Positions 1 to 64,000 of a DNA stretch of 64,000 bases are shown one piece after another. The position numbers and the translations under genes are program-made. Source of the DNA: a virus; IMG/VR virus record IMGVR_UViG_3300035684_000001, positions 1 to 64,000 of that record, one strand, 5' to 3'. The notes below the pieces were generated by a model, which saw only the letters and a list, made by a program, of their open reading frames with translations, had not been told where the DNA came from and ran no database searches. The first letter of the stretch is position 1, and every line of letters starts with the position of its first letter.

Positions 1-279
1 GTCCTTCAAAAAAGTTATGCCGAGATTGGCCCCAGCTTTGTGAAGCTGCTGAGCGATGCCCCAGGCGATCGAGCGATTGTTGGCAATGCCCGTAACAAGA
101 GCATTTTTTCCGGTCAAATCTATCATCTTGTTGTATCGAAACTAAACGAACAAGGACATACCGATCGCCCGCAACTTACCAACAAGGATGTGGCGTGGCT
201 GCGGGGTAAACTCCCAAATTGCTATATTTGCGCCGACTATCAAAATCCAGATCAATCTAGACAATTCAAAAAGAAGTAA
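1..279 (+). CDS. C-terminal fragment of an unknown protein
   Basis: The frame is open from the first base of the window to the TAA at 277-279, so the gene begins upstream; a GTG at 40 is only an internal candidate start. About 92 residues are visible. They are mixed polar/hydrophobic with a basic lysine-rich end and two cysteines in a CYIC arrangement. No family recognised. A second small plus-strand frame begins 8 bases later, so the two may be co-transcribed. Confidence 0.5.
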   Translation, partial: VLQKSYAEIGPSFVKLLSDAPGDRAIVGNARNKSIFSGQIYHLVVSKLNEQGHTDRPQLTNKDVAWLRGKLPNCYICADYQNPDQSRQFKKK

Positions 280-287
280 AACTGTTC

Positions 288-527
288 TTGCAAAAATATG
301 GTACAATCACGTCCCAGATTCACAAGAGCGAAAAAAATAGATCTGGAACGTGTTATACGTTAGAATATTGTGGAATAGATTTACCAAGCAGCTTATGGCA
401 AACGGTAACAGTACGAGAGCATTTATTGCTTGAGGTGCTGCAGCCCGTACAAGTCAAAAGTTCAAGAGTCAAACCTGAACACGCCTTTGCGCCACGCCCA
501 AAAATCCGGTGCTCTTTTGCTGATTGA
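288..527 (+). CDS. possible small hypothetical protein, 3' end overlapped
   Basis: TTG-initiated 79-residue frame just after the preceding gene. The first ~62 residues look protein-like. The last 15 or so are only the antisense of the NTPase fragment at 462-1247. I infer that a former gene lost its natural 3' end where the truncated NTPase fragment was joined, near 460-480. No function recognised. Weak call: no ATG and no clear ribosome binding site. Confidence 0.3.
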   Translation: MQKYGTITSQIHKSEKNRSGTCYTLEYCGIDLPSSLWQTVTVREHLLLEVLQPVQVKSSRVKPEHAFAPRPKIRCSFAD

Positions 528-1247
528 AATTTCTAGTTCTGGTGTTACCCACAGGACGATCGCGAACGGTAATTCCTGCAACGCTTCCCGCGTCCACTGC
601 AAGTATCCAAAAAATACTTCTTGCTCCGATCGCCCTTCCCCAACTTGCTTGCAATCTCGCAACTCATTCGCACCAGTCACGGTGATAACCGCTTTCCCGC
701 GTTGTTGCAAATGAGGTTCTTGCTCAACCAGTCGGGCGATCGCCAGCCGCATACTCGGTTCGTCTTTTGGTAGTCCAACTCGGTAGCGGCGGATATCCGG
801 GTCAAGTTCTGTTTCGTACTCGGCGATCGTGCGATCGCGCATTTCCTTATCGCTGCAAACTGCTAAGAGCAAATTGAGGCTGTCTGGTCTGGCTTCAATG
901 GATACCAACAAATCATCAAAACTATTTTGATTTTGGCCACCAATAGTTGACTTGACACTCCCCAGCCTAAAGGCATGGCCATTTGGAAGATACTCTGTTG
1001 GGTAAGCCACCGCAAAAGATATTTGATCGACATTTTTCAAGCGATATTCACCAAAACTATAGACAAGAAAAAATGTTTTACCAACATCGTCTTGGACAGT
1101 ACCCATTATAAGACAATTATTCCAAGTACGTCGTCCTTTGTGAAGATGTCGCCTTTCGTCAATAAAAAACCCTTTTTGTGGAAGATCGAAATAATTGATT
1201 TGTTCTTCAGGTACGGGTTTGATTGAAATTTCATCTATTGGTTCCAT
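462..1247 (-). CDS. chimeric protein ending in an N-terminal STAND/TPR-type NTPase-associated domain
   Basis: 261 residues from the ATG at 1247 (a TTG at 1301 would add 18 residues; I see no good ribosome binding site for either). From about residue 105 on, the protein resembles the N-terminal region of large cyanobacterial TPR/STAND proteins. Visible signs are SFDDLLVSIEA, LLLAVCSDKEMRD, KAVITVTGANEL and the tail PDFWAWRKGVFRF. Those proteins continue into TPR or WD repeats; this one stops directly after GVFRFDS, so the repeat region is missing. The first ~90 residues are unrelated. The junction between the halves is encoded by an IS200/IS605-type end at 950-978, so the frame looks like an accidental fusion. 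Expression and function are unknown. Confidence 0.6.
   Translation of the reverse strand: MEPIDEISIKPVPEEQINYFDLPQKGFFIDERRHLHKGRRTWNNCLIMGTVQDDVGKTFFLVYSFGEYRLKNVDQISFAVAYPTEYLPNGHAFRLGSVKSTIGGQNQNSFDDLLVSIEARPDSLNLLLAVCSDKEMRDRTIAEYETELDPDIRRYRVGLPKDEPSMRLAIARLVEQEPHLQQRGKAVITVTGANELRDCKQVGEGRSEQEVFFGYLQWTREALQELPFAIVLWVTPELEISISKRAPDFWAWRKGVFRFDS
950..978 (-). repeat. IS200/IS605-type element end remnant inside a gene
   Basis: Read on the minus strand this stretch contains GCCTTTAGGCTGGGGAGTGT, the GGC-loop-GCC plus GGGGAGTGTCAA pattern common at ends of cyanobacterial IS200/IS605 (tnpB) elements. A second example lies at 28911-28950. No transposase gene is present, so it is a solo end or excision scar. 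It is translated as the linker of the surrounding chimeric gene. Confidence 0.5.
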
Positions 1248-1367
1248 ATTTTTTAGTTGTAGTGGACAATTAATTACAAATTGAATTATCCGATTGCCCA
1301 AAATGCGGTCAATTTGTCGTACCTACTATTTTACACGAAACCACTCAAAAATTATATTACATAAATA

Positions 1368-1396
1368 TTGACATCTGCAATACAATTGTCTAAGAT
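1368..1396 (+). promoter_or_regulatory. sigma70-type promoter for the Csx3-like gene
   Basis: TTGACA (1368-1373), 17-base spacer, TAAGAT (1391-1396). It predicts a start near 1403, about 24 bases before the gene, whose start is preceded by AGGAG. With the terminator at 1887-1927 this makes the gene a self-contained transcription unit. Confidence 0.6.
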
Positions 1397-1426
1397 AATT
1401 TTATGAATTAAATTCAGGAGACACAC

Positions 1427-1732
1427 ATGGAAGTTAAAGTGACCGAAAATAATGGCGTGACGCTGTTGGAGATTTTGAAAGACGGCAATCCTGTTAATGC
1501 TCAAAATCCAGTGTTTATTGAGGAATTGCCAGATTTGGTGATTCCAGAACTTTCTGGCGGGTCTGTGGCGATCGTCTCGGGGATGCCTTTCTGGGCTTCT
1601 AGCCGGGTTATGCTTGCTGTCAAGAATATTTTTGGGGCGATCGCCGTGTACGATCCCAAACTAGCCGGCGGCGTGGTAGTACACACCACATCACCTAATT
1701 ATAAAGTTGGTGCCATACTCCCTTTGGGCTAG
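1427..1732 (+). CDS. csx3: Csx3-like protein (putative cyclic-oligoadenylate ring nuclease fold)
   Basis: 101 residues with an AGGAG ribosome binding site and its own promoter. The C-terminal half follows the Csx3 family pattern: a SG-P-W segment at 51-56, a helix, then IAVYDPKL at 72-79 and a GGVVV strand followed by NYKVGAILPL. Csx3 proteins are known from type III CRISPR loci; the archaeal member degrades cyclic tetra-adenylate (Crn3). Here there are no cas genes or CRISPR repeats nearby. The helix between W56 and Y75 has no histidine; the only histidine is H86. The catalytic residues of characterised members may therefore not be conserved, and I cannot align them exactly from memory. In a mobile element the plausible role is to quench host type III cyclic-nucleotide signalling (inference). 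Confidence 0.65.
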   Translation: MEVKVTENNGVTLLEILKDGNPVNAQNPVFIEELPDLVIPELSGGSVAIVSGMPFWASSRVMLAVKNIFGAIAVYDPKLAGGVVVHTTSPNYKVGAILPLG

Positions 1733-1886
1733 CTTATCTTTGCTTGTCCCGGCGTCAAAGTAGAAAGCCGGGTCCCAAACCCACGGGTAAAGGTTTGACA
1801 GTTTACATCCCGTTTAAAATCTGCGAATCCGCTCGAAACTGCGAATGGGAACCCGTAATTGACTGGTTCAAGAATTGTTTAGAATG

Positions 1887-1927
1887 AAAAAGCGGGCGAT
1901 CGAATAACTCCGATCGCCCGCTTTTTT
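1887..1927. terminator. bidirectional Rho-independent terminator built on a HIP1 palindrome
   Basis: 12-bp perfect stem AGCGGGCGATCG (1891-1902) with CGATCGCCCGCT (1911-1922), 8-base loop, A-run before and T-run after. It serves the Csx3-like gene and possibly the convergent HigA-like gene. Confidence 0.8.
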
Positions 1928-2011
1928 ACAACTAAAATAGATTTAAACCAAGCTTATAATTTTTGTTGGGTGTGTAATCATTTCTTTCAAATCATCAGCA
2001 GAAGCTCGTGC

Positions 2012-2770
2012 TCATTGTTCTAGTTTCTTCTTGGCTCTTGTGGACAATCTATTTAGCGTAGTTGAATATCTTTTTACCAAATTTTCTAAATCATAAGTAT
2101 AGCCTGATATTGCGATCGTCATTTCGTAGCCCGGATTTTCTCGCTTGATCGCGTTTAAAATTGCGTCAACCAAGCAATCCAGTGCCAACACGCATTCATC
2201 AAAAGTTTTTTTCTGCCCGATCGCCCGCAGCAAAATCAAATAAGCACTTGCCCGCATCCGCCAGAAAAAGCTAGTAGGTTCTGCGTCGATAATCTCGCAG
2301 GCAAGTTTTCGCCAAGATTCTTTCTCGTCTGGAGAGAGCGTTGTCCAGTTGTTTTGGATCGCGGTCGCTTTGTGGGCGATCTTTTGAGTTAGTTTCTGAA
2401 GGTAATCTGGTTTGAAATTGACGAGTTCGCGACGGTGGAACTGTCGTATTTGGTGTTGTAGCGCAGCAAGCATTTGAGAGGTGTAGAGTATGCTTTGGCG
2501 TTCCAGTTCCAAATCTGAACGGTACAGTGCTTCTTGTTTCAACCAAAATTCTGCTGTGTTCTCCAGTACATTCTCTAGTTTGACGGCTAGCTCGCTGGTG
2601 ACAAGGGTTTCGCCGCTGAGTAGCGAATTCACGAAGTCTTCCGTGCATTGCAGGCGATCGGCCAACTCAGATGGATTCCAACCGCGTTTTTTCATCAAAT
2701 CGGCGATCGTCGCTCCCGGTGGCGGAGAACCCCAGTCTGGACAGAAAGGATGGGTATGTGTTTTAGTCAT
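2012..2770 (-). CDS. HigA-type XRE antitoxin/regulator with long C-terminal extension
   Basis: 252 residues. Residues ~18-80 form the HigA (VapI-type) helix-turn-helix: GATIADLMKKRGWNPSELADRL, a second helix, then LVTSELAVKLENVL and the family signature TAEFWLKQEALY. HigA normally ends near residue 100. Here ~150 further helical residues follow with no recognised domain. No HigB-like toxin lies on either side, so it is an orphan antitoxin or a free-standing repressor. It faces the divergent small gene at 2830. Confidence 0.75.
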   Translation of the reverse strand: MTKTHTHPFCPDWGSPPPGATIADLMKKRGWNPSELADRLQCTEDFVNSLLSGETLVTSELAVKLENVLENTAEFWLKQEALYRSDLELERQSILYTSQMLAALQHQIRQFHRRELVNFKPDYLQKLTQKIAHKATAIQNNWTTLSPDEKESWRKLACEIIDAEPTSFFWRMRASAYLILLRAIGQKKTFDECVLALDCLVDAILNAIKRENPGYEMTIAISGYTYDLENLVKRYSTTLNRLSTRAKKKLEQ

Positions 2771-2829
2771 GTTTTACTTTTTGCTAAAATTGTCTTGCAA
2801 ACAACTAACTTATCTTTTGACGATCTTAA

Positions 2830-3060
2830 ATGAATACTGAAAAAAATTACACGCCTGTCAACCCCGATCGCCCCTTGCTCCCGCCCGCAAAAACGACAAG
2901 CAGGAGGGAAATGCTAGACAAAATAGAATCTGGAGAAATTCAACTAAATTACAGCTACTTGCCGTACCAACCGTTAGAGCCAAAACCTCTCAATATCGAT
3001 ACAACACGGTTTCCATTGGTAGATCCCAACAAACCGCCAGAACGAGTAATCCATTTGTAA
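2830..3060 (+). CDS. small proline-rich hypothetical protein
   Basis: 76 residues, divergent from the HigA-like gene, rich in Pro, Tyr and Lys. No domain recognised. The following gene starts 48 bases downstream with a good ribosome binding site, so the two may form an operon. Confidence 0.5.
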   Translation: MNTEKNYTPVNPDRPLLPPAKTTSRREMLDKIESGEIQLNYSYLPYQPLEPKPLNIDTTRFPLVDPNKPPERVIHL

Positions 3061-3108
3061 CCGCTCAGTATAATTTGAATCAACAACAGAAAAACAAGGA
3101 GTTGTCAC

Positions 3109-4101
3109 ATGGGCAAAGAAATCAAGCGAGTTTCTTTGGATTTTGATTGGCCGTTAAGTAAAACTTGGCATGGATATATTAACCCGTACAATTCTTGCGA
3201 GTGTTCTTGTTGTGAAGGATCTGGTTACAGTCCCGGTGCAAGGGAGTTAAAAAAGCAATGGTACGGTAAATCAAGCTTTGATCCAAGTATGACAGGGAGT
3301 AATCGCTGGACTTCTGAAGATGAAGACGTAATAAAATGTGCAAAAAATAATTTCAGGAATCGAGAAGTTTCCGAATCGACAGTTCATTATGAAGCTAGAC
3401 GATTGGCAGCACATTTTAATTCTTGCTGGAGTTACAATTTAGACCAAGACGATGTTTACGCCCTTGCGCTCAATGATCGATTATGGGATTTTACTCGCAA
3501 CTTCATTCCCGGAGTGGGTTGGCAAAAAAAGCTGGAGACTAAAGGTTTCTGGTGTCCTAAAGGGAAAGAAGTAGTCCCCCGGTGTTCTGAACAGCAATAC
3601 TTCTGTTCAGAACACCAGTGTCAAATGGAACTATTAGAGCCAGACGACGTGCGCCTGCACGTTCCTTCGACAGTTGATGTCAACCGCTGGGCTATTCAAG
3701 GGTTGGGACACGATTCAATCAATGCTTTAATCTGCATTAAAGCTAAATGCGAAAGGCTAGGAATCGATCCAACTTGCGATTGGTGCAAAGGTGAAGGAAC
3801 CCTGTGGCAATCAGAACAACTGAAGATCCTTCATGAAAATTGGGTAAAAATTGAACCACCCGTCGGGGAAGGATGGCAAGTATGGGAAACAGTCAGCGAA
3901 GGAAGTCCCGTTTCGCCCGTGTTTAATTCTGCTGAATCCTTAGTATCTTGGCTGGAATCCGAAGGATATTCTACGCTGGCGGCGGAAAATTTTGTCAAAT
4001 CTGGTTGGGTTTCTTCAGGTGTTTTTGTTAATTCAGAATCAAAATCGGGCGGTCATTTTTACTCAGACATTGAATCGGCGGTTTTGCACGAACGAAAATA
4101 G
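3109..4101 (+). CDS. phage-type protein with two DnaJ-like CxxCxGxG zinc motifs
   Basis: 330 residues; AAGGAG stands 8 bases before the ATG. Two DnaJ-type cysteine motifs are visible, CSCCEGSG near residue 34 and CDWCKGEG near 225, probably together binding one zinc. The middle has further Cys/His residues (CSEQQYF and CSEHQC). Proteins with this split zinc motif occur as unknowns in phage genomes. A perfect 14-bp inverted repeat lies inside the gene (3581-3616). Function unknown; RNA/DNA binding or chaperone-like scaffolding is possible. Confidence 0.6.
   Translation: MGKEIKRVSLDFDWPLSKTWHGYINPYNSCECSCCEGSGYSPGARELKKQWYGKSSFDPSMTGSNRWTSEDEDVIKCAKNNFRNREVSESTVHYEARRLAAHFNSCWSYNLDQDDVYALALNDRLWDFTRNFIPGVGWQKKLETKGFWCPKGKEVVPRCSEQQYFCSEHQCQMELLEPDDVRLHVPSTVDVNRWAIQGLGHDSINALICIKAKCERLGIDPTCDWCKGEGTLWQSEQLKILHENWVKIEPPVGEGWQVWETVSEGSPVSPVFNSAESLVSWLESEGYSTLAAENFVKSGWVSSGVFVNSESKSGGHFYSDIESAVLHERK
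3581..3616. repeat. perfect 14-bp inverted repeat inside a coding sequence
   Basis: GGTGTTCTGAACAG (3581-3594), 8-base loop, CTGTTCAGAACACC (3603-3616). It contains CTGAACA, the core of the iterons near 17.8 and 21.1 kb. It encodes the near-repeat peptides CSEQ and CSEH. Confidence 0.7.
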
Positions 4102-4112
4102 ATCGAATTGAA

Positions 4113-4148
4113 GAAAGGGCGATCGGATTGCGGGCGATCGCCCCTTTC
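4113..4148 (+). terminator. HIP1-based terminator-like hairpin
   Basis: GAAAGGGCGATCG (4113-4125) pairs with CGATCGCCCCTTTC with one bulged C. It directly follows the zinc-motif gene. The T-run is weak. Confidence 0.45.
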
Positions 4149-4278
4149 ATTGTTAAAATTTATCTTTCGGCAGACATTGCCCAGAAAGCATTGAGAACGA
4201 AAAAGAATGTACCAGTTAGCAGAAAGCCTTTCGTTTTTTTAATGATTTTTAGTTTTCTTTCAGTTAACAGCTCAATGT

Positions 4279-4774
4279 TCATCGCTTTTTCCCCGGTTCG
4301 GTTTCAACAAGCTCGAACCCTAGGCGATCATAAAAAGTATTGGAAAGTAAATTTTCCGGACATTTGGCAACAATGCGGTCGCACCCGTTTTCTATCGCGC
4401 TGCACAGCACTTGGTAAAACAGCAGTCGCCCCCAGCCTTCTTTTTGGCGATCGGGCAGCACTGCTATAGGGAATAAATGGTGGTTTGTTTGTCCCGGCGG
4501 TGGTGGAAATGGGCAAATCCAATTCCTTCGATAACCTCAAGATTGTTCTTCGCTTGGCTTTTGCTACTTTATCAAACTTGCGGGCGAGCGATCGGGCGAC
4601 GCGCTCTTGATTGTATGCCCGTCCTTCCGGTGTCTTCAGCCAGCACTTGTTTAGGCACAGGTCAAAAGCGACACACAGGTTGTTGTTATTTTTCCCGCCA
4701 CAGTTCGGACAGCGGGCGACTTCACCCTGTTTTTTCCTCTCTCTCCATTTCTGTTGCTGTTCTTTGGTTGCCAC
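4279..4774 (-). pseudogene. frameshifted zinc-ribbon/GNAT acetyltransferase remnant
   Basis: Two minus-strand frames overlap. The upstream frame (GTG at 4774) starts VATKEQQQKWRERKK and carries a cysteine cluster CPNCGG...CLNKCW. From about 4540 down, GNAT-like sequence appears but switches frame: NNLEVIEGIGFAHF in one frame continues as TNHHLFPIAVLPDRQKEGWG and later NTFYDRLGFELVETE in another. The motifs AVLPxxQxxGxG and N-FYxRLGF are diagnostic of GNAT N-acetyltransferases. A one-base shift near 4505 breaks the reading. It is either a decayed gene or two overlapping small genes whose second has lost its start. It lies just downstream of the baseplate hub gene. Confidence 0.5.
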
Positions 4775-4809
4775 AACACTGCTTTTAACATGGTTTCTAC
4801 AGATCTCGA

Positions 4810-6990
4810 TCAGTAATCCCATCGCCCTCTCGGTCCGACATCGATATGAACGAAACCACCGTGTTTTACGGCTAACCCTCCTTCGTAAGATCCCTCTAAT
4901 TCTCGGTAGAGCGCCATTTCTCCACCATTGGTTTCATAGTAGAAATCAACAGCTCCCCCCGTGAGGTGATAACTTTGTGCCGCCCCTTGCGCCGCTGCAT
5001 TGGCTGCCGGATCTCGATACCAAGAAGTGATGTTCCAAGATTTGCCTGCACCTACAGATTTTGCAGTTAGAGGTGTAATCACCTGGCAAATTTTGATGAT
5101 TTGATTCATCACTTCTTTAGTGGGGACGCGCTCGCCGTTGCGGGTGGCGATCGCCCACGTATATGGCGACCCAGGAATTATTGGGTCTGCTAATTTGATA
5201 GTTCCCCATTCCGGTGCTTGGATAACGCCAGTGGGATGCTGCTTGGGTGGCTGAGTGGATACGGCGGTGGCGGAAACCATAGTTTTGTCGTTGACATTGA
5301 ATCCTTTGACCGTGATTGCGCCGAAGCCAGATTGTAGCTGTACTCCCATGCGTCGCTTGACATTGACATCAATGAATGCGGCTCGATTTTTCTGGTAGTC
5401 CAAGACAACACCCGATGGAGTTCCAGTTCCCGGTGCTGCTTGAGTGACGGTATTTCCTCTGGCAATTACCGTCTGCCCTTTCAGCGCCGCATCTTTTTGC
5501 GTCGCTTCGAGCATGGTTTGCGACATAGCGACTTTCCCCGCACCCGTCAGTTTGAACAAAGATTTATCGCTAACCTTGAGGTCTGTTGCCTTGGTGAAAA
5601 CCTCAGTATTTAATATTTGATCTTTCGGATTCCGATCGCCCAGTTTAGCCATGTCCGCCTCAAAATTTGCAGAGGCTGCATTAAACGTAGGAGTTACGGG
5701 TGCTGTACTTGTTGATTTTTCTTTTTTTTTCTCAGTGTCTGCGGTCGCTGAGGGTGCGAGCGGTTTGCGGTCTACTTTAGGTACATCGGTTTTTTCTACA
5801 TCAGTTTTCCCTGCGACAGGTGCAGCAGTTTTTGGTTTCCCCTCTTTCTTCTCGCGGGCTTCTTTTTCTAACTCGGTTTCCATCACTTCGCCTTTGACGC
5901 GGATTGCCCCCGTCCCGGTCATTCCCATCGCTTTTGCCGCGTCTTTGCTCAATTCTAGAACCCATCCGCCGGGACCAATCGACTTATCGTTAATTGTGAT
6001 GATTGCCGTTTTGTTATTTGCGGTATTGGTAATCCTTACTCGCGATGTCAGCGGCAGCGTCGCGTGAGTTGCAGTCATCCCGACTCCGCCTCCCATGAAA
6101 ATAGCTTCTCCTTCAAACGTGCTGGTGATGTGTTCATCGGTTTTTTCATCTTTCAGCGGCTGTTCAGTCCCTCCAGGGGCTTGAATGGCTGGAGCACCCG
6201 TTGCCATTTTTTGAGAAGTATCTACCGCTTCCACCTCCGTACCGTCCGGAAACTTGCGCCCGATAGCGAACAACACTCCTACAAATTTATTGATCTTGAA
6301 TCCGTTGACAAATCCGGCTTCAATCTCGATCTTGGAATGTTTGAGCAACTGCTTGCGGATCGAATCGTCTGGGTCATTGATGATAAATTTTGCAGTTGAA
6401 GTTTGATAAGTCGAAAGCCGAATGAACGGCACTCCCAATATGTCGCCCTTTGTTGAATCAATTACGATCTCTCCTGTTTCTGGCGGTTTAGCGTCTTTGT
6501 TCTCGGGAGCCATCAGTTTGGCGAGTTCGGTTTCAACAAAATTACCGACAGCTTTTTTTTCGGCTTTTTCGGCAACCGCTTTGTCCTTCGACTTTTCCAG
6601 TGATGCTTCCAATGCCTGCCTGCTAGAATCTATTTTGGGTTTGGCAAGCGCGGGTTTTTTGAGTCCTTTTTTCAACTCTTCGACTTTTGCAAAAATCTTG
6701 TCCTGCAAATCCTCCTTTTTTGTTTCAGAGGTAGGAGGAGCGGGGGCAGTTGCCCCATCGCTTTTTACTCCGGCAACACCGCTGATTTTGGCGCGGAAAA
6801 ACCACCGCAGGCGATCGTCCCCTTCCTTTTTGTCGGATTTTGGAGTTTCCTTGGGCGACTTTTTCAGATCGATAGCTTTTAGCGCGGTGTCCGATTTTGG
6901 AGCTGCGACAGATGGAGCAGTAGTGGGAGATGCGGGGGCGGTGGGAACCGTGGGGGCGATCGGTTTAGTAGGGGCTTTGACTTCTTCCAT
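4810..6990 (-). CDS. baseplate hub protein with RlpA-like DPBB and M15-like peptidase domains
   Basis: 726 residues. Residues 1-170 are Pro/Ala/Lys-rich low-complexity and helical. Residues ~172-260 resemble the late-control gpD/gp27 hub fold (GVPFIRL, FIINDPDDSIRKQL, VGVLFAIG). Residues ~293-370 match the RlpA double-psi beta-barrel: TATHATLPLTSRVRITN, ITINDKS, ELSKDAAKAMGM. A second charged linker follows. The C-terminus (~610-726) has M15-type D,D-peptidase signatures: SWYRDP, SYHLTGGAVDF and GGFVHIDVG, giving the zinc-binding H..D...H pattern. It would be a tail-tip protein that cuts the cyanobacterial cell wall during injection. The ATG follows a terminator-like hairpin (7004-7028). Confidence 0.75.
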   Translation of the reverse strand: MEEVKAPTKPIAPTVPTAPASPTTAPSVAAPKSDTALKAIDLKKSPKETPKSDKKEGDDRLRWFFRAKISGVAGVKSDGATAPAPPTSETKKEDLQDKIFAKVEELKKGLKKPALAKPKIDSSRQALEASLEKSKDKAVAEKAEKKAVGNFVETELAKLMAPENKDAKPPETGEIVIDSTKGDILGVPFIRLSTYQTSTAKFIINDPDDSIRKQLLKHSKIEIEAGFVNGFKINKFVGVLFAIGRKFPDGTEVEAVDTSQKMATGAPAIQAPGGTEQPLKDEKTDEHITSTFEGEAIFMGGGVGMTATHATLPLTSRVRITNTANNKTAIITINDKSIGPGGWVLELSKDAAKAMGMTGTGAIRVKGEVMETELEKEAREKKEGKPKTAAPVAGKTDVEKTDVPKVDRKPLAPSATADTEKKKEKSTSTAPVTPTFNAASANFEADMAKLGDRNPKDQILNTEVFTKATDLKVSDKSLFKLTGAGKVAMSQTMLEATQKDAALKGQTVIARGNTVTQAAPGTGTPSGVVLDYQKNRAAFIDVNVKRRMGVQLQSGFGAITVKGFNVNDKTMVSATAVSTQPPKQHPTGVIQAPEWGTIKLADPIIPGSPYTWAIATRNGERVPTKEVMNQIIKICQVITPLTAKSVGAGKSWNITSWYRDPAANAAAQGAAQSYHLTGGAVDFYYETNGGEMALYRELEGSYEGGLAVKHGGFVHIDVGPRGRWDY

Positions 6991-6995
6991 AAATA

Positions 6996-7028
6996 TAAAA
7001 ATTCCTGCCTAGGGAAATCCCAGACAGG
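6996..7028 (-). promoter_or_regulatory. terminator-like hairpin plus U-tract directly upstream of the hub gene start
   Basis: On the minus strand CCTGTCTGGG pairs with a GG-rich partner (10 bp with two G-U pairs, 5-base loop), then AATTTTT, and the ATG at 6990 follows about six bases later. The same arrangement precedes the starts at 11463, 14001 and 14884. Confidence 0.55.
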
Positions 7029-7058
7029 GTAGGTGTTGAATTTTTGAATGCAATTAAC

Positions 7059-7634
7059 TTAGACTGGCGGTTCTTTAGTTTTCAACTTTTGATTTTCGTT
7101 CAACAAAAATTCTGCGATCACCACAAGAGTTTCAATATCCCGCCTAGAATCGACTATAAAATAAGCATCCTGTTCGTTGTCTAGCGGTTCTTCAACTTCT
7201 AGAACTTTGATAGCCTCATCCCCTATTTCATGTATTTCAGAACCCCGAGAGTCGCCCCTGCTAGCTGAATATTCCAAAACTCGTTTGTTTTCTAGTCCTT
7301 CTTCTTCTCGCGATCCGAAATTAGTTTCCCAGTTTGCCCACCGCCAAGGTCCCTGAGTGACTCCCGCCAATTTGTATTTGATATCTTCGATTATGCTTGC
7401 AATAGCTTGCGGGTTTAAATCTTGACTATCTGCAACATTTTTTTGTTGTTTAGACAATAAATCAAGGTGTTTATCAACCGCTTCCTGAAAATTTTTGACT
7501 GCTTCTTTTGGCGTTTCACCTTGAAAAGTAATTGCAGAACGATACCTTGTTGCTACTGCATTGCCAAAAAAAGACTCGCTGTCTTGGTCGTACTCGAATA
7601 TTCCTTCGTAACCTTTGTATTCTGAAATTAACAT
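7059..7634 (-). CDS. HicB-like antitoxin domain fused to a phage GPWRW-type domain
   Basis: I prefer the ATG at 7634 (the frame could start at 7643) because AAAGGA lies 8 bases before it; that gives 191 residues. The N-terminal ~60 residues fit the HicB fold: YKGYEGIFEYDQDSESFFG, ITFQGETPKEAVKNFQEAVDKHL. The C-terminal part has GVTQGPWRWANWETNF, which recalls short phage proteins (Ea22-like) containing PGPW. No HicA toxin is adjacent. Either an orphan antitoxin decoy or a phage regulatory protein. Confidence 0.6.
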   Translation of the reverse strand: MLISEYKGYEGIFEYDQDSESFFGNAVATRYRSAITFQGETPKEAVKNFQEAVDKHLDLLSKQQKNVADSQDLNPQAIASIIEDIKYKLAGVTQGPWRWANWETNFGSREEEGLENKRVLEYSASRGDSRGSEIHEIGDEAIKVLEVEEPLDNEQDAYFIVDSRRDIETLVVIAEFLLNENQKLKTKEPPV

Positions 7635-7676
7635 TTTACACATCCTTTGCTTAATTTTTACTTTCGATCGCCCGCT

Positions 7677-8315
7677 TTAGAATCCTTGAGACAACCCACC
7701 TAAATATCCCCTAAGATATGCTTCGGAAAGTTTTACAGGTTCTTGACCTTCAAGTGGCTTTGGACTGTTTTGCCGATGGGCGATCGGGTTGCCTTCTATA
7801 TTGTAACTGACAACAAAAAGTCGTTGAGCTTCGTCGTCTAAATCCAAAGCATCCAGACAGCCAAGATTTTGGGTAGATAAACAAACAATCACATCGTAGG
7901 CTTTTGCTAATTTAATCAACTCTTCTGTTATTTTTCTTCCCAACCTAGGGTCGAAATGACATCCAAAATCTTTAAAGCCTACAATTTGCGGCATAACGTC
8001 TGATGCGATTGCCAAAAAATACAAACAAACTAGCCTCTCTGCTCTATTTTTGCGGAGTTTTTGATCCAAGATTTTGGGGTCAAAACCGATCTCTTGCAAT
8101 ATTTCTTCAACTTTTTCTTTGCGCTCTGTTCTTAGTTTATCAATTGCGCGATCAATTTGCTTGTCTAAACCTTCTAAATCTAGTCTTGGCAAGTCGTAAA
8201 GAAAGTATGACGCTATCAATTTTGCTGGATAACAGTCAATTGCGCCCGTTTCTCCAATGAAAATATTGAACTGAGATAGGTTTAATTTAAAATGAGACAG
8301 GTCTGATCTTGACAT
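7677..8315 (-). CDS. degenerate AAA (AAA_21/OLD-like) ATPase-fold protein
   Basis: 212 residues. The start of an AAA_21/OLD-type ATPase is recognisable (FNIFIGETGA) but the GKS/T of Walker A is absent. The C-terminal part (DFGCHFDPRLGRKITEEL, VIVCLSTQN) lines up with the Walker B and switch region of such ATPases (D-GENLHP and STH), again without the key acidic and His residues. Compare DNFGENLHPLL and LIISTHQ in the intact relative at 37317-38300. Probably not an ATPase; could be a partner, inhibitor or decoy. Confidence 0.5.
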   Translation of the reverse strand: MSRSDLSHFKLNLSQFNIFIGETGAIDCYPAKLIASYFLYDLPRLDLEGLDKQIDRAIDKLRTERKEKVEEILQEIGFDPKILDQKLRKNRAERLVCLYFLAIASDVMPQIVGFKDFGCHFDPRLGRKITEELIKLAKAYDVIVCLSTQNLGCLDALDLDDEAQRLFVVSYNIEGNPIAHRQNSPKPLEGQEPVKLSEAYLRGYLGGLSQGF

Positions 8316-8365
8316 TGCTTTGTTTGACTTATTATAACGCTTGTAGGTATGATTTGAGTTAAAAT

Positions 8366-8390
8366 TAATTTAATTTAATTTAATTTAAAT
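8366..8390. repeat. short TTAAT tandem repeat
   Basis: Four perfect TTAAT units (8366-8385) plus a near unit, spanning the stop codon of the HNH gene. A slippage-prone AT tract. Confidence 0.7.
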
Positions 8391-9195
8391 AACTCCAGCT
8401 TTTGCCGTGCTTGATATTTTCAATAGCTTTTCTAGAGACTCCAAATAATCTACTGATTTCAGCACAACTGATGTTATTGGAAAGCATATTTTTTATTTCT
8501 TTTACTTGTTCAGTATTCAGTTTTTTTAATTCTTTTGTCTCTAATAAACTCCACGTTTTACCTTGCCTAATACTTTGAACTGTCCAACGAGAAACCCCAA
8601 ATAATTGACCAACTTCGGTGCAAGTCATGCCTTCTAAAAGTAATTTCTTAATTTTTTCTGCTTGTTCAAAACTTAGTTTCCTTCCTCCTCGTGTTGTTCT
8701 TATTTTAGTTCCTACCCCTTCAACATGACTCCATCTTTTGCCAGAATTGATTTCTGAAATCGTGCGATTACCCACACCAAACCGATTTTTAATTTCTTTG
8801 AGAGTGAGTTTGTTTTCAATTAGTAATTTTTTTATTTCTATAACTTTCTCTTCGGTAAGTTTAGAGCTTGGTACTATAGACCCTTTTGTTTGTCGATTTT
8901 TATTTTTTTTGTCTGCCATATTATCAGCACAGGTGCCAAGCCATAAATGATCTGGATTGATACATCGCGGGTTGTCGCAAGTATGGCATACGTAAAGTTC
9001 TCCTGGATCTTTTCCTTTGTAAAGTTTGTAGATTACGCGAGTAAGTAAATATCGCACACCCTCAATAGAAATTGATGGTTTTTTACTGTTTTTAGAATAA
9101 TTAGTAAGCCAGCAAGACTCTTTGGAGATGATTGAGTTTTCAATTCGTTCTTTTACATTTAAAGGTATTAAAGGAATTGGTTTTATATTGCTCAT
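8380..9195 (-). CDS. HNH homing endonuclease with three tandem helix-turn-helix modules
   Basis: 271 residues. An HNH_3-type domain (CHTCDNPRCINPDHLWLGT, then N) occupies residues ~70-105. It is followed by three ~45-residue repeats of one pattern: L-EQ--EIK-LL, a helix-turn-helix FGVSR-T-I, G-(K/R)-WS. These fit NUMOD/IENR-type DNA-recognition modules of free-standing homing endonucleases. More AT-rich than its neighbours. It sits as a guest between small phage genes, with no interrupted host gene visible. Confidence 0.8.
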   Translation of the reverse strand: MSNIKPIPLIPLNVKERIENSIISKESCWLTNYSKNSKKPSISIEGVRYLLTRVIYKLYKGKDPGELYVCHTCDNPRCINPDHLWLGTCADNMADKKNKNRQTKGSIVPSSKLTEEKVIEIKKLLIENKLTLKEIKNRFGVGNRTISEINSGKRWSHVEGVGTKIRTTRGGRKLSFEQAEKIKKLLLEGMTCTEVGQLFGVSRWTVQSIRQGKTWSLLETKELKKLNTEQVKEIKNMLSNNISCAEISRLFGVSRKAIENIKHGKSWSYLN

Positions 9196-9249
9196 AGTTT
9201 GTGAGAAATTTTATTTGATACGATTCATGCGATAGTCCTAGAATAGAAT

Positions 9250-9663
9250 TTACCGCAAATAACTTGTTTTTAAGAATTTTTCTGCTTCTGCTTCTGTTAC
9301 TGTTATTTGAATTGGTGAACAGAAAATATCATATTTTAAAGCAAATTCAAGTAATTCTGCCGAATACTCAACTAAAGCTTTAAGTTTTACATGACAAGGA
9401 TACTCTGATTTGTTGACAAATTCAACACAATCAAGGTGTTGTCCATTGAAAACTAACAAGTCCGCAGGGATTGGTTGAATTAACCTGTAGCAATATTCTG
9501 TTACTTCTTTTAAGGCTAGTTCTAGGCTTTGTTCCAATGTCAAGTCTTTCTTCAGCCAATGAGTGTAACACTGACGACAAATTGGGTTTCGATCGCTCAG
9601 GTCTTTAAAAAATTCCTGAATGGTTTGTTTTTTGGTATCAGGCTTTAGGTTGAAGTTGTTCAT
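9250..9663 (-). CDS. hypothetical protein
   Basis: 137 residues from the ATG at 9663. An upstream TTG/GTG extension to 9723 would overlap the region before the tail gene end and looks spurious. Acidic, largely helical, with a CRQCYTHW cysteine pair. No family recognised. It lies 63 bases after the tail protein gene in the same direction. Confidence 0.55.
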   Translation of the reverse strand: MNNFNLKPDTKKQTIQEFFKDLSDRNPICRQCYTHWLKKDLTLEQSLELALKEVTEYCYRLIQPIPADLLVFNGQHLDCVEFVNKSEYPCHVKLKALVEYSAELLEFALKYDIFCSPIQITVTEAEAEKFLKTSYLR

Positions 9664-9726
9664 ACTTTGTGGGAAATACTTAGAATAAAGTATATCATTA
9701 AACCACAGGACGATCGCCCGCATAAC

Positions 9727-11463
9727 TTATTTAGAATTATTTTTCCAAAAAGTCTCCCAAACTTGATATCCGCGACTTGTATCTGGTGGCGACCCTGCTT
9801 TTGCCATTTTATCCAAAAACTCTTGTTTTGACTTAAATGGTTTCCCGCCGTTGCGGACGATCGCCACCTCCTTGTCCGTAACACCAAAAACCTTCTTAAT
9901 CTCGTCGTCAGTTAAATTTTCTTTGGATATAAACTCGTTTATTTTATCGAGATTTTCCTTGTCCCGCTTTTCAAAATTTTGCCACAGCACGTACCCCGTC
10001 ACTCCATTTCGAGAGTTTGCTAGTTTCTGCAAAAAATCTTCTCTTGATTTGTACGGGCCGCTGTTTCGCAACTGTCGAATTACCGTCTCCGGCGTGTCTG
10101 CCGACAATTTAAATATTGCTGCAACTTCCTTATCTGACAGTTTGGGATTTGCTAGAGCTTGATTGATGCCCGCGATCGCCCGACTGTCTGATTCTACTGG
10201 CTTGGTTGCCAAAGCGGGAGTACCCGATCGCCTCAAGCTAATCGCACAGCCGAACGAATCGATCATTGTCCCCGCCGCTCCCGGCTCAACGGTACTTTTT
10301 TCCTGGTTTTCGTCAAAAGTGCTCTTCCCAAAAATAGGGTCTGTTTCGTCTAGCTTCTGGGTTTGCATTGCATCCAATATTGCTTGGTATTGGGCGAGCA
10401 TTTTATCGAAGGGCGATCGTCCGGTTCCCGGTATTGGCATATTTAGCGATGTCGGAAGCCCGCTGGGATTTCCGAGGTACAGGGCTTCGGCTGTAGCGCG
10501 GATGTTTACCGGGTTCATCCCTGGGGAATCTTTGGCTAATTTTTCTGCCAAGTCGTGCTTCAGTTTTTCCGCAATCTGGGGGTTTTTTAAAGTTTCAGTT
10601 CCGATCAACCCGGCTACTACCATATTGAGAAAAATTTCTGCGGGGAGTGACAGCAGCGCGGTAGCGTCGTCTAGCTGTTTGTTGTCGGTAAGGCTAGCTA
10701 TTTTAGCACTGGCTTCTTCGCCCAAACACGGAGCTAGCAAAACTTGAGTTACTTTATTCTGCCCGATCGCCGCCTTGTCTCGTTCGCTGGTATCAGCGGC
10801 GTATTGTTGCAGCGCTGTTTTCGTAGAAACCAACGACGCTCCGAGTTGACTTTTAGACCCTTGCCCTGCAATTTCTTTCAAACTCATAGACACTATACTG
10901 TGCCTGAACCCTTTTTTTCCGGGGAGTGGTTCGTCGTAGTTCACATCAAACTGGGTACATACGACGGGGGCGATCGAGGTTTTTCCGATCAGCATCCGCA
11001 ACAGCGGCGGAGTCCAAGTTTCCTCGTGCAATTCCTGGGTATGCGATACCGCTTCAGTCAACTGCCGGATGTCCTCTCTCAAATGAGAATATTCAAACTT
11101 GATACTAAAAGTTCGTGGGGTAATTTTGGTGAAGTTAGAACCCACTTTGATGTTTGTACCCTTAGCATCAGACCAATCGGCAGACTGAGATTCGCCCAAC
11201 TCTTGAATGTTTAACCCAGTATCCAGCACCATACCTTTGTATTTCCCCGTCAAAAACATGATTTCGAGCGGGTTGTATTCTGCGTCAAATCGGGGCGTCC
11301 TTTCTTGGCGGGCGATCGTCGCTTTCTCTTTTCCCAAGACTGTCGCATTCTGCAATGCGGAAACCTGTTCGTCCGCCCAGCCGCGACTGGGGAAATAGGT
11401 TCGCTTGGTTACGGGGTTGGGGGCGAGCTGACCGCTGGAAGGGAATGATGAAGGTACGTCCAT
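9727..11463 (-). CDS. contractile-tail baseplate/tail protein with C-terminal helix-hairpin-helix-like repeats
   Basis: 578 residues. The N-terminal ~200 residues look like a baseplate or tail-tube initiator protein (P2 gpU / LysM-baseplate type). There is an LEIMFLTGKYKG strand, an FSIKFEYSHLREDIRQL segment, PPLLRMLIG, and a terminal strand with PLPGKKGFRHSIVSMSLKEI. A long linker follows. Two ~55-residue repeats at the end (SDKEVAAIF...RQLRNSGPYKSREDFLQKLA and TDDEIKKVF...VRNGGKPFKSKQEFLDKMA) look like ComEA-type helix-hairpin-helix modules. The start follows a terminator-like hairpin (11475-11501). Confidence 0.6.
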   Translation of the reverse strand: MDVPSSFPSSGQLAPNPVTKRTYFPSRGWADEQVSALQNATVLGKEKATIARQERTPRFDAEYNPLEIMFLTGKYKGMVLDTGLNIQELGESQSADWSDAKGTNIKVGSNFTKITPRTFSIKFEYSHLREDIRQLTEAVSHTQELHEETWTPPLLRMLIGKTSIAPVVCTQFDVNYDEPLPGKKGFRHSIVSMSLKEIAGQGSKSQLGASLVSTKTALQQYAADTSERDKAAIGQNKVTQVLLAPCLGEEASAKIASLTDNKQLDDATALLSLPAEIFLNMVVAGLIGTETLKNPQIAEKLKHDLAEKLAKDSPGMNPVNIRATAEALYLGNPSGLPTSLNMPIPGTGRSPFDKMLAQYQAILDAMQTQKLDETDPIFGKSTFDENQEKSTVEPGAAGTMIDSFGCAISLRRSGTPALATKPVESDSRAIAGINQALANPKLSDKEVAAIFKLSADTPETVIRQLRNSGPYKSREDFLQKLANSRNGVTGYVLWQNFEKRDKENLDKINEFISKENLTDDEIKKVFGVTDKEVAIVRNGGKPFKSKQEFLDKMAKAGSPPDTSRGYQVWETFWKNNSK

Positions 11464-11474
11464 GATTTTGGTAT

Positions 11475-11501
11475 AAAAAAACCGGGCGATCGGTCGCTCG
11501 G
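11475..11501 (-). promoter_or_regulatory. terminator-like hairpin plus U-tract directly upstream of the tail gene start
   Basis: On the minus strand CCGAGCGA-CCGA-TCGCCCGG forms an 8-bp stem with a tetraloop, followed by seven T and then the ATG at 11463. The same 20-base hairpin occurs at 14021-14040 before the gp25-like gene. Confidence 0.65.
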
Positions 11502-11537
11502 CGTAAGGATATATTTGAGATTGAGAATTTTTTGCTC

Positions 11538-12335
11538 TTAACTGACTTTTACGAAAACATCTAGATTAGGATATTGTCCTTTGACTAACGTTCTTTGGAT
11601 TGCCATTTTTCCATCAACAATTCCCTTTGTTTTGCTTATTTCAACAAACTTGTGTGCCGGGAATTCTTCCCTCGACCAAGACTGACTGACATTCCATGTT
11701 GGACTTACACGATCGTCCGACATTGAAGTTACGCGATTTTGAGATTGCAGATACAATGCGTGATCGAAGTTTGCTAAAGGTTCAACTTGTCCGCTGTGAA
11801 CGTGAACTGTAGGAAAAAATACTGTGGGAAATCCAAAGCGATGAGGATCGATTGGAAACTCAAAAGCCATTGGGTGGACACCAAAATGTCCTGGTTTTAA
11901 CTTAAATACCGCAAATCCATAGTCTTGGTATTGCGGTAGAGATCGCCATGTATTTTCTGGAAGACAAAATCTTGGATCGAGACGATCAAAATCTTGCAAG
12001 CTCGGAACGAAAGACGCCTCAAAGACGCCAACTTGCTCTACTACTAGCATTGACATAGACATACCGCGAGACATTCCTTTCGATCCCCTGTCAATATCAA
12101 AAATCTCAAACCCTTCGTTCATATCCTCAAAAAATTCAGGATATCCAGACAAATCTATAAACTGTACTGCATTTTCAGGAGATGCGGGAGGTATTGGTAG
12201 AGGCAAAATCATAGCTAATTCAGAATTCGCCTGGTAATTCATCTTGTAGACTAAGAACTGTTTGTCTGTCCCCGATCGTCTTGCAAATATTTCAGTTTTA
12301 GAAACGGATTCAACTTCACTGGAAAAAATACACAT
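11538..12335 (-). CDS. conserved cellular-type protein of unknown function
   Basis: 265 residues beginning MCIFSSEVESVSKTEIFARR. I recognise this as a conserved bacterial family of unknown function that typically opens with MC-FS, then a QFLVY strand and a AMILPLPIPP motif. Here these are followed by AVQFIDLSGYPEFFEDM, a Gly/Met-rich linker and a second beta-rich half. It is not a usual phage gene and may be cargo. No signal peptide or membrane segment seen. Confidence 0.6.
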   Translation of the reverse strand: MCIFSSEVESVSKTEIFARRSGTDKQFLVYKMNYQANSELAMILPLPIPPASPENAVQFIDLSGYPEFFEDMNEGFEIFDIDRGSKGMSRGMSMSMLVVEQVGVFEASFVPSLQDFDRLDPRFCLPENTWRSLPQYQDYGFAVFKLKPGHFGVHPMAFEFPIDPHRFGFPTVFFPTVHVHSGQVEPLANFDHALYLQSQNRVTSMSDDRVSPTWNVSQSWSREEFPAHKFVEISKTKGIVDGKMAIQRTLVKGQYPNLDVFVKVS

Positions 12336-12429
12336 GAGAAACGTCTCTTCTTTTTTTACGATTCTTATTGTACACTAAAATACCGAGCCATCGATTTGAG
12401 AATATAATTATGATTCAAATTTTACCTTG

Positions 12430-12636
12430 TCATCTAAACAGGATTTCTCGTACTTTCTTGTCGGATGTAAGTATTAAAACTTTTGCTCCTTCTTTTCTAG
12501 CGCGGTAAAGATAATCTTCAGTAGCAATAGCTTTCCGGATTGCTTCCTCTATATTTATCCCTTGGTCTTGAGCAAGTTTTGTTAGAAGATCGGAAGCGTC
12601 TCCCGACAAAGAGACGGTGATATTATTTCTCTTCAT
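12430..12636 (-). CDS. ribbon-helix-helix (CopG-like) regulator or antitoxin
   Basis: 68 residues with the RHH pattern: strand NITVSLSGDASDLL, helix TKLAQDQGINIEEAIRKAI, then a tail like VLILTSDKKVREI common in cyanobacterial antitoxins. It overlaps the preceding HigA-like gene by 4 bases (ATGA), so the two are translationally coupled. Confidence 0.65.
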   Translation of the reverse strand: MKRNNITVSLSGDASDLLTKLAQDQGINIEEAIRKAIATEDYLYRARKEGAKVLILTSDKKVREILFR

Positions 12637-13175
12637 GGTAAGTCCATAAACTTAATTCCAATACACTCATTTTCACAGCGGGCAACAACTATTTTTTGTT
12701 GAAGTTCAAACCACTGGCGATCGTCCATTCCCAGAGCATCTCCAATAAGTATGCCCATTTCAGAAGAAATTGGTCTATAACCCAGAATAAATTCTAAAAC
12801 TGTTTTTGGGTGAACGCCAAGCATTTCAGCAAACTTGCTAGGACATACACCTGTTTCTTCAATGGCAGCAGCGAGAATTTTCCCCGGAGGTATTGGGAGA
12901 GTTGATTGCCCGCAAAGCGCATCTACCATTTGTGAAGGTTGATATGTACTTGAATCGATATCATCAGGTGTTTCAGCTTCAATGTCAATGTAGTGTGTAC
13001 AGCTTCCAATTGTTTTAACAATAAGATTGGAAGTTTCTATACAAAAAATACTTTTTTGATAAAAAACTAAATAACCTATTAATTTCTCTTTAAACCAAGC
13101 GCTTTTAGGTATAAAACAGGCGGCTAAAACTTTTTGTTTGGGTAAATTGTTTGGATCTATAGTTTGCCAAATCAT
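12633..13175 (-). CDS. protein with C-terminal HigA-like XRE domain
   Basis: 180 residues. The first ~95 form an unrecognised beta-rich region. Residues ~97-170 are HigA-like: IPPGKILAAAIEETGVCPSKFAEML, then GVHPKTVLEFILGYRPISSEM and DALGMDDRQWFELQQ. Its stop overlaps the start of the RHH gene. A pair of two DNA-binding antitoxin-type proteins without a toxin is unusual. Confidence 0.6.
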   Translation of the reverse strand: MIWQTIDPNNLPKQKVLAACFIPKSAWFKEKLIGYLVFYQKSIFCIETSNLIVKTIGSCTHYIDIEAETPDDIDSSTYQPSQMVDALCGQSTLPIPPGKILAAAIEETGVCPSKFAEMLGVHPKTVLEFILGYRPISSEMGILIGDALGMDDRQWFELQQKIVVARCENECIGIKFMDLP

Positions 13176-13271
13176 AACTATTTTTAGAGTGTTGAGTTTT
13201 TGGATTAGAATCGGGCAATAGCAGATCGCCCGGTTGTAATTTAAATAAAGTTTTTGTTCTTCTTGACCTCG

Positions 13272-13469
13272 CTATTTTACCTTGGGTTTGTCAAACAATA
13301 TGTTAACAATTGTTTCAGCAACAGCGGGTATTTGACCTGAGATTTGATTTAGTTGTGCTGTAAAAGCGGGATCGTATTGCACTTGATTTTCTAGTTTTTC
13401 TTGTAACCTTTTTTGTTCTGCAACGAATTCTTCATCCGAAAGATCGATATTTGCTCTACCTGCGCCCAT
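13272..13469 (-). CDS. small hypothetical protein
   Basis: 65 residues, acidic, with an amphipathic helix FVAEQKRLQEKLENQV. AGGAG lies 7 bases before the ATG. No family recognised. Confidence 0.55.
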   Translation of the reverse strand: MGAGRANIDLSDEEFVAEQKRLQEKLENQVQYDPAFTAQLNQISGQIPAVAETIVNILFDKPKVK

Positions 13470-13521
13470 TTGCTTGTCTCCTAAATTTTTGCTTTGTGCT
13501 ATTCCTAGTATACAGTAAATA

Positions 13522-14001
13522 TTAACCCGTTAGCGATCGAAATTGTTGTCCGTCAAGTTGAATTCCATCCAAAAACTCTTCTATTGATCGCGTGTGTTGC
13601 GTGCCCAAATATTCCCAGTAGCCAAAAGTCAGCGTACTGACTAAATCTTCATCTTCAGGTGTAAACTGAATTTCGATCGCCATCCCGTTTGTATACCGTT
13701 CCTCGTAAATCACAACCCCCACGGCGATCGCCCCTACTCCAATTTTTGCGCGATCATTCCAGTCCATAATTTCTTCTTCTAGATGGAACGCCAGGTAGCG
13801 AGGCTCGTAGGTTGAGAGCGGCTGAAACAGATCCGGCGCTATTCCCAGTGACGGGTGAATCGGGTCTTCACCTTTGCGGGTAAGGATGACGTGGAGAATT
13901 CGGGAGGTGATCGCCCGTACTCCCGAAACAATGTTCAATCCGCTGCTCGGGTTGTGCGGGCAGTAAAAAGTCCAATCATTACCAGTGAATTCTGCATCCA
14001 T
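13522..14001 (-). CDS. gp25/GPW-like baseplate wedge protein
   Basis: 159 residues with the gp25 lysozyme-like baseplate pattern: an opening with IVSGVRAITSRILHVILTRKGE, then PSLGIAP, YLAFHLEEEIMDWNDRAKI, and alternating strands GVVIYEER and MAIEIQFTPEDE. It would be a structural part of the contractile baseplate wedge. The start follows a hairpin and U-tract (14014-14040) nearly identical to that before 11463. Confidence 0.75.
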   Translation of the reverse strand: MDAEFTGNDWTFYCPHNPSSGLNIVSGVRAITSRILHVILTRKGEDPIHPSLGIAPDLFQPLSTYEPRYLAFHLEEEIMDWNDRAKIGVGAIAVGVVIYEERYTNGMAIEIQFTPEDEDLVSTLTFGYWEYLGTQHTRSIEEFLDGIQLDGQQFRSLTG

Positions 14002-14013
14002 AATTTTTGTGAT

Positions 14014-14040
14014 AAAAAAACCGGGCGATCGGTCGCTCGG
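14014..14040 (-). promoter_or_regulatory. terminator-like hairpin plus U-tract directly upstream of the gp25-like start
   Basis: Same 20-base hairpin (CCGAGCGA-CCGA-TCGCCCGG on the minus strand) as at 11482-11501, followed by seven T; the ATG at 14001 follows within 12 bases. No room remains for a separate promoter between hairpin and gene. Confidence 0.65.
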
Positions 14041-14070
14041 CTTGAGAAGTATTTAGAATTTTTGTGTACT

Positions 14071-14385
14071 TTATTTCTGATTTGCTGACAATCCCGGATA
14101 CCACTGCTCTTGCTCAATATAGATTCCTGGAGGTGGGTATTTCATATCAGTAATTGCGTCGATCCAGTTTTGACGGTCTTCTAGATTGCCGTAGGGAGGT
14201 TTTCCCTTAAGTTTGTCAAGAAGAATAATTTTCAGAACAACAAGGCTTTTTTCTTTTAATTTACTTGATGGGTACATAGCCTCTATTTGTTCTGGTGTAT
14301 ATGGATACGGGTATGGTATTTTACCTTCTGCTAGATTCAATGGAGCTTCTGCTGCGGGTCTACGTCTTGTTTTTCGCTCACTCAT
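14071..14385 (-). CDS. hypothetical protein
   Basis: 104 residues: basic start, PYPYPYTPEQIEAMYPSS, then a helix. The leader reads ACACAAAACAATT before the ATG instead of a purine-rich ribosome site. No family recognised; the position suggests a phage structural accessory. Confidence 0.5.
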   Translation of the reverse strand: MSERKTRRRPAAEAPLNLAEGKIPYPYPYTPEQIEAMYPSSKLKEKSLVVLKIILLDKLKGKPPYGNLEDRQNWIDAITDMKYPPPGIYIEQEQWYPGLSANQK

Positions 14386-14452
14386 AATTGTTTTGTGTTT
14401 ATATTTGGATTATTACCATCTTAACACAATTAAACTTCATTTTTAACGCTTG

Positions 14453-14884
14453 TCAATACTTGATTAACACTTGCTTGTACATTGGCTTGTCTGAAACTGT
14501 GACAATTAACACTACCCCATCTAATGGCTCATTTTCTTCGTAGGTGATATTTTTAACTTTCTTCCTGCCGTCTTGCGGAATAAACTTACTTTTGACCATG
14601 CCGTCTATGATAAATTTCTGACAAGCACGAAGATTGTCCAGATCTATTCTTTGATTTACGAAAAATCTCAAATGAATCCACACCGGAGTAGTGAACGGCT
14701 TAAGTTTTTTAGCTCGGACGATCGCCCCTATTCGCTGGTTCCACTCTATTTTTGCCAAATCGTAGGGGCTGCATTTTCTACTTTTTTTAAAAGGCTTTGC
14801 CATCGCTATTATTTCGTTCATAGTTGGCGGTAACTTGTCTAGAATAAAACTCTGGGTTGTTGGTTTGGTTTTAATCTGCTGCAT
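14453..14884 (-). CDS. rusA: RusA-type Holliday junction resolvase
   Basis: 143 residues. The RusA pattern is visible: PPTMNEIIA near residue 19, a Y-L-K-W helix, then DLDN (81-84) with K90 and the IDGMV segment (D94), and IPQDGRKKV. These match the acidic active-site residues of the family. RusA enzymes cut four-way junctions; in phages they process concatemers before packaging or assist recombination. A terminator-like hairpin (14890-14913) precedes the start. Confidence 0.75.
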   Translation of the reverse strand: MQQIKTKPTTQSFILDKLPPTMNEIIAMAKPFKKSRKCSPYDLAKIEWNQRIGAIVRAKKLKPFTTPVWIHLRFFVNQRIDLDNLRACQKFIIDGMVKSKFIPQDGRKKVKNITYEENEPLDGVVLIVTVSDKPMYKQVLIKY

Positions 14885-14889
14885 CTTAT

Positions 14890-14913
14890 AAAAAATCCCC
14901 GCAGGAAGCGAGG
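14890..14913 (-). promoter_or_regulatory. terminator-like hairpin plus U-tract directly upstream of rusA
   Basis: On the minus strand CCTCGC-TTCCT-GCGGGG (6 bp with one G-U), then ATTTTTT, then ATAAG and the ATG at 14884. Fourth case of this arrangement on this strand. Confidence 0.5.
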
Positions 14914-14946
14914 AACGCGGATTGTATTTTTAGGCGACAGTTGAGG

Positions 14947-15366
14947 TCAGGCGATCGTGTCTTTGCAGTTAAAATAAAAACCGGCTAAGATTATCGCGTC
15001 ATGAACTTTTTCTTTTTCCAGTACAGGCATACTTGCTAAATCTATGCCTGTTGCCATAGCTACAATTGCAGACTTACCTTTGTTGATTAGACCTCGTTTC
15101 AGACCTAACAAGAATGAACTTAATAGATCTTTGTTTTGTTTTTCCTCTGTACTTTCCTGTTCAATGTATTTTTGTAAAACCATTTCATGCAGGTCTTTAA
15201 CGGCATAGTCGTCTAGCAAACTGTTATCTTCAAGACTTATTAAACTTTCCCTTTTGAGGAAACGATAAAATCCTTTACTTCTTGTTGCAATAAAAACATA
15301 GAAGTATTGTTGTGTTCGCACAGATGGCAGTTGTTTGACGTAGTTTTCGATTTCATTTCTGTTCAT
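14947..15366 (-). CDS. hypothetical helical protein
   Basis: 139 residues; the stretch KGKSAIVAMATGIDLASMPVL is hydrophobic. It overlaps the upstream membrane-protein gene by 14 bases and has no ribosome binding site of its own, so translation is probably coupled. No family recognised. Confidence 0.5.
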   Translation of the reverse strand: MNRNEIENYVKQLPSVRTQQYFYVFIATRSKGFYRFLKRESLISLEDNSLLDDYAVKDLHEMVLQKYIEQESTEEKQNKDLLSSFLLGLKRGLINKGKSAIVAMATGIDLASMPVLEKEKVHDAIILAGFYFNCKDTIA

Positions 15367-15577
15367 TTTTTTTTGTTTCGTCGTGAACTACTACCGCAAT
15401 TCCTGCGACGACGCCAAAGGCGATCGCGCCAGTAAAAAGTTGTTTGTTTAGATTCAGTATTGTCGATATGACGATCAATACCACTAGAACTGCGCCAGCT
15501 TTTAAAATTTGTCTAGGCAACCGTTTAAGGGATTCTATCGATTCTTGGTACAAACTTGCTGTTCGTTTATTACGCAT
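15353..15577 (-). CDS. small two-helix membrane protein
   Basis: 74 residues with two hydrophobic segments (~27-45 and ~50-66), a basic N-terminus and a Lys-rich C-terminus. The size and topology fit a class II holin, but nothing more specific supports that. AGGAGG lies 6 bases before the ATG. Confidence 0.5.
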   Translation of the reverse strand: MRNKRTASLYQESIESLKRLPRQILKAGAVLVVLIVISTILNLNKQLFTGAIAFGVVAGIAVVVHDETKKNEQK

Positions 15578-15663
15578 TTTTTAGCCTCCTAGTGTTACGT
15601 ATGGTATAATTAAAAATTTTTGATGACCCTGAATTTTACTTTTCCTGTGTGGCGCTTACCTGA

Positions 15664-16335
15664 TTATCCGATCGCTCCGACCGCTTCCAATTCCCAAAAA
15701 TCTTTAGGATTGGAAAGACCAACTCTCACGGGTTCACCGTACCAATCTGGTAGATAAAAGAAATCAGTAACGTAACGAACGAGCTTGCGATCGTCTGGTC
15801 TACGAAGTGTGTACTCAAACCCAGCGACTGGATCGCCGTCATACAAACGGTTGATTAATTCAAAATACTCGTTGCTCAGGTTTTCCCCGTCAATTTTCCA
15901 CGATTGACGGTAGTCGTAGCCAGTCCATTCAGAAGCTGGACGAAGACCCCTTTCTTTGGTAACGTTGCTGTGCTTGCAAAGACCTGTGTCCATGCCTACG
16001 ATTGTTATGAACTTTTCTCCCTCTGCAAGTTCTGCGATTGGGTCCATTGCCCGTGCCAGTGTTGGATTTGATCGCCCGATCGCCTGCAAGCTTTTTTCGG
16101 TAAAAATAGGGAAAGTTGGTCGTAAAATGGGATAAGGAGGTTTGCCTTCACCTCTGGCAATTAGGGCTTTTTCCAAACCCCTAGCTTCGAGCTCTGCTTT
16201 GATGGAGGGGATCGAGTAAAGCAATCTTTGGGCGATTGCGGACTTCATTTCCGAGCCTCCCACAGGCGAGATCAACATTGTCTGATTGTCAATTTCTTCA
16301 ATTAGGCAGTTGTGGAAAGGACTTAGTTCTTGCAT
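15664..16335 (-). CDS. PAS-like hypothetical protein
   Basis: 223 residues. The last ~60 residues read like a PAS/PAC end: GFEYTLRRPDDRKLVRYVTDFF, then EPVRVGLSNPKDFWEL. No output domain is present. It overlaps the upstream regulator-like gene by 13 bases, so they form an operon. Confidence 0.45.
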   Translation of the reverse strand: MQELSPFHNCLIEEIDNQTMLISPVGGSEMKSAIAQRLLYSIPSIKAELEARGLEKALIARGEGKPPYPILRPTFPIFTEKSLQAIGRSNPTLARAMDPIAELAEGEKFITIVGMDTGLCKHSNVTKERGLRPASEWTGYDYRQSWKIDGENLSNEYFELINRLYDGDPVAGFEYTLRRPDDRKLVRYVTDFFYLPDWYGEPVRVGLSNPKDFWELEAVGAIG

Positions 16336-16781
16336 GGAGCCTCCTGGGTTGAATCAAAGTAAATGTGTCGGAGCAGTTCCAGCTCCTCAATCGCCAACCC
16401 TAAAGAGCTGACGGAAAGAACGGTCAAGTCTTTGTCTGTTGGTCTATCGCCCCCCCTTAACTCTTCCAATCTTTCCACCGGATACAGGATATCAGCTGCC
16501 ATTTGCTGCAAGTCGCAAGATTGCAGTAGTTGGGCGATCGACGGGCGATCGGCTCTCGAAATAGTTGTGTTTACAGAAGGAGCGTTAGAGAATATAATGT
16601 GTCGCCCGGTGAGATGGAAGCTTTTTACAGCCATTTCTATGAGTCGTCGGACGTATTCCATAGCCGAAATTCCGGCGTCTGCCGCCATTACATTTAATCT
16701 TGTCCTTTCCATCAAATCTTTGAAAAAAACCTTGATTGCAATTTTGTCAGGCTGCTTTTTGTCCACAATATTCTCTCTCAT
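16323..16781 (-). CDS. possible DNA-binding regulator
   Basis: 152 residues. The segment IKVFFKDLMERTRLNVMAADAGISAMEYVRRLIEMA has the strand-helix-helix spacing of a ribbon-helix-helix protein. The C-terminal half is helical and unrecognised. It overlaps the genes on both sides, so it belongs to one leftward operon with the PAS-like protein. Confidence 0.4.
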   Translation of the reverse strand: MRENIVDKKQPDKIAIKVFFKDLMERTRLNVMAADAGISAMEYVRRLIEMAVKSFHLTGRHIIFSNAPSVNTTISRADRPSIAQLLQSCDLQQMAADILYPVERLEELRGGDRPTDKDLTVLSVSSLGLAIEELELLRHIYFDSTQEAPCKN

Positions 16782-17052
16782 ACGCGATATTCATACGGAA
16801 AGCTTGTTCCCTCAGTGGGGTTGAAGCCCTCGTGAGCTTGATTGTCATTAGGTATTCTCTCGAATACCCCCAGTTAATTTCCATTTCCCGAAGGCAAGCT
16901 TGCCTCCAAGTCAGATGTTCGGTTGTTCCTTGCGGTGTTTTCGTTTTCTGTTTTAGACAAGGATCTTCGTACTTGATCCCTGGATACAACCGGGGTATCC
17001 AGATTCTGAAAAACTCAGTTAACCGCATCTCCGGGGCGATCGCTGTTATCAT
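16747..17052 (-). CDS. hypothetical protein, first gene of the leftward operon
   Basis: 101 residues from the ATG at 17052, which AGGTG precedes. Contains LTEFFRIWIPRLYPG and CLREMEINWGYSREYL. The 35-base overlap with the next gene's start fits the compact operon. The antisense frame looks unnatural. No family recognised. Confidence 0.45.
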   Translation of the reverse strand: MITAIAPEMRLTEFFRIWIPRLYPGIKYEDPCLKQKTKTPQGTTEHLTWRQACLREMEINWGYSREYLMTIKLTRASTPLREQAFRMNIAYEREYCGQKAA

Positions 17053-17131
17053 ATACACCTAAACCTTTTTATGCTGTTTTCGCTTTACCTTCACCGGGTG
17101 GGCGATTTTTTTATTCTAGATGGATGTATTA

Positions 17132-17179
17132 AAAGTGTCAAGTAGAGTATTTGACACTTTCACAAAATTGATCTATCTT
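17132..17179 (+). promoter_or_regulatory. promoter overlapped by a palindromic operator
   Basis: AAAGTGTCAA (17132-17141), 9-base gap, TTGACACTTT (17151-17160): a perfect 10-bp inverted repeat. Its right arm holds the -35 TTGACA (17151), followed by a 17-base spacer and TATCTT (17174-17179). A dimeric repressor bound here would block the rightward gene at 17215 and could also control the leftward operon. Confidence 0.65.
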
Positions 17180-17214
17180 AAGCGTAAGACCAAAACAAAA
17201 ACGAAGAGGTTGGT

Positions 17215-17622
17215 ATGGATGTTTTACAAAAGTTTAGAGAATTTCGCGCAGCCGTGAGGTTGGCAACTGAAGAGGAATCATCTGTATTGGTTGCACAGGC
17301 AGCACAATTGAAGGCTTCAGTGGCTCCCACAATAGCAAAATACCAAGCTTTAGCTACTATGGCCCAAGCCGATGCTGACTTGCATGAAGCGGCAGGGGAA
17401 AGCTTTAAGGTTCAGTTAGTATCAAAAGTTCGCAGCATGGAAGTAGATGCCGGCGTTGCTGAAACAGGTGTTACTGTTCAGAAACGCTTTGTAGTTTCGC
17501 AAGAGAGACTTTCTGCTGTTATGCAAACGCAGCAGGAGTTGACAAGTAAATATAGTCACATACTTGCGGGGGGCGATCGGCTCCCGATTGGTCAGTCAGC
17601 GCAAAAACAACTTCCGTGGTAA
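17215..17622 (+). CDS. helical hypothetical protein
   Basis: 135 residues, mostly Ala/Gln/Glu-rich helix. AAGAGG precedes the ATG. It has its own promoter/operator upstream and a strong terminator downstream, so it is a single-gene unit. No family recognised. Confidence 0.6.
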   Translation: MDVLQKFREFRAAVRLATEEESSVLVAQAAQLKASVAPTIAKYQALATMAQADADLHEAAGESFKVQLVSKVRSMEVDAGVAETGVTVQKRFVVSQERLSAVMQTQQELTSKYSHILAGGDRLPIGQSAQKQLPW

Positions 17623-17642
17623 TCTTGCCCGCTACTTTTCTG

Positions 17643-17674
17643 CAAAAAAGCCAGGTGTTCGCGCCTGGTTTTTT
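17643..17674 (+). terminator. Rho-independent terminator with UUCG tetraloop
   Basis: CCAGGTG-TTCG-CGCCTGG (17651-17668, one G-U) preceded by six A and followed by six T. It separates the gene at 17215 from control region A. Confidence 0.85.
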
Positions 17675-17693
17675 AGTGTTTTTTGTATAAAAG

Positions 17694-17860
17694 ATTATAC
17701 ACATTAAATAAAATAAGTCAAGAGTTGTATGCAGCGTTGTCACAAGCAGATAATTTTCTCGAAAACATCTTGTAAATTTATCTTCAGAAGCACTGAACAA
17801 GCAACGCTGAACAAGTTGTATTTTAAGTCGCGCTTGTTTTGCAAAAACACTGAACACCTT
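17694..17860 (+). repeat. control region copy A with CTGAACAAG iterons
   Basis: Diverged direct repeat of 20971-21124. Shared blocks include ATTATACAC, AAATAAGTCAAGAGTT, GCAGCGTT, CATCTTGTA and two CTGAACAAG iterons 14 bases apart (17793 and 17807). A third, CTGAACACC, begins at 17850. It directly precedes the operon starting at 17885. Possible roles are operator, partition site or replication iterons. Confidence 0.7.
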
Positions 17861-17884
17861 CTGTACGTATTGTGAGGTTATTTT

Positions 17885-18154
17885 GTGAAATATCTATTTT
17901 TGTCAGGCGGTATTGCTAGTACCTTTGCTCTACTCAGTTATCTAGCGAAGTACATCCCTAATGTGCAGCTCTTCCCGATCGCCAAACCCGCGATTATAAT
18001 ACTGGTTGCGCTAATTCTGGCGATCGGGCTGTGCCTGATATTTGTCCGAACCTTGTCGGAGGTTCTGGGCTGGGAATTATCGGCAACAAGGGTCATAGCT
18101 TATTGGGCGTGTTTTTTTGCTTCACTCGGACTAGCAATCGGGATTGCAATTTAG
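17885..18154 (+). CDS. membrane protein, first gene of a membrane module
   Basis: 89 residues starting at GTG, with three hydrophobic segments (~3-20, ~28-52, ~64-86). No family recognised. The next gene starts 9 bases on, preceded by AGGAGG. Confidence 0.55.
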   Translation: MKYLFLSGGIASTFALLSYLAKYIPNVQLFPIAKPAIIILVALILAIGLCLIFVRTLSEVLGWELSATRVIAYWACFFASLGLAIGIAI

Positions 18155-18163
18155 GAGGGATTT

Positions 18164-18529
18164 ATGGATTTTTATACCAACACTCACAAACAACTCCACC
18201 GAAAAAAGAACTTAGAGGCGACAGTGTGCGGTGCTGTCATGGTTTCAGGAATTATTGGCTTTATGGCGATTCCGTCTCAAGCTAAAAAAATCGATTACCT
18301 GAAGCTGGGATTTATTGTCACCTCCGTACTGTCGTGTCCTATCGGTCTAGCCATTGTTGCTGGCAAAAAAAGCTTAGATGGGAAAGCAGCACTTGTGGAA
18401 CAGGTCAGTAACGACAAACTTGGTGCACAAGTTGCTGCCGACGTGTCGGTGGATCTCGAACAAACGCGAATTAGGACAGAGCAGCGCCTCGCGGAAATGC
18501 TGCAAGAGATGGAAGGAGGAAACTCCTAA
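18164..18529 (+). CDS. membrane protein with C-terminal coiled coil
   Basis: 121 residues with two hydrophobic segments (~20-37, ~48-66) and an acidic coiled-coil tail. Its stop overlaps the next start (TAATG). No family recognised. Confidence 0.55.
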   Translation: MDFYTNTHKQLHRKKNLEATVCGAVMVSGIIGFMAIPSQAKKIDYLKLGFIVTSVLSCPIGLAIVAGKKSLDGKAALVEQVSNDKLGAQVAADVSVDLEQTRIRTEQRLAEMLQEMEGGNS

Positions 18530-19488
18530 TGGATCGATCGCGCGAAATTACCAAGGATGAAGCTCACCAAGTCGAGCGATTAGTCCGTTCTAGAAAAGAT
18601 CCGTACCGCGAGTGCGGCGGTTGGATTCATCAAAACGGGAAAGTCGAGGTTGTCGATCATTGGGGAATTTGTCGATCGTCAGTGGTACTGCATCCGGACG
18701 AGTTGCCAGAGGATTTGAAAGCTTTGTGGATTTCAAGTCCTCTACAAAAACCCGCGAGTTATATAGATGATTGCTGTGATTCTTGCGAAGCTGGAAATGC
18801 AGGATCTCGCAAGATGTTTATTCCCCCGCTCCCCCGCTCGCTCGAAGAAATTAAAAAACTTGAGGAGGTCGAGAAAGTTCAGAACCCGAACCATCATTTG
18901 TCGTTAGGACAGATTGAATGGGCAAACAAGATGTACGCAGCGGGGGCAAAGACTTCGATATTACTGTACAAGGCGATTGGGGAGAAGGGGGTCTGGGATT
19001 TTTACGACCCTTGTAAGGACGAGAGAAAAAAGGCGATCGGGATAAATCTACACCCGATCAGCGAACTTCACGGTATTGCCCTGAAAGATCGAGAATCTCT
19101 AGCACTCGCTGATCGGGTCGCGGTGCGAGAACGCAAAAAAGCCGAGTACGAAATTTACCAAGCTTGGCTGCAATTTCTGACCGTCGAACAGTCCTGTCGC
19201 GATCGCAAAAACAAGGTCGATAGAGAAATCTTAGACTTGTCTCCGGTGTGGGTTGAAAGGCATCGACGGGCCGTTGATCGAATAAATTTAACCGAACAGC
19301 AGAGAGCAAAATACCGATCAACGGCTCCGTGGAAAAATTGTCGCGTTGCAGCGCCTCCTAAACAAAAATATCAGTTGCAGTTGCCGGAGGCGCAATCTGT
19401 GCCTATTTCTGTGGAACTGTTAAAAGATCCGAGATTTGCTCCCCCTATTGAAGCATACGAGTACATAGAAGTAGGAGTTTTGAAATGA
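18529..19488 (+). CDS. hypothetical cytoplasmic protein
   Basis: 319 residues. An N-terminal region has CGGWIHQNGKVEVVDHWGIC and DDCCDSCEAG, giving several cysteines that could bind metal. The C-terminal half is basic and helical. The 4-base overlap with the next gene (ATGA) places it firmly in the operon. No family recognised. Confidence 0.55.
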   Translation: MDRSREITKDEAHQVERLVRSRKDPYRECGGWIHQNGKVEVVDHWGICRSSVVLHPDELPEDLKALWISSPLQKPASYIDDCCDSCEAGNAGSRKMFIPPLPRSLEEIKKLEEVEKVQNPNHHLSLGQIEWANKMYAAGAKTSILLYKAIGEKGVWDFYDPCKDERKKAIGINLHPISELHGIALKDRESLALADRVAVRERKKAEYEIYQAWLQFLTVEQSCRDRKNKVDREILDLSPVWVERHRRAVDRINLTEQQRAKYRSTAPWKNCRVAAPPKQKYQLQLPEAQSVPISVELLKDPRFAPPIEAYEYIEVGVLK

Positions 19489-19991
19489 ACCTGTTTAACT
19501 TGCTTTTGCTTTTGGGGATTCCTTCAACCGACAGCAACCCAACCATCAGTGATCGATCTTTAGTAGCATTAACCAGTCCCGACTTTGAAGATAGAATCTT
19601 TGCCTCGGTGAACGACCACCGAAGAAGTCTACGGTTGCGAGAACTGCTACGGATGCCCCAGTTGGATCGGATAGCATCGGGACACACTCAAACGATGCTG
19701 GAGGCAAACGTTTTGAGTCACGACAACTGGAAGGGAAAAAGAGATCGGCAAATCCTTGGTTTAGGATTTTCTGGCGGTGCAGAGAATGTTGCCGGAGGAG
19801 AATGCTATCCCTCTGAAATTCAAAAAACCATAGAGTTCGTTGTTCTTGGATGGATCGAAAGTTTGGGTCACAGGCAAAATATCGAAACAGCCAAATTCAC
19901 TCACACCGGAATGGCGCTGTTAATTAGGCAGCACCCGCAAATGTCCGATCGCGTCGTTTTTTTTGCAACTCAAATATTTGCAGCGGTGTAA
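19485..19991 (+). CDS. secreted CAP/SCP-domain protein
   Basis: 168 residues. A short hydrophobic N-terminus (MNLFNLLLLLGIPS) looks like a signal segment. The CAP pattern follows: VNDHRRSLRLREL, LDRIASGHTQTMLEANVLSHDNW, ENVAGG, VVLGWIESLGHRQNI. These carry the conserved H, E and H residues of the SCP-like extracellular family. Likely acts in the periplasm or outside. It is an odd passenger in a module of membrane proteins. Confidence 0.75.
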   Translation: MNLFNLLLLLGIPSTDSNPTISDRSLVALTSPDFEDRIFASVNDHRRSLRLRELLRMPQLDRIASGHTQTMLEANVLSHDNWKGKRDRQILGLGFSGGAENVAGGECYPSEIQKTIEFVVLGWIESLGHRQNIETAKFTHTGMALLIRQHPQMSDRVVFFATQIFAAV

Positions 19992-19996
19992 AATAC

Positions 19997-20278
19997 ATGA
20001 CACCTGAAACTTTTGTCTGGAGGGTTTGGAGGCTTACCACGGGACAAGCGCGAATCTATAAATGTGTCGTACAAAAGAAAACACCGTCGTATATTTGGGC
20101 GATCGATCCTGTTTTGAAGCACACAAGCCTTTCAACCGAAAACAAGTTTAATGCAAGCGGAATCGGCAAATACTCTGGAGAACCATGCGTAGAAAGATTG
20201 TTTTTCATGGAATCTCAGGCGATTGCCTACGCAGCAGAGCTAAACAAAAATCCTAAGCCGTACAAGCCAAATTCTTAA
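19997..20278 (+). CDS. small hypothetical protein
   Basis: 93 residues starting 5 bases after the CAP-protein stop; last gene before a bidirectional terminator. Beta-rich, basic, no family recognised. Confidence 0.5.
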   Translation: MTPETFVWRVWRLTTGQARIYKCVVQKKTPSYIWAIDPVLKHTSLSTENKFNASGIGKYSGEPCVERLFFMESQAIAYAAELNKNPKPYKPNS

Positions 20279-20290
20279 AAATAACCCGTT

Positions 20291-20330
20291 AAATCGAAAT
20301 TTCCCCGCCCTTGGAAAATTTCGATTTTTT
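20291..20330. terminator. bidirectional terminator between convergent genes
   Basis: AAATCGAAATTT (20291-20302) pairs with AAATTTCGATTT (20316-20327); T-run on the plus strand. It lies between the plus-strand module and the minus-strand nuclease gene. Confidence 0.8.
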
Positions 20331-20336
20331 GTGTGG

Positions 20337-20834
20337 CTATTGACTTTCTACCGGGTTGCAATCGGGACGTTCGACGCATTTGTTTGATCGCCAATCCGCA
20401 GGGCGGCAAGGATCGAGTTGATCCCAAAGTCCTAGCCTATTGAACCTTGCTTCGACTTCGGCTGCTTTTAGTACCGGGGCATATTCCGGGCAAGTGCGAC
20501 TATATTCTGAGTAAAACCACATCTGGCCTGCAAGAGTCTGTTGCAGGTTGATATTCTCTGTTCCACTGAAAACAAATGCGGGTGTTCTGCCGTATCGATC
20601 GTTGGGTCCGACAGGTCTGATTTCAACTACTGTGCCGGGAGGCAATAATCCCAGTAAACTCATTCGCGCTGATTTTCCTCCGGGTTGACTCAATTCTGGT
20701 GCGTCACCACAGGCAAATCTTACTTTAATTTCTTGAGAATTTCCGGGAGTCACCCCATAGAAGGTATCCCCATCGACAATTTTAGTAACTGTTGCGCTAA
20801 ACGCTGGAGGGGGCGGAGTCGCAGATAAAAACAT
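20337..20834 (-). CDS. thermonuclease (staphylococcal nuclease-like)
   Basis: 165 residues. SNase-type signatures: ATVTKIVDGDTFYG, KVRFACGDAPELSQ (the R...D.PE motif) and DRYGRTPAFVF (the R-GR motif). The first ~12 residues are hydrophobic and may be the end of a signal sequence. The C-terminus has CRPADWRSNKCVERPDC, probably disulphide-bonded. A secreted or tail-delivered nuclease. It is the only minus-strand gene inside the 17-28 kb module and may be cargo. Confidence 0.75.
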   Translation of the reverse strand: MFLSATPPPPAFSATVTKIVDGDTFYGVTPGNSQEIKVRFACGDAPELSQPGGKSARMSLLGLLPPGTVVEIRPVGPNDRYGRTPAFVFSGTENINLQQTLAGQMWFYSEYSRTCPEYAPVLKAAEVEARFNRLGLWDQLDPCRPADWRSNKCVERPDCNPVESQ

Positions 20835-20918
20835 AAATTTTTTCCGTAATTGGTGATATGGCGATCGCCAGCATCTCTTGATTTTAGTCGCAATCTACGC
20901 CTCGGGGCAAAAGGTTGA

Positions 20919-20947
20919 TCGGGTGTAGTTTCGCGCCCGGTTTTTTT
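20919..20947 (+). terminator. terminator preceding control region B
   Basis: CGGGTG (20920-20925) pairs with CGCCCG (20934-20939), followed by seven T. Like copy A, control region B is insulated by a terminator upstream. Confidence 0.55.
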
Positions 20948-20970
20948 CCATGCTTATTATTGTGCGCTGA

Positions 20971-21124
20971 ATTATACACGTTAAACAAAATAAGTCAAGA
21001 GTTACAGGCAGCGTTACCACAAGTAATTGAGTTCACAGAAAGCATCTTGTAGATTTATTTTTATAGTCGCTGAACAAGCAGCACTGAACAAGCTTATTTT
21101 GCGGAGCGCCTGTTCAGCACAAAA
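20971..21124 (+). repeat. control region copy B with CTGAACAAG iterons
   Basis: Diverged second copy of 17694-17860: ATTATACAC, AAATAAGTCAAGAGTT, GCAGCGTT and CATCTTGTA in the same order. CTGAACAAG occurs at 21070 and 21084 (again 14 bases apart), and an inverted TGTTCAGC ends the region. It heads the operon starting at 21137. Confidence 0.7.
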
Positions 21125-21136
21125 CCCAAGATAGTT

Positions 21137-21523
21137 ATGCAGCAAACGCAAAAAGCACACGTTGAAGTAATTTCAGAGCAAGAGTTTTGTCGAGATTTTT
21201 GCACAAATAACTCTCTCGAACTTTACACGATTCCGAGAAGCAAGGTAAAAATACCTGGCGTAAAATCTAGAACAACAATCTGGAAGTGGGATCGAATTCT
21301 TAAGGCAAATATCCCAGACTACCTTATCTGTCCCTACACTGGGCGACAACTTTGGGAGAAGGGTGAGGATCTAAACCTTCACCAACTAAAGTGTCTCAAA
21401 CAAGTCTCTCAGTGGATGAGGTCGCACCCTAACCCAAAATACGAAAAGCTTCGAGCTTTTCTCAAAGAAAACAAAGAAAAATTCAGCATTCAGGCATATT
21501 TTGAGGAATTACCCCATGTCTAA
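21137..21523 (+). CDS. hypothetical protein
   Basis: 128 residues. Contains ICPYTGRQLWEKGE and TTIWKWDRILK. No family recognised. First gene behind control region B; it overlaps the next gene by 8 bases. Confidence 0.55.
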   Translation: MQQTQKAHVEVISEQEFCRDFCTNNSLELYTIPRSKVKIPGVKSRTTIWKWDRILKANIPDYLICPYTGRQLWEKGEDLNLHQLKCLKQVSQWMRSHPNPKYEKLRAFLKENKEKFSIQAYFEELPHV

Positions 21524-22151
21524 CAACATCAATGATATCAAGACGATCGCCCAACTAAGCCAAGCAATCAAAGCGCCAGAAGGTGCGCTGTACGCGATCG
21601 CCATGAAGCTCAATATTTCAGCCGAATCTGGCGAAGAGTTAACCCAACAACAGATTCGAGATATTAAATCGGCATACGAAAATCAGTCGAAATCTGCTCC
21701 GAGATTAGCTGCTAGCCAACAATCTCAAGGTTTGGCAGAGCAAGCAGCTTCCGCACCCGCCACAACTCAAAAACCAGTTCTCAGAAAAGCGCAGGAAAAC
21801 TACAGTGGCGCAGTTCGGGCAAGAGATAGTTTTCGACAGGAAACTGCCGTGCAGCGTCTCGAAGAGGCTCAGAGGAGAGGGCAACACGCGGGAGCTTTGA
21901 ACGCGATTATTGAAAACACTTCAATGATCGATGCGGAAGTGGCAGTAACTAGCGCTATTAGAGCTGGCGAACTTGAAGGATTGGCTCAATTAGACGATGC
22001 GATCGCCAAAACGCTAGAGAGTTCTGATTTTTTGGACAGGTTCACGAGTACGCAGCAGTCTTACGCAGAGCGACCGATCGCGCCAATCTGCAACAAGGTA
22101 GAGGAAACGCTGAACGCGCTCAAGAACTTGCGAACCAGCTCCAGCGTTTAA
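21516..22151 (+). CDS. Ala/Gln-rich helical protein
   Basis: 211 residues from the ATG at 21516 (an in-frame GTG/TTG at 21501 is less likely). Long predicted helices with Gln/Ala-rich linkers. The last ~25 residues (RPIAPICNKVEETL) look out of character, so a late frameshift is possible. No family recognised. Confidence 0.5.
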   Translation: MSNNINDIKTIAQLSQAIKAPEGALYAIAMKLNISAESGEELTQQQIRDIKSAYENQSKSAPRLAASQQSQGLAEQAASAPATTQKPVLRKAQENYSGAVRARDSFRQETAVQRLEEAQRRGQHAGALNAIIENTSMIDAEVAVTSAIRAGELEGLAQLDDAIAKTLESSDFLDRFTSTQQSYAERPIAPICNKVEETLNALKNLRTSSSV

Positions 22152-22204
22152 ACGAGAGTCGGCAACTTGTGAATTTGTTTATTTTCGTCAGTCCGAAAGA
22201 AACC

Positions 22205-22315
22205 ATGTGGAGCAAGCTACTAATGATGAGAATTGTGAGAAATTTTTTCCAGAGTTTTGGCGGCGGCTCGCCTTACATTGCTACCGAACTTGAATTAATG
22301 ATGAGGTTTTGTTAA
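22205..22315 (+). CDS. 36-residue peptide, coupled to the next gene
   Basis: Short ATG frame (MWSKLLMMRIVRNFFQ...) whose TAA shares its last base with the ATG of the next gene (TAATG). Placement and coupling are the only support. Confidence 0.3.
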   Translation: MWSKLLMMRIVRNFFQSFGGGSPYIATELELMMRFC

Positions 22316-22656
22316 TGAGCTATTTACTCGAACAGCAACAAGAAATAACCGGATTGGCTCAACAGCAAACCGCGCTGCCTCAGCAGCAAGTTCAATCCAT
22401 GCACATCAGCTTCGATACAACTGGCTACCCGATCGCCCCGTTACCCCAAAACCAGCCAGTCGCAGTATCGGAAACTTCCAAGAAAAATTCTTTGTTGGTG
22501 GGAAGCGTGTTGGTTGGAGCATTGATTTGCTCTGGGGCGATCGGACACCACCTCGGTGCGTCAGGGGAAGCTCAAAAAGCCCAACAACAACAAATTGAAT
22601 TGCTCAAAGCGCGATCGGGTATCGCCGAATTCTGCAAACAACACAACAGCCAGTAA
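22315..22656 (+). CDS. single-pass membrane protein with Gln-rich cytoplasmic arms
   Basis: 113 residues from the ATG at 22315. A Gln-rich N-terminal ~60 residues, one membrane segment (LLVGSVLVGALICSGAIG), then a short helix. No family recognised. Confidence 0.55.
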   Translation: MSYLLEQQQEITGLAQQQTALPQQQVQSMHISFDTTGYPIAPLPQNQPVAVSETSKKNSLLVGSVLVGALICSGAIGHHLGASGEAQKAQQQQIELLKARSGIAEFCKQHNSQ

Positions 22657-22661
22657 ATACG

Positions 22662-22868
22662 ATGAAAACTCAATCAAATCCAGCGGGCGATCGTCCAACT
22701 CCGAAATCTGCTAAAGCTGCCAAACTCAGGAAATTGGTCGGTGCGATCGATACAAATCGAGTTCAGAATCTGAAAAAAAATTCACACAACTTGTTCTCGC
22801 CACCCGTATGCGCGACAAAAAAACAGCCAACAACAGATTGCGGACTCATTTTGTGGCTTTTTAGGTGA
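22662..22868 (+). CDS. small basic hypothetical protein
   Basis: 68 residues, Lys/Pro-rich, five bases after the previous gene. The end (CGLILWLFR) is hydrophobic. Weak call supported by packing. Confidence 0.4.
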   Translation: MKTQSNPAGDRPTPKSAKAAKLRKLVGAIDTNRVQNLKKNSHNLFSPPVCATKKQPTTDCGLILWLFR

Positions 22869-22873
22869 TAAAA

Positions 22874-23731
22874 ATGAGAAACATTACACCGGGCGCAGCC
22901 CAAGGCAAAAATGGAAGCGGTAGTTTAATCCTAAGTTCCCTCCAGAACCGCACTGTCACTCCAAACGGTCAGGAGATGCTCCAAACCGCTTATGGGTTCA
23001 AGACCAATGATCCATCCACATGGACTTTAGCCACACTTGCAGCAATAGGCGATCGTCGCAAACAAATGGAGGCACTCAAAAAACTCCTTCCTGAACTCGA
23101 AGAAGACCTTTCTGCGATTATGGAGGGGCAAATATCTTGGGATGAAATGCAATCACGCATTGAAGCTAAAGGCTGGAAGGGTTTAGCGAAAATCGAAAAA
23201 GGTGCTACTAAGGCGCTGATAGCAGAATCCGAGTTTGAACAAGCAGTGGTGCAGGGCAAGGACAGGGTAGCGGAATTCAAAAAGCTACATTCCAGTCAAA
23301 CCGCTGAATACAAGACTTTTCTTCAAGCCGAATGCAGTAGTTTGCTCGGAAAATATAAAGTCAATCTGGATCAAAGAATCGAAGCTATGCAGACCGATCC
23401 GCAAATGGCTGAGGCGATCTCGCAATGGAACCATAGTGGCAAAAGCGAGATGGATATACTTCTAGAGCAAAGTACACTAGCGCTGAAGCATGGAACTTCG
23501 GGTTTTACTCACCCAAAATTTTTGGAATTAGCGGGAATGTCAGGTCAGTCCGCCGCCCCTGTTGGATTTGCTCAGTCTTACCAACAAACTGCAACTGCCA
23601 GACCTCGCGACGAGATCGCTTTTGCGTGGCGGGGGGATGCAGCGAGGGCAACAAGAAAAGCAGTTGGTGGCGCGATCGGTACTTTGATGCGCGGTTTCCA
23701 AAGAATTGGCAAAATTGCCAAAAATCGATGA
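22874..23731 (+). CDS. helical hypothetical protein
   Basis: 285 residues from the ATG at 22874 preceded by GGTGA. Long helices with coiled-coil potential around residues 55-150, and a glycine-rich C-terminal hairpin (AVGGAIGTLMRGFQRIG) that might associate with membranes. No family recognised. Confidence 0.55.
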   Translation: MRNITPGAAQGKNGSGSLILSSLQNRTVTPNGQEMLQTAYGFKTNDPSTWTLATLAAIGDRRKQMEALKKLLPELEEDLSAIMEGQISWDEMQSRIEAKGWKGLAKIEKGATKALIAESEFEQAVVQGKDRVAEFKKLHSSQTAEYKTFLQAECSSLLGKYKVNLDQRIEAMQTDPQMAEAISQWNHSGKSEMDILLEQSTLALKHGTSGFTHPKFLELAGMSGQSAAPVGFAQSYQQTATARPRDEIAFAWRGDAARATRKAVGGAIGTLMRGFQRIGKIAKNR

Positions 23732-23823
23732 ACAAAATGCGCTAAACAAATTTGCACAGTTAGCAATTCTGTTTGGCGCACATATTTCAAACAAACACAA
23801 GACAAGACTTACAGGAGATCGAG

Positions 23824-24210
23824 ATGTATTTTCCACAGCAGCAACCAGAACCCGTCCAAGCAGCGCCAGAAGTATCGAAAGAACTAAAATTCCGACGCAA
23901 TTTAACCAAGGTATCCAACTTTCTCGGATGGTTTGGGGTCGGCGGACTAGCAACAACGATGGTGGCGATCGCCCCAACCTACTGGGGTTTGTACGGGCTG
24001 GGAGCCGGACTGGGAGTTGCAGCGCTAATCTTGTTTCCCAACGAGGATAAGTCGTTCCAGTTTTACAGCGGATTATCGCTTGCTGTCGGATTAATAATTC
24101 CCTACTGGAACTTGATTTATTTAGTTAAACCCGTTCACGTTGCTGGGGCGATCGCCCTGTTGTTTGTCATCGTGTTCTTGGTCGGGGCGATCGGAGGAGG
24201 CGGACAATGA
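23824..24210 (+). CDS. multi-pass membrane protein
   Basis: 128 residues. The ATG at 23824 is chosen because CAGGAG lies 7 bases before it; the frame is open further upstream. Four hydrophobic segments. It overlaps the ATPase gene by 4 bases (ATGA), so these two are translated together and probably interact. Confidence 0.6.
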   Translation: MYFPQQQPEPVQAAPEVSKELKFRRNLTKVSNFLGWFGVGGLATTMVAIAPTYWGLYGLGAGLGVAALILFPNEDKSFQFYSGLSLAVGLIIPYWNLIYLVKPVHVAGAIALLFVIVFLVGAIGGGGQ

Positions 24211-26057
24211 AATTAAAACAGTCGATTTTAATTGGTGGTAGTGCAATTTTGACGATCGCCGGATTGCTACTGGTTCCCTACAAGAACTTAAACCGGATTC
24301 AAGCATTCCTCTTTGCTGGTGGAGCCACTGCGGGATTTGCTGGGGTAGTCAAAGGTCGCCAACTCGAACAAGACCAAGAAGCCTTTGATTTAAAAGCTTT
24401 TGAACTGAAACAACACCAGAAAATGCTTGAGCAGTCTACGCTCGAAGTCTTAAAAATGGAAGAGGTGGCGATCGCCAAGAGTAGAGCTCAAGCCAACGTC
24501 GAAATTCAATCTCTCGACCACCAGCGGCATTTGCAAACCTTGAAACAGATAAAGTTTCCAGGTCTTTTGGAAGCACAGATTGAGGAAGCTCGCAGGCGAT
24601 CGGAATTAGAGCAACTTGAAAAGATGGGGCGGGGCGATCGGCAGTTGCAATTTTCTGAAAACGACAATTCCGTTTCTACCAACCCAGAACTTAGAGCTAT
24701 TCAATCTGCAAATCCGAATCTAGAATTTTATGATTTTGACGATTTAGTGGACGATGCAGCGGGCATAATTATTGCTGGCAATACAGGTGCTGGTAAAACC
24801 TCTGTTGCTTGTTATGTAGCGGGAAAACTAACAGAACACAATCCTGCTCAAGTATTTGCACTAGACCCGCACTACAACGATATATGGAAAGAAGTTGGAA
24901 TTCACGCGATCGGCGAGTTTAATGAAATTGAGGAAATCATAAATTTACTCGTCAAAGAACTCGACGATCGCCGAGCTAGAAAGAGAGACGGGAAACCGAT
25001 TGGTGACACAATTATCTGCTTTACCGACGAATTAAATGCTTGTCTGTTGAACTGTGAAAATCAAGACAGCCTTGAAACTGCTTTAAAAAGATTGGGTAGC
25101 GAAGGAAGAAAATTTGGAATTATTTTGATTGCTATCAACCAGTCTTCTAACGTAGACGATCTTGGAATTAGCGGTCCTTACAGAGCAAACTTTTTATTAA
25201 TATTGCTGGGGGCAAGTGCTAGAACGATTTCAGAAAAGTGGAAAAACACTGACGATCGCGTGAAGTGGATTTCTGAGCAAGTCTATCCCTGCTGTGTAGC
25301 AGGATGCGTGGGGACTAAGTTGGCTATTCATCCCACTCACAATTCTTATGTGAAGTTCAAGAAAAAGGGCAACCCACCTTTGAATTTACTTCCCATTAAT
25401 CAATTAAAGCATACTTTTTTGCCAGAAAAATATCGACCAAGAATAACCAAAAGTGTTGAGTTCTTAGAGTCAGAGACTCCGATCGCTGATGTTGATGTTA
25501 ACCAAAATTCTGATATTGAAAAACAAAGAACCAGATTAACACGTATTTACAAAGAGTCTCCAAACGATGCTCCTCCTTGGGATGAATGGTCGTCCGAACT
25601 AACGACAGAAGAGATCGATCGCCTCATAGACGAAAGGCGATCGCGCCGGGATAATATCTCAGAGACTATCTCAGATACTCCAGAATGTCTGTCCGAAGTC
25701 CCCGAAGACGGTATTGGGGACGATATACCCCTAGAACCCTTGCAAGATATAGGGTATCCCCGCAAATGGGACGCTGATACTTTTCGTAAGATTCTGCCAA
25801 AAGAGGATGAAAACGCCCTTTTTGAGAAGATCCTTAAGTACCTAGATACGTCTTTGGATACTTCGGGCGATCGGACAAAGAGCTACAGCAAAGTAATTAA
25901 ATTTGGCTTGGGCTTCAATAAGCCGCGGACTCACGAGACGCGCAGTTATTGGAACGTCGGGCTTCCGTGTTTTAGGTACTTGCTCGACCAACCAGGTAGA
26001 GAAACTTTGAAACAGCATTTCTCGAAAGCTTGGGATGCGGATAACGAAGAAGAGTAA
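24207..26057 (+). CDS. membrane-anchored P-loop ATPase (HerA/FtsK/VirD4-like) of a transfer-type module
   Basis: 616 residues. Two N-terminal membrane segments (~6-24, ~33-48), a coiled coil (~52-140), then the ATPase: Walker A GNTGAGKT (191-198) and Walker B TIICFTDE (268-275), followed by ILIAINQSS. The architecture (membrane anchor, stalk, motor) and the motif order fit the HerA/FtsK family used in conjugation coupling and DNA translocation. Residues ~430 onward are acidic and unrecognised. No relaxase or VirB4-like gene is visible. A membrane DNA pump for conjugation, segregation or injection is the best guess. Confidence 0.65.
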   Translation: MKLKQSILIGGSAILTIAGLLLVPYKNLNRIQAFLFAGGATAGFAGVVKGRQLEQDQEAFDLKAFELKQHQKMLEQSTLEVLKMEEVAIAKSRAQANVEIQSLDHQRHLQTLKQIKFPGLLEAQIEEARRRSELEQLEKMGRGDRQLQFSENDNSVSTNPELRAIQSANPNLEFYDFDDLVDDAAGIIIAGNTGAGKTSVACYVAGKLTEHNPAQVFALDPHYNDIWKEVGIHAIGEFNEIEEIINLLVKELDDRRARKRDGKPIGDTIICFTDELNACLLNCENQDSLETALKRLGSEGRKFGIILIAINQSSNVDDLGISGPYRANFLLILLGASARTISEKWKNTDDRVKWISEQVYPCCVAGCVGTKLAIHPTHNSYVKFKKKGNPPLNLLPINQLKHTFLPEKYRPRITKSVEFLESETPIADVDVNQNSDIEKQRTRLTRIYKESPNDAPPWDEWSSELTTEEIDRLIDERRSRRDNISETISDTPECLSEVPEDGIGDDIPLEPLQDIGYPRKWDADTFRKILPKEDENALFEKILKYLDTSLDTSGDRTKSYSKVIKFGLGFNKPRTHETRSYWNVGLPCFRYLLDQPGRETLKQHFSKAWDADNEEE

Positions 26058-26083
26058 ATTAACGGAGTAACTAGTAACTAACG

Positions 26084-26464
26084 ATGGCAACGAAACTAAT
26101 CAACGAATACGAATATCGTGGATGCAATATTTCATTTTTTGAACAGTGGAATCCTCATGATTACGATGGAATCTCTTATTTTTACGAGATTGTTGATCGC
26201 CAGGGCGACTCAAGAACCGATCAAACCGACGAATATCCGCTGGGGAGTTTAGCTCACGCTGAGCGGAATGCAATAAAATCTATCGACGAGGACTTAGATA
26301 AGTGGTATGCTATTTCCTGTTTGGCGACAAATCGAAACAAGTGCGAACATTTTGCTTTGTCGTTTTACGGCGAACTGGATGGGGCGATCGAGGCAGGGTT
26401 AAAAGAGTTAACAAAGTTGTATCCTGAATGGAAATACTCTGTTAAAGCTTGCCAACTGAATTAG
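26084..26464 (+). CDS. hypothetical protein
   Basis: 126 residues, acidic, beta-rich at the start (YEYRGCNISFFEQW). No family recognised. Located between the two ATPase genes. Confidence 0.5.
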   Translation: MATKLINEYEYRGCNISFFEQWNPHDYDGISYFYEIVDRQGDSRTDQTDEYPLGSLAHAERNAIKSIDEDLDKWYAISCLATNRNKCEHFALSFYGELDGAIEAGLKELTKLYPEWKYSVKACQLN

Positions 26465-26498
26465 ACAAATACGTCAAAGAATAAGGAAAGAATGTAAA

Positions 26499-27113
26499 GT
26501 GGATATTGAGCTTAATCAAGCCAGCAAAATCAACAGTTCGCAGATACCAACATCTGAACTTTTAGGTATCCAACAGAAGATACAAACGATGTTCGATCCT
26601 TCTTTGGCGGAATTAGGACTATGTAGGTCAAACTACAAAAAACTTCTCAATCAAGTTGCACCAGTTTTAATTAGCTTGTTCGATCGCGAGCTTGAAACAA
26701 CTGGAGAGGTAAAGGTTCAAGCAATTGTCTCATTTTCTGATGAGCTTGGACTACCTGTAAAAACAATTTGTCAGTTCCTAGAATGTCTGGGAAAAATTCC
26801 TTTAGGGAATTGGGAACGATCGCCCGTCACACCTGAACAAATAAACGAGGTAAAACAAATGAGTTGGAAAAATGGTATGGGACTGGCAACCGCAAATAAA
26901 TTGTTCGACAAATACGGTATAACGATCGCTCAAGACCCGAAGACCAAAATATACACGGCAACTTTGGGCGATCGAACGATCCAGCATACCTCTGTCACGG
27001 GTATCGCGGAAACGATTCTAGAAAAATGGTTCGCCCTAGTCGAACCCGGTAGGGCGATCGGAGCGGTAGTTCCGCCAAAGCAGGTAACTCCGGCAGACTT
27101 TGCATTGCGGTGA
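26499..27113 (+). CDS. hypothetical protein, possibly DNA-binding
   Basis: 204 residues with a GTG start. Residues ~75-110 are helical and could form a helix-turn-helix (VSFSDELGLPVKTICQFLECLGKI). Nothing else recognisable. Confidence 0.45.
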   Translation: MDIELNQASKINSSQIPTSELLGIQQKIQTMFDPSLAELGLCRSNYKKLLNQVAPVLISLFDRELETTGEVKVQAIVSFSDELGLPVKTICQFLECLGKIPLGNWERSPVTPEQINEVKQMSWKNGMGLATANKLFDKYGITIAQDPKTKIYTATLGDRTIQHTSVTGIAETILEKWFALVEPGRAIGAVVPPKQVTPADFALR

Positions 27114-27150
27114 TCGGTCTTAGCCGACAAAATCGTTAGGAGAAAAGTAA

Positions 27151-27858
27151 ATGACTGACGCTCTGCTAAAAATATTGCCCGCACTGGTAACTGAAGCGCT
27201 CGGAGGAAGTACCTGGATTCATATAATTGGCTACACTGGCGCTGGAAAAAGTGTATTGCTTCAATCGATTGTCGATAACGCTACCGCAAGTCACGATTGC
27301 TTGCTGGTTTACACTTTCCACCCTCAAGGGATGGGAGATGAAACGATCAAGGAAGCCCGGAAAATAGAAAAGTCTATTTACTTGCTGCACAAAAAATATC
27401 AGGACGGTCTTTTGACTCACAAGACTTTCATCGCAATTCACGAGTGGAGGCTGCTGTTTAACCTAGTAAGCGATCAACAACGCTTGTACGACACCATTTT
27501 AGATATTTATCGAAACTCAAAAAATTGGGGTGTTGTTTTTGGCGTTACCAGTCAAACAATCCACTTAAAACCAATGTACGGAGATGGTTTGCGCGATACA
27601 GGCGACAGGATGTACCTCAAAGCAGTCGATGTAGGAAATTTCAAGAATCTGCGTGGTTTTCGCGATATAGGCGACGGGCCGTACTTGAAGAAAATCATAT
27701 TGGGCGATCGCGCTTTAGAATTTGCCAGTCAAACTTGGGGAAAGAGCGACGACAAATATTTATGGCTTCTAGATCAAGATTGTCCGTGCGTTATTTGTAA
27801 CCGTTACTCGATAAAGTTCGCGATCACCCCCAACCAAAATCAAAACAAGGAAAATTAA
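27151..27858 (+). CDS. second P-loop ATPase of the module
   Basis: 235 residues with AGGAG before the ATG. Walker A GYTGAGKS (27-34). The Walker B strand reads TFIAIHEW, with His in place of the usual Asp. A TSQ motif (GVVFGVTSQT) corresponds to the polar sensor strand of HerA/FtsK-type motors, as in the 24207 ATPase. The C-terminal CPCVIC could bind metal. It may be a regulatory or partner ATPase of the larger one. Confidence 0.6.
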   Translation: MTDALLKILPALVTEALGGSTWIHIIGYTGAGKSVLLQSIVDNATASHDCLLVYTFHPQGMGDETIKEARKIEKSIYLLHKKYQDGLLTHKTFIAIHEWRLLFNLVSDQQRLYDTILDIYRNSKNWGVVFGVTSQTIHLKPMYGDGLRDTGDRMYLKAVDVGNFKNLRGFRDIGDGPYLKKIILGDRALEFASQTWGKSDDKYLWLLDQDCPCVICNRYSIKFAITPNQNQNKEN

Positions 27859-27902
27859 ATGATGGAGTTGAGAAAAGCTAGAGCCATAAGGTTGCTACCG
27901 AG

Positions 27903-28145
27903 TTGGTAAACTCAACTCTTCCAGCGACTGAGCTTGCTGAACGACTGACGAGGTGTCAGTATGAACCTTATCGAGGGTTAAATATTTTTGTAGAAAACTT
28001 AAATGAATTTTCTACCTACTTTGTCATAGATGGTTTATACAAAAATCTGCTGACTAGCGACACAGCAGAAAATGGGGCGATCTCTTGGTGGACAGCGAAG
28101 CAATGGATTCGCGTTTTTCTTGCAAGCGAAGATGAAGATGATTAA
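27903..28145 (+). CDS. small hypothetical protein
   Basis: 80 residues from a TTG; the frame is closed just upstream and no ATG fits. A short ATG frame at 27858 ends at this point, so a frameshift could have split one gene. Ends acidic (ASEDEDD). Confidence 0.35.
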   Translation: MVNSTLPATELAERLTRCQYEPYRGLNIFVENLNEFSTYFVIDGLYKNLLTSDTAENGAISWWTAKQWIRVFLASEDEDD

Positions 28146-28148
28146 TTT

Positions 28149-28169
28149 TGTTCAACAATTCTTGTTCAG
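28149..28169 (-). repeat. inverted CTGAACAAG iteron at the end of the module
   Basis: CTTGTTCAG (28161-28169) is the exact complement of the 17.8/21.1 kb iteron; a related TTGTTCAAC starts at 28149. It closes the 17.7-28.2 kb module with the opposite orientation. Confidence 0.5.
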
Positions 28170-28194
28170 CGTGTTTGGGTGGTAGGTTGTATAC

Positions 28195-28217
28195 TTGACA
28201 CTTATGATACAATTAAC
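28195..28217 (+). promoter_or_regulatory. conserved promoter block upstream of Uma2 copy 1
   Basis: TTGACACTT, four bases, TACAATTAAC. The same block precedes the second Uma2 copy (30286-30308). TTGACACTT is also one arm of the operator at 17151. The TTGACA-TACAAT gap is only 7 bases, so TTGACA here is not a normal -35 and may be an operator half-site. Confidence 0.45.
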
Positions 28218-28241
28218 CTAAAGCAAAAAAAAGGAGACGCA

Positions 28242-28856
28242 ATGACCATTCAAACTGTACCCACTACCAAGCAAACTTTTGATGATTTTGTGAACTGGTA
28301 TCCAGAAAATTCCTTGGCAAAATACGAGCTGCATGACGGGAAGGTTGTTGAAATCCGACGAAAATCGGGCGATCTCTCGGAGACTAAGGGTAAAATCCGT
28401 GGCGATTTGTTTTGTGAGATTAACCGTCTTGATTTACCTTACTCGATACCAGGTTACTGCTTGCTCAAGATTCCAGGAAAAGATACTGGCTACCAGCCCG
28501 ATATAGTTGTGTTAGACCGATCAACTTTTGACAGCGAGTTGCGATGGAGAGAATCATCCATCGTTATGAATCCAATTTCGGTACGTCTTATTGTTGAGGT
28601 ACTTGATGAAAATTCAGAAGAAAAAATTTTGACTAAGTGCTGGGACTATGAGGCTATGGGCATTCCAGAATACTGGGTTGCAGACTATAAACATAAACCA
28701 GAACTTGAACGCTATGGTAGAGACGGACTTCCTTGCCTTACGGTTTCTTCTCTTCGAGGCAAAGATTATCAAGTCAAAAAATTCACTGGTGACCAGGCGA
28801 TCAAATCTGTGGCTTTTCCCTATCTCAAGTTAACTGTCAATCAGCTTTTTAATTAA
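28242..28856 (+). CDS. Uma2-family (DUF820) PD-(D/E)XK-fold protein, intact copy
   Basis: 204 residues from the ATG at 28242, which AAAGGAG precedes. Family signs: FDDFVNWYPENSLAKYELHDGKVVEI, YQPDIVVLDR, IVEVLDENSEEK and CWDYEAMGIPEYWVAD. Uma2 proteins have a restriction-endonuclease fold and are abundant in cyanobacteria; their function is largely unknown. A damaged second copy lies at 30334-30975. Confidence 0.8.
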   Translation: MTIQTVPTTKQTFDDFVNWYPENSLAKYELHDGKVVEIRRKSGDLSETKGKIRGDLFCEINRLDLPYSIPGYCLLKIPGKDTGYQPDIVVLDRSTFDSELRWRESSIVMNPISVRLIVEVLDENSEEKILTKCWDYEAMGIPEYWVADYKHKPELERYGRDGLPCLTVSSLRGKDYQVKKFTGDQAIKSVAFPYLKLTVNQLFN

Positions 28857-28910
28857 TCGTTCTTGATCGAAGTAATTGCAAGTGCCAAGTATATAACTCG
28901 ACGCTTGCAG

Positions 28911-28950
28911 TGTATTAACACTCCCCTGCCTAAAGGCGAGGGGATTCTTT
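28911..28950. repeat. IS200/IS605-type element end (solo scar)
   Basis: Reading ACACTCCCCTGCCTAAAGGC then GAGGGGATTCTTTG on the plus strand, this is the hairpin end common to cyanobacterial IS200/IS605 elements. No tnpA/tnpB is present. It sits exactly where the 5' end of the next reading frame is lost. Confidence 0.55.
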
Positions 28951-28958
28951 GTTTGTAG

Positions 28959-29216
28959 ATCCAACTTGCTCAGACAGGATTTCTCCAGCCAAAGTAGAGG
29001 TCGAATCTCCCAAAGCGTTCGGATCTAAAATCCAAGTTCCGGTATGCCCTACCAGATGGATGGGCAATTTCTGAGGTGTTTACTTGGTTTTGTTACTCTG
29101 GCGATAAACTTTTGCATATTGGTGACAAATGCAGTGCAGAAGACGCAGAAGAAAATGCTATAAAATTTATTAATAATTTTCTGGAGGAGTCTGCTAGTGA
29201 TGATTACTACGTTTGA
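28959..29216 (+). pseudogene. 5'-truncated remnant of a small gene
   Basis: Open frame of about 85 codons with no ATG, GTG or TTG start, ending in TGA at 29214-29216. The protein-like text includes KAFGSKIQVRYALPDGWAISE, FTWFCYSGDKLLHIGD and a helical acidic end. The frame begins just after the IS200/IS605 scar, which most simply explains the missing start. Family not recognised. Confidence 0.5.
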
Positions 29217-29347
29217 TTCGTGGTGTTGGAATTGGGATTGTTGAATTAGGAGGACTGATGGAAGCAACATTGCTAGCAGCCCCAAAATCCCGATAGGTTG
29301 GATATTTATGCACTCAACACCGGAAGATAGAATCTATGCTTGACTCA

Positions 29348-29428
29348 CCGTTAACGGGATTAACGGATTCTATTTACAAAACAGAAAACCGATCTCCCAC
29401 AATTAAACGGGCGATCGGTTTTCTGTTT
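29348..29428. terminator. stem-loop CCGTTAA-TTAACGG followed by a bidirectional terminator
   Basis: First a perfect 7-bp inverted repeat with 5-base loop (29348-29366). Then CAGAAAACCGATC (29382-29394) pairs with GATCGGTTTTCTG (29413-29425), a 13-bp stem containing a HIP1 core. The second is the likely terminator of the leftward gene at 29437. Confidence 0.65.
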
Positions 29429-29436
29429 GATCTTTC

Positions 29437-30147
29437 TTAGATAACTGGTGGGGGAACGTGATTTGCAATCACACTGCTAACTGCTCGCAGAGGTTTGGGT
29501 TCATTTAATTTTATAGCAACTAAGCGCAGGCTGATAATTACTGCGCGATCGTAGTCCAGTTCCATCGGTAGCGCACGACCAAACTCTTGGTTCGATCTCC
29601 CGCTCAGACCCGTACCTCCAGCACCGCGCCTCATGCCAGAATCGATACTTTGTCCGCGACCGCCGCGACTAGATTGAAAACTCAGGTCTGTTGAACCACC
29701 GCGCTCGCCTCCCTTGAATCCCTCACTAATTCCTTTAGATCCTCGGTAACTACAATCCATATCTACGGCAGGTACTCCTGGATGGCGCGAGACTTTCTCG
29801 GGAATAAAAGTAACCTGAATTAGTCCCAACTCTTCTTTTGGAACAGAAACCAAGTCTGTTTGCACGGCTTCGCTTGAACCGAGTTCGTAAAAAGTAAAAC
29901 AACCGCGATCGTCAATTGAACGCTCAATCCTTCCAGAAGAATTTGCACTCAGTCGCCAAACGCCAACTTCTTTTCCATCTATTTTAATAGACACGTCGTT
30001 TTCTTCATTTATCTTGTTTGCCAGTGAGATTGCGTAGACATCGCCGTGCTTTAGGTAGACGTAGCCTTCCTCTTCTAGGTAATTAGTTGTTGATCGATTG
30101 CTAGAAAGTGGAACGACAATGTTTACTTCTTTTCCATTTAACTCCAT
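29437..30147 (-). CDS. conserved hypothetical protein with Gly/Ser-rich middle
   Basis: 236 residues. The N-terminal ~110 residues form a beta-rich domain: GDVYAISLANKINEENDVSIKIDGKEVGVWRL, then ERSIDDRGCFTFYELG and LGLIQVTFIPE. I have a sense of this being a recurrent domain but cannot name it. Residues ~130-185 are a Gly/Arg/Ser-rich low-complexity linker. It is oriented against both flanking Uma2 copies. Confidence 0.55.
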   Translation of the reverse strand: MELNGKEVNIVVPLSSNRSTTNYLEEEGYVYLKHGDVYAISLANKINEENDVSIKIDGKEVGVWRLSANSSGRIERSIDDRGCFTFYELGSSEAVQTDLVSVPKEELGLIQVTFIPEKVSRHPGVPAVDMDCSYRGSKGISEGFKGGERGGSTDLSFQSSRGGRGQSIDSGMRRGAGGTGLSGRSNQEFGRALPMELDYDRAVIISLRLVAIKLNEPKPLRAVSSVIANHVPPPVI

Positions 30148-30285
30148 GTCAAATCTCTAACGATATTACCGAGTTTAGTCTAACACACATATCGTATAAA
30201 TAATCGATGTACGTACTAAATCATTAATTAGTCGTAAGTTTTGTTCACCAGATTTTGTTTAGTGGTATTCGTGCAAGTCATGCAC

Positions 30286-30308
30286 TTGACACTTGTAGTA
30301 TAATTAAC
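30286..30308 (+). promoter_or_regulatory. conserved promoter block upstream of Uma2 copy 2
   Basis: TTGACACTT, four bases, TATAATTAAC: the same block as at 28195, with a perfect TATAAT (30299-30304). An inverted CAAGT-ACTTG pair surrounds its left side. Confidence 0.45.
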
Positions 30309-30333
30309 TTAAAACAAAAACAAAAGAGAGACA

Positions 30334-30975
30334 ATGCCTATCCAGACTATACCTACTACCAAGTAAACTTTCGACGAATTCGTAAACTGGTATCCAGAAA
30401 ATTTCTTGGCAAAATACGAGCTGCATGACGGGAAGATAGTTGAAATATCGCGAGGCTCGGGCGATCGCGCCGACATTTGTAGAAACATTCATGGCAAAAT
30501 AAGTCGTGAAATCACACTATTGGATTTACCGTATTTGATACCAGATCGCTGCTTGCTCAAGATACCGGGAAAAGATACTGTTTATCAGCCTGATATAGTT
30601 GTACTGGAGAGATCGACTTTATCTAGCGAGTTGCAGTGGCAAGAATTGTCCGTCATTTTAAATCCATCTTCAGTTCGGCTCGTTGTCGATTTAATTATTG
30701 ACGAAGGCTCCAAAGAAACTTGTCCTGATAAATGCTGGGACTACGAAGATATGAAGATTCCAGAATACTGGATTGCAGAATATCAAGATTTACCAGATCT
30801 TAAACGGAATGGTAAATCTGGACGCCCTTGCTTTACAGTTTCTTCCTTTATAGGTGGAGGTTATCAGGTGGGTGGAAATTATCAATTTAAAAAATTTACT
30901 GGTAACGAGGCAATCGAGTCCGTGGTTTTTTCCTATCTAAAGTCAACCGTCAACCAGTTTTTTAATCGCTCGTAA
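30334..30975 (+). pseudogene. Uma2-family copy 2 with an early nonsense codon
   Basis: The ATG at 30334 and the first ten codons mirror the intact copy, but codon 11 is TAA (30364-30366) where copy 1 has CAA. The rest stays open to 30975 and closely resembles copy 1: LAKYELHDGKIVEI, YQPDIVVLER, CWDYEDMKIPEYWIAEY. Translation could restart at a TTG at 30406, losing about 24 residues. The single stop and otherwise intact frame suggest recent inactivation, or rescue by suppression. Confidence 0.7.
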
Positions 30976-30998
30976 ACCAGTAAGCACAGGCAAAAATT

Positions 30999-31322
30999 AT
31001 GGCTCGAAACAAACAGCAAGAAGATTTTTCGTGGGAACTAGAGCGTCGCAGCGACAATATTTTTCCCGTTGGCGGCACATACTACAGCGACTACGCACAC
31101 GCAAAAGTCTCTATCTATAAAGGGAACTTAAATCAGGCATTAGAGGTTATTGCTAGTGTAACCGAAGAACCGCAAAAGTTCGATAAAACCTCAGTTCACA
31201 TCTGGCAAGTCAGAGAAGGAATAGAACCGAGTTGGGCTTTCAAGTTGCCCGCAAATACTCAATTGCGAGATTTAACACCAAACGATCTGCACTGCAACTA
31301 CGAGGACATTTTTGAAGACTAA
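30999..31322 (+). CDS. hypothetical protein, related to the one at 57464-57778
   Basis: 107 residues. The end (SWAFKLPANTQLRDLTPNDL) matches the pattern W-FKLP---LR-LT--D in the protein at 57464-57778, so the two are probably distant paralogues. No function recognised. Confidence 0.55.
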   Translation: MARNKQQEDFSWELERRSDNIFPVGGTYYSDYAHAKVSIYKGNLNQALEVIASVTEEPQKFDKTSVHIWQVREGIEPSWAFKLPANTQLRDLTPNDLHCNYEDIFED

Positions 31323-31336
31323 AAAATTTACACAAA

Positions 31337-31378
31337 AAAGTCGTTCAGTGGAAATATCAGAAACCACTGAACGACTTT
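31337..31378 (-). terminator. strong terminator of the baseplate J gene
   Basis: Perfect 15-bp stem: AAAGTCGTTCAGTGG (31337-31351) with CCACTGAACGACTTT (31364-31378). The T-run lies on the minus strand, so it ends leftward transcription. Confidence 0.85.
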
Positions 31379-31403
31379 GAGTTGTAAACACAAAACAAAA
31401 ACA

Positions 31404-31478
31404 ATGAAAACAACAAACACACCATGCACTCAACAAGCTACTCGCAAGCCCAGTAAAATGTGTCGAATCGTTTACTAA
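31404..31478 (+). CDS. possible 24-residue peptide
   Basis: A short ATG frame preceded by ACACAAAACAAAAACA, the same SD-less leader seen before several real genes here. No other support. Confidence 0.2.
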   Translation: MKTTNTPCTQQATRKPSKMCRIVY

Positions 31479-31510
31479 TCCACTATAGCAGCAACTACAG
31501 ATATTGGCAA

Positions 31511-32686
31511 TCAGCGAATCCAGTTTATTATCAAGCTCTGCTGTATTTCTAGCAAATTCCAGGGTTCGATCGCCAGCAGTTCGATCGCCACCCCAGTATC
31601 TGCGTGTTTCAGACTTACCCTCGGAACCGAGTAGCTGAAATTCGGTTGATTCTCAAGGGCGATCGCCAAAGTTCTAGGAAAAGTCTGATCGCCCCAAACA
31701 CCAAAAGGTGGGTTTACATTTGCCTGAATTGCTGTAGCTGCAAGGTTAAAAGCCTCGTTATTCGAGAGAGTCGGTATAATCCTCACATCTATTTCGCCGG
31801 CGATCGGGATAATTTCGGCGGGAATGACCTCAACATTAATTCCGTGCAACTCCCTGTCGGTCATCTCGGGCTGAATTAATTTGGTGATTCCCGGCGGGTA
31901 CACGGCGATCGTCACTAAGTTTGCATATTGCACCTTAGATCCCTTTTTAATCCTCGGGAGAAAAGCAACCTTTGACGCGCCTAAGTCTAGGGCAGCCCTG
32001 TAATAATCCCTGGGATTGACAAGATTTCCAGCGGATTGAATTGCTTGTCGAGCTCGCAGCATCGCTTCTGGAAGCGTCTCCGGTTCCTTCCCTTCAAACA
32101 GCACTTCCGTATTGGCGACCGAATCGATCCAATTTATATCTTCGGAGATAATAGAGTATTCGCCGGGCCAAATATTCGTGGATACCTTGCCGGGGCGATC
32201 AAGCCTGGCGGGTACTTCGCCCATATCGGAATTTTCATCTATATATAGATCGTAAATAGTCGTAGCAATTTCTCCGGCGATCGATTTAACCTCTGTCCCC
32301 AGCGGAACTTTTGCCGGAATGCCGGAGACAATTGCATCGGGCGATCGTCGAAATACCAAATTGATTACGGGTCTTTCCGCCAAGCCCATCTCAACTCCGA
32401 GCAATCGAAACCAGCGCACCCACAGGGAATCTGGGACTAAGTTGATTTCGTGACCGATTAAAGCGTGGAGGTAGGCGATCGCCCCCATAATTTGCCCGTG
32501 CGCTGACAAAGGATTTCTAGAGCTAAACGGTGATTCAACCCCATCGATTGACTGCGCCAACATATCGAGCGAAGCAGCGTGAATCTTTTCAATGTTGACA
32601 TTGTAGAGTTGAAACGAAGGAAGGATCGAGGGATCTTTTGCCAAGATCGCTTCTAATTGATAATGTCCAGAATATTTCTTAAACAT
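31511..32686 (-). CDS. baseplate J-like protein
   Basis: 391 residues. Baseplate J signatures: an N-terminal helix with HGQIMGAIAYLHALIGHEINLVPD, a beta domain beginning GIPAKVPLGTEVKS, and the NPRDYYRAALDLGASKVAFLPRI segment. The C-terminal half carries the ADT-like beta folds. It forms the wedge periphery of contractile tails. Separated by ~17 kb from the gp25-like gene with which it is normally adjacent. Confidence 0.8.
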   Translation of the reverse strand: MFKKYSGHYQLEAILAKDPSILPSFQLYNVNIEKIHAASLDMLAQSIDGVESPFSSRNPLSAHGQIMGAIAYLHALIGHEINLVPDSLWVRWFRLLGVEMGLAERPVINLVFRRSPDAIVSGIPAKVPLGTEVKSIAGEIATTIYDLYIDENSDMGEVPARLDRPGKVSTNIWPGEYSIISEDINWIDSVANTEVLFEGKEPETLPEAMLRARQAIQSAGNLVNPRDYYRAALDLGASKVAFLPRIKKGSKVQYANLVTIAVYPPGITKLIQPEMTDRELHGINVEVIPAEIIPIAGEIDVRIIPTLSNNEAFNLAATAIQANVNPPFGVWGDQTFPRTLAIALENQPNFSYSVPRVSLKHADTGVAIELLAIEPWNLLEIQQSLIINWIR

Positions 32687-32687
32687 A

Positions 32688-32716
32688 TTGATTTGTCACG
32701 AGAAACAATGTATTAT
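32688..32716 (+). promoter_or_regulatory. sigma70-type promoter
   Basis: TTGATT (32688-32693), 17-base spacer, TATTAT (32711-32716), predicting a start near 32723, 18 bases before the ATG at 32741. Confidence 0.5.
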
Positions 32717-32740
32717 AGTCCAAACTCAAACAATAAAACA

Positions 32741-33076
32741 ATGGACTCAATAATGTTGGATAGAATAATTGAACGCAAAATTGCATTACTCATTCCAAAT
32801 ATTAATCAACTGACGATCTCCGAAATCAAGCTTTGCATTTTTGAAAACAGAAGACAAGAGACTCAAGCAGAAAATCTGCGAAGTGCGTGGCGCTGCGGTC
32901 AGTCGATAGATCCGTCCCTAACAATCGAGCAAGAATTTACTTTGCACAAAAGTTCAACGATTGACGCTAACTCTAGTATTGAAGAGTTGAAATCAATACT
33001 TATTAGAGAAATAGAAACTTCTTTGAGGAGACAATTGCAAACCGAATCTTGGATGGCTATCGGAGGGCAAGCGTAA
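32741..33076 (+). CDS. hypothetical helical protein
   Basis: 111 residues from the ATG at 32741, chosen because it lies just after the promoter and has the leader AATAAAACA. An ATG at 32708 would sit within the promoter. Stop and next start overlap (TAATG). No family recognised. Confidence 0.5.
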   Translation: MDSIMLDRIIERKIALLIPNINQLTISEIKLCIFENRRQETQAENLRSAWRCGQSIDPSLTIEQEFTLHKSSTIDANSSIEELKSILIREIETSLRRQLQTESWMAIGGQA

Positions 33077-33561
33077 TGGGCGATCGCTTTGAAATTCCGG
33101 GATGCCCCGGATATAGTATAGACAAGTTTGGTAATGTTTATTCTAAAAAAGGAAATATCTTAAAGTTTCACCAAGAACGAAGAGGATACCGTCGGGTTTG
33201 TATTTTGAACAAAAAAGGTAATAAATCGCGATCGGTTTTGGTTCACCGACTGATGGCGGTAACTTTTTTAGGTTCTCCGCCGAGTCTTTCGCACCAAGTT
33301 CGACACCTAAACGGAGATCCAACCTGCAACAATATAGAAAACTTGGCGTGGGGAACTGCTAAAGACAATGCCAACGATAGAATTCGGCACGGGCGCAAAA
33401 CCGGAAAACCCTCTAGGTTCGGAATTCGAGAACGCCAAGAAATGCGTTCTTTGTGGAAGACTGGAATATCCATCAAGATTATTGCTACCATGTTTCAACT
33501 TTCAACATCCTACTGCCGAAAATTGATATACGAAACCGATCGCCCAACAACGTATGGGTAG
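33076..33561 (+). CDS. HNH endonuclease with NUMOD4-like domain
   Basis: 161 residues from the ATG at 33076. NUMOD4-type start (FEIPGCPGYSIDKFGNVYSKKG). HNH_3 domain: VLVHRLMAVTFLG, VRHLNGDPTCNNIENLAWGT and ANDRIRHG. A C-terminal helix-turn-helix follows (IKIIATMFQLSTSYCRKLIY). A phage-type homing endonuclease; starts and stops of the neighbours overlap it on both sides. Confidence 0.8.
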   Translation: MGDRFEIPGCPGYSIDKFGNVYSKKGNILKFHQERRGYRRVCILNKKGNKSRSVLVHRLMAVTFLGSPPSLSHQVRHLNGDPTCNNIENLAWGTAKDNANDRIRHGRKTGKPSRFGIRERQEMRSLWKTGISIKIIATMFQLSTSYCRKLIYETDRPTTYG

Positions 33562-33904
33562 AACTAAGCGACGAGAAGGACACTGGAAAGAAGTCCTCTG
33601 GGCGCAGAAAATGCAGGTACGGGCGATTGGCAAACTTCCCAGCGCCGGGACGATCGTCCGCCAAACTGCTGCTTTTTGGGGAGTGACGGGCGATCGTGTC
33701 AACGAAAATATGTTGATTGCCATGCTCCGGCATCAGTACACCAATTACGATTCGCTGATCGAACAACTAAGAAAGAGGGTTGAAAAAAGAAAAAATCACA
33801 GGACGGTTTTTGCAGAAGCTTCAGAAATCCTCAAAAGTAATGCTAATATTGTTGCAAGGCGACTGTACAAAAAAGTGTTTGGATCAGCAAATAGTGGTCA
33901 ATAA
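33554..33904 (+). CDS. hypothetical basic protein
   Basis: 116 residues, strongly basic with a long helix. Overlaps the HNH gene by 8 bases and the next gene by 11, so translation is probably coupled. No family recognised. Confidence 0.5.
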   Translation: MGRTKRREGHWKEVLWAQKMQVRAIGKLPSAGTIVRQTAAFWGVTGDRVNENMLIAMLRHQYTNYDSLIEQLRKRVEKRKNHRTVFAEASEILKSNANIVARRLYKKVFGSANSGQ

Positions 33905-34115
33905 AAAACCGGGGGATTTCTATGGAAAACCAAACAACAAAGAGCCTGGAAATTACTGTGGTAATTGTTGGAACAAAGTCGTAATTAAACCTGGTTTACG
34001 AGGTTCAGTATGGTTAGAAGCATTGAACCGGAAGCCTATAAGGCTAGGATATTTGTGCAAAAAATGTCGTCTAAATTTTGAAAACGATGATTCTTTAGGC
34101 GGTTCTGTAAATTAA
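33894..34115 (+). CDS. small zinc-ribbon protein
   Basis: 73 residues from a GTG at 33894. Two CxxC knuckles, CGNC and CKKC, separated by ~32 residues indicate one zinc. A longer frame from 33780 is out of phase with the previous gene and less natural. Confidence 0.45.
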   Translation: MVNKKPGDFYGKPNNKEPGNYCGNCWNKVVIKPGLRGSVWLEALNRKPIRLGYLCKKCRLNFENDDSLGGSVN

Positions 34116-34152
34116 ACTGTTATTTGCCCTCTTGTGACTACATTTTAAAATT

Positions 34153-34629
34153 ATGAAAGCACCGTTTGACTTCTTTTTTGTGCCAAAAGAATACTTAGAA
34201 ATTGATGATATTGACGTTAATGTTCAACACCTTTTCGATAAGGTCGCATCCCTAGAATTTTATAAAGCGATCAGCGCAATCGCCGAAAGATACAATATTG
34301 ACTATGTGTTAACAAGAACCTGCGTAATAAAAGTTAAGAAATCGCAACCTACATCTACGCTCAATTTGTATGCAATTTGTAAAAATGTCTTTGAGGGTGA
34401 TGAGGAAGATAATTGGGCAGCGCGACACTTAATTCTGCGTGTATATCTAATGTGTAAACTTTACTTACGGTCAAAATATTGCTCATTGTTACATCGCCAC
34501 ACTGGTAAATGCAAATTTTCCTTTCGGACCAGGCTCAAACAAACTAACCAGTACGCACATTTCAGCGAAGTTAGTTGCGTGGAAGTAGTGGTCGGGTGCC
34601 CCCGGTGCTTCTATCCACCTTCCGTTTGA
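34153..34629 (+). CDS. hypothetical protein overlapping the 3' end of terL
   Basis: 158 residues. The first ~110 look natural (FDFFFVPKEYLEIDDIDVNVQHLFDK, ILRVYLMCKLYLRSKYC). The last ~45 are antisense to terL (34489 onward). The natural 3' end was probably lost when the segments were joined. Confidence 0.4.
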   Translation: MKAPFDFFFVPKEYLEIDDIDVNVQHLFDKVASLEFYKAISAIAERYNIDYVLTRTCVIKVKKSQPTSTLNLYAICKNVFEGDEEDNWAARHLILRVYLMCKLYLRSKYCSLLHRHTGKCKFSFRTRLKQTNQYAHFSEVSCVEVVVGCPRCFYPPSV

Positions 34630-36510
34630 CTGTCGATCGCTCGTAATGAAGTGATACAAAAAATTTCCTTTGTCTTTGGCATTGTAGCTCAAGTCTTCAG
34701 GAAGGTGGAACAACCCTCGGTAGATCCGATCGCGGACGCTATCTAGTCCAAAGGTGCGGTCGATCGAGTAGATAGTAAACTCGGTTTCTTTCGCCGTACT
34801 CTTAACTTTCCGGGTAGTCCGCTTGAACTGTTCCTTCATGGAAACTTGATCGAAAAGATAAACTTGCCCCTTCTTTTGAACCCGATCGCCCTTCTTGGAC
34901 ACGCTCGCTCCCGTCGGCAAATGCAGGAGTGCATACTCCGTGGCCAGTTGAATTTCCGGTTCGGAATCCATGCCGATTAAATCGACTTCGTACTGTAGGG
35001 CGATCGCCTCGGCATCTTGGATCGTTCCGAGTTCTCCAAACCAAATGTTGTTCACTCTGGCGGTTTTCCACCAGTCATTTTTAGAACCATGAAAATTTAG
35101 ATACCATTTTTGAACGATTCCGTAATTCGGTCGCCCCTGATCTAGTCCCAGGACGGTTAAAGTAGGAATTTCGGCAAAATCGGGGTGCGATCGCCCGACG
35201 CAGCTCAGGAGTCTGCCCAGGTCAATCTTGCCGCCGGACAGAGAAATAGATTCTCCGAGCCTCTGCTGAATTTCATCTCTAGGGTTGTCCGTTGTGAACA
35301 ACCGTCGCAATCTTTCAGGCGCAGAAAACAGCAAAGATGCCAGCACCGGAAATTCAAGGGCTACTGTTTCGCGAACAATTTTGCGTTCCCGCGTCACTTC
35401 ATCGTTTAAATCTCTCAATGTAACACCCGATCTCGTACAAGCAAATTTTCCGTCGGTGATCGCATCTCTCGGTATTTCCTCGGTGCAGGACTGACAGCCT
35501 ATATAAGCCGAGTCGATTGCCCGCTCCTTGTCGTCTCCTTGTAGTTGCCAGTCTTCAGTGTTTGCTGGATTGGGCGATCGGTGGAACCACTTCAGCGGTC
35601 TGCCCGCAATATCGAAAAATCGCAGTTCTTCCGTGTCGGACTCTTTGAACAGAGCCGGACGCAAAAAATTGCCAGACTGGTTTTCGGTAGAAAAAGGAAC
35701 TAAAAATTGAGCGGTTTGGCAGTGGGGGCATTTAACCAGCCACTGAAAGGAATATTTTGCCCGTTTCATTTCAGAGTCGAGAATCGATCCTTCGTAGGAT
35801 GGAGTTGAACCGGCTCGGACAAGTTTGGTCGGCATTCGAGACGCGGCCATCCGACTGATGGCAATATCAAGTACGCCCTTGGGCCACAAGCTAAATTCGT
35901 CGGCTAAAATCGCGCAAGCTGTAAACGATCTGAGCGTAGCTGGGGCTTGTTCTGCTACAGTCTTTGATTTGACGCAGGCATAGAAAAACGAAATCTTTGT
36001 GCCGGCAACCGTTATCGAGGTTTTGTTGTCTATGTCTTCGCGCCCTGTCGCCCCGTGCCGATCACGGTTCAATTTCTGAATTGGCTCGCAGTAGTCTAGC
36101 GCTGGCTGAATCCGGGAGCCAACCATGTCCCGAAGTTTTTGTTGTTCCTCAAATCCAAAACCGATGGGTGATCGCAGGTAGCCGGCATAGAATTCGGCTG
36201 TGGCGACCAATCCTTCAGAGTAACCTACTTGAGCAGCTTTTTTAATGACTTCTTTTTCTAGCCAGGGACAGCCTATTGCCAGATAAACCTCTTCTAAAAA
36301 TACCTCGTCCCAAGAAAGCGGTTCTCCAGAACTTGTTCGGTGGTGTTCTTTGACCCACTGCAAGTAAACGTCGCCTCCCCCGTCGTACCAGCTAGCGATT
36401 GCTGCTTCGCGGGCGATCGCTGTCTCATCGACAAACTTTTCTCTCTGTTTTTTGTTAGACTTTTTTTGGCGGGCGATCGCCCGCGAGGCGCGACCTAAAC
36501 TGGGAGCCAT
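34489..36510 (-). CDS. terL: terminase large subunit (lambda gpA-like)
   Basis: 673 residues. The ATPase domain carries the deviant Walker A of lambda gpA, with its lysine at the front: KKAAQVGYSEG (90-100). Walker B is AILADEF (D204, E205). The nuclease domain begins near VLGLDQGRPNYG and continues with LIGMDSEPEIQLATEY. A CPHC...C--C cluster in the middle is a zinc-binding insertion. It packages DNA into procapsids. The small subunit lies at 38315 on the other strand, separated by two cargo genes. The first 24 codons are duplicated at 37217-37294. Confidence 0.85.
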   Translation of the reverse strand: MAPSLGRASRAIARQKKSNKKQREKFVDETAIAREAAIASWYDGGGDVYLQWVKEHHRTSSGEPLSWDEVFLEEVYLAIGCPWLEKEVIKKAAQVGYSEGLVATAEFYAGYLRSPIGFGFEEQQKLRDMVGSRIQPALDYCEPIQKLNRDRHGATGREDIDNKTSITVAGTKISFFYACVKSKTVAEQAPATLRSFTACAILADEFSLWPKGVLDIAISRMAASRMPTKLVRAGSTPSYEGSILDSEMKRAKYSFQWLVKCPHCQTAQFLVPFSTENQSGNFLRPALFKESDTEELRFFDIAGRPLKWFHRSPNPANTEDWQLQGDDKERAIDSAYIGCQSCTEEIPRDAITDGKFACTRSGVTLRDLNDEVTRERKIVRETVALEFPVLASLLFSAPERLRRLFTTDNPRDEIQQRLGESISLSGGKIDLGRLLSCVGRSHPDFAEIPTLTVLGLDQGRPNYGIVQKWYLNFHGSKNDWWKTARVNNIWFGELGTIQDAEAIALQYEVDLIGMDSEPEIQLATEYALLHLPTGASVSKKGDRVQKKGQVYLFDQVSMKEQFKRTTRKVKSTAKETEFTIYSIDRTFGLDSVRDRIYRGLFHLPEDLSYNAKDKGNFLYHFITSDRQSNGRWIEAPGAPDHYFHATNFAEMCVLVSLFEPGPKGKFAFTSVAM

Positions 36511-36528
36511 AGGCTGTATGGTAAAATT
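36451..36528. repeat. direct repeat copy 1 (terL start)
   Basis: 78 bases covering the start codon and first codons of terL and their upstream region. About 90 percent identical to 37217-37294 (eight differences). Contains the palindrome GCGGGCGATCGCCCGC. Confidence 0.8.
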
Positions 36529-36550
36529 TAGTAAAGTTTAAGGAAACAAT

Positions 36551-37198
36551 ATGCAAATGCAAAAGGTCAAATTATTTTTTGGAATTCACGAGGTGGCAAA
36601 ATCACCGGAACATATTATAAGCATAGCTGATAGACAAAAAGCACTTGATACTATAAATGAGAGGATAAATGAAATCATGTCACAAAGAACTTCTAATTTA
36701 TTTTTGTCAGGAGTTATAGACCCTCTTGATAAATGCAGAGATTGTACTTGGTTTCACTTACATAGTAAATTTTGTGCTGTTGCTCCACAAAATTTAACAA
36801 ACACTGAATGTAAAGATCGCAAAACCCCTGAACTATCTTCCAGTATCGATCGCCTCGATTATTTAGAATCTCGATCGCCCGAAAGGATTGCATTAGTCCG
36901 AGATGTAGCTAGAAGAATTGGCAGAAGCCCGGAAGAGTTAGAGCGAAAATTTCACGAAGCTTGGGCAAAAAATCCAGGGTCGTTCGATCGGCAGACAATA
37001 GAAATACTGGCAGAAATAAAAAAGATTGGAGGTTATTCAATTGCTCAAGTAGAATTGATTGGTGATGGTATCAGGGGAGCTTCGCAACGTTTCACTACAC
37101 ACGCTCATGCTTTAGATGTAAAAAATATAGTTCTTGCTGGTCATGAATTTCACGATATTATTTATCAAATGCTTTTGACATTGCCAGGTTATTTCTAA
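36551..37198 (+). CDS. cargo gene: protein with Cys cluster, inserted beside terL
   Basis: 215 residues with AAGGA before the ATG. Cysteine motif CRDCTWFHLHSKFCAV...C near residues 64-90; a helical region with IGRSPEELERKFHEAW follows. The Cys pattern recalls the small protein at 58569-58829. It lies between the two copies of the terL-start repeat, so I read it as an inserted cargo gene. Function unknown. Confidence 0.55.
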   Translation: MQMQKVKLFFGIHEVAKSPEHIISIADRQKALDTINERINEIMSQRTSNLFLSGVIDPLDKCRDCTWFHLHSKFCAVAPQNLTNTECKDRKTPELSSSIDRLDYLESRSPERIALVRDVARRIGRSPEELERKFHEAWAKNPGSFDRQTIEILAEIKKIGGYSIAQVELIGDGIRGASQRFTTHAHALDVKNIVLAGHEFHDIIYQMLLTLPGYF

Positions 37199-37216
37199 GG
37201 ATGCAACTCTAAATTT

Positions 37217-37294
37217 TTTATTAGACTTTTTTTGGCGGGTGATCGCCCGCGAAGCGCCACCTAAACTGGGAGTCATAGGCGGTGTAGTAAAATT
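37217..37294. repeat. direct repeat copy 2 (duplicated terL start)
   Basis: Second copy of 36451-36528. On the minus strand it still encodes a terL-like start (MTPSLGGASRAITRQKKSNKK), now cut off from any terminase body. Marks the far side of the inserted cargo gene. Confidence 0.8.
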
Positions 37295-37316
37295 AATCAA
37301 TCACATACAAACTACC

Positions 37317-38300
37317 ATGTTAATTGGATTTAGTGTTGAAAACCACAGGTCTTTTAAAGAAGCGGCAAGCTTAGTCTCTATCGATGAATTAAAAAAGCCC
37401 CTAAAATTTTCTTTCCTTTTTGGTGCAAACAATTCAGGCAAGACTAATTTTATTCGGGCGATCGAAGCAATGACAATGATGCGATTTTGTCTTTTCTGTT
37501 GTTTGCCATTTAAAATGGACGACATATCTAAAAATGAGTCATCATTTTTTGAGATTGTTATTTTAGCAGAATCAGGCGATCGTATTCAGTATGGATTTAA
37601 AGTTAAAGATGATCGGATAGAAGAAGAATGGTTGTACAAATATCATCCTTCTGATGACGTAGATACGCCTATTATTTTGTTTGAAAGATTTGCTTTTGTT
37701 GCAATGGGACGGTATCAGGAAGACTTGTTGGATACCCAGCCATTTTTAAACAAAACATCAATTTTTGAGGCTAAGCTAGTTCGAGAATTTTTTGATTCAA
37801 TTTATTTTGCATTTTCTACAAATAAAAACGATCTTGACGAGGACATTTTTGACTTTGTAAATAACAGCCCCACGCTGAAATCTCGATTGTCCGATCTGAT
37901 GTCAAGGATAGATTTGCCAATTCCAGATTCTTCTTTGGAATTACCTACCTCAAGAGGATTTGATGAAGCTTTTGGATTTTTGAATTTATTGTTATTTGCA
38001 GAAGCAAAAAAAATCAAACTTCTTGCGATCGACAATTTTGGAGAAAACCTGCATCCACTCTTAGCGAGTGAGTTAATAAATATAGCAAAGTCGATATCAG
38101 GTTTGCAGTTAATTATCTCGACACATCAAACAAGGTTGATAGATGAAGTGTCGCCTTGGGCTATATGGTTTGTTGAAAAAGATAACAAACAATCGTCTAC
38201 GCTCACGGGACTTGTAGAATATAAACTTAAGCCCGACAGCATTTCACAAAAATATTTAAATGGATTGTATGGCGACACTCCATTTGTTACTATTAGGTAA
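37317..38300 (+). CDS. AAA (AAA_15/AAA_21, OLD/RloA-like) ATPase, candidate defence cargo
   Basis: 327 residues from the ATG at 37317. Begins LIGFSVENHRSFKEAASLVSI, typical of this family. Walker A is GANNSGKTN and the Walker B/D-loop region is LLAIDNFGENLHPLL, then LIISTHQT. The position after the Walker B aspartate is Asn, not Glu, so hydrolysis may be slow. Many anti-phage systems use such ATPases with a nuclease or toxin partner; here none is adjacent unless the 36551 protein is it. Located between terL and terS, a classical site for non-essential cargo. Confidence 0.75.
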   Translation: MLIGFSVENHRSFKEAASLVSIDELKKPLKFSFLFGANNSGKTNFIRAIEAMTMMRFCLFCCLPFKMDDISKNESSFFEIVILAESGDRIQYGFKVKDDRIEEEWLYKYHPSDDVDTPIILFERFAFVAMGRYQEDLLDTQPFLNKTSIFEAKLVREFFDSIYFAFSTNKNDLDEDIFDFVNNSPTLKSRLSDLMSRIDLPIPDSSLELPTSRGFDEAFGFLNLLLFAEAKKIKLLAIDNFGENLHPLLASELINIAKSISGLQLIISTHQTRLIDEVSPWAIWFVEKDNKQSSTLTGLVEYKLKPDSISQKYLNGLYGDTPFVTIR

Positions 38301-38314
38301 TTTGTGAAAAAATA

Positions 38315-38965
38315 ATGGAAAAAATACCTTGGGACAAACCAATTCCGGGTGAGTCAGCAAAAGCTTACGAGGCTTTTTCGATTTACCGCGATATGGGGGT
38401 CGGTCGAAGTTTAGACTCTGCATGGTGGAGTTCGACGGATACAGGTAAGAAAGGGGAAGAAAAAGGAACCAAAAAAGCACCGGGAAATTGGAAAAAATGG
38501 TCTACACAAAATAAGTGGCGATCGCGCTGCAAAGCTTATGACGATCGCCAAGCTGAAATAAAACGCAGAATCAAAGAAGAAGAAGGAACCGATCAATACA
38601 GGACTGAAATAAGAGAGGACTTACAACTTCGCAGAGAAAGAATAAAAGCGTTAAGGCAAGAACAATGGGAAATTGGGTGCAAACTCCAAGAATTAGCAAA
38701 AGCCGGTATCAAAGCATTGAGTAAAACTCCCGATAAAATGTCTGGCGCTGATATTGTTAAAACATTGCAACTGGCGATCGAGCTTAAGAAAGAATCTCTG
38801 GGTGTAACTAAAATGCCGGCGTTGGAGGCAATTACCACTCTTGCAGATGAAGGTCTACTGCCACCAGAAATAATTGAGTTTTTTGAAGAAATTATAAACG
38901 AACCGATCGCCCTAACATCAGAAAAAATTTCCGAACTTTACATTGAAAGGCTAAAAAATGAGTAG
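38315..38965 (+). CDS. terS: terminase small subunit-like protein
   Basis: 216 residues. The opening PWDKPIPGESAKAYEAFSIYRDMGVGRSLDSAW and later WKKWSTQNKWRSRCKAYDDR match small-terminase-like phage proteins that recognise packaging sites. The rest is helical with a Lys/Glu-rich coiled coil. Overlaps the next gene by 8 bases. Confidence 0.7.
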   Translation: MEKIPWDKPIPGESAKAYEAFSIYRDMGVGRSLDSAWWSSTDTGKKGEEKGTKKAPGNWKKWSTQNKWRSRCKAYDDRQAEIKRRIKEEEGTDQYRTEIREDLQLRRERIKALRQEQWEIGCKLQELAKAGIKALSKTPDKMSGADIVKTLQLAIELKKESLGVTKMPALEAITTLADEGLLPPEIIEFFEEIINEPIALTSEKISELYIERLKNE

Positions 38966-39296
38966 AAATCTTTGCACTTCTAGTTGCTGCGAAAATACGG
39001 TCAGGCTTTCTGATTTGCGCGGACGGGCGATCGAGTTTCGACGGTATGGCAATGACCCGCCAAATATTGGTACTAGGTGGGATTGCCCTACCTGTCAGAC
39101 TGCATACTTTGCTATCTGGAGAGATGCTCAGTATTCTTGGAATCCGGGCGCGCGATCGCTGTTATCTCGAGGATTTGTGATAGATCTGAGTTACTACGAA
39201 TCATTCAACGACGAACACGGAGATTTATCCAGAATGGATAATCCAAGTCATCTATGTCTTGACGATGCAGAAGACATTCAAGAAATCTGGGAATAG
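38958..39296 (+). CDS. small cysteine-rich hypothetical protein
   Basis: 112 residues with CTSSCC near the start and CPTC at ~43, a probable zinc knuckle. The C-terminal half is acidic. Last gene of the plus-strand packaging block. Confidence 0.5.
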   Translation: MSRNLCTSSCCENTVRLSDLRGRAIEFRRYGNDPPNIGTRWDCPTCQTAYFAIWRDAQYSWNPGARSLLSRGFVIDLSYYESFNDEHGDLSRMDNPSHLCLDDAEDIQEIWE

Positions 39297-39298
39297 AA

Positions 39299-39327
39299 AA
39301 ACCTTGGCAGGATCAGTGCCAAGGTTT
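39299..39327. terminator. terminator-like hairpin
   Basis: AAACCTTGGCA (39299-39309) with TGCCAAGGTTT (39317-39327), an 11-bp perfect stem with 7-base loop right after the preceding stop. The T-run is on the minus strand, so it can also stop leftward transcripts. Confidence 0.65.
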
Positions 39328-39434
39328 AAGAAATGTATCGTCCGCTGCAAACGAAACGACAACTTATATTACCACAATTAGCACGGGTTTGTAAATTAAA
39401 TTGAGTCGCGCCAAATGTCTAATTTTTCTCTAAT

Positions 39435-39670
39435 TTATCCCAATGCACACAATCCAATACTTTTCATTTGCAGTATTTCGTCATCACTGAGCGCAGCAAG
39501 TTTTTCTACAAAGTTTATTCCCGCTCTTTTACAAATATTGTAGACACGCACTGATAGACTGATAGATTTAAAACCACCAATGGTGTTCCTTGTTCTTAGA
39601 TCGCGCCGTGGATGGATTCAAAATGGGCGATCGCTGCCTGCAATTTTACATCAATTTGTTTGATGTTCAT
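39435..39670 (-). pseudogene. remnant resembling the RNA polymerase alpha C-terminal domain
   Basis: A short ATG frame (39670, 24 codons, MNIKQIDVKLQAAIAHFESI...) ends at 39596. A second frame shifted by one base then reads ISLSVRVYNICKRAGINF, VEKLAALSDDEILQMKSIG and stops at 39435. The second part follows the alpha-CTD pattern closely (LSVRxYNxLKRAGI, then helix-hairpin-helix). Either a frameshifted gene or a decayed piece of a phage-borne alpha-CTD-like protein. Confidence 0.5.
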
Positions 39671-39857
39671 TATTTATCTCCGTAGATGTATTTTTTGTGA
39701 GTGATTGACGATACTTTGATAGTTGAAGAAGCAAGTTTTTATGTAGATTATTTCGATCTTCTATCTCCTTAAGATACCGTGAAAAATCGTCACAAATTCT
39801 TGAGATATTGGCAAGAGCTTTCATTGTTTTTGCTTTATTAATTTGTTCGCTGTTCAT
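39651..39857 (-). CDS. small helical hypothetical protein
   Basis: 68 residues. The start overlaps the stop of the preceding 50-residue gene (ATGA). Its last codons overlap the short frame at 39670. The start regions at 39857 and 39670 share a similar leader ending GAGATAAA, so these small frames may be duplicates of one unit. Confidence 0.45.
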   Translation of the reverse strand: MNSEQINKAKTMKALANISRICDDFSRYLKEIEDRNNLHKNLLLQLSKYRQSLTKNTSTEINNEHQTN

Positions 39858-40006
39858 AGTTTATCTCGGTAGGTGTATTTTTGCTTGTGTCCTTGTCCGC
39901 GTTTCCTGCTTAACTTTTTCTGGATAGTCTCCAGCGAATCCCCTTCCTTGTAAACGCCATCTTTGATAGCCAAATTTTTTAGAATTTGGGCGATCGTCTC
40001 ATCCAT
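39854..40006 (-). CDS. 50-residue hypothetical protein
   Basis: ATG at 40006: MDETIAQILKNLAIKDGVYKEGDSLETIQKKLSRKRG... It starts 3 bases after the XRE-ImmA stop and is coupled to the next small gene by ATGA. Basic C-terminus. No family recognised. Confidence 0.45.
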   Translation of the reverse strand: MDETIAQILKNLAIKDGVYKEGDSLETIQKKLSRKRGQGHKQKYTYRDKL

Positions 40007-40009
40007 ATT

Positions 40010-41179
40010 TTAAACCTCCATTATTTTGGTTGAGTGTTCCCGCAATAGTGCTGCGATGCGACAGGCTTCTGGGCGATCGACATTCAGGTAATCACAAAAG
40101 CGAGTCTCTGTAATTAGTCCCCGATCCAGCGCCTCGATCGCCAGACATTGATAGTGGAGGGGGAACGTTTCAGTGCGTCGCGGAACCGTCTTTGCACTAA
40201 ACTCCTGCTGTACCTTTTTTAATTTCAGCCCGCGATCGCGCAGTTTTTCCCAAGTTCCAGTCCGCACAAGCTCCATTTCCTCTAGCTGACAAGCAAGCAC
40301 TTTTGCGGAAACGCCGTAGTAATGAGCTAGCGTGAATAGATGGGTCGGAGTAAACTTGCCATGCGCGCGGCACATATCGTTGAACCGCTTGAGCAAGCCA
40401 CTTGTGGGAATGAGGAAATATTTAGCAAATGATTCGACCGATCGCTCGCTCTCTGGAGTTCGCTGATATTTCCCCTCAAAATCCAACACAGCTTTTCGCC
40501 GATCTGTTAGGAAGCGAAAGTATTGACGGGCGATCGACCAGCGCTGTCGTTCTTCCGAATGATTAACATTGATTGCCATGCAACCGCCAAGTCGCTCGTC
40601 GTAGGTGTAAATCCCTGAGTATTTGGGTGGTAGATCTAGATAGAAAATGCGAAGCCCCACATCCTGCGCTAGAATTTCGTGCAGTCGTGAAACCGGACTG
40701 TCACCAAGCCCAAGTTGCTGACGTTCTGAAATCGCTATGCTTTCCGCCGCAACCTTAATAGGTAAATTTGTCACATCCTGTTCGGAAGGATAGTTCTGGG
40801 GAAGCGACGCAGACACAATCTCTTCAAGCTCTAGGTAGTTCCGGCACAAGTCCTCTAAACGCAAAACGGATGATTTGATCTGTACTTCTTCCCCCTCGTT
40901 GCACCGATAAGCTACCTGAAAATGTATCTCGAAAGGTTGAACAACCGGGTGATCGCACACAAATTCATTGACCGATCGCCCGTAGAGACAAGCAAGTTGA
41001 TTTAATTCCGCTGCTTTGACGGGGCGCTCTCCTTTCTCGATCGCCACTATCGTAGTACGTGCAACATAAATGGCTTTAGCAACATCAGATTGCTTCATAC
41101 CGCATTTTTGACGTGCTTGCCGGAGAAGCTCTCCCAGTTCCTGCGGGTTGGTGTTATCGAGGACTATCGTAGCAGTCAT
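40010..41179 (-). CDS. XRE regulator fused to an ImmA/IrrE-type domain lacking the HExxH motif
   Basis: 389 residues. Helix-turn-helix at ~13-70 (LGELLRQARQKCGMKQSDVAKAI, TTIVAIEKGERPV). The ImmA/IrrE-like domain spans ~165-300: LRIFYLDLPPKYSGIYTYDERLGGCMAIN. The helix that should read AHExxH then appears as WSIARQYFRFL (215-224). The zinc-binding HExxH is thus RQYFR and the protease should be inactive. The downstream anchor E-FAKYFLIP is kept. In phages and ICEs, XRE-ImmA proteins switch the lysogenic state. The upstream gene at 41189 ends 9 bases before it. Confidence 0.7.
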   Translation of the reverse strand: MTATIVLDNTNPQELGELLRQARQKCGMKQSDVAKAIYVARTTIVAIEKGERPVKAAELNQLACLYGRSVNEFVCDHPVVQPFEIHFQVAYRCNEGEEVQIKSSVLRLEDLCRNYLELEEIVSASLPQNYPSEQDVTNLPIKVAAESIAISERQQLGLGDSPVSRLHEILAQDVGLRIFYLDLPPKYSGIYTYDERLGGCMAINVNHSEERQRWSIARQYFRFLTDRRKAVLDFEGKYQRTPESERSVESFAKYFLIPTSGLLKRFNDMCRAHGKFTPTHLFTLAHYYGVSAKVLACQLEEMELVRTGTWEKLRDRGLKLKKVQQEFSAKTVPRRTETFPLHYQCLAIEALDRGLITETRFCDYLNVDRPEACRIAALLREHSTKIMEV

Positions 41180-41188
41180 AAATTTTCC

Positions 41189-41458
41189 TCAACTTATTTT
41201 TTCAAAACAATCAGTTAGTATCTCGATAGCTTCTCGTTTTGCCGCATTATCGCCAGATTTAGAACGTCGCAAAAGTTCTCGAAATCTTTCTTGGGGTGAA
41301 CTGTAAAAACCTTTACTGACCTGCTGCTCAAAAAGATAAAGCGCTGTTTCGTAGTTTGCCCGATCGCCCCCCATTGTATGCAACCAGATAGCACTAGCTT
41401 TTGCTACGGGGGTTCCGGGTTGAAAGACAATCTCCTCGACTTCTTTTAATAATGACAT
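41189..41458 (-). CDS. hypothetical helical protein, operon partner of the XRE-ImmA gene
   Basis: 89 residues, helical and charged, just upstream of the XRE-ImmA gene and overlapping the previous gene by 13 bases. No family recognised; an interaction partner is plausible from context. Confidence 0.5.
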   Translation of the reverse strand: MSLLKEVEEIVFQPGTPVAKASAIWLHTMGGDRANYETALYLFEQQVSKGFYSSPQERFRELLRRSKSGDNAAKREAIEILTDCFEKIS

Positions 41459-41829
41459 TGTTCTTCCTCTTTACAGCAATATTCAAGCTCATCCCAATCT
41501 AGGTATTCAGGATGATTTAGCTCAGCTTTTTGAGCAATCCACACAATGTGATTTATTAAGGCAGTCTCCCTTTTTGAGAGTGGAAACTTTACTTTGCCAG
41601 AAAATCCAGCAACTGTCTCTAATTTTTGGAGGCATTCAATTGCGGGTTGCGCGATCGAAAAGGTCGTGACGTGCCTGCCTGTCTCCTTGTGCAAAATCTG
41701 ATAGGCTTCGCAATCTTCAAATATTTCATTGCGGGGGCGGATGACGATTGCAAAATTTTCAAGGGCGATCGCGGGAAAATGTAAAATTCTGTCTTTATGT
41801 GCAACAAGTTGTTGTTCGATGTACGTCAT
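41446..41829 (-). CDS. hypothetical protein
   Basis: 127 residues from the ATG at 41829 (the frame extends to 41877). Contains a beta stretch (IALENFAIVIRPRNEIFED) and cysteines at the end. No family recognised. Confidence 0.45.
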   Translation of the reverse strand: MTYIEQQLVAHKDRILHFPAIALENFAIVIRPRNEIFEDCEAYQILHKETGRHVTTFSIAQPAIECLQKLETVAGFSGKVKFPLSKRETALINHIVWIAQKAELNHPEYLDWDELEYCCKEEEQCHY

Positions 41830-41848
41830 GTTTTTGTAGTGCTTGTGT

Positions 41849-42250
41849 TTAGGTGTGAACAATGACGGAAAGACCAAAAGACTTTAGATTGTCAGCTACT
41901 TCGTTAGCAAGAACAATAATTTTATTTCGGTCTTCACCTACGAGTATATGACCTGATACCAAAAATAGGTTTCCATACCTAGGCGGTAGATTTTCCTCAA
42001 AGATAGTACCAGCACTGTATTTTAGAGTAGCAGAACTACCTGCATTTGCTTTTACTCTTTCAGATACTTCTTCGGAATGAAGGTGTAAAGGCAATGCACA
42101 TTTGTTTTTGAGGATCAAAAGTATCGATCGCGCCAACTTATAACTCTCTTGAGTTGTGGTTATATAGAAAGCCCTCGAATTAATATTAGAAATGTGAACG
42201 TCTGCGTGTTTTAAAAACATCTTTTCACTTGTAGATAGTTTTTGATTCAA
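41849..42250 (-). CDS. hypothetical protein
   Basis: 133 residues, alternating strands and helices (FYITTTQESYKLARSILLIL, LFLVSGHILVGED). Overlaps the upstream gene by 26 bases. No family recognised. Confidence 0.45.
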   Translation of the reverse strand: MNQKLSTSEKMFLKHADVHISNINSRAFYITTTQESYKLARSILLILKNKCALPLHLHSEEVSERVKANAGSSATLKYSAGTIFEENLPPRYGNLFLVSGHILVGEDRNKIIVLANEVADNLKSFGLSVIVHT

Positions 42251-42749
42251 GAACTTCGCAAATTACTTTCTCGACACAACCTAATTGATTGGGGTGGGTC
42301 ATCGCGGTTTGATTGATATTTACTATCGGGCGATCGTCTATAAAGTTTTCGATCTGGCGCATACCCCAGTTGAACAACATTTCCTCACCTTGTTCTAGTT
42401 GAAATTCTTCACGTTCTTGTTTCCAGAAATTGATCAAGTGATCTAAGAGCAAAAATCGAGAACCTCTTTTGGCTGCGTCTTGCAATTCCCACTTGATTTT
42501 GGCTAACCTTCGATCTACTTGGGAGATTTGAATTTCAAACTGTTGGTGGTAATGACTGCCATGCCAAAAACCAAGAATAATATCAGACTCAATGACGCTC
42601 CCAGTTACCTCTATTGACTGAAATACATTCGATGATAGACAATTCCATTCTGGATTTTTGATAAAATACCGCAAAGAGTCTAAATCCGGTGGGTAAATTG
42701 GTGAACAGTAATCCCTGATATAGAGTTCAATTAATCTATCTTGTTGCAT
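42225..42749 (-). CDS. hypothetical protein
   Basis: 174 residues, acidic, Trp-rich. Overlaps both neighbours (18 bases with the upstream gene). No family recognised. Confidence 0.45.
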   Translation of the reverse strand: MQQDRLIELYIRDYCSPIYPPDLDSLRYFIKNPEWNCLSSNVFQSIEVTGSVIESDIILGFWHGSHYHQQFEIQISQVDRRLAKIKWELQDAAKRGSRFLLLDHLINFWKQEREEFQLEQGEEMLFNWGMRQIENFIDDRPIVNINQTAMTHPNQLGCVEKVICEVLESKTIYK

Positions 42750-43207
42750 TTTAAACTCTCCTGTTTCGAGTTTTTAACGTGAGCATTCCAGGCAGCGATA
42801 GTTTCCTTTATAGGTAAAGATGTATCACGGTAAGTAGAATCGTAATAAACAGGAGTTCCAGTTTCTTTTGAGAAATGAACCTCACGCCCCCCAATTTCTT
42901 TTAAAGTTATCCTCTTTTTTGTTATTTTACTAACAACCAAAATTTTGTCTGCTCTAAGAGACATCGTAGGAGGCTTTATCCAGATTGGTCGAAGACAAGC
43001 TTCATCTTTTTCGTGAGACTCAGTTTTTTCGATCTCATCAATTTTACTTCTAATTAGTCCATAACAAAATCTATCTCCATCAAGATCTTTTTTTAATTTG
43101 CTTACCACAGCTATCCTTTGTTCAAGTTCTTTTTCTTCCCTTGCTAAAGATTCGCGCTGTTTTTCCAATTCTTCTAGCTCACGTTTTAACTCTGTTGATG
43201 TTTTCAT
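42731..43207 (-). CDS. coiled-coil hypothetical protein
   Basis: 158 residues from the ATG at 43207, chosen because the leader ACACACAAAACA precedes it (the frame opens at 43264). Residues ~3-45 form a Glu/Lys coiled coil; a beta-rich C-terminal part follows. First gene of the overlapping 42.2-43.2 kb block. Confidence 0.5.
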   Translation of the reverse strand: MKTSTELKRELEELEKQRESLAREEKELEQRIAVVSKLKKDLDGDRFCYGLIRSKIDEIEKTESHEKDEACLRPIWIKPPTMSLRADKILVVSKITKKRITLKEIGGREVHFSKETGTPVYYDSTYRDTSLPIKETIAAWNAHVKNSKQESLKCNKID

Positions 43208-43299
43208 TGTTTTGTGTGTGTTTAATGGCAATTGAGTTGTATTTATTAGTACACAGCCCCGCAAATCTCAGAAAAAACTACTTATAGTTTAATCAGTTT

Positions 43300-43503
43300 T
43301 TACTCGTAATTTTTTACACACCAATCATAGATATTTTCCATGCCTTTAGCAAGCAAAGGATTGTCAGTCATAACTATCGCAACCCACATAGCACTCAGTC
43401 TCTCATCTTTTTCTTGTTTAGTTAAATTATTCCAAGTAAGTTTCGTGCCTACTATAACTAAAGGAAGTTGTAGTAATCGTTTGAATTCATTATAATTAGG
43501 CAT
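43300..43503 (-). CDS. small hypothetical protein
   Basis: 67 residues (MPNYNEFKRLLQLP...). The frame is open upstream to about 43635 without a start codon. That upstream text (VIELYSDLGFQITTFHK) resembles the end of a GNAT acetyltransferase and may be a remnant. Confidence 0.4.
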   Translation of the reverse strand: MPNYNEFKRLLQLPLVIVGTKLTWNNLTKQEKDERLSAMWVAIVMTDNPLLAKGMENIYDWCVKNYE

Positions 43504-43659
43504 TATCTTCTTCCTTTTTTGTGTTTTTAGTTGCCAAAATTTCGATCGCCCCTTTCTTCCTTCCCCTTTGCAGTTAATAGCTCTAGTTTTGTGGAAGGTA
43601 GTAATTTGGAATCCTAGGTCAGAGTAAAGTTCGATGACGCGATCGGTCGCACGATCTCA

Positions 43660-44397
43660 TTACATCTGAGCGGGTTTGTCAGTACCTAACAACCTCTGCA
43701 AATCTTCTAGCGTTCGTCGTTTCCCAGAAGGATTCGCCCATTTATTGATTCGATGAGGGATTTCCCTTTTGACTTGTTCAACCGTAGGGCTTTCATCTGG
43801 GTTTTTGTAAAATAGCGGAATTTCTGCTTTCGATAGCGACAGAATCTCTGTTAATCCGCTATTATTTGACTTTTGCCAGCAATAGATATTCGTTGGACAC
43901 ATATCTGTAGCCCATTCTCCTTTAGCTGATTTTGTGTAACAGAATCTGGGGACGTTGATTATTAGCGTTGGTGGATGACGCTTGAGAAAGTCGGCGCGAT
44001 CGTCGCAGACCTCAAGCCAGTTCAACCGGAGAATCATAGCAATACCAACCTTTGCGTGGGAATATGCGTTTTGGACAATTGGTGCGGCAAGTTTGCCATA
44101 CGGCGGATTGCTAAAAATCCAGTCAGCTTCCGGCAAAGTTTCCCAGTGTTGCGCTTTGGTTGCATCGCCGTGATAGTCGGCAGGCTTGTTTGAATCGATA
44201 TCGTTGAGCCAAATACTGAAGCCAGCCTCTTTCATGATTGTGGCGATCGCGCCATGTCCCGCGCAAGGCTCCCCGATCGTGCCAGAAAAAGGAATGTGAG
44301 CTAGTCCTAAAAGTGTCAACCATGCAGGAGTCTCGTAAAAGTCAAACTCATGTCTAGTCGATCTTAAATTATCTGTTTTGTTGTTTAGTGCGTACAT
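43660..44397 (-). CDS. N6-adenine DNA methyltransferase (phage type)
   Basis: 245 residues from the ATG at 44397. Motif I is EPCAGHGAI (43-51) and motif IV is SNPPYGKL (96-103), defining an amino-methyltransferase. The opening YETPAWLTLLGL (DFYxTP pattern) is common in phage-type adenine methylases. It probably methylates the element's own DNA against host restriction. A dam-like fragment lies just upstream. Confidence 0.8.
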   Translation of the reverse strand: MYALNNKTDNLRSTRHEFDFYETPAWLTLLGLAHIPFSGTIGEPCAGHGAIATIMKEAGFSIWLNDIDSNKPADYHGDATKAQHWETLPEADWIFSNPPYGKLAAPIVQNAYSHAKVGIAMILRLNWLEVCDDRADFLKRHPPTLIINVPRFCYTKSAKGEWATDMCPTNIYCWQKSNNSGLTEILSLSKAEIPLFYKNPDESPTVEQVKREIPHRINKWANPSGKRRTLEDLQRLLGTDKPAQM

Positions 44398-44435
44398 GAT
44401 GAAGTATGTGGCTCCTAGTACAGATTGACAAGCGG

Positions 44436-44603
44436 TTAGGATAGTTTTGGGGCAATCGCCATTACATCCCCCAGACCGCCGACAAACAATGAAACATATC
44501 TGAGTCGGTGATCGTAGTGTTCTGCTATTAATGGGGCGACCAGGGTTTTTCCTCCAAGCCATTTGACTAATGGTGGTAGTCGCTTGATTGTTGTTTTTGA
44601 CAT
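44436..44603 (-). pseudogene. N-terminal fragment of a D12-class (Dam-like) adenine methyltransferase
   Basis: ATG at 44603: PPLVKWLGGKTLVAPLIAEH, then YVSLFVGGLGDVMAIAPK and a stop. The (W)xGGK and F-GG patterns are the first two blocks of D12/Dam enzymes; the rest of the enzyme is missing. The longer frame of the neighbouring methyltransferase reads through this region out of phase. Confidence 0.55.
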
Positions 44604-44682
44604 TGCCTTGAATTGCCGGAGGCGACCCGGCAATGCGCCCAAAAATTATTTTGAGTTCTCAACAAAAGCCGTTATTAACTTT

Positions 44683-45888
44683 TTAGAAAGTGTCGGGTTC
44701 TGACTCGGTTTCTCCGGTTTCAACTTCAACTGCTGCAACATTTTGAACTTCCTCTTCTTCGTATTGGTAATTTTCAACTTGTTCCTCAACTTTTTCTAGA
44801 GCGTTTAGACAGTTGAGAAAATCCTGAAGATTGGTGATCGACAACTTGTCTGCAACGCCTGTGCCTTCTGGGCTGGTGACACCGTAGCGTCGAAACGCCA
44901 TCTCGCGAGCCCATTCAGACTCTTTCCCCGTTTCCTTGAGTCGCTTCCCCAGTTCCCGCATCAATTCTCGTTTTAGGGATTGATCTTCATCGGGAACTGG
45001 AGTCAATGCTCGCACACCTGCATCAGCACTTTTCAGTAAAGAACCATCCCCAAAACCAAGTTGGTGCAATACTGCTTGCGGAAGTTGAACCCCGCGTTCT
45101 TTGGCTTGCACGTACTGCTGCCACAAGAGGAACCGTTGATACCATAGCGGTTCCACCGTTAAAGTTATAGGCCAGTCTGGAGTTTCGTTGGTAGTGCCTG
45201 TTCGTTTTTTGGAATTTTTATCGAAATTGGGGGCTTTACGTTTTCCGCTCAATCTCTTCAAAGTGAACGGAATTTTACCAAAAGTTTCAGGCCAAGGAAA
45301 TGGGGATAGACTTAGCGAACCAAATTCTCTGTAGTAGTTGAGCAGTTGTTTGGCGATCGAGAACACCTCTCCGGAATGTACTGTAGTCAAACTAGCTAAC
45401 TGGTATGGCTCGATCGCCTGCATTTCCTGTAAGTAAAAATACAGCGTTCCCATACCTTTGCAGCTTTTAGGACATTCTGGAAACTCTTCACCATCTTGTG
45501 CAAACTTGGCACAAGGAATTTCTTCCCTAGCTTCGACAACTTTTCGATAATCACCTTTTTGTGTAGTTACTTTTATGCAGTGCTTGAGAATGTTCCTGCC
45601 GTCGCAAACAATTTCAAGACCGCTCAGTGAGTAAGCTTTGTTAAAGTTTGGGAATGTATGATCGGGTTTAGAGTATGCCAAAAAAATGGGTATTTCTTCG
45701 TGATACGAATCTTTCTCGTAATTGATTTTTTCCCGCAACCACGGTGTGTCTATATGAAGTCTGAGCTTTTCTTTTAAATTAGCCCCTGGTCTATCGTCTT
45801 GCTTGATATCTCCTTTAAACACCTGAATAGCTGTTTTGACTTCCCGTACTTCTAATGAGTCCAAATCGGTCTTTCCAAAGATCGGCAT
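44683..45888 (-). CDS. possible recombination directionality factor-like phage protein
   Basis: 401 residues from the ATG at 45888, where AGGAAAA precedes (the frame opens at 45927). A beta-rich N-terminal domain (KLRLHIDTPWL, IPIFLAY), then CPKSCKGMGTLYFYLQEM, TTVHSGEVFSIAKQLLNYYREFGSLSLSPFPW and PITLTVEPLWYQRF. This order resembles phage gp3-type recombination directionality factors and related DNA-metabolism proteins with a C-x-C-G-G-L segment. No integrase is in the window to pair with. The acidic C-terminus is low-complexity. Confidence 0.4.
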   Translation of the reverse strand: MPIFGKTDLDSLEVREVKTAIQVFKGDIKQDDRPGANLKEKLRLHIDTPWLREKINYEKDSYHEEIPIFLAYSKPDHTFPNFNKAYSLSGLEIVCDGRNILKHCIKVTTQKGDYRKVVEAREEIPCAKFAQDGEEFPECPKSCKGMGTLYFYLQEMQAIEPYQLASLTTVHSGEVFSIAKQLLNYYREFGSLSLSPFPWPETFGKIPFTLKRLSGKRKAPNFDKNSKKRTGTTNETPDWPITLTVEPLWYQRFLLWQQYVQAKERGVQLPQAVLHQLGFGDGSLLKSADAGVRALTPVPDEDQSLKRELMRELGKRLKETGKESEWAREMAFRRYGVTSPEGTGVADKLSITNLQDFLNCLNALEKVEEQVENYQYEEEEVQNVAAVEVETGETESEPDTF

Positions 45889-45966
45889 TGCTTTTTTCCT
45901 GTGTTGAGTGTTGAATGTTGTTGACAAGCGTTCCAGAATTAAGTTTCTTCTGGAATGCAGGACAAA

Positions 45967-47058
45967 TTAGGACAGATCGTCTGTTACAGAAGCACTTCCA
46001 CTGGCGATCGCCTCAACAGCCAACCTAATTTCAAGACAAGGCACTCGCCCTAGCTCGATAGACTGTGTTCGATGCACCACCAAGTCTGGAATTTCGCTGG
46101 GAGATTTAGGAAGGTGTTCCGGGGACACGATGTGAATGTCATCTTCTGTAAGCTCGTCCAAGGGACAGTCTTTTAGCCCAGACTTGTAATCTAGGACTTG
46201 CTCTTCAGTCCAATTGAGTTCATGCAGTGTGATCTCTGAAGCGATCGCCACCTCAAATTCGCGACAAATAGCTACCATGAGCTCGGCTGGTACATCTTCC
46301 GATTTCGTTACAGTGAAAAGCTCGATCGCGCTTGGTGTAACTTTCAACTTTCGAGAGTTAATACTGTTCGTCGGGGTTAACAGGTGGAAGTAACCGTCGC
46401 CGTCCGGGCGATCGGACAGTGACCAACCAAACTCAGTATCTGAGCTACAGCAACCACCTTTTGTCCAGATGATTTTGTACAGGTTTAAAGTTGCGTGATC
46501 GGGCCAAGTCCAAATAGAGTGCTTGTAATTCGCGATGTCGTTTTCAGTTTTTTGTGCTGCAACTTTAAGATCGGAATTGTATCGGTCTGAATTTGCTGCC
46601 CAAAAACGATATTTCTGGTATTGTTCGATAATCTCACCGATGAGAGCGAACAAGTAATGGCAAAGGTTGTCTCTGTCGATCCATTTCCTTTCTGCATAAC
46701 CGAAGTAGCCACCTACGACGCTGACGCCAACAGTGCACTTGCCACCGCAAAGATTTTCTGGAGCTGCTAATGTAATGACCGTGTGAGCTACCCTAAAACT
46801 GTAAAGCCACAGTCCAGAATCACTCTCAACAACTGGAATTTCTGTTGATAAATCCAATCGACGCAGGATAGCGCAGGTGTATTTGTCCAAAAAATCCAAA
46901 AAGGCTTGCTTGCTTTCTTCAATATGCTTGAACTCAAGAGCTTTTTTCTCTAAACGTTGGCGATCGAATTCTTCGAGTTGGCGATCGCGCATCTTTTTGG
47001 CTTCTTCCAACAAGGAATATTGGATACCGGGGATTGAAGCTGTGTTTTCGATTGTCAT
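45967..47058 (-). CDS. hypothetical protein
   Basis: 363 residues with an N-terminal coiled coil (~14-55), then a beta-rich middle (VVGGYFGYAERKWID) and an acidic end. The leader CAACACAAAACA precedes the ATG. No family recognised. Confidence 0.5.
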   Translation of the reverse strand: MTIENTASIPGIQYSLLEEAKKMRDRQLEEFDRQRLEKKALEFKHIEESKQAFLDFLDKYTCAILRRLDLSTEIPVVESDSGLWLYSFRVAHTVITLAAPENLCGGKCTVGVSVVGGYFGYAERKWIDRDNLCHYLFALIGEIIEQYQKYRFWAANSDRYNSDLKVAAQKTENDIANYKHSIWTWPDHATLNLYKIIWTKGGCCSSDTEFGWSLSDRPDGDGYFHLLTPTNSINSRKLKVTPSAIELFTVTKSEDVPAELMVAICREFEVAIASEITLHELNWTEEQVLDYKSGLKDCPLDELTEDDIHIVSPEHLPKSPSEIPDLVVHRTQSIELGRVPCLEIRLAVEAIASGSASVTDDLS

Positions 47059-47140
47059 TGTTTTGTGTTGTTGATAAGTGAGTTATCCGCCCTTTTAGCT
47101 CCTGCAAACACTGAGCAAAACGGTTTGACGGTTTGTTCTT

Positions 47141-47359
47141 TTAGATACCCCAACAGCCTAGGGGTTTGTTAACGGGATGATATTTATCTTTTTGATCTGA
47201 CAAGTAATCTACGGTACATACCGGAAACCACTTGTAATTATGTCTCCAAGGAGAAGGGCGATGCCCTGTGTTAGCTGGTGGTACAACCCATCCAATTACA
47301 GCATTATTTTGTTCGACTGTCAGCAGATCAGGGATTAAAATTGTGTTTTTGGCTGTCAT
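47141..47359 (-). CDS. small hypothetical protein
   Basis: 72 residues from the ATG at 47359, where the leader TTGCAAAACA precedes. No family recognised. Confidence 0.45.
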   Translation of the reverse strand: MTAKNTILIPDLLTVEQNNAVIGWVVPPANTGHRPSPWRHNYKWFPVCTVDYLSDQKDKYHPVNKPLGCWGI

Positions 47360-47394
47360 TGTTTTGCAAAGTTGTAGTTTGGTTATTCGATTGC

Positions 47395-47592
47395 CTAAAA
47401 CAAACAAAGCTGACCGTTGGAAGCTATCTTGTATTGAACGGTATTTTGGCGCAGTTTAGCTTCTTTATCGAGCAGTTCGCCGCAGCACCGTCGGATTAAC
47501 TTTCTGGAATAGCTAAAACGGATTATTAATCTGTTCAGCACAGCAATTCTCTGCTTGAGTTTTGCAATTTGCTTGGGAGTCATTTTTGTCAC
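47395..47592 (-). CDS. small basic hypothetical protein
   Basis: 65 residues, basic helix (IAKLKQRIAVLNRLIIRF). The ATGA overlap with the SAP-domain gene shows translational coupling. Confidence 0.5.
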   Translation of the reverse strand: MTKMTPKQIAKLKQRIAVLNRLIIRFSYSRKLIRRCCGELLDKEAKLRQNTVQYKIASNGQLCLF

Positions 47593-48527
47593 CCCGCGAC
47601 AGAAGCTACCCGATCACCCGCGCCGACCTTAACACTCTTCATTTCTAAATACTTGAGTGCCATCGATCTGGTCAAGAACTTGTGTCCTCTGGCTTGCCCG
47701 TAACGCCACACCCACCACCAGCCATCGCACGACTGATGGATTCGTCCAAAGCGGCATAGTTCACCTATTTTACTTAAAGGATCGAACCTCTTGCCCGCTT
47801 CCACCGCCTGCCGGATTACCGTGTGGTGGTAGTTGCGGTGAGCGCGCTCGGAAGCACAAAAGTTTTTTGTACCCGATTGAAGCACGACATAGATGCAGTC
47901 GCCTTCGATAAAGAAAGGGCGACTTTTTTCTTCTCGACCCAATATCTCCCCTTGAAAAGGGGTTTTCCAGGTTATTGTCTCGCGATCCACACATTCAGTG
48001 CGGACGGGGCGATCAAGTAACTTTTTGGGGTTCAGGATGTCATCTTTCAAACTGGCGATCGCCTCCTCAATTTGGTCTAAACTCCAAACTTCTTCTACTG
48101 GTTTTACTAACGGTGCCGGTGCAGGCAAATACCATTCTTCTACTTGACTGCCAGCAGGGGTGCGGACTACCAAACGAATACGCCCGTCGTCCATTAATGT
48201 TTTGCCTGCAACCACCCACAGGGGGTGATATGGCATTCCGATGTACTCGCCGATCGCCACTTCTGAACTTACCTTATCCCATATCTTTGGGAGAGTTGAC
48301 AATGCAGGAGAGGTGGCGGGTTCGTTTTCTTGCTCTAGTTGCGAGGCGATCGGTTGAGGGGCGATCGGTTCTTCAACCTTCTGGGGTTGTACCTCTAGAA
48401 TCCGGTTCTCGTAATCTCGACGGGTGCGAGAATCGGCCGTTGCCTTCAAACCCAGAGAAGCGTGAAGCTTGCGAATTTCGTCCCAAGAAAGGGCGCTTAG
48501 AGTTTCTCGCGTGTGTACTGTTATCAT
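47589..48527 (-). CDS. SAP-domain-like DNA-binding protein
   Basis: 312 residues. Residues ~10-48 (LSALSWDEIRKLHASLGLKATADSRTRRDYENRILE) have the two-helix pattern of SAP DNA-binding motifs. A Pro/Gln-rich linker, a beta-rich middle and a C-terminal region (ERAHRNYHHTVIRQAVEAGKRF, YGQARGHKFLTRS) follow. First gene behind the promoter at 48588-48617. Confidence 0.55.
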   Translation of the reverse strand: MITVHTRETLSALSWDEIRKLHASLGLKATADSRTRRDYENRILEVQPQKVEEPIAPQPIASQLEQENEPATSPALSTLPKIWDKVSSEVAIGEYIGMPYHPLWVVAGKTLMDDGRIRLVVRTPAGSQVEEWYLPAPAPLVKPVEEVWSLDQIEEAIASLKDDILNPKKLLDRPVRTECVDRETITWKTPFQGEILGREEKSRPFFIEGDCIYVVLQSGTKNFCASERAHRNYHHTVIRQAVEAGKRFDPLSKIGELCRFGRIHQSCDGWWWVWRYGQARGHKFLTRSMALKYLEMKSVKVGAGDRVASVAG

Positions 48528-48587
48528 TGTTAGGAAGTTTTATTTACCTTTGGGCGTTCTTGGCGGAGCGCTTTTTCGTGTGACTTC

Positions 48588-48617
48588 ATTATGCAAGGTA
48601 TACTTTACATCTGTCAA
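48588..48617 (-). promoter_or_regulatory. leftward promoter with near-palindromic spacer
   Basis: On the minus strand TTGACA (48617-48612), 18-base spacer, CATAAT (48593-48588). The spacer holds AAAGTATACCTT, a near-palindrome that could be an operator of the adjacent XRE repressor. The -35 overlaps the repressor's stop codon region. Confidence 0.6.
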
Positions 48618-48880
48618 GCCTTTTCCGAATTTTTATTTTTGCGGGTACTGAATGCCAGTACGAACTCAGCAAATGTACACTCAAGAAGATCGATAACCGC
48701 AAACATCTCGGCGGGGGTAAAAGTCGGAATCTCCCGATTGTTAGCCCACGCTGAAACCGACTGCCTGCTTAACGATCGCCCAGATATATCAGCCCAAGCT
48801 TTCTGGGTTAGCTCCGTAAAGCGTTGCTGAGTTAGTCGCCTGCGCTTAAGGATTTTTTTAAAATTGAGATTTTCTTCCAC
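48614..48880 (-). CDS. XRE-type repressor
   Basis: 88 residues with a GTG start. Helix-turn-helix pattern: FKKILKRRRLTQQRFTELT, SRQSVSAWANNRE IPT and MFAVIDLLECTFAEF, as in small cyanobacterial and phage repressors. Divergent from 49009 and upstream of the SAP-gene operon, which it may regulate. Confidence 0.65.
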   Translation of the reverse strand: MEENLNFKKILKRRRLTQQRFTELTQKAWADISGRSLSRQSVSAWANNREIPTFTPAEMFAVIDLLECTFAEFVLAFSTRKNKNSEKA

Positions 48881-49008
48881 TGGTTTTTTGGTGTAATGTG
48901 TGCTTTACTAAAATAACACAAGCGATCGCGCCCAATGTCGATACTTCAGAAAAAACCATCAGGTCGATCTGAAAGTTTCGAGTGATCGCCCACAAAGGAG
49001 ATTCAACA

Positions 49009-49284
49009 ATGCCTACCGACAGACTCAACCGTTTAATACTCAACATCAACAGACTGACCGAAGTCGAGATCGTACCGACCAACGACGACGAGGGTTGGTA
49101 CTGGGAGTGGCGGTGTGCTCATGGCGAAGTGTTCAAAAGTGAAGATCTGGCGCTGATCGACTGGATTCAACGCATTTGCAAAGATTACGAGAACTTGCTA
49201 GTAGAGGTTAACGATGACGATAGTGATGATGAAGTTGAAGATTCTCAGCCCATGACAACGATGAGACTTTTTTGCCCGGAGTGA
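49009..49284 (+). CDS. hypothetical acidic protein
   Basis: 91 residues from the ATG at 49009 (AAGGAG 8 bases before). Contains DDEGWYWEWRCAHGEVF and an Asp-rich stretch. Divergent from the XRE repressor and perhaps controlled by it. No family recognised. Confidence 0.5.
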   Translation: MPTDRLNRLILNINRLTEVEIVPTNDDEGWYWEWRCAHGEVFKSEDLALIDWIQRICKDYENLLVEVNDDDSDDEVEDSQPMTTMRLFCPE

Positions 49285-49338
49285 CCACAAGATAAGTTAA
49301 TAAGTAAATCACACCGCTCACCCACAACTTACAACAAA

Positions 49339-49725
49339 ATGTCCAAACAACACTCAGAGGTCAACATGAACGACAAAAACAACAAAATATCGAGAGAGTG
49401 TCTGGTCGAAATTAAATATTTTCAACCAGAAAAGAAATCATATTCAGGAAAATCCGCATTAGATGGTTATGCTCATTACCTGTCCCGGTACGTGTATACA
49501 AACTGTTGGCAGCGAATCACTGATCGCGGGCTAATTCAATGTCGCGAGGTTGGCGGTCAAGCTTGGTGGGATTTCCCTGATGGAGTGTGCGAGAAGTTTT
49601 TAAATCACTATCGAGCGGAAATTGTTGGGGAAATTGACGGCGATCGATATCTCGAAAGAAATAGATACGAACTCGCTCAACCAATTACTTGGGAATACGT
49701 AGAAAAAATCTGTAACGGAGGTTAA
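49339..49725 (+). CDS. hypothetical protein
   Basis: 128 residues; the leader CTTACAACAAA precedes the ATG. A second ATG at 49366 is possible. Trp/Tyr-rich. No family recognised. Confidence 0.5.
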   Translation: MSKQHSEVNMNDKNNKISRECLVEIKYFQPEKKSYSGKSALDGYAHYLSRYVYTNCWQRITDRGLIQCREVGGQAWWDFPDGVCEKFLNHYRAEIVGEIDGDRYLERNRYELAQPITWEYVEKICNGG

Positions 49726-49726
49726 A

Positions 49727-49952
49727 ATGGAAGACTTTAACGAAATATGATCGCGCTTATTTTTAACAAATCCCGATGCAGCGACGGCAGAAGCATTCGA
49801 TCGCGCGATCGATTCGGGTTCAATAATGAGAGACGATACTTGCCCGGTGCTGGATGCGAAACCGTTCAATTAATATTAATTTTCAGGGCGATCGCGAAGA
49901 TGCCGAAAAATTTGTCTTGTATTTACTTGCAAAACCAAAAAATTGCGTCTAG
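49727..49952 (+). pseudogene. decayed small gene
   Basis: GGAGG and an ATG at 49727 start a frame that meets TGA after seven codons (49748-49750). It continues as protein-like text (LFLTNPDAATAEAFDRAID...) and then shifts frame to FQGDREDAEKFVLYLLAKP before a stop at 49950. One nonsense codon plus one frameshift. Family not recognised. Confidence 0.4.
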
Positions 49953-50025
49953 TAAAACGCTAAACCGATCGCCCATAAGAAAAATAGCGTATATCGGGAG
50001 ATAGCCCCCAACACCAATATTCCAC

Positions 50026-50055
50026 AAAAAGCCCCCAGAACAATCCGGGGGCTTT
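50026..50055 (-). terminator. terminator of the cyAbrB-like gene
   Basis: AAAGCCCCC (50028-50036) with GGGGGCTTT (50047-50055), 10-base loop; the T-run is on the minus strand. Confidence 0.75.
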
Positions 50056-50100
50056 CGGGCGATCGGCATACAGCCAAGCGTACAAATTGTATGCAACTTA

Positions 50101-50550
50101 TTAGCGGTATGAACCATTCTCTACTAAAACACGAGCCTCATCTTGCTCGACTGAATGCTGGGATGCAGCAAATTTCACAGCGCGCTTGCTCAGAATTATT
50201 CGCGGTCCAGTAATTTGCGCTTCGCCTGAGTCGCGATCAATCGCGATGTCAATCTCATCGTCCTTATCAACACCGATCGCCTCCCACCAGTTTTTTCCGA
50301 TCACCACACCCCCAGCTTTTTGGCGGTGTAATACAGCAGAAGTAGGTTTGCCTCTCTTGTTGGCAGAAATTCCGCCAGCATCTAGTTCTTTCGCGTCTAT
50401 AAACGCTTCGTAATATTTTGCAAGCAGCGGTCTACCTTTTTTGTTTGCGTATCCTGCGGCGATCGCAATTTCTGGTCTTGTGGCTTGTGGCATAGACGCC
50501 ACTAATTCTAGCAACTTTTGTCCTGTTAGCATTTCCAATTTTTGAGACAT
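50101..50550 (-). CDS. cyAbrB-like transcription regulator
   Basis: 149 residues. The cyanobacterial AbrB layout is visible: LTGQKLLELVASMPQATRPEIAIAAGY, KYYEAFIDAKEL, then the C-terminal strand part GGVVIGKNWWEAIGVDKDDEIDIAID. Host cyAbrB proteins regulate carbon and nitrogen metabolism; a mobile copy could rewire host expression. Confidence 0.65.
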   Translation of the reverse strand: MSQKLEMLTGQKLLELVASMPQATRPEIAIAAGYANKKGRPLLAKYYEAFIDAKELDAGGISANKRGKPTSAVLHRQKAGGVVIGKNWWEAIGVDKDDEIDIAIDRDSGEAQITGPRIILSKRAVKFAASQHSVEQDEARVLVENGSYR

Positions 50551-50622
50551 TGTTGCAATCTTAACGCTTGTGGGGCGCGTACAGCAATATATTTTTCAAA
50601 ACGGGCGATCGGTTGCACTCAA

Positions 50623-50889
50623 TCAAAATTTATTGTCTGCTGTTAATTTAGTGTTACAAGGTACTCTTTTTAATTCGTCAAACAATAAATCTGTCGCTTT
50701 AACAGCGCATACCACCAATTCTTCAAGAGTAAGATTGCCGTGGTAATTTGCGTGAATTAATGCCGCTAGTTGTTCCGAAGCCACAGTTAATCTTGCCTGC
50801 TCTTTTAATTCTCTTTGTCTCTGTATTTCTACCGCTTTCTTTACTCCTACCAATCTAATCAATCTATCGTCTAACATTTTGTTTTCCAT
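50623..50889 (-). CDS. small helical hypothetical protein
   Basis: 88 residues, helical (KKAVEIQRQRELKEQARLTV). No family recognised. A weak plus-strand frame from 50914 on the other side is not convincing. Confidence 0.45.
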   Translation of the reverse strand: MENKMLDDRLIRLVGVKKAVEIQRQRELKEQARLTVASEQLAALIHANYHGNLTLEELVVCAVKATDLLFDELKRVPCNTKLTADNKF

Positions 50890-51118
50890 ACTTTTACCGT
50901 GGTATAATCCTGATTGCTACTTTTTATTCTCAACAAAAATCGACTGTTATTCAAAATACAAAAATTAACAGCGGGCGATCGCGTTATGCTACATCAAAGT
51001 CTATTAAACCAAGCGTTACCCACTTTGCCTTGTAGAACAGATCCGTCCGCAAATCCAATGTTGATCGCTTCCAACGCTTGTTGTACAAAAAATACCAATT
51101 GTCTGTGTCACAACTTTA

Positions 51119-51310
51119 TCATTTGCAATATGTAACTATAAACCATCGCAATAAAGCTATAGCAGTAAGAATCGCTTGAAAAATTAGAATTTTATCAAAG
51201 AAGCGTAATAATTTTTTGTTTCTTCGTAACTCTCGAAATATTGCAAATTGATATTCTAGTGGAAACGTTGGCTTTTCCGATGGATCTTCAAAAGATCGTT
51301 TTTTGATCAT
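51119..51310 (-). CDS. small single-pass membrane protein
   Basis: 63 residues from the ATG at 51310, where GAGGTGA precedes. Basic N-terminal half, then one hydrophobic segment (ILIFQAILTAIALLRWFIV). Confidence 0.5.
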   Translation of the reverse strand: MIKKRSFEDPSEKPTFPLEYQFAIFRELRRNKKLLRFFDKILIFQAILTAIALLRWFIVTYCK

Positions 51311-51374
51311 AAAAATCACCTCGTTTTAAATCTTGGGTAAATTAGTAGTATTTGTTTCGCCCGCACCTCCAATA

Positions 51375-52844
51375 CTACCAAAGTATTGGCTCCTCCTCGT
51401 CTGATTCCTCGACAATAACAGCCTTCAGAGGTTTAACTGGGAAAAATTCTTCAATTTCAGAAATATTCGCAGCTAAAAACTCTTCCGCCTTAGTCGGTCT
51501 GCCAAATCTTTTGTTGAGGAGCGATCGCGCCCTTTCCCTCGCCGCCAAACTTTCGGGCGTCGGTGCATACGGATCTGCTTCTCCTGGGGCTGGCAACTCT
51601 TCAACTGCTGTCCCTTCTTTTTCTGTGTTTTTTTCCGCCGCTGCCTCAATTTGTGCCGGTGCAACAGATCCTTGCAGGGTGGCGATCGCCCCCGAAAATT
51701 CCTCAACGGTAATCTCCTGTTTGGGCTTCATCCACGGATCGACGATGGTAGAGTTTTCGACACCGAGTTCCGACAGGCGATCTGCTTCCCGCTTTAAGAA
51801 CATCACCCGTTCCTTGATCGACTGCCACAACTCTTGCATTTGTTTTGGCTTAGCGAGCGATCGGCCTGCTTGCACCGCCGCTTCTTGGTCTGTGGCTCCA
51901 GGCTTCGATCGGTAGTAATCTTTCAGGCATTCTCTGACAATCGAGCACGGTACACCCGGTTCAATTTCCCACTCCCGCTGCTCGAACGTACCCAGCGGAA
52001 CGCCGGCTTTAAACTCTTCCCAGTAAGTGCTCGCTTTGCCTTCCCTCAGATTTTGGACGATCGCGAACGCCCATCCCAGCGGACTGTGCCGCCCTAAATT
52101 TTTGCCCAAATTTTCTAACTGGGTCTTGAAACGGCTCAGCTCGTCTTCATCGAACTCAGCCGTCGCGGAATACTTGTCCGATCGCCCATCTTGTTCGCAG
52201 CCAAAATCTTCAACAAAAACTTGTGGTTCAACAGAAGATTCTGAAGCACACTCTTCTGTTGTTAATATTTCTTCTTCCAAAATATTAAAAGCTTCGCCAT
52301 CTCTCTCTAGATCTTGATAGATATTTGATGTATCTATATTACTTCCTGTTTGAAAACCCGTATGCGGAAAACCCGTATATGGATCGGAAGTCGAAGCAGT
52401 AGGGGTTTCAGACTGTCGTTCGACCTGGATGTTTTGGTCTTTTTGGTGGCGATCTTTAGCTTCGCGTCGCAGGTTTCTGGATTTTTTTTGCGGGTGATCG
52501 AACTCGACAATGTTTCCGTGAACGTCGCGATCGCCTGGAATGTGGACAGGAATTTCGTAAATGTCCCACTCAAATCGCAAGAACCTGCCGAGCGCGTCAC
52601 GAACGCTGCGACAGACGAGATGACCAAGTTGCTTCAACTCAGTCAATGCTCGCTGTATAGCATAGCGACCTTCCTTCATCTCTGTCATGAGACTGGTCGT
52701 ATTTGGTTGCCAACCATCAGGTTTTCCCGTCAAAATTTGCAGTATCTTAAATGCGGTTCCGCTCAGTTCCGTACTTCTGGCGACGGCTGAGCTAATCATT
52801 GTGTAGGGGTTTTCTGCGCTTCTACGAGCGAGGTAAGTAGTCAT
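51375..52844 (-). CDS. winged-helix replication-initiator-like protein
   Basis: 489 residues. Residues ~15-85 form a winged helix: ISSAVARSTELSGTAFKILQIL, TTSLMTEMKEGRYAIQRALTELKQLGHLV. This arrangement is common in plasmid and phage replication proteins. The rest is acidic and linker-rich with a KERVMFLKREADRLSEL coiled coil. A 7-bp hairpin sits just before its AGGAG ribosome site, and divergent promoters lie upstream, a typical setting for a replication region. Confidence 0.5.
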   Translation of the reverse strand: MTTYLARRSAENPYTMISSAVARSTELSGTAFKILQILTGKPDGWQPNTTSLMTEMKEGRYAIQRALTELKQLGHLVCRSVRDALGRFLRFEWDIYEIPVHIPGDRDVHGNIVEFDHPQKKSRNLRREAKDRHQKDQNIQVERQSETPTASTSDPYTGFPHTGFQTGSNIDTSNIYQDLERDGEAFNILEEEILTTEECASESSVEPQVFVEDFGCEQDGRSDKYSATAEFDEDELSRFKTQLENLGKNLGRHSPLGWAFAIVQNLREGKASTYWEEFKAGVPLGTFEQREWEIEPGVPCSIVRECLKDYYRSKPGATDQEAAVQAGRSLAKPKQMQELWQSIKERVMFLKREADRLSELGVENSTIVDPWMKPKQEITVEEFSGAIATLQGSVAPAQIEAAAEKNTEKEGTAVEELPAPGEADPYAPTPESLAARERARSLLNKRFGRPTKAEEFLAANISEIEEFFPVKPLKAVIVEESDEEEPILW

Positions 52845-52857
52845 AGCATTCTCCTGT

Positions 52858-52874
52858 GAGTTTCTCTGAAACTC
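52858..52874 (-). promoter_or_regulatory. 5' UTR hairpin before the replication-type gene
   Basis: GAGTTTC-TCT-GAAACTC, a perfect 7-bp stem, ending directly before AGGAG and 14 bases before the start. It could gate ribosome access. Confidence 0.5.
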
Positions 52875-52918
52875 GCTAATGCCTTACCGCCCGATACCCA
52901 CCTCTACTGTTCTGTGCG

Positions 52919-52968
52919 TGTCAACTTTTTAAAAGGGGTTGACATAAAGTTTGATCGATCGTTATAAT
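52919..52968. promoter_or_regulatory. back-to-back divergent promoters with inverted TTGACA boxes
   Basis: Rightward: TTGACA (52939-52944), 18-base spacer, TATAAT (52963-52968), both perfect consensus. Leftward: TTGACA on the minus strand at 52924-52919, with a poor -10 about 17 bases on. The two -35 boxes form an inverted repeat separated by 14 bases. Confidence 0.65.
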
Positions 52969-53271
52969 GAAACGATAAAATGAAAACTTTAACAGTTTGA
53001 GTTTTGGTAAACAATGGTTATTTGTGGGTATCGCGGGCTCTCCAAGGCATCAGCGATATTTTTTTGCCTATTTACCGGGCTTTGCGCCTCCAAGCGCTCT
53101 GACCGACCATCCTATTCTACGCGATTTTGGCTTAAGCGCAAGTGTTTTTTGAAAGTTGCACCGCCCTGTTTAGGTCAAAACACTGTTAAATCGATAAAAT
53201 CAATTTATTCTTTTTTTGATTAAATTATTTTTTAGATGTTAATATAGAATTGTTGTAACATTACGAAAGCA
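52969..53271 (+). other. stretch behind a consensus promoter without a convincing gene
   Basis: The near-perfect TTGACA/TATAAT promoter fires into this stretch. The only frame (53014-53223) reads unnaturally (Cys/Ser-rich, no ribosome site). A long leader or a small RNA is possible. The end is AT-rich with a TTTTTTTGATT stretch near 53205. Confidence 0.3.
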
Positions 53272-53667
53272 ATGCGACTATCACGCAAAGAATTAAAATT
53301 CTTAAAAGAAGAAGCTGAATTGAACGATTGTAATAATTTTCAGTTAGCACCACATTTTTTGACACTGGAATATCGTCGTCCTATTGCGATACTAACCCAA
53401 AAACTTGCGAACTACCCGATCAAGGAAAAGGTAAGTATTAATACGTTGGCTCAACTGTTTTGTGACAACGAACTCTGGGATTTTTTGAGTCAGCAAGTTC
53501 CAAATCTTGATAGTATTTTTGAGGGAACGAATAAGGAGTTAGGTTTTGAGTTAGACTCATTTCGTGTATTTATAGCGGTGTCTTGGGCTTACGGTCTAGG
53601 TGCTGAGACTGAATGGCGATCGCTGTTACCGCCAGAAGAGCGGTCATCTAAGGCAGGTTGCGAGTAG
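53272..53667 (+). CDS. hypothetical protein
   Basis: 131 residues, helical, with ACATTACGAAAGCA before the ATG. Contains LRLSRKELKFLKEEAELND-like charged helix at the start and a Trp-rich C-terminal part. No family recognised. Confidence 0.5.
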   Translation: MRLSRKELKFLKEEAELNDCNNFQLAPHFLTLEYRRPIAILTQKLANYPIKEKVSINTLAQLFCDNELWDFLSQQVPNLDSIFEGTNKELGFELDSFRVFIAVSWAYGLGAETEWRSLLPPEERSSKAGCE

Positions 53668-53690
53668 CATATACATTTTAAGAGAAGAGT

Positions 53691-53909
53691 ATGGTTGCTA
53701 ATAGAGTTGTAATTGCAGCAGACTTGAAAGTAGGCGATCGGTTTAGACGTATAGAAAGCGAAGAGCCGTGGCAAGAAATCGTGAGTTTAGAAAAAAAACG
53801 ATGTGGGACACATGGCTTAATTGCTTGTAAACTCAAATTAAACGGTGTTTTTGGTGGTGAATTTATTTTTGAGGCTGTCGGTCAACACGAAGTTGAAGTT
53901 TTAACTTAA
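53691..53909 (+). CDS. small hypothetical protein
   Basis: 72 residues, beta-rich (ADLKVGDRFRRIESEEPWQEIVSLEKK). AGAGAAG precedes the ATG. No family recognised. Confidence 0.5.
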   Translation: MVANRVVIAADLKVGDRFRRIESEEPWQEIVSLEKKRCGTHGLIACKLKLNGVFGGEFIFEAVGQHEVEVLT

Positions 53910-54011
53910 ACTTTTAAAAGTGGTGGGTGGGCGATTTTTACTAGATGCACTTTACGATCGCCCACACTATCAATCAACGAAGTTAAGCAATATTAAAAAT
54001 TGAGGTTATTC

Positions 54012-54224
54012 ATGGATTGGGATAATATTACACCTGAAGAAGCGGCGGTACTTGAACGTCGGCGCAATGCGGGATTACTTTTTGAACAGGGTCTAATTAC
54101 CTTTAACGAAACGATCGCGCTTGTCGGTTCAAAACGTAGAGCTAAAAACGGGAATCTCTTTTGCGATCAAATGAAAGGTATTGCTCCAGTTTGGGAAGAA
54201 GGCGAAGAAAAAGAGACTGATTAG
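54012..54224 (+). CDS. small hypothetical protein
   Basis: 70 residues from the ATG at 54012 (TGAGG precedes). Begins MDWDNITPEEAAVLERRRNAG; helical. No family recognised. Confidence 0.45.
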   Translation: MDWDNITPEEAAVLERRRNAGLLFEQGLITFNETIALVGSKRRAKNGNLFCDQMKGIAPVWEEGEEKETD

Positions 54225-54280
54225 TTTTGAGTGCGTTCCAAGGAGCGATTGTCCACAATTTATCTAATCTAGAGTACACC

Positions 54281-54317
54281 AAAAAAGCCCGTCAGTTAAT
54301 CACTGAGGGGTTTTTTT
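54281..54317. terminator. bidirectional terminator
   Basis: AAAAAAGCCC-GTCAGT stem with ACTGA-GGGGTTTTTTT (one mismatch), 5-base loop. It closes the 53.3-54.2 kb genes and the convergent gene at 54370. Confidence 0.75.
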
Positions 54318-54369
54318 AGACTTCACTCATCGCCTCCGCCTGCAAAATTTTTACTAACCGTCAGTTCGA

Positions 54370-54639
54370 TTAGCGCCATATAATATAACGCTTAATTGCG
54401 ACGCCAGTAGAAAGAAATGCGTCTATTAATTCTATTTCTTGAAGCCAAGTTTCGTAAGGTTCACCTTCTTTTTCTTTAAATGGATATTTATTAGAAGATA
54501 TCCACTCTTTGCACTTCTTAACTTTTACGGGTTCACCCAAGCACAATTGTTGCATTTCGTATTCTAACAGTCCGCTAGCAATAGCATTGATTGATTTTGT
54601 TTCCCAAGTTGTTAACGGTTTAGTCCAGTGTGGTTTCAT
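54370..54639 (-). CDS. hypothetical protein
   Basis: 89 residues, helical, Trp-rich. No family recognised. Confidence 0.45.
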   Translation of the reverse strand: MKPHWTKPLTTWETKSINAIASGLLEYEMQQLCLGEPVKVKKCKEWISSNKYPFKEKEGEPYETWLQEIELIDAFLSTGVAIKRYIIWR

Positions 54640-54883
54640 TTTTAGAGTTATCGATTTTTACAACTTTGATTCTACCAAACGGTATCTCGAATGAAATAAA
54701 GTCTAGCAATCTGTACGATTGAGGGCATGGATATCTTGGGGACGGTGCTGGGCGGAGATTTAGATTTGATTTTGTAGGGCGATCGGAAATGTCATTTATT
54801 TTTTACAAAATTGCATAATATGGTTTAAGGCTGCGATATAATAGTAAAGTCAAATATCTTGAAAATCAAGCAATCCAAAAATC

Positions 54884-55162
54884 ATGAACCCAACATACAG
54901 CGCTTTAATTAAAATCGATCCCACAGATGTAATAGTTTTGGAATTTTCGTGCCCACTAAACTCAGAAACAAAAAATAAAATTATAGACCTAAACCAATAC
55001 GAAGGTTTACAAGTAAAGAGTATTCCCGAATATATTGGTAAGTTGGGCTTTTATATTCCGTATTCAAAAGTTTGGGCAGGAGAAACTATAGCACAAAAAT
55101 GTTTTGATATTTTAATATCTGAAGGGTTTGACAAGAATAAAATTTTGATGATAACTGAATAA
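54884..55162 (+). CDS. hypothetical protein
   Basis: 92 residues, alternating strands and helices. No family recognised. Ends before a very strong bidirectional terminator. Confidence 0.5.
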   Translation: MNPTYSALIKIDPTDVIVLEFSCPLNSETKNKIIDLNQYEGLQVKSIPEYIGKLGFYIPYSKVWAGETIAQKCFDILISEGFDKNKILMITE

Positions 55163-55215
55163 TTTATTCATTAGTCTAGTCATTTGTGATCAGTTAAATC
55201 GCCTCTAAAAAGATT

Positions 55216-55261
55216 AAAACAATAGCTCCAACTACAATTTTGTAGTTGGAGCTATTGTTTT
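55216..55261. terminator. very strong bidirectional terminator
   Basis: A 21-bp perfect stem around AATAGCTCCAACTACA and its complement, with a tiny loop, A-run before and T-run after. It separates the gene at 54884 from the tRNA cluster. Confidence 0.9.
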
Positions 55262-55342
55262 AAAAAAGTAAATTTGCCGATCGCTTTTTGTGACCAGGCG
55301 ACGTGATCGCACTACTTTTGAGTTTTTGGACTCTTCCAACAC

Positions 55343-55414
55343 AGCAAGAGCCGGATTTGAACCAACGCTTACCACTTCGCAGTGGTCGTGTTATCCAGAC
55401 TACACCATCTCGCT
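55343..55414 (-). tRNA. tRNA, probably Arg(GCG), with a 6-base anticodon loop
   Basis: 72-base cloverleaf. Acceptor AGCGAGA/TCTTGCT (one G-U). D-arm GTGT/ACAC with GG in the loop. Anticodon stem ACCAC/GTGGT enclosing TGCGAA. T-arm GTTGG-TTCAAAT-CCGGC. The anticodon loop has six bases instead of seven; taking T as position 33 gives anticodon GCG. No CCA is encoded. It may be degenerate or need an unusual decoding geometry. Confidence 0.6.
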
Positions 55415-55419
55415 CTATT

Positions 55420-55533
55420 GGTACTTGCAAGAATCGAACTTGCAGCCAGGTGTCCATCGATCCTGTATCCGTTGAGAGGTATTTCACTCTCTCTGTTGGC
55501 AGCGCTTAAGCTGTTCCATCACCAGATAGCACC
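55420..55533 (-). tRNA. tRNA-like segment, anticodon unresolved
   Basis: A perfect T-arm, GCAAG-TTCGATT-CTTGC (55427-55443), flanked by an acceptor half AAGTACC. The other half GGTGCTA (55533-55527) pairs in six of seven positions. The span of 114 bases is too long for a plain tRNA; a CAGC/GCTG stem with a 6-base loop TTAAGC and a GAGAG/CTCTC stem lie inside. Either a tRNA with a long variable arm or insertion, or a decayed one. The remaining bases up to 55620 hold more short stems I cannot assign. Confidence 0.35.
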
Positions 55534-55626
55534 ATAGTGGTTAATCCTGTAACACGGATAATAGACGTTTCGCCCGCACCGTTACTGCCTCGGTTCGCCA
55601 CCAAACAAATATAGCACACTTCCTAG

Positions 55627-56250
55627 TTAAGGAGTTAATGTTGTTCGTGCATCTAGATTGATAATACAAGGATTTAAACCTGTTAGTTGCGTTAGTTGCG
55701 CTTTTTCATACGCTTCTTCCCTAGATTTTCCTTGCTGAAGCCAATAACGATAACTACTTGTTATTGCCGATCGCCTATAATGAAAACGGTCATGATGCCA
55801 TAAAGATTCTAATCGTTGCTGCTCGCACAATCTGTCTAATTCAGCGGACGATCGTCGCATCCATTTTCCTGCAATTTTAATATAGTTCGCATACAAACGC
55901 TTAAATCCTTCTTTGATCACAGCATTAAGTGTTGCTACAGATTCAGGCGCAATCTTGCGATCTTCAGAAAAATACGACTCTGGAATTAAAGTTTGTGGCT
56001 GGGACTTACTCGTGCTCTCTCGAAATTTTGTCAAAGAACATCTAAGCTGCAATTCCGAAAATCCAGACCATTTCACTAGGTCTGCCACACTTTCTTCGTT
56101 AGGGCGCATTCCTTGAGCCATACGAATTAAAGTGGTCGAGTTCACTCCAGATTGCGCCGCTACCTGCGCCCAGGTTAATTTCCGCGATTGCCTCAAAGTG
56201 TCAAGTGTTTCGTAAAATTCTTCTGGATTAATTTCTAAGTAAATATTCAT
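55627..56250 (-). CDS. XRE-type regulator
   Basis: 207 residues. Helix-turn-helix at ~14-60 (FYETLDTLRQSRKLTWAQVAAQSGV, TTLIRMAQGMRPNEESV). The C-terminal ~110 residues are helical and unrecognised. Upstream of the tRNA cluster on the same strand. Confidence 0.65.
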   Translation of the reverse strand: MNIYLEINPEEFYETLDTLRQSRKLTWAQVAAQSGVNSTTLIRMAQGMRPNEESVADLVKWSGFSELQLRCSLTKFRESTSKSQPQTLIPESYFSEDRKIAPESVATLNAVIKEGFKRLYANYIKIAGKWMRRSSAELDRLCEQQRLESLWHHDRFHYRRSAITSSYRYWLQQGKSREEAYEKAQLTQLTGLNPCIINLDARTTLTP

Positions 56251-56354
56251 TTTGGTAAAATTAGATATTAAAACTGCCTAGCGCTTATTGTACTACAAGA
56301 CTTGTTTGATTGATAGATGATCGTATTTTTTTGCGGGCGATCGCCCTTGCCAAA

Positions 56355-56606
56355 TTAAATAAACAAGCTAGCTGAAATTTTAAAATAATCGCCTAGTGCT
56401 TTAGTTTGTGCCTTGCTAATCGCTCTTTTCCCATTTACAACCTCAGACACCACACCGTTCGATCCAATGATACCTACCAAGTCCGCTTGACGGGTGCCGC
56501 TTTTCGCCGTTTGTTCTTTTGCTCTTTCGATAATTGCCAAATACATTTCAGTAATCTGCTCATGAGACAAAACTACAGGGTCTGATTTTTGAGGTAAATC
56601 GGTCAT
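56355..56606 (-). CDS. higA: HTH half of a HigA antitoxin
   Basis: 83 residues from the ATG at 56606. The part from TAKSGTRQADLVGIIGSNGVVSE to AKALGDYFKISASLFI-like end is the DNA-binding half of the HigA type common in cyanobacteria (reading SGTRQADL, GVVSEVVNGKRAISKAQ here). The N-terminal regulatory half, normally fused before it, is absent and lies instead on the opposite strand at 56799. Confidence 0.7.
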   Translation of the reverse strand: MTDLPQKSDPVVLSHEQITEMYLAIIERAKEQTAKSGTRQADLVGIIGSNGVVSEVVNGKRAISKAQTKALGDYFKISASLFI

Positions 56607-56798
56607 AAACAATCTCCAATAATGATACTTAATTTAGCAAAAATAAACCCGATCGCCCGCAGTTCCCTGTCTAAATCTACACAGCGCCGCCACAGTTCAC
56701 AGCAAAGAAGCACTGCGATGAAACTAGCGGAACTGCCCTTGACATCACACCCTCAGAATGAGAGCATGAGTATATTAAAGAAGCAACAGGTAAACCAC

Positions 56799-57170
56799 AT
56801 GACAACTCTCACTTTTGATGAAATCAATTACAGTAAATTGCTTGCAGAAATTGCTCCTAGGGCGATCGAAACCGAAGAGGAATACGATCGCCTCCTGGCA
56901 GTGGCAGAGCGGCTAACGTTCGCTAAAAACCTCACTCCAGAGGAGAGAGCTTTATACAAGTTGTTAGTCACGCTGATTAAAGTTTATGAGACGGAAAATT
57001 ATCCGATGGACAAATCTGAGCCTCATGAGATTTTGCAACACGTTATGGAATCCAGCGGTATGGATTTAACAATACGTGTGTCGCCAGAGATGCTTGAACG
57101 ATTTATAGATTCACAAGCAAAGAAAAATAAATGTGAATGTTGTGGTGTTGCGGGCGATCGAACCAGGTAA
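56799..57170 (+). CDS. N-terminal half of a HigA antitoxin with replaced C-terminus
   Basis: 123 residues from the ATG at 56799 (the frame opens at 56622 without a better start). The N-terminal HigA regulatory domain is clear: IETEEEYDRLLAVAERL, LTPEERALYKLLVTLI, YETENYPM, HEILQHVMESSG. Where the helix-turn-helix should follow (TRQADL...), it changes to a strand-helix (MDLTIRVSPEMLERFI) and ends CECCGV. Together with the divergent HTH-only gene it looks like a split antitoxin. Confidence 0.65.
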   Translation: MTTLTFDEINYSKLLAEIAPRAIETEEEYDRLLAVAERLTFAKNLTPEERALYKLLVTLIKVYETENYPMDKSEPHEILQHVMESSGMDLTIRVSPEMLERFIDSQAKKNKCECCGVAGDRTR

Positions 57171-57246
57171 CGGTTGAGTTTATCAAACCCGATCGCCCGC
57201 TAAAATCCCAAGAACCTGTAGAATACTGTCGTTTTAAGAAAAACAC

Positions 57247-57447
57247 TTGATTCTCTGCAAAGCCGTGCTATTATAGCAATATCTTGCTTTTCTAGGTAGT
57301 TCGCTGTGTTTCAAGCTGATCGAGCGACTTCGATTGCAGTCTCACTAATTCAAAGGTGGGGCTGCTTTGTTTGTTTTGGTAGTATTTGTGTTAGCCAGGA
57401 ATCCACAAACAAAAAGCCCCTCAGCAATTAGCTGAGAGGCTTTTTGT
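57247..57447 (+). ncRNA. apparent small RNA, copy 1, with promoter and terminator
   Basis: Promoter TTGATT (57247), 16-base spacer, TATTAT (57269). Transcript expected from ~57281 to the terminator (57405-57447, stem AAAGCC-CTCAGC/GCTGAG-GGCTTT). Bases 57265-57381 match copy 2 at 57926-58042 with about four differences in 117. No open frame is shared by the copies. Possible stems include TCGCT/AGCGA and CAAAG/CTTTG. RNA family not recognised. Confidence 0.6.
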
Positions 57448-57463
57448 TTCTGATACTTGTATT

Positions 57464-57778
57464 TTATTGCTCAATCATCTCTGCGGGTACAGGATAGTTG
57501 TCAATATCTGCTTGCGTTAACTCTCTTAAGCAGACGTATTTTGGGAGTTTAAACTCCCAAGTATCAGGTAGGGTTGATGGATATAGCGCGATCAAACTTC
57601 TGTCTGGAAAATAAAGAACTAAAACGATTTTTTTGATCGCTTCTTCTTCAGTTTTTGCTTTCACAATTCCATCTCTTTCTTCTGTGAAAAATCTTGGAGG
57701 ATATATTTCTAGATTTCTTTTGGATAACTCGTGAGAGAAGTGGGTATGTGTTGGGCAGTCCTGGCGTAATGTCATCAT
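57464..57778 (-). CDS. hypothetical protein, related to the one at 30999-31322
   Basis: 104 residues. Ends TWEFKLPKYVCLRELTQADI, the same pattern as the end of the 30999 protein. It converges on small RNA copy 1 and shares its terminator. No function recognised. Confidence 0.55.
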   Translation of the reverse strand: MMTLRQDCPTHTHFSHELSKRNLEIYPPRFFTEERDGIVKAKTEEEAIKKIVLVLYFPDRSLIALYPSTLPDTWEFKLPKYVCLRELTQADIDNYPVPAEMIEQ

Positions 57779-57907
57779 TGCTTTTGTTTGGCGTTGTTTT
57801 ACCTATACTTCATTGTAACATAAAACATACAAAAACATGAAAAAACGCACAAATTTGTGGGGTGAGTTGATTGAATTCGATCGCGCACATTGAAATTCCG
57901 CAAACCT

Positions 57908-58104
57908 GCTGATTTTTCAAAAGTCGTGCTAGTATAGCAATATTTTGCTTTTCTAGGTAGTTCGCTGTGTTTCAAGCTAATCGAGCGACTTCGATTGCAG
58001 TCTCACCAATTCAAAGGTGGGGCTGCTTTGTTTGTTTTGGTAATACGGATCAGCTGAAAACTTACAAGCAAAAAGCCCCTTAGCGTTTAACTGAGGGGCT
58101 TTTG
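57908..58104 (+). ncRNA. apparent small RNA, copy 2
   Basis: Near-identical to copy 1 over 117 bases, including the -10 region (TAGTAT at 57930) and the block TTCTAGGTAGTTCGCTGTGT. It ends in its own terminator (58067-58104, AAAAGCCCCTTAG with CTGAGGGGCTTTT). The 3' tail differs from copy 1. As with copy 1, a leftward small protein gene shares its terminator. Confidence 0.6.
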
Positions 58105-58167
58105 ATGTTCGTGACTAATAGATGGTCAAAACAACTTTAACGCCGGACGAAGAATTGGTGTAATTGG

Positions 58168-58464
58168 TTACATTTCATCTTCTGGAACATAGTATTCCAA
58201 AATTCTTGGATTTGAGATTTGGTTCCCAAAATCTTGAGCCAATTCCTCTACCGACAAAGCTTGCATTTTTTTCCACAAAGCTTCATGTTCTTCTGATTCC
58301 CAATAAGGGAGCGAATGTACGTCGTTTCTTGGAACTTTTGAGCGACATACTCTTGTCGCTAAATCTAAATCAATATTTAACCGATTGTATCTTTTAACCG
58401 CTAAGGTGATGGCTTCTATTTGTTTTTTGTTAATTGCTGCGATATCAGATTTTTGAAGTTTCAT
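58168..58464 (-). CDS. hypothetical protein
   Basis: 98 residues, helical. Converges on small RNA copy 2. No family recognised; unrelated to the 57464 protein although it occupies the equivalent place. Confidence 0.5.
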   Translation of the reverse strand: MKLQKSDIAAINKKQIEAITLAVKRYNRLNIDLDLATRVCRSKVPRNDVHSLPYWESEEHEALWKKMQALSVEELAQDFGNQISNPRILEYYVPEDEM

Positions 58465-58568
58465 TGTTTTTTTGTTGTAACTTGATTTTGTGTTACTTCT
58501 ACTTGTTTATTTTAACACAAAATCAAGTTACAATTATTGCTGGAGTTAAACGCGATTGCCCGTATTGC

Positions 58569-58829
58569 TTAATTTGCTTTCTTTGTCCAATCTTTGCAAG
58601 AGTGAAGTGCATATGCAGTCCGACAATCTGCTGCCTCAAGTTCGACATTTGATATTTGGGGCGTATTGACGGGACAAACAAAGTCATCTTGCATATTTCC
58701 TGGATTTCCAGTCCAATATATACAATCACAACATCTAATTATTCCAGGATAATCAGGTTGTCTAAACTTTGTCGTTACTGGAATATGTTTTGCTTTGAGT
58801 TGTTCTTGTGTTGATGGAATGTATGTCAT
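58569..58829 (-). CDS. small cysteine-rich protein
   Basis: 86 residues with CCDCIYWTGNP...FVCPVNTP...DC and a CKDW end. The pattern CxxCxxW...CxV(N/A)P resembles the Cys cluster in the cargo protein at 36551 (CRDCTWF...CAVAP). Probably metal-binding. Confidence 0.55.
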   Translation of the reverse strand: MTYIPSTQEQLKAKHIPVTTKFRQPDYPGIIRCCDCIYWTGNPGNMQDDFVCPVNTPQISNVELEAADCRTAYALHSCKDWTKKAN

Positions 58830-58924
58830 TGTTTTCGTGTTGTAAATCTATAGTTAATTTTAACACAAAAAGGCTACAGATCAAACTAATTTCTCTGCAC
58901 TGTTTTACAACTCGGTTCACATAG

Positions 58925-61666
58925 TTAACGTTGATTATTTACGGAGTCAATATTACCTTGATGCGCTCGAAGGATAGCGATCGTCAGTTCAAGATTATTT
59001 CGTGTCGATTCCAGTACCTCTATTTTAGATTGCAATTCAGAGATTGTATTGGCTTGTGCAAGTAAACTCACGCTTAGAGTACGAATTATCTCAACCAAAA
59101 CATCTTGAGAATTTTCAGAAGACTTTACCGAGCGATCAACCCACAAAACCCAAGTGTCCTTGTTTAGATCCCAGCACTCAATCCGATCGCCGATCGCCCG
59201 ACAAAGTACATTTGGTTCGGTAACTTGAGTATTTGTTGGGGCAGGTGTTGGAATTGGAACGGGATTGGGATTGGGAACAGGCTCGGGGGTCGGGTTTGGA
59301 GTAGGCTCGGGAGTTAGAATTTCGTAAATCGTCAAACTGATAGCATTTGAAATCAGTCCGCTAGTATTTTGTACGGAGACAGACACAGAACCCAAGAGTG
59401 GCGGAACTTCTACTGAGAGTTGAGTAGCGCTTTGGACGATCGCCCCTACACCAAGAACATCCCCAAATTTAACTACTGTACCACTAGCGAAGTTGCTACC
59501 GTTCAAAGTAATTGTTTGACCTACGATCGCCCGTGCTGGAGAAATTGAAACAATACTAGGAGGGGCAGTCGGTGGTGTGACGGGATCGACTGCGGGCGAT
59601 CGGGGGGTGGTTCCAATTTCAAACCAATCATCATTTGAGTTTACTCTTGCTAAAATTTGCTGAGAAGAACCTGTATTTGCAAAATTTTCAACCAAAAATT
59701 CTTTATCTCCCAATCTCGAAGCTTCTATTTCACCAACACGCAAGGAAAATTCCATACCAGGTTTCCGACCAAGAGGAAGATTAGAAAGAGTGATTTTTAT
59801 AGAAGCGGTAATTGCCGCAATAACAGTCTGAATCTGAAATAAATCTTTTTTTCGCAATACAGCTCCAACGAGCGATCGATTTCCTTCCCATGCCCCAATA
59901 TTGGGAGGAATGGTTGACGTGATACCTTCAATAACTATACCTGCTTGCTCAAGTAGAGATCCTTGTTCCAAAGAATAATCAGAATTGAATTTGGAATCTT
60001 GCACTGCAATATTGTCTGGCAAACTAATTTCTTTGAACGCATTTTGGCGACATTCTATGTCAGGATGTAGACGAGTGCCTTGACCAAATTTAATTGCATA
60101 ATTGTTGATATACTTACACCCGGGATACCTATTTCGCATCCACCAACCAATAGAAGCGTCAAAAGTATTATTAAAAAATGAAATATTTTGAAGGTTTCCA
60201 CAAATATTTAACCCAAGAGAAGTTACTCTGGTAATTATATTGTGATGAAAAACAATCTGAGCTGTAGTGTCTTCAAAATAAATTCCACCAGTTCCATAGA
60301 ATTCTTTAGAGTTGTCACCCAATCCTAGACCATCATGCAAATAGTTATTAAAAACTTCCGCTGAAGTTCCTACTGCTGTTCTGGCAACAAGTAAAAGCCC
60401 TCCATCGGTAAAAGTTAAACCTCCATATCCAATGTCGTTGTTGTATACTTTTAGTCCAGTTATATCATTACTTAGTTTTAAGTTTCCATACGGACAATAC
60501 CATACGGTATTTTGTGAAAAACGAGACTCCGCCCCACCAAAATTTACATTTTCAGCATTAATTATTGTGCAATTTTCAACAATTGTACTCTCGTTCCCTG
60601 CTGGAAACAGAAAAGGTCCCATTGAATCTGTAAAGTCACAATCGGAAATCCTTAACCCACTTTTGTTATTGTACAAAGCTGGGTTAATCCATCCCCATGT
60701 GGTTGCATAAAAAATACGATGTGAGTACCACTTAAAAGTGCAATTTTCAAAAACCATACCGGAAGCATTAGTGATATTTGCGCTAGCCCCAATAAAATTT
60801 AAATTTTTAAGCTGGTAATAATTTCTAGACCAAAAATCAATTAATTTTTGTGTTTGCTTTGCTTCTACGATTGAATTAATAGGATTGCTACTATCTGGTA
60901 GCCAAGCGTAAATCGTATTAGAATTAGGTTCTCGCCACCAACTACCTGGGTAAGAAAGAAATTGTTGATGACCAAACAAAAAATAAAGACTGCGATCGTC
61001 AGGCTTGTAAAAAGATTCGTTACCAGGAGACTTAGCCATAAACGTTAGCTTGTCGCCATCATTTGCAATTACTTTCCCGGACAGGAGACTCCATCTAGCT
61101 CCAAGTAAAATAGTGATGTAACTACCTACCAAAGAGTTAGGCGAAAAAATGAGTAATTTGCTATCTGTGATCTCTGCTGTTACATCAGCATTTTTTACGC
61201 TTGGATCGGAGATCCATTCACCGTTATCTACGGTTGCCCATCCATTACAAGATTGTGGATATTCGTCAATCTTGGCTGGAGGCCAGCGGGCCTCGTTTAA
61301 AACAGTACCGTTACAAACAAGAAAATCTTCACCTGCGATAGCTGAAGATTCTCCACACAAAGTAAAAGGCATAGGAGCGCGGTAAATAGCCCGATCGCCA
61401 GTCACGTCGAAAGGCTCCCAGCCCAATAATTGCGTAAAAGCTGAAATATTTACGGTTTCCCCCGGATACGCTTCAATCACAATCGGATTGCTAGCTGTCG
61501 CCCTTCCTTCCGGGAACCAACCCCCTCTGTTCTTGTAGGTTCCGCCGCGCAGGATAACCCGATCGCCCGCAACCGCTTTATTTAAACCCTTGTCAAGAGT
61601 TTTAAGGGGACTGGCGATCGTCCCTAAGTTAGAATCGATTCCGTCTGGCGAGATATAGTAATCCAT
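58925..61666 (-). CDS. tail spike: right-handed beta-helix with IPT/TIG domain and coiled-coil end
   Basis: 913 residues. Starts DYYISPDGIDSNLGTIASPLKTLDKGL, the usual opening of secreted/phage right-handed beta-helix proteins. Repeated coils with VFENCTF, IVENCTII and ISFFNNTFD run to about residue 590. An IPT/TIG-type domain (SISPARAIVGQTITLNGSNF, VVKFGD) spans ~680-765. A Pro/Thr linker follows, then a trimerisation-like coiled coil (SVSLLAQANTISELQSKIEVLES). Fits a polysaccharide-binding or -cleaving tail spike acting on the host sheath. The C-terminal domain might instead serve as assembly chaperone. Confidence 0.7.
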   Translation of the reverse strand: MDYYISPDGIDSNLGTIASPLKTLDKGLNKAVAGDRVILRGGTYKNRGGWFPEGRATASNPIVIEAYPGETVNISAFTQLLGWEPFDVTGDRAIYRAPMPFTLCGESSAIAGEDFLVCNGTVLNEARWPPAKIDEYPQSCNGWATVDNGEWISDPSVKNADVTAEITDSKLLIFSPNSLVGSYITILLGARWSLLSGKVIANDGDKLTFMAKSPGNESFYKPDDRSLYFLFGHQQFLSYPGSWWREPNSNTIYAWLPDSSNPINSIVEAKQTQKLIDFWSRNYYQLKNLNFIGASANITNASGMVFENCTFKWYSHRIFYATTWGWINPALYNNKSGLRISDCDFTDSMGPFLFPAGNESTIVENCTIINAENVNFGGAESRFSQNTVWYCPYGNLKLSNDITGLKVYNNDIGYGGLTFTDGGLLLVARTAVGTSAEVFNNYLHDGLGLGDNSKEFYGTGGIYFEDTTAQIVFHHNIITRVTSLGLNICGNLQNISFFNNTFDASIGWWMRNRYPGCKYINNYAIKFGQGTRLHPDIECRQNAFKEISLPDNIAVQDSKFNSDYSLEQGSLLEQAGIVIEGITSTIPPNIGAWEGNRSLVGAVLRKKDLFQIQTVIAAITASIKITLSNLPLGRKPGMEFSLRVGEIEASRLGDKEFLVENFANTGSSQQILARVNSNDDWFEIGTTPRSPAVDPVTPPTAPPSIVSISPARAIVGQTITLNGSNFASGTVVKFGDVLGVGAIVQSATQLSVEVPPLLGSVSVSVQNTSGLISNAISLTIYEILTPEPTPNPTPEPVPNPNPVPIPTPAPTNTQVTEPNVLCRAIGDRIECWDLNKDTWVLWVDRSVKSSENSQDVLVEIIRTLSVSLLAQANTISELQSKIEVLESTRNNLELTIAILRAHQGNIDSVNNQR

Positions 61667-61721
61667 GATTAATACCGTAGCAAAGCTATTTTGCTCTTAA
61701 TATTATCACACTTTGCCGAAT

Positions 61722-61766
61722 ACACAAAAAAAGCCCTTCAGTAGTTAGCTGAGGGGCTTTTTGTGT
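61722..61766. terminator. bidirectional terminator
   Basis: ACACAAAAAAAGCCC-TTCAG pairs with CTGAGGGGCTTTTTGTGT; same sequence type as the terminators at 54281, 57405 and 58067. It lies between the tail spike start and the hypothetical gene at 61796. Confidence 0.8.
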
Positions 61767-61795
61767 ATTAGAGTGTTGGTGTCACTATTTAAGTT

Positions 61796-62431
61796 TTAGG
61801 CTGGTCCGTACTTGTCATGCCAACTGTCTCCTAATGAAGAGAAGTTATCGTTAGAACAACCTGTTTTAAAAGTTCCATTGCTGTGACAGGGCGATCGATC
61901 CTCGTAGATAAAAGAAGTAACTTCCACATACTGCGGAGTTACTTTGTAATGTTCTGCTTCGTAGTATTTGACCAGAAAATAGAAGTTTCCTAGTTCGTTG
62001 TCAAACCAGTTTACAATTTCTTGAGGTTTGCTTTCTCCGCGATCGAAAAAAACATAATCTGCTTCAAATTTTCCATTAGTATCGATTTCTGGATAATTAA
62101 TGGAAAAGTTTTTATTTGCTACTTGTTGAATTGCTTTCTCGCAGGTATGCCCAGAATATTGTTCGTCCCAATCTGGAAAACGAATTATTATTTTTTCGTC
62201 TCTTATTTTTACCATCCAAAAATTGTAACCATCTTTCATGGGTTTGTCTAAAGTTATACTATCTTTATCTATCCTACGTTGATTTTCTGCTTTTATCCAT
62301 TTTTTCTTTTTTTCTTCGTATCGATAAAGAATTTTGGTCTTATGCGTTGGAAACAAGTCGTACTCTTTTTGATAATTGCTAATCTTTTCCCAAAAAGGAT
62401 TTAGAAAACGTTGAGGATTAGGTTTTTTCAT
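61796..62431 (-). CDS. hypothetical protein
   Basis: 211 residues, aromatic-rich, with two cysteines near the end (DRSPCHSNGTFKTGC). No family recognised. Confidence 0.5.
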   Translation of the reverse strand: MKKPNPQRFLNPFWEKISNYQKEYDLFPTHKTKILYRYEEKKKKWIKAENQRRIDKDSITLDKPMKDGYNFWMVKIRDEKIIIRFPDWDEQYSGHTCEKAIQQVANKNFSINYPEIDTNGKFEADYVFFDRGESKPQEIVNWFDNELGNFYFLVKYYEAEHYKVTPQYVEVTSFIYEDRSPCHSNGTFKTGCSNDNFSSLGDSWHDKYGPA

Positions 62432-62466
62432 GATGTTATGCTTGCGTTTGTTACTTTATTGTAACG

Positions 62467-62508
62467 CAAAAGAGTGACGCAGATCGGTATTAATCTGCGC
62501 CACTCTTA
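62467..62508 (-). terminator. terminator of the helicase gene
   Basis: AAGAGTG-CGCAGAT pairs with ATCTGCG-CACTCTT (one mismatch), directly after the helicase stop at 62514. Confidence 0.65.
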
Positions 62509-62513
62509 ATTAA

Positions 62514-64000
62514 TTAGTCGCCAAAGAAGTCGCTATCATCGTCGAAATCATTGAGACTGGTACTAACAGGTTCTTCGGCGTCATCATCGAAAAAGTCACT
62601 GTCATCGTCAAAATCATTGCTAAAATCTTCGTCGTCATCGTCGTCGAAGAAATCGCTATCGTCATCAAAATCCTTGAATGTACAAAGATTTATTTCGTCA
62701 TTTGTGTCTTCACGATCGCCCGCAAAGACTTCTACATCTATTGAAGCCAACTTTGGAAGTACAGCTTCACAGGAAGACATAACCCGATCCACCCAGTTGG
62801 GCAATTGCTCTAGAAGTAGTTTTAATTCTTCTATCGTGTCACTGTCTACTCCCTCATAAGTGCAGGGAGAGTCGGTCTGCCAAAACTCATAAGTCTCAGT
62901 AGGTTCTGATTCTTTAGGCTCTGGTTCTTTTTGTGACTCTGCTGGAGAGTCTTGTTCTTGGGGAACTTCTTGAGGATTTAATTGCTCTTCGAGTTCCACT
63001 TGCTCATCTAAGAGTTGCTTTAGTTCTTCGGCTCCTACGAAAGGAGTCGATAGTGCATCCCCCAAAGATTTATAGTTGGCGCGAGCCAGTCTTAACTCCT
63101 CCGTGGATGAGTCGATTTCTTTTTGAATCACATTGCAAATACTCTCAATGTTTAAAGATTCTACAATCTTCGTTCTGTTACTTGAGGGAAGAATGTAGCT
63201 TCCTTTTCCGCCCAGAATTAAATTTATCGAGAGGGTTCGCGGACTTAGTTCTGCGCGTAGTTGGTAATCAGCAAACTTGCCGATAACAGGATTGAATTTG
63301 TTGACCGCCGCAGGATTGTCTTTAATATTTCGCAGGTTATTTAGTTTTTCTGCGATTATCTTGCCAATTTCCTCGGCATTTTTCTTATTGTTATCGATTT
63401 CTTGACCCACCAAGAACAATTTCGGTTCGGCAGTTTTGACTTGTGCCAAATCTGCCTGCATCTTTTCGATCGAATCGCATAGAAAATCTATCCTTTTTAC
63501 GGACCTATCTAAGGCTACAGTGTTTTGATAGCGTTGCTGCTCGTATCCTCTTTGCTGAATCAGCAAAGAATTTACGAGGCGATCAACATCTATTTTGCGC
63601 TTGATGCATTCGTCACCGCTGGCGATCGCCATCATCGTTGCAGCAGAAGCTACAAACGGGTCGATGTCGTCGCTGGCGTTACCGGGAGCTTCTCCCGACA
63701 TCAAGAATTGGAACGATTCTAATTTCTGAAGGATTACCCCCCAGATGTAGGAATCGAAACCGGGTTTACCTTCCACGCCTTGAGTAGCGTAGCGGAAAAT
63801 AAACACGTTGTCGAACAAGTTACCTTGACGCACGATGCGCCCAGATCGCTGTTCGATATCTGAAGGCCTCCAAGGACAATCCATGTCGTGAACGGCCAGC
63901 AGTCGAGATTGGATGTTGACTCCGGTTCCCAGTTTTTGAGTCGAACCCAAAATAACTCGGATTTCACCGGAATTAACTTTTCCCATCATTTTTTTACGAG
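62514..64000 (-). CDS. C-terminal part of a phage/plasmid SNF2-type helicase (DarB-like), with acidic DFDDDSDFF repeats
   Basis: The frame is open to the right edge, so the N-terminal part lies outside; an ATG at 63989 is internal. Visible are helicase motifs V/VI: VILGSTQKLGTGVNIQSRL, DMDCPWRPSDIEQRSGRIVRQGN, then a FRYATQG segment. Very large phage and plasmid proteins of this type join a methylase and a helicase and are linked to anti-restriction. A long coiled-coil region follows (~150-330). The C-terminus carries DFDDDSDFF three times within about 55 residues and ends SDFFGD. Confidence 0.8.
   Translation of the reverse strand, partial: RKKMMGKVNSGEIRVILGSTQKLGTGVNIQSRLLAVHDMDCPWRPSDIEQRSGRIVRQGNLFDNVFIFRYATQGVEGKPGFDSYIWGVILQKLESFQFLMSGEAPGNASDDIDPFVASAATMMAIASGDECIKRKIDVDRLVNSLLIQQRGYEQQRYQNTVALDRSVKRIDFLCDSIEKMQADLAQVKTAEPKLFLVGQEIDNNKKNAEEIGKIIAEKLNNLRNIKDNPAAVNKFNPVIGKFADYQLRAELSPRTLSINLILGGKGSYILPSSNRTKIVESLNIESICNVIQKEIDSSTEELRLARANYKSLGDALSTPFVGAEELKQLLDEQVELEEQLNPQEVPQEQDSPAESQKEPEPKESEPTETYEFWQTDSPCTYEGVDSDTIEELKLLLEQLPNWVDRVMSSCEAVLPKLASIDVEVFAGDREDTNDEINLCTFKDFDDDSDFFDDDDDEDFSNDFDDDSDFFDDDAEEPVSTSLNDFDDDSDFFGD

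Follow-up and report, generated by a model that had tools for sequence, protein, structure and literature searches.

A phage-borne Csx3 homologue without the catalytic histidines of Crn3 is a candidate cA4 sponge

What would a phage gain from a homologue of the CRISPR-associated ring nuclease Csx3 (Crn3), and would such a protein cut cyclic tetra-adenylate (cA4) or merely hold it? The question is raised by a csx3-like gene of 101 codons (1427..1732, + strand) in the window, i.e. the 64-kb stretch of DNA analysed here, which is the start of a 188,553-b IMG/VR virus record and has the csx3 cassette near one end. A preliminary description of this locus had proposed an orphan ring nuclease directed against type III CRISPR, with binding rather than cutting as a fallback.

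Identity and genomic setting of the Csx3 protein

The product of the 1427-1732 ORF is a genuine Csx3 homologue. Residues 26-98 match the Pfam family PF09620 (Cas_csx3) with 43.6 bits (E 2.7e-11), exceeding the curated cut-off of 21 bits, and several PADLOC Csx3 models also match (best E 4.8e-11). The score against TIGR02579, the NCBIfam Crn3/Csx3 equivalog, is 27.1 bits and stays below the cut-off of 55.4, so the profile match suggested beforehand was obtained at the level of the Pfam family and not at that of the equivalog. The AlphaFold2 model has a pLDDT of 93.4, and its Foldseek comparison with the PDB returned Archaeoglobus fulgidus Csx3 chains at ranks 1 to 13 (E <= 1.7e-4, TM 0.67-0.75). 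This fold evidence is partly dependent on the profile evidence because the AlphaFold2 alignment included Csx3 relatives. The motifs SGMPFW, VYDPKL, GGVVV and YKVG, the C-terminal pattern from which the identity had been guessed, are all present. No fold match was found in BFVD, no family in PHROGs and no tblastn match in the INPHARED phages; one scan of a genome collection with the C-terminal alignment gave no close bacterial relative, and 386 cyanobacterial genomes yielded distant matches only (<= 30 bits).

The gene is phage-borne, as had been supposed. The record encodes a terminase, a tail sheath, a tail fibre and an endolysin, with a weak Baseplate_J match. A related phage of 188,942 b, G001, shows collinearity with the record along a permuted circle (132 kb aligned at 83.5%) and carries the corresponding csx3 locus (L002); a terminase-based search for relatives returned this same second phage only. 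HIP1 octamers (GCGATCGC; 112 observed versus 1.5 expected) are over-represented about 75-80-fold in the window record and in G001. This over-representation points to a cyanobacterium as the host of both phages. In a genome search, many cyanobacteria were found to carry Csx3 themselves.

Neither Csm1 (TIGR02578) nor RAMP (PF03787) genes nor a CRISPR-like repeat array were found in the whole 188,553-b record or in the ~189-kb G001, so that the orphan status first noticed in the window extends over both phages. A degraded remnant of a type III locus was considered and rejected on account of these absences. A chance profile match, or a decaying remnant, would agree with the score below the equivalog cut-off; set against the Pfam score, the high-confidence fold match, the purifying selection described below and the lack of Csm1, RAMP genes and arrays in two ~189-kb records, such an origin is hardly credible. 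Three other genes of the record may be mentioned. A DarB-like antirestriction homologue, possibly an anti-defence gene, lies at the opposite end of the window (62514-63989; phrog_10089, E 3.9e-50). An HTH protein with an IrrE-type metallopeptidase domain (Peptidase_M78), resembling ImmA/IrrE regulators, is encoded at 40010-41179. A homologue of a phage-type phosphoadenosine phosphosulfate reductase (phrog_12882, E 3e-145) is located at record positions 172004-173212 (8004-9212 of locus L151).

Active-site residues and intact Crn3 in other viral contigs

In Crn3, two dimers in a head-to-tail stack jointly form the active site (PMC7371418). One face of Csx3 contributes H57, H60 and H80, and the opposite face D69 and R71 together with S44, G45, R46, I22 and I49; it is this D69 face that makes most of the contacts with cA4 (PMC7371418). 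H57, H60 and H80 were reported to be absolutely conserved across the family (PMC7371418). Activity requires both H60 and D69 and is strongly reduced in the R71A and H80A variants (PMC7371418). With H60A, cleavage was undetectable, yet cA4 was bound and fibres were formed with it, and mixing the H60A and D69A variants restored activity (PMC7371418).

In both phages, the equivalents of all three histidines are replaced. The catalytic helix is devoid of histidine (ASSRVMLAVKNIF and ANEAVALSVKNLF in the two phages), an observation of the preliminary description that the alignment bears out, and the H80 equivalent is T in the window protein and N in that of L002. Because of these replacements, cleavage by the known Crn3 mechanism is unlikely, and the ring-nuclease reading is weakened. 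The D69-side, cA4-holding face is partly kept. D76 corresponds to D69 of A. fulgidus Csx3, S51/G52 to S44/G45 and W56 to W50, and these residues are retained in both phages; K78 corresponds to R71, an R to K change, and an R46 equivalent is absent from both proteins. The window protein thus resembles A. fulgidus AF1864 (PF09620; PDB 6yud, 3wzg) in fold (TM up to 0.75), in length, in being a small standalone protein and in its S44-G45, P-W and Y-D69-P elements. It departs from AF1864 in the missing H57, H60, H80 and R46 and in the R71 to K change, and from Csx3/Crn3 generally in being a phage-borne orphan, neither in nor beside a type III locus, that scores below the Crn3 equivalog cut-off. At least one helix histidine is present in 62 of the 64 standalone Csx3 domains collected, the two phages being the only exceptions; the other Csx3 domains without one (22/79) occur only in long, mostly AAA-type proteins.

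Could other residues have taken over catalysis? H86, which is located two residues before the H80 equivalent and would lie on the same strand side, is identical in the two phages, as are K66, N67, D76 and K78, and a ring nuclease working through H86 with K66, N67 and K78 can be imagined. That phages would use such an enzyme is made plausible by the contigs described next. Nevertheless, both helix histidines have gone with no substitute metal-binding pair, and the mutant data on H60, D69, R71 and H80 (PMC7371418) also speak against it; we consider this possibility improbable.

Intact Crn3 was found on at least eight viral contigs (L017, L018, L019, L025, L026, L027/L028, L165 and L166), which answers the suggestion that phage genomes be surveyed for homologues. 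By intact we mean that both helix histidines and D69 are present, that position 71 is R or K, and that a histidine occupies the H80 position or one beside it. R71 is replaced by K in L027/L028, and the L165 contig measures 272.6 kb. Phage-type neighbours (Dda-like helicase, Sak4, SbcCD, thymidylate synthase, DNA helicase) accompany the gene in L165, L017, L026, L025 and L028; L019 and L166 are less securely viral. No RAMP gene was detected in the intact-Crn3 viral records tested, a set to which L027's own record did not belong. Like the window protein, these are Csx3 domains on viral contigs, but they retain the helix histidine pair and the H80-region histidine and are only about 23-37% identical to it. 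The first seven intact sequences, including that of L005, form one clade (support 100/97; L165 and L166 are not in the tree), and the window/L002 pair falls outside it. A tblastn search of the INPHARED phages with an intact phage Crn3 gave no match. The ring nucleases reported in a published survey that covered 28,114 phage genomes are AcrIII-1, Csx20 and Csx16, Crn3 not being among them (PMC12409355). Judged from their sequences, the intact phage proteins are a candidate new family of viral ring nucleases, which would be an addition to that survey. Outside the viral contigs, an intact crn3 is present at 5938-6222 of L005, an 18-kb linear record of Pyramidobacter sp. YE332, amid prophage-type genes (integrase, LexA-type repressor, DNA polymerase). 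In L027/L028 (5515-6258), the Crn3 domain is C-terminal in a phage protein of ~240 aa that has a further N-terminal part.

Trapping of cA4 and its alternatives

With the cutting residues lost and the binding side partly kept, trapping of the signal rather than its destruction may follow. On the histidine face the phage Csx3 is a natural equivalent of H60A, and for this reason the best-supported single explanation is that it is a cleavage-dead Csx3 that traps cA4, a candidate anti-type-III sponge. The former fallback, binding without cutting, has thereby become the leading hypothesis; we favour it tentatively, at somewhat less than even probability, from residues, predicted fold and analogy. 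A phage would have captured Csx3 and lost its histidine (metal/catalytic) face, the D69 face being partly kept. The protein would bind cA4 produced by a type III CRISPR system of the host, its dimers would stack around the ligand as those of the Archaeoglobus H60A variant do in vitro, and effectors activated by cA4 would be starved by this sequestration. The same position of the cassette in two collinear phages is in line with this explanation. On the other side, H80, the sole contact of the H60 face with cA4, is replaced in both phages, and the affinity for cA4 may be reduced or absent because R46 is lost and R71 is changed to K.

A precedent within the ring-nuclease families is Csx15, members of which sequester cA4 in head-to-tail filaments (PMC13148439). 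Sequestration of a cyclic nucleotide signal in place of its cleavage, as proposed for the window protein, is also the mode of action of the phage sponges Acb2, Tad1 and Tad2. Csx15 and these sponges belong to other protein families, and Csx15 is cellular and unobserved in phage genomes. AcrIII-1 (DUF1874) and AcrIII-2 (viral SAVED) share with the window protein their viral origin and the cA4 of type III CRISPR as target, proposed in the present case, but they have other folds and both are catalytic. It has been argued that the large cyclic oligoadenylate output of type III systems could make sponging fruitless (PMC13148439), and the known AcrIII proteins are enzymes. A phage Csx3 that naturally resembles a cleavage-dead mutant makes this futility argument directly testable.

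Cyanobacterial csx3 loci suggest another role. In seven of them (L119, L124, L126, L128, L131, L132 and L141) a standalone, histidine-bearing Csx3 adjoins a longer AAA-type Csx3, a pattern that, at the residue level, suggests split half-sites. The AAA-type second copy (e.g. in L119, L124 and L132) lacks the helix histidine and H80 and has D69 and K71, as does the phage protein, from which it differs by its greater length, its histidine-bearing neighbour and an NGxxS instead of an SGxPW motif. The phage protein might accordingly stack its D69 face on the histidine face of a host Csx3, or compete with the host Csx3-AAA, and either hybrid cA4-cleaving sites or a jammed host complex would result. 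Such a partnership is conceivable since Csx3 sites form between two dimers and activity is regained in the H60A plus D69A mixture (PMC7371418). A standalone host Csx3, however, has its own D69 and would not need a partner, and the window protein shares no more than 26-34% identity with the copies on cyanobacterial plasmids and joins their clade by a long branch. We regard this half-site role as unlikely.

The two-ORF cassette and a candidate frameshift

The cassette has the same order at the corresponding place in both phages: promoter, csx3, a 47-codon ORF and a hairpin. The sigma-70-type promoter (TTGACA-17-TAAGAT; 1368..1396, + strand) starts exactly where the preliminary description had placed it, and its hexamers and spacing are identical in L002 (9941-9969). 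The terminator-like hairpin with its T tract (1885..1928, + strand) has a folding energy of -30.5 kcal/mol (z -9.0), and the L002 cassette also ends in a hairpin (-20.7, z -5.9). The gene therefore does have its own promoter and terminator hairpin; the idea of a self-contained unit has to be modified, since a second conserved ORF (1744..1887, + strand, -1 frame relative to csx3) had been overlooked and the unit comprises two ORFs. Inverted repeats in the promoter, read by eye as a regulator operator, are not conserved between the two phages and were discarded as such.

Comparison of the window with L002 gives a dN/dS of 0.31 for csx3 overall. Codons 1-28 show nine synonymous and no amino-acid differences (dN/dS 0), and residues 29-101 evolve faster (dN/dS 0.47). 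These values indicate that csx3 is maintained and not decaying. The 47-codon ORF is more constrained still (dN/dS 0.08, 83% amino-acid identity); its apparent start codon is TTG in the window and CTG in L002. Its product has a basic N-terminus followed by LTVYIP and a helix, resembles ribbon-helix-helix proteins by eye only, has no Pfam match and gives a poor AlphaFold2 model (pLDDT 57). In an acr-aca operon the downstream gene encodes a DNA-binding regulator, a role for which this conserved ORF would at best be a tentative candidate. The fixed N-terminus, the faster-evolving remainder and the more constrained downstream ORF, together with the loss of catalytic and several ligand residues, would also fit a repurposed fold with no cyclic-nucleotide role, for example a structural or regulatory protein acting with, or fused to, the 47-codon product. 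The fixation in both phages of S51/G52, W56 and Y75-D76-P77, part of the cA4 face, argues against this repurposing, which we consider a serious though less probable explanation than trapping of cA4.

The 47-codon ORF may be expressed by -1 frameshifting, for which a zero-frame heptamer, a 5-9 nt spacer, a stable downstream structure and a conserved -1 ORF are looked for. Tandem slippery heptamers, C_CCT_TTG (1720-1726) and T_TTG_GGC (1723-1729), are located on the + strand directly before the csx3 stop (1720..1729), within 17 bp that do not differ between the phages; the candidate site, in 1700-1800, reads CCCTTTGGGC. The -1 frame of the small ORF is open back to 1705. A conserved 11-bp RNA stem (1737-1747 paired with 1783-1793, + strand) follows 7 nt after the second heptamer. 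Folding of the stem region is stronger than after synonymous-codon randomisation (z -2.7 in the window, -4.4 in L002), and none of the 11 pairs is broken in either phage; in one pair both bases differ between the phages, in three a single base does. The heptamer motif by itself is weak evidence because 15 of the 193 ORFs of the window record have one near their end. From these two sequences, frameshifting from csx3 into the 47-codon ORF seems possible, if rather short of probable, and the predicted fusion product would be about 153 aa. A polymerising trap triggered by cA4 could then be combined with a minor, C-terminally extended frameshift form into a two-component sponge, or into a half-site partner of host Csx3; this combination is doubtful, even more so than the half-site role taken by itself. 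Finally, HIP1-containing hairpins of the type GCGATCG...CGATCGC occur at window positions 1896 and 4119 and at record position 108918. A T-rich tract comes after the hairpin at 1896 and after that at 108918, possibly a host-like style of terminator.
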